A stretch of DNA of 8,350 nt from Candidatus Zhuqueibacterota bacterium (lineage in GTDB: Bacteria; SM23-31): the NCBI GenBank assembly GCA_022562855.1, contig JADFON010000063.1, forward strand, positions 1-8,350, given 5' to 3'. A program made the position numbers and the translations under genes. Each line of letters begins with the position of its first letter. Within the stretch, counting starts at the first letter, position 1. The notes under the pieces are model-generated. The model was given only the letters and a program-made list of their open reading frames with translations. It ran no database searches and was not told where the DNA came from. This document shows positions 1 to 8,350 of this stretch, piece by piece.

Positions 1-1005
1 TATAGTTATTCTGAATTAGAAGGGTAGATTTCAAAAACCACTTACGATGATGAAAACAACTTTAGACAGAATTCATTGGGTTTGTTTTCAGAGCTATCAT
101 ATGAACCGCACAAAGATTTCAGTATTCATGTTGGAGCACGGCTACAATATGATAATTTAACCCGGGAAACGCATGTAAATCCAACTTTTTCGTTTTCAGT
201 AAAAAACAAAAATAACTTTACGTTTTTTGGGGCTGCGGGTATCTATCATCAGCCGCCTTCTTATACAGAACTAAGGTCGGCTAATTCTAATAATCTTATC
301 CAATTCAAAAATCAGAATTCTTATCAGTTATCGTTTGGAATTCAAAAAGAAACACAGCATGGCGGTCATTTTAAAATTGAAAACTACTATAAATATAGCT
401 TAAATACTCTCCCATACATATTCGAAAACGGCAGGTACAGGTACGAGCATGATAAAACAGGAAAAGCTTATGCATTAGGAAGCGACATAAGCATATCCGG
501 CAACCTGAACAGTGAAGTATATGGAATTGTAAGCTACGGTTACTTAATTGCTAAAGAAAAAACCGTTGGAGAAAACGTGAATTGGATACCCCGTTCTACC
601 GACAGACGGCATACCGTAAAGACAGGGCTCATCCACACAGTAAAAGGTATGTCAGGCATAAAAGTGCATTTTAATTTGACCTTTGGATTGGGTTATCCTT
701 ATACGCCTAAATTTCTTAAATATAACGAACCAACGAATCGTTACTATCTGGAAAACGGCAAAAAAAATTCCGGTCGCTATCCTTTTTACCGTAGATTGGA
801 TATCAGGTGGAGTAAGACCATCAATAAACTGAACTTAAATAATATGATTTATAACGGAGAGTTTTATTTTGAATTGCTCAATATATGGAATTTTCGAAAC
901 ACTTTAGAATATAAATGGGAATATTTTATACCGAATACCGTTGTACGGGAACCGGTATTCCTGACGCCGCGTATGGTAGGTATCGGAATAAAATTGAGTT
1001 TTTAA
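1..1005 (+). CDS. TonB-dependent outer-membrane receptor, C-terminal beta-barrel part (5' end outside window; in-frame TAG at 25-27)
   Basis: This is the 3' end of an outer-membrane receptor that would import a ligand such as a metal chelate, vitamin or glycan using TonB energy; the ligand cannot be told. The translation is a run of alternating-residue, aromatic-rich beta strands of the TonB receptor barrel. It contains a GYPYTP turn, then a YPFYRRLDIRWSK strand, a late ELLNIWN strand, and a C-terminal GIGIKLSF ending in Phe, the usual outer-membrane assembly signal. No plug domain or TonB box is visible because the gene begins upstream. Frame 1 is open from the window edge to a TAG at 25-27, then continues in the same barrel style to TAA at 1003-1005. 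The first possible start after the TAG is a TTG at 76, inside barrel sequence with no convincing ribosome site, so it is unlikely to be a real start. The gene is either a nonsense-mutated pseudogene or carries a sequencing error. It converges on the minus-strand gene ending at 1038. Confidence 0.82.
25..27 (+). other. In-frame amber stop inside TonB receptor reading frame
   Basis: Frame 1 reads YSYSELEG, then TAG, then ISKTTYDDENN and onward into clear receptor barrel sequence. The other two plus frames also hit stops within the first 20 bases (TAG at 3-5 and TAG at 17-19), so a simple frameshift does not explain the break. A single change from TGG (Trp) or CAG (Gln) would produce it. Confidence 0.75.
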
Positions 1006-1037
1006 CTTTATAAACGTTATTCTTGAATAATTGGGCA

Positions 1038-1643
1038 TTATTTCAAATCACGTTTTTGAAGTGCTTTTGTTTGTTTTTTCTGTGTATAGATATAATCCCC
1101 GGTTTCGGAGTCGTTCCAGTCTGCCGCGTTAGCCGTAAGGTGAAACACTACAAGTCCTTGTGGTGACATCGGAGAGGTCCATTCCAGTGACCAGCGTGCA
1201 GTGTCAGACTTAACGTTTTCTGCACCGGCTATAGTATGACGCGCATAGAGGATGTCATTTTCCACATCGATTGCTGCATTTTTATCAATTGTCTTTAGTC
1301 TGCCCGCCTGTTTTCCTATCGACTCTCCCGATTGATACCGGGCTGACATCTGGAATCCCGCGCGTTCGGTCCCCGGTCTTGTCAGCATGATTCTTACTAT
1401 GTACTTTTCACCCGGTTTGTAAGAATCGGGAATGCCGTCCATGGTCAGTGTTCCGCCATCAGTGTTCAATGGAAATTCAGAATGGCAGACTGTCTGACAG
1501 GTAGGTTCCCCGAATCCTCCCGTGTGAGCGGGTGGGGGTCTGTCAAGGTACAGCGACCCGGTAAGAAACGCAGGGATAATCATTATCATCATCCCCGCGA
1601 TAAGAAACGTAAGTAATTTTTGAGCCATATTTTGTATAATCAT
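1038..1643 (-). CDS. Exported choice-of-anchor V/Reeler-like protein with a C-x3-C-H motif
   Basis: A 201-residue protein of unknown exact function. Residues 8-30 are a hydrophobic signal peptide or N-terminal anchor, so it acts outside the cytoplasm. Residues 40-56 carry a Gly-rich stretch and Cys49-x3-Cys53-His54. In the related choice-of-anchor V proteins the equivalent site often resembles a c-type haem motif (CxxCH); here there are three residues between the cysteines. Residues 75-175 look like the Reeler/choice-of-anchor beta-sandwich: a PGEKYIVRI strand, then AGFQMSAR, then VVFHLTANAADWN followed by GDYIYT, which is a typical end for this family. The start is uncertain: Met1 (1643) and Met6 (1628) are both possible, neither has a clear Shine-Dalgarno site, and either gives a signal peptide. 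It lies downstream of the propeller gene on the same strand but beyond a terminator. Haem binding is inference; a disulfide or metal site is also possible. Confidence 0.75.
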   Translation of the reverse strand: MIIQNMAQKLLTFLIAGMMIMIIPAFLTGSLYLDRPPPAHTGGFGEPTCQTVCHSEFPLNTDGGTLTMDGIPDSYKPGEKYIVRIMLTRPGTERAGFQMSARYQSGESIGKQAGRLKTIDKNAAIDVENDILYARHTIAGAENVKSDTARWSLEWTSPMSPQGLVVFHLTANAADWNDSETGDYIYTQKKQTKALQKRDLK

Positions 1644-1670
1644 TGGTTATCGAATTCACAAAATAAAAAA

Positions 1671-1705
1671 AGGGCAGGAAATTTACAACATATAAATCCT
1701 GCCCT
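1671..1705 (-). terminator. Intrinsic terminator of the beta-propeller gene
   Basis: AGGGCAGGA (1671-1679) pairs perfectly with TCCTGCCCT (1697-1705), and the inner TTTA/TAAA (1682-1685/1693-1696) extends the hairpin past a two-base bulge. On the minus strand the stem is followed directly by a T-rich run, seen as A-rich sequence at 1659-1670 on the plus strand. It sits 17 bases beyond the stop codon of the propeller gene and 27 bases before the most upstream start of the next minus-strand gene, so that gene either depends on read-through or has its own promoter. Confidence 0.85.
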
Positions 1706-1722
1706 GAAAAATCATCCGGTTA

Positions 1723-2721
1723 CTATTTGATCTTTGCCCTGCCAATATAATTCGTATCGGTCCCGAACCAGATCTCCTGTTTCGGTTGGTGATAGTACAT
1801 GTGACGAACGGTGCCGCCGCCGCTTTCGATGGCGGTATTGCTGATAAATTTCTCAGTTTCGGGATCGAATCCGACAAACATATTGGGTCTGATGCCCGAT
1901 TCAACGTACCAAATTCTACCCTTATCATCGGAAGCCATTCCGTAAGCACGGGCGCCTTCACCGCCTGGAGAAGCCCATTCTTTGAATATTTTGGTTTTCG
2001 GATTATACTGTCCCAGCATTCCCTTTGCATAATCGACATAATAGATCATGCCGTCAGGCGTAATTTCCAACCGTCTCGGTCTTGCGTCCGCCCTTGGGAG
2101 TTCGATCTCTTTTAGTTTCATGGTCTTTGCATCGATAGCGGCAAATTTATTGGTACCGAATAATACTACCCAGGGATTGTCCTGTGCATCGATTTTTATA
2201 CCGTAGGGAAGTCCTCTTTGCGTTGGCACGGTAATAAGGTGAACTTTGCCTGTTTTCGTTTCGAGTTTGCCTATCATGTTACTTCGCTGCATTGTAAACC
2301 AAATGTCGCCTTCGCTGTTAAACACCAGTGTGTGCGGGTCTCGAGCCGCCGGATCGGGCATCGGATATTTGGTTATCTTACCGGTGGCGGGATCGAGTTT
2401 GCCGATGTGCGCCTGCGAGTTCCCAGCATACCATACCATTCCGTCGTCACTAACAATTAGATTGTGAGGTCCAGCGCCGTCGCCAAGATCAAATCGTGTG
2501 AATTTCCCCGTTTCCGGTTCAAGATAAGCTACATAATGAGACCTTTGACCGACAAACCAAACCTTGCCGTCATTCGCGACGAACGGATCGCGGGGTCGAG
2601 AGTTTTCCCACGGTACGAGCCATTCCTTTAATTCAACTGCATCGTCCGCTGCAGTAGTAATTACCGGACTGTCACCGAAAAGCAACAATAGTGATAAAGC
2701 TAATAATAAAATTAAATGCAT
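1723..2721 (-). CDS. Exported seven-bladed beta-propeller of the Vgb ('streptogramin lyase') fold
   Basis: A 332-residue secreted or periplasmic protein. Residues 1-25 form a signal peptide rich in Leu. About seven repeats of roughly 42 residues follow (approx. 40-80, 83-122, 127-167, 169-212, 213-252, 256-300, 303-332). Each has the pattern small-Pro-His/Tyr-x-hydrophobic, D/E-G-x-hydrophobic-W-hydrophobic and a GKL-D-P-x-TGK turn, typical of Vgb-like propellers. Virginiamycin B lyase from Staphylococcus uses His270 and Glu284, spaced 14 residues in one repeat. Here His86, His130 and His307 are followed at +14 by Gly, Met and Thr, and the one Glu in that place (Glu274) pairs with Tyr260. Antibiotic lyase activity is therefore unlikely, despite the usual automatic name. 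The ATG at 2721 is supported by GGGAGG seven bases upstream on the minus strand. It is divergent from the methyltransferase gene and appears richer in G+C than its flanks. Confidence 0.85.
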   Translation of the reverse strand: MHLILLLALSLLLLFGDSPVITTAADDAVELKEWLVPWENSRPRDPFVANDGKVWFVGQRSHYVAYLEPETGKFTRFDLGDGAGPHNLIVSDDGMVWYAGNSQAHIGKLDPATGKITKYPMPDPAARDPHTLVFNSEGDIWFTMQRSNMIGKLETKTGKVHLITVPTQRGLPYGIKIDAQDNPWVVLFGTNKFAAIDAKTMKLKEIELPRADARPRRLEITPDGMIYYVDYAKGMLGQYNPKTKIFKEWASPGGEGARAYGMASDDKGRIWYVESGIRPNMFVGFDPETEKFISNTAIESGGGTVRHMYYHQPKQEIWFGTDTNYIGRAKIK

Positions 2722-2728
2722 AACGCAT

Positions 2729-2734
2729 CCTCCC
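2729..2734 (-). promoter_or_regulatory. Strong Shine-Dalgarno site of the beta-propeller gene
   Basis: The minus strand reads GGGAGG, then seven bases, then the ATG at 2721-2719. It fixes the start just before the signal peptide and is stronger than the ribosome sites of most other genes here. Confidence 0.8.
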
Positions 2735-2795
2735 GCTTTATATATTATTTTTTTGTTATTTGCTGTGGTTTGATTCGATTGTGATGTTATTTCGT

Positions 2796-2811
2796 AATTA
2801 CAATTGTAATT
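2796..2811. promoter_or_regulatory. 16-bp perfect palindrome in divergent intergenic region, candidate operator
   Basis: AATTACAATTGTAATT is identical to its reverse complement. It lies in the 242-base AT-rich region between the divergent propeller and methyltransferase genes, 75 bases upstream of the propeller ATG and about 150 bases upstream of the methyltransferase ATG. The form (TTACAATTGTAA core) suits a dimeric regulator, but no regulator gene is adjacent and AT-rich palindromes can arise by chance. A TACTTTTG at 2931-2938 resembles the Bacteroidetes -7 element (TAnnTTTG), but no matching -33 TTTG is present, so the promoter remains unassigned. Confidence 0.4.
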
Positions 2812-2963
2812 TACACCACTACTTCATTTTATACAATGTTACATTTGAAAAATTCACATTAATGAAGGTTATAAGGTTTGAATTAAAGAAGGCAAGCCGA
2901 ATAAAGTCTCCTTAATCAAAAAACACTTTATACTTTTGATAATTTTCTTTATTTTTAATAATC

Positions 2964-3698
2964 ATGGATTGGTATGAAAAATGGTTCGGGCAGGATTACC
3001 TGGACGTCTATACTCACAGGAGTGAGAAAGAGGCGGAAGAGTTTATCAATACTCTTGAAAAGATTCTGTCACTGCAGCCGGAACAGAAATTACTCGATCT
3101 TTGTTGTGGAACGGGCAGGTATTCCTTGGCATTGGCTCAGCGAGGTTACGTGGTCACGGGTCTGGACTTGTCGTCCCGCTTAATCGACTTTGCTAAGAAA
3201 AGATCGAAAGAACTTGGCGTCAAAGTTGATTTCATTGTCAGGGATATGCGTGATATACCGTTTTCCGGTTATTTTGACGGAATTCTGAATATGTTTACTT
3301 CGTTCGGATATTTTGAAACAGATTCGGAGAACGAAAAGGTTATCATGGCGGCTTCGAATGCTTTAAAAAAAGACGGTTGGTTTGTGCTCGACTATCTTAA
3401 CCGTGAAAATATTATACAAAACTTTCAGGAATTTGATGAACAAAAAAAAGAAAACGTCCTGATTCAGCAGAAGAGAAAACTAAACTTTGACACAAACCGG
3501 ATTGAAAAAGTAATAACTATTACAAGAAATGATTCGACAAAGGAGTATTCCGAATCGGTTAAAATGTATTCTCACGATGATTTGGAACAAATGTACCGTA
3601 TTAATAATATAAGGTTAACGCATAAATTCGGAAATTATGACGGAACACCGCTCGATAACGTTTCACCGAGAGCTATATTGATAGGGAGAAAGATGTGA
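2964..3698 (+). CDS. Class I SAM-dependent methyltransferase, candidate bacillithiol N-methyltransferase
   Basis: A 244-residue soluble methyltransferase with the seven-strand Rossmann fold. Motif I is LLDLCCGTGRYS (43-54), the acidic end of strand 2 is GLDLS (66-70), RDMRDIPF (93-100) is the motif preceding strand 4, FDGILNMFTSFGYF (104-117) is motif II, and LKKDGWFVLDY (134-144) is motif III. The C-terminal half (about 150-244) is a beta-rich cap that probably decides the substrate. The stop codon overlaps the GTG start of bshC by four bases, so the two are translationally coupled and very likely work in one pathway. In Chlorobaculum tepidum a SAM methyltransferase (NmbA) makes N-methyl-bacillithiol; by context this gene is a good candidate for the same job. 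The substrate is inference, and the family is too broad to prove it from motifs. The ATG at 2964 has no clear Shine-Dalgarno site. Confidence 0.9.
   Translation: MDWYEKWFGQDYLDVYTHRSEKEAEEFINTLEKILSLQPEQKLLDLCCGTGRYSLALAQRGYVVTGLDLSSRLIDFAKKRSKELGVKVDFIVRDMRDIPFSGYFDGILNMFTSFGYFETDSENEKVIMAASNALKKDGWFVLDYLNRENIIQNFQEFDEQKKENVLIQQKRKLNFDTNRIEKVITITRNDSTKEYSESVKMYSHDDLEQMYRINNIRLTHKFGNYDGTPLDNVSPRAILIGRKM
3683..3688 (+). promoter_or_regulatory. Shine-Dalgarno site selecting the GTG start of bshC
   Basis: AGGGAG lies inside the last codons of the methyltransferase gene, six bases before the GTG at 3695. The arrangement ATGTGA holds the last Met codon, the GTG start and the TGA stop together, a classic translational-coupling junction. 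Confidence 0.75.
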
Positions 3699-5281
3699 TT
3701 CAATCAGTACCGTACAACCAAATCTCCGGTTATTCAAAATTGTTTCTTGATTATGTCAATGATTATGACCGCGTTCAGGAATTTTTTAACGGAAAATCCG
3801 GAGATAACAGCACATGGACAGATCAAATAAAAAGATGTCGTCAGCGTGATTACAACCGTGATGAACTAATAAATATTCTTTTTAAACAAAACAAAAGCGC
3901 GACGTTAAAAAAGGCGGTCGTAAAACAAATTGAAAAACTTCGTAATCCCGACAGCGTTGTAATTGTTACCGGACAGCAAGCGGGTCTTTTCTGGGGTCCG
4001 CTTTATACGGTCTATAAAGCGCTGACGACGGTAAAAATGGCAGCGACTATCGAGAAACAGTACAAAGTACCTGTTGTCCCGGTGTTTTGGTTAGAAGTAG
4101 ATGACCATGATTTTGATGAAGTCCGGCAGTTTACTATAATGCTTCCCTCTGGTGAAGTAAGAAAGTTTGAGTATGACGACGGTGAAAGCGAAAAATCGGT
4201 CCCGGTTAACAATCGAATTATTACCGATAATATTTCTCCTGTCTTTGATGAAGTTTCCACGTTTTTCGGAACTTCCGAAATCGGCAGAAAAGTGATTAGG
4301 GATTTACGGAAAATTTACCAACCGGGTCGAAGTTTGAGTGAGGCTTTCATTTTATTTTTCCGAAAGTATTTTCCCGGAGTCCCTTTAGTGTTCTTCAATC
4401 CGGCTGACGTCGAAGTAAAACGTATGGCTCACAATTTCTTCCAAAACGCAATTTCCCGGCATGATAACATCCATGAGGAAATCGAAAAACAAACAAAAGA
4501 GTTGGTGCGGATTCAATACAGTCCGCAGGTTGAACTGAGACCGGACGTTTCCCACTTCTTTCATGTAGAGGATGGAGAACGCCGCCGCGTGGATTTGTCA
4601 TTGATTGCTAAGGGGATAAACAAGGAGCATAGCGAAACGTTAAGCGTTGATGTTCTGCTGCGACCGTTGTTGCAGGATTATTTGCTTCCTAATATAGCAT
4701 ATATAGGGGGACCTTCGGAGATATCTTATATAGCGCAATTAAAAGGAGTTTATTCACTACTTGAAATACCTATGCCATTGATTGTACCCCGCTGGAGTGG
4801 TACTATAATCGAACGGAAAGCTCTGAAATTTCTGAAAAAAATTAATTTCGATCCTGTTCGGATTGTCGAAGGTAATGGCAAGGAAATACTTTCTGAGATA
4901 ATTGAGAGCGCTTCCGGGAAGCAATTTCGCGGAAAATTTGAAAAGGCTTACACGCAGTTACGGCAAAGGCTCGATGAAATCAGGGAAATTGGAAAATCAC
5001 TTGATATTTCATTGGTCGGAATGGTGGACAATTCCGAGCAAAAAATGAAATATCAGCTTGATAAGATTGAGGGACGGTATCAGAATGCGCTTCAGGCGGC
5101 TAACAAAATCGCGGCAGACAGGTCTGCCAGGACGATGAATACTATTGTGCCCGGAAACAATATGCAGGAAAGAACCTTTTCAATTTTGAACTATTTGCTG
5201 AGATATGGTAAGGATTTCCCCAAATTTCTTGCTAAAACCGTTTCTGTTCAGACCGATAAACATCATATATTGGAGTATTGA
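3695..5281 (+). CDS. bshC: Bacillithiol synthase BshC (cysteine-adding enzyme)
   Basis: BshC carries out the last core step of bacillithiol synthesis in the cytoplasm, joining L-cysteine to glucosaminyl-malate. The 528 residues match the family's usual length (about 540). Recognisable blocks are VTGQQAGLFWGPLYT (91-105), the VFW...DDHD block (130-139), LLRPLLQDYLLPNIAYIGGP (321-340) followed by EISYIAQL, and the C-terminal QERTFSILNYLLRYG (491-505). Residues about 405-480 are a charged helical region consistent with the family's coiled coil, which mediates dimerisation. The start is GTG at 3695, overlapping the upstream stop by four bases and preceded by AGGGAG; translation from it gives a normal N-terminus (MIQSVPY). 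The stop TGA at 5279-5281 is one base from the bshB1 ATG. Its place between a methyltransferase and the deacetylase indicates one thiol operon. No frameshift or missing block is seen. Confidence 0.96.
   Translation: MIQSVPYNQISGYSKLFLDYVNDYDRVQEFFNGKSGDNSTWTDQIKRCRQRDYNRDELINILFKQNKSATLKKAVVKQIEKLRNPDSVVIVTGQQAGLFWGPLYTVYKALTTVKMAATIEKQYKVPVVPVFWLEVDDHDFDEVRQFTIMLPSGEVRKFEYDDGESEKSVPVNNRIITDNISPVFDEVSTFFGTSEIGRKVIRDLRKIYQPGRSLSEAFILFFRKYFPGVPLVFFNPADVEVKRMAHNFFQNAISRHDNIHEEIEKQTKELVRIQYSPQVELRPDVSHFFHVEDGERRRVDLSLIAKGINKEHSETLSVDVLLRPLLQDYLLPNIAYIGGPSEISYIAQLKGVYSLLEIPMPLIVPRWSGTIIERKALKFLKKINFDPVRIVEGNGKEILSEIIESASGKQFRGKFEKAYTQLRQRLDEIREIGKSLDISLVGMVDNSEQKMKYQLDKIEGRYQNALQAANKIAADRSARTMNTIVPGNNMQERTFSILNYLLRYGKDFPKFLAKTVSVQTDKHHILEY
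5272..5275 (+). promoter_or_regulatory. Shine-Dalgarno site selecting the bshB1 start at 5283
   Basis: GGAG lies seven bases before ATG 5283, inside the end of bshC. An in-frame ATG at 5205 would add 26 residues that only overlap bshC in another frame and do not resemble the family, so 5283 is the better start. Confidence 0.75.
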
Positions 5282-5282
5282 T

Positions 5283-5996
5283 ATGCCTGATGATAAGCGC
5301 GTTGACGTATTAGCCATTGCAGCTCATCCGGACGATGTTGAAATGGGATGCGGGGGTACGGTTGCAAAGCTCGATAAAATGGGATATTCTGTGGGTATAT
5401 TGAATCTGACCAACGGTGAAATCGGGACCCGGGGCACGAAAAACATAAGAAATGAAGAAGCGAAGATCGCCATGAATATTCTGAATGTGAAATTTCTTAC
5501 GATCCTGGATTTGGGGGACGGGCATTTAATGAACGACGAGTCTAATAGAAAAACAGTCGTTCAGGAAATTCGTCACAGCAAGCCTAAAGTTGTTATGGTT
5601 TCTCATAAATTCGACGACCATCCTGACCATGTTCAATGTGCAAGTCTTGTCAAGGACGCGGTATATCTATCCGGAGTGCAAAACTATGTTCGGGACAGCG
5701 AATATCACAGGGTAAAAGGATTGATTTATTATATGTGCAGGGGAGAATTTCACCCCACGTTTATAGTTGATATCACCGACGAATTTGACAAGAAGATGGA
5801 AGCAATTAAAGCGTACGGCTCCCAATTTTATAAAAAAGATTCAAAAGAACCGCAAACCGCACTGAGCGATCCGGAATTTCTCAATATATTTGAGACGAGG
5901 GGGAGGTATTACGGCAGAATGATAGGCTGCAGATACGGTGAACCCTTTTTTGCAAAGTATCCGCCTAAAATAATCGATCCTGTCGCTCTATTTTAA
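5283..5996 (+). CDS. bshB1: Bacillithiol biosynthesis N-deacetylase BshB1 (LmbE/PIG-L family)
   Basis: A zinc-dependent cytoplasmic deacetylase that removes the acetyl group from GlcNAc-malate to give GlcN-malate, the substrate of BshC. With start 5283 it has 237 residues, normal for the family. The zinc site is visible: AHPDD at 14-18 (His15 and Asp18 as ligands, Asp17 the likely catalytic base) and DDHPDH at 111-116 (His116 the third ligand). This matches the His12/Asp15/His113 arrangement of the Bacillus enzyme with a shift of three. NLTNGEIGTRGT (41-52), with the following Arg56 and Glu-Glu-Ala (58-60), is the family's second conserved block. The central LGDG (77-80) and the C-terminal ETRGRYYG (204-211) also fit BshB1. 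It follows bshC by one base and closes the operon; 120 bases separate it from ffh. Other LmbE deacetylases (mycothiol or GlcNAc-PI type) are possible in principle, but the partner bshC makes the assignment firm. Confidence 0.93.
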   Translation: MPDDKRVDVLAIAAHPDDVEMGCGGTVAKLDKMGYSVGILNLTNGEIGTRGTKNIRNEEAKIAMNILNVKFLTILDLGDGHLMNDESNRKTVVQEIRHSKPKVVMVSHKFDDHPDHVQCASLVKDAVYLSGVQNYVRDSEYHRVKGLIYYMCRGEFHPTFIVDITDEFDKKMEAIKAYGSQFYKKDSKEPQTALSDPEFLNIFETRGRYYGRMIGCRYGEPFFAKYPPKIIDPVALF

Positions 5997-6029
5997 GAAG
6001 GGTGAATTTGTAAATGAAGATACGGTTTA

Positions 6030-6059
6030 TTGACATAAAACTGTTTGGAATTAAATAAT
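6030..6059 (+). promoter_or_regulatory. Candidate sigma-70-type promoter for ffh
   Basis: TTGACA (6030-6035), an 18-base spacer, then AATAAT (6054-6059, five of six matches to the -10 consensus), all in the 120-base gap between bshB1 and ffh. It suggests ffh is transcribed independently of the thiol operon. The -10 lies in AT-rich sequence where chance matches are common, and I see no GC-rich terminator after bshB1. Confidence 0.45.
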
Positions 6060-6116
6060 TATTTATTTACATTATCAAGCTTATATCCATGATAAATATT
6101 TGTAAGATTTGAGATT

Positions 6117-7451
6117 ATGTTTGGCGAATTAACAGAAAAATTAGAATCCATCATAAAGAAGCTTCGCGGTCTGGGACGGATTACGGAAAAAAATATCGAG
6201 GAGTCTCTACGTTCTATAAGGCTGGTTCTTTTAGAAGCGGATGTTAATTACAAGGTAGCAAAAGAGTTTATAGAGGGAGTCAAAGAAAAGGCGACCGGGC
6301 AGGAAGTTTTAAAAAGTATCTCACCCGCACAGCAGATAATAAAAATAATTTACGATGAATTGACCAAATTACTCGGGGAGCCTTTCCGTGATATAGAGAT
6401 TCAGCCGACTTCCCCAACCATCATTATGGTTGTTGGTCTGCAAGGTTCGGGAAAGACGACATTCTGCGGAAAATTGGCGCGTTATTTTCAGAAAAAAGGC
6501 AAAAAACCGTTTCTTGCCTCTGTTGATGTATACCGACCCGCAGCAAGAAAACAGCTTGAAGTTCTCGGAAAATCTCTTGACATTCCGGTCTTTGGTATGG
6601 ACTCAAACGAGCCAAAGACTATTGCAAAAGAGTCTTTAAAGGAATGTAAAAGGATAAAAGGAGATATATTAATTCTCGATACGGCAGGCAGACTGCATGT
6701 AGACAATGAAATGATGGAAGAGCTTTCCGGATTAAATAGAGAGCTAAAACCACACGAGATTTTCTTTGTCGCCGACGGTATGACGGGTCAGGATGCAGTT
6801 AATTCCGCTTCATCATTCCTTGAGCACGTTGACTTCACCGGTGTTGTTCTCACAAAGCTTGATGGCGATGCAAGGGGCGGCGCCGCTCTTTCCATTAGCG
6901 CTGTAACCCACAAACCGATCAGGTTTATATCTACAGGTGAAAAATTAGCCGATTTAGAGCCGTTTCATCCTGAAAGACTGGCGTCCCGGATTCTTGGAAT
7001 GGGTGATATCGTTTCTCTTGTTGAGAAGGCGCAGGAATCGGTAGATACAAAAGAAGCCCAGGAACTTGAAAAGAGATTAACACATTCTGAATTCACGTTT
7101 GATGATTTCAAGGAACAATTGCATCATCTGAAAAATATGGGTCCCCTGGATAAGCTTGCGGAAATGATTCCTGGCGCTCGCAACATGGGTATTAAGGGGA
7201 TGCAAATGGATGAAGGAGCTTTGAAGAGAACAGAGGCAATAATAAATTCAATGACTCCTTATGAAAGAATAACGCCGAAAATAATCAACGGAAGCCGCCG
7301 CAAAAGAATAGCGCTTGGAAGCGGGTGCTCTGTTCAGGATATTAACAGACTGCTTAATCAGTTTTCGCAAATGCAAAAGATGATTAAGAACTTTTCAAGA
7401 TCCCGTTCTGCCATGAATTCAATGGCAAACCAGTTTTTTGCCGCGAATTAA
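6117..7451 (+). CDS. ffh: Signal recognition particle protein Ffh (SRP54 GTPase)
   Basis: Ffh binds 4.5S RNA and signal sequences on ribosome-nascent chains and delivers them to the receptor FtsY at the inner membrane. The 444 residues show the full three-domain order. The N domain (1-90) contains the LLEADVN motif (38-44). The G domain (about 100-297) has P-loop GLQGSGKTT (107-115), SVDVYRPAA (135-143), DTAGR (188-192), TKLDGDARGG (246-255) and ISTGEKLADLEPF (271-283). The Met-rich M domain (about 325-435) carries the RNA-binding RRKRIALGSG (394-403) and the following NRLLNQF helix. Length and all catalytic motifs are normal. The ATG at 6117 begins the standard MFGELTEKLE N-terminus but has only a weak ribosome site. 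It is followed 97 bases later by rpsP, a gene order seen in many bacteria. The 4.5S RNA gene is not recognisable in the window. Confidence 0.98.
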   Translation: MFGELTEKLESIIKKLRGLGRITEKNIEESLRSIRLVLLEADVNYKVAKEFIEGVKEKATGQEVLKSISPAQQIIKIIYDELTKLLGEPFRDIEIQPTSPTIIMVVGLQGSGKTTFCGKLARYFQKKGKKPFLASVDVYRPAARKQLEVLGKSLDIPVFGMDSNEPKTIAKESLKECKRIKGDILILDTAGRLHVDNEMMEELSGLNRELKPHEIFFVADGMTGQDAVNSASSFLEHVDFTGVVLTKLDGDARGGAALSISAVTHKPIRFISTGEKLADLEPFHPERLASRILGMGDIVSLVEKAQESVDTKEAQELEKRLTHSEFTFDDFKEQLHHLKNMGPLDKLAEMIPGARNMGIKGMQMDEGALKRTEAIINSMTPYERITPKIINGSRRKRIALGSGCSVQDINRLLNQFSQMQKMIKNFSRSRSAMNSMANQFFAAN

Positions 7452-7468
7452 TAGTTAGAAATGTGATA

Positions 7469-7498
7469 TTGAATAGATTGACAATGAGTGTTTATATT
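7469..7498 (+). promoter_or_regulatory. Possible promoter ahead of rpsP
   Basis: TTGAAT (7469-7474), an 18-base spacer and TATATT (7493-7498) lie in the 97-base ffh-rpsP gap, 50 bases before the GTG start. It could add ribosomal-protein-level expression on top of read-through from ffh. No terminator is seen between the two genes. The -35 match is only four of six. Confidence 0.35.
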
Positions 7499-7533
7499 GT
7501 TCTGATGAGCAGAGCAATAATCATATTATTTAT

Positions 7534-7539
7534 AAGGAG
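7534..7539 (+). promoter_or_regulatory. Shine-Dalgarno site selecting the GTG start of rpsP
   Basis: AAGGAG lies nine bases before GTG 7549. The reading frame from this GTG gives the canonical S16 N-terminus at once, so the start is secure although not ATG. Confidence 0.8.
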
Positions 7540-7548
7540 CAGGATTTA

Positions 7549-8350
7549 GTGGCAACGAAAATACGACTTGCGAGACTGGGAAGAAAAAAGAAACCGTTTT
7601 ATAGAATCATGGTGACCGACAGCCGTGCTCCCAGGGACGGCAGGCATGTGGAGCAAATCGGATATTATAATCCTTTAAAAAATCCAAAAGAAGTAGAAGT
7701 TAAACGTGAAAGAGCTTTGCATTGGTTGAGCCAGGGAGCAGAGTTGACGTTTGCCGCCCGTAATCTTTTGTCGGGTCAAGGAATTCTTCTGGAGTTGGAA
7801 TTGAGAAGACAAAACAAGACCGAAGACGAAATAAAAGAAGAACTTCAAAAATTTGCTTTTGTGCAAGAGCTTAAATTGAAAAACCGGGCAAAAAAGAAAA
7901 AAGTGGAAGTTGGAGCAAAGGCAAAAATGAGTGAAACGGAAGCTGTGGCACAAGAAGAAACAACGACTGTCGCAGAAGAAGCTGAAATAAGCAATGAAAA
8001 AGTTGCAGTGGATACGGAAACCGCTATTGGAGTAGAAACCGAAGCAGCCCCGGAAGAAGCGTCGGCAAAATCAGAGAAGGATACGTCGGAAGAAACGGAA
8101 ACAAAAGATGAGCCGGTGGTAGAAGCAGTGCAGGAAGGTGAAAGCGATTCGGGAACGGAGTCTGCCGGGGAAGCCGTTGTAACAGAAACTGAGGCTGAAA
8201 TATCAGAAACCTCTGAAGCTGTGAGCGGAGAACCTGAAACAGCGGCAGAAGCCGACCAAACTACGGAAACCGCCGCGGAAGAATCGGTGGAGAATTCGGG
8301 AGATTCTGCAGAAGATAAAACAGAAGATAAAACAGAAGAAACCCAGGCAG
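7549..8350 (+). CDS. rpsP: 30S ribosomal protein S16 with long acidic C-terminal extension (3' end outside window)
   Basis: S16 is an early-binding protein of the 30S subunit, needed for folding of the 16S rRNA 5' domain. Residues 1-85 are a normal S16: TKIRLARLGRKKKPFYRI (3-20), DSRAPRDGRHVEQIGYYNPL (24-43), ERALHWLSQGA (54-64) and the RNLLSGQGILL end (71-81). The core is followed by a charged helix (about 88-112), a basic patch RAKKKK (113-118), and from about 127 an extension with no stop before the window edge. Of the 141 tail residues seen, 47 are Asp or Glu and 6 are Lys, with no Arg, aromatic or Cys residue. S16 is often only 80-90 residues; FCB-group proteins can be longer, but this one exceeds 267. 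The start is GTG with an AAGGAG site. It follows ffh. The genes that often come next (rimM, trmD, rplS) are not in the window. Confidence 0.95.
   Translation, partial: MATKIRLARLGRKKKPFYRIMVTDSRAPRDGRHVEQIGYYNPLKNPKEVEVKRERALHWLSQGAELTFAARNLLSGQGILLELELRRQNKTEDEIKEELQKFAFVQELKLKNRAKKKKVEVGAKAKMSETEAVAQEETTTVAEEAEISNEKVAVDTETAIGVETEAAPEEASAKSEKDTSEETETKDEPVVEAVQEGESDSGTESAGEAVVTETEAEISETSEAVSGEPETAAEADQTTETAAEESVENSGDSAEDKTEDKTEETQA
8311..8334 (+). repeat. Two tandem copies of a 12-base unit in the rpsP tail
   Basis: GAAGATAAAACA occurs twice in a row (8311-8322 and 8323-8334), encoding EDKT twice, followed by a diverging GAAGAA. It suggests that the acidic tail grows by in-frame slippage or duplication. 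Confidence 0.8.

Follow-up and report, generated by a model that had tools for sequence, protein, structure and literature searches.

A putative nmbA-bshC-bshB1 operon for the final steps of N-methyl-bacillithiol synthesis

Three genes on the plus strand of the window (the whole 8,350-nucleotide stretch of DNA analysed here) very probably form an operon that completes the synthesis of N-methyl-bacillithiol (N-Me-BSH), in which an orthologue of the methyltransferase NmbA would methylate the cysteine amine of bacillithiol (BSH) and N-Me-BSH would serve as the cell's thiol. NmbA and N-Me-BSH are known from green sulfur bacteria, and the enzyme, its product, its structure and its wide distribution (1765 species) have already been published (2018: PMC6282198; 2025: PMC12719100), and the window operon is a well-supported member of this known pathway. 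The modest additions made here are the placement of nmbA as the first operon gene, in the window and in many other families, and a set of three residues (R19, K182 and E197, window numbering) that separates NmbA from its sister clade.

In the proposed route, BshA, encoded elsewhere in the genome, would join UDP-GlcNAc and malate, BshB1 would remove the acetyl group, and BshC would add cysteine to give BSH. The NmbA orthologue would then transfer a methyl group from SAM to the cysteine amine of reduced BSH, yielding N-Me-BSH.

Arrangement of the three genes and completeness of the pathway

The features of the operon are the following:

2810..2963, + strand: upstream region, putative operon promoter; weak, the sigma-70-like match at 2810-2837 being no better than chance
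2964..3698, + strand: nmbA, predicted SAM-dependent bacillithiol N-methyltransferase orthologue; ATG start, 244 aa; 9RI2 match, NmbA clade, R19/K182/E197
3683..3697, + strand: Shine-Dalgarno-like AGGGAG and the overlapping bshC GTG, in the end of nmbA; direct sequence reading
3695..5281, + strand: bshC, bacillithiol biosynthesis cysteine-adding enzyme; GTG start, 528 aa; TIGR03998, PF10079, PF24850
5283..5996, + strand: bshB1, GlcNAc-malate deacetylase; ATG start, 237 aa; TIGR04001, PIG-L family

The open reading frames bore out the initial annotation to the base: its gene calls are right, and its 4-nt nmbA/bshC overlap and 1-nt bshC-bshB1 gap are exact. The GTG start codon of bshC sits in the last codons of nmbA (AGATGTGATT), with the AGGGAG element about 6 nt 5′ of it, and the ATG of bshB1 at 5283 lies 1 nt past the bshC stop codon; an earlier in-frame ATG of bshB1, at 5205, falls within bshC. 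The overlap of the nmbA and bshC reading frames implies co-transcription, and the translation of nmbA and bshC is probably coupled. The description of the modifying gene as directly fused to the core operon had to be given up: the ORFs are separate, overlapping and abutting only, and a fusion of nmbA to bshC is ruled out. Promoter and terminator scans returned nothing clearly over chance (14 promoter-like sites in 2600-6200, with 10.1 ± 2.8 expected); the operon promoter probably lies in 2810..2963.

BshC and BshB1 score as equivalogs in NCBIfam (TIGR03998, 423.9 bits with a cut-off of 265.8, and TIGR04001, 263.8 bits with a cut-off of 182.5, respectively). The window genome shares with Bacillus subtilis the same three core enzymes, BshA, BshB1 and BshC, whereas its operon carries an extra methyltransferase and has another gene order; in B. 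subtilis, bshB1 and bshA lie together and bshC lies separately. The bshA gene is found on another contig of the source genome (G000:C241, 533.5 bits with a cut-off of 273.7), which is 2.5 Mb in size and 79.6% complete and in which the window is contig C69. Thus bshA, bshB and bshC are all present. The genome also encodes a full-length YpdA-like bacillithiol disulfide reductase that scores just under its cut-off (333.1 bits compared to 339.9). With bshA on C241 and this reductase, the predicted gene set of the N-methyl-bacillithiol pathway is complete in the genome. A search for BrxA/B (PF06491) found no member in the genome, which carries little weight at 79.6% completeness.

On either side of the operon, the window contains other genes. 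On the minus strand, divergent from nmbA, 1723-2721 encodes a beta-propeller of the Virginiamycin B lyase family that probably has a signal peptide; it scores far under the NCBIfam cut-offs of true Vgb resistance enzymes. A ribosomal protein S16-like ORF, named by eye, lies 3′ of ffh at 7549-8349 on the plus strand; its C-terminal tail is long, rich in Glu and Ala, and continues past the contig end.

Identity of the methyltransferase

Generic Pfam domains identify the first protein of the operon as a class I SAM methyltransferase, and no NCBIfam equivalog scored above its cut-off. In a search of the PDB, its top sequence match was Chlorobaculum tepidum NmbA (CtNmbA; CT1040, N-methyl-bacillithiol synthase A, PDB 9RI2; 266 aa), with an E value of 2.7e-44 over residues 2-242 of 244 and twice the bits of the runner-up, 1WZN, which matched the N-terminal part only (E 2.1e-20). 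BLASTP gave 36% identity to CtNmbA over 248 columns. By the published definition of CT1040 homologues (E ≤ 1e-20, coverage > 80%, identity > 25%), the window protein counts as an NmbA along its full length. The two proteins have the same motifs, SAM-binding motif I (hydrophobic-LD-x-x-CGxGR) reading LLDLCCGTGRY in the window protein and VLDIACGAGRH in CtNmbA, both keep R19, K182 and E197, and both genomes contain bshA, bshB and bshC.

The AlphaFold2 model of the window protein has a mean pLDDT of 93.1 and its best Foldseek match is also 9RI2. In VIA-align, the score of 9RI2 (Z 26.8) is equalled by methyltransferases that have this fold but are not NmbA, namely 3D2L (Z 27.4), the cypemycin N-terminal methyltransferase CypM (7WZG) and others, so that the fold gives the class and not the substrate. 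The assignment of a substrate by fold alone was therefore dropped. CypM and the 3D2L/1WZN types share with the window protein the fold, a four-strand cap and a comparable structural Z, but are only about 20% identical to it and have a different substrate or none known. The cap domain has an unusual strand arrangement in the NmbA crystal structure, and AlphaFold is reported to mis-predict the CtNmbA cap (PMC12719100), so that the cap strands of the AlphaFold2 model of the window protein are provisional.

NmbA-like genes (E ≤ 1e-25) and bshC were collected from 386 genomes across many families, and a tree of 68 methyltransferase proteins was built. The window protein falls in an NmbA clade of 40 rows, whose support of 92/89 is good but not top. 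This clade comprises CtNmbA, all 21 bshC-adjacent methyltransferases including that of the window, 17 more whose genomes carry bshC and one encoded on a Bacteroidota contig; it contains no methyltransferase from the genomes in which bshC was not detected. The position of CtNmbA inside the clade is without resolution. R19, K182 and E197 are each found in 40/40 members, CtNmbA and the window protein included.

As the PDB match, BLASTP, the tree, the residues and Foldseek all agree, the window protein belongs with NmbA rather than among methyltransferases known to act on a different substrate, which supports the initial annotation. We conclude on sequence grounds that it is an NmbA orthologue, and it would accordingly methylate BSH with SAM. 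This reading is weakened somewhat by an identity to the characterised enzyme of just 36% and by the branch support of the NmbA clade.

The NmbA enzymes of C. tepidum and Paenibacillus polymyxa act on reduced BSH, whose cysteine amine they methylate with SAM; they do not accept BSSB and give no product with glycine or GSH (PMC12719100). A CT1040 deletion mutant makes no N-Me-BSH but retains BSH (PMC6282198). The initial annotation had left open whether bacillithiol is methylated on the cysteine amine or elsewhere. The methylation of bacillithiol itself is backed by NmbA orthology and by the presence of bshA in the genome, and, because the characterised enzymes methylate the cysteine amine (PMC6282198, PMC12719100), this site is more likely than another position. 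A methyltransferase of the bacillithiol operon that acted at a different point, on another position of BSH, to form N,N-dimethyl-BSH, or on a precursor (GlcN-malate or cysteine), would find some precedent in the methylation by CtNmbA in vitro of the secondary amine of a BSH-derived by-product (PMC12719100). Such an activity is nonetheless quite unlikely here, since the window protein retains every residue that is invariant in the NmbA clade, the cap region included. Assuming methylation of the cysteine amine of BSH, and extrapolating from C. tepidum, we infer that N-Me-BSH would be the main redox buffer of this organism.

Conservation of the gene order

An NmbA-like gene is present in 68 of the 386 genomes and bshC in 79; the two occur together in 40 (Fisher p 4e-15, an optimistic value as the genomes are not phylogenetically independent). 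In 19 of these 40, the methyltransferase gene immediately precedes bshC on the same strand. When the window and two Planctomycetota contigs are included, 16 of 21 adjacent loci have the order nmbA-bshC-bshB1, which is followed by bshA in 13 of these 16; the 4-nt nmbA/bshC overlap recurs in 7 of the 21, according to mechanical ORF calls. The same order is found in many other families at 31-48% methyltransferase identity, and the arrangement is thus not due to chance. The adjacency noted in the window is accordingly kept in relatives that span many families and two or more phyla, Planctomycetota among them. The genes of C. tepidum are, in contrast, far apart (nmbA, bshA, bshB and bshC are CT1040, CT0548, CT1419 and CT1558, respectively; PMC12719100), whereas here nmbA heads the bshC-bshB1 operon.

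These data bear on the reading in which the window protein is a general class I methyltransferase with an unrelated substrate that came to lie 5′ of bshC by happenstance. Its generic Pfam domains, the lack of an NCBIfam equivalog above cut-off and the several methyltransferases that equal 9RI2 in VIA-align Z would all suit such a protein, but considering (i) the rank of NmbA as top sequence match, at double the bit score of the runner-up, (ii) the adjacency in 19/40 genomes and the two Planctomycetota loci, and (iii) the placement of the protein in the NmbA clade, we find this reading barely credible.

The window's phylum is represented by six genomes. In the window's family, G002 has the same three-gene operon with a methyltransferase 48% identical to that of the window, and in G001 a contig ends in a fragment of bshC that is not preceded by nmbA. 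In the window's class, NmbA was not detected in G004 and G005, both of which have bshC, in G005 as bshC-bshB1. That bshC occurs without a detected nmbA in G001, G004 and G005 speaks against the proposed reading; the lineage thus varies in nmbA content, as others do (PMC6282198).

The conservation of the operon across families provides independent genomic evidence for the functional link between NmbA and bacillithiol, for which the earlier case drew on a single mutant, on two enzymes in purified form and on gene content (PMC6282198, PMC12719100). The window operon also predicts that N-Me-BSH is made in a phylum that is small and has been little sampled. The conserved nmbA-bshC cluster appears to have been little remarked on so far: the words operon, cluster and neighbourhood are absent from the text of the 2018 study (PMC6282198), the word operon is absent from that of 2025 (PMC12719100), and a literature search that left supplements and subscription journals aside found nothing relevant on a bshC-bshB1-methyltransferase gene cluster.

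Signature residues and the sister clade

The clade neighbouring NmbA in the tree has 21 rows (support 91/86). It holds every one of the 14 methyltransferases whose genomes gave no bshC hit; six more belong to genomes that do carry bshC, three of these six being second copies, and the last row is an ATP-grasp fusion protein of G001. Of 20 rows of this clade, one has R19 and none has K182 or E197. This signature was defined in the present analysis and not taken from the literature, and as the same residues also fed the building of the tree, they characterise the clade and do not prove it independently. In the AlphaFold2 model, the N-terminal segment contains R19, the strand 179-188 contains K182 and the strand 191-200 contains E197. 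Judged against the published topology, the three residues would belong to the cap over the substrate site, where they may contact bacillithiol. If assays agree, they could serve as a simple sequence test that tells true NmbA from look-alike methyltransferases.

It is conceivable, although we lean slightly against it, that nmbA-bshC(-bshB1-bshA) forms a cassette, either ancient or mobilised more than once, and that the sister clade, without R19, K182 and E197, methylates a different acceptor. If the cassette reading is true, many phyla make the methylated thiol as a single unit; if the acceptor of the sister clade differs, counts of N-Me-BSH producers derived from homology only are somewhat too high.

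Sister-clade genes from genomes without detected bshC include L131:3271-3999, L132:3124-3861 and L137:2256-3008, and such genomes include those of family f16 (1.4-1.7 Mb). Three other members of this clade (L150:1237-2994, L141:1045-2829 and L142:1659-3176) carry about 220-350 extra N-terminal residues with no Pfam match. In the fusion from G001, of the window's own family, an NmbA-like methyltransferase domain is joined to a D-Ala-D-Ala-ligase-like ATP-grasp domain (L028:241-2268).
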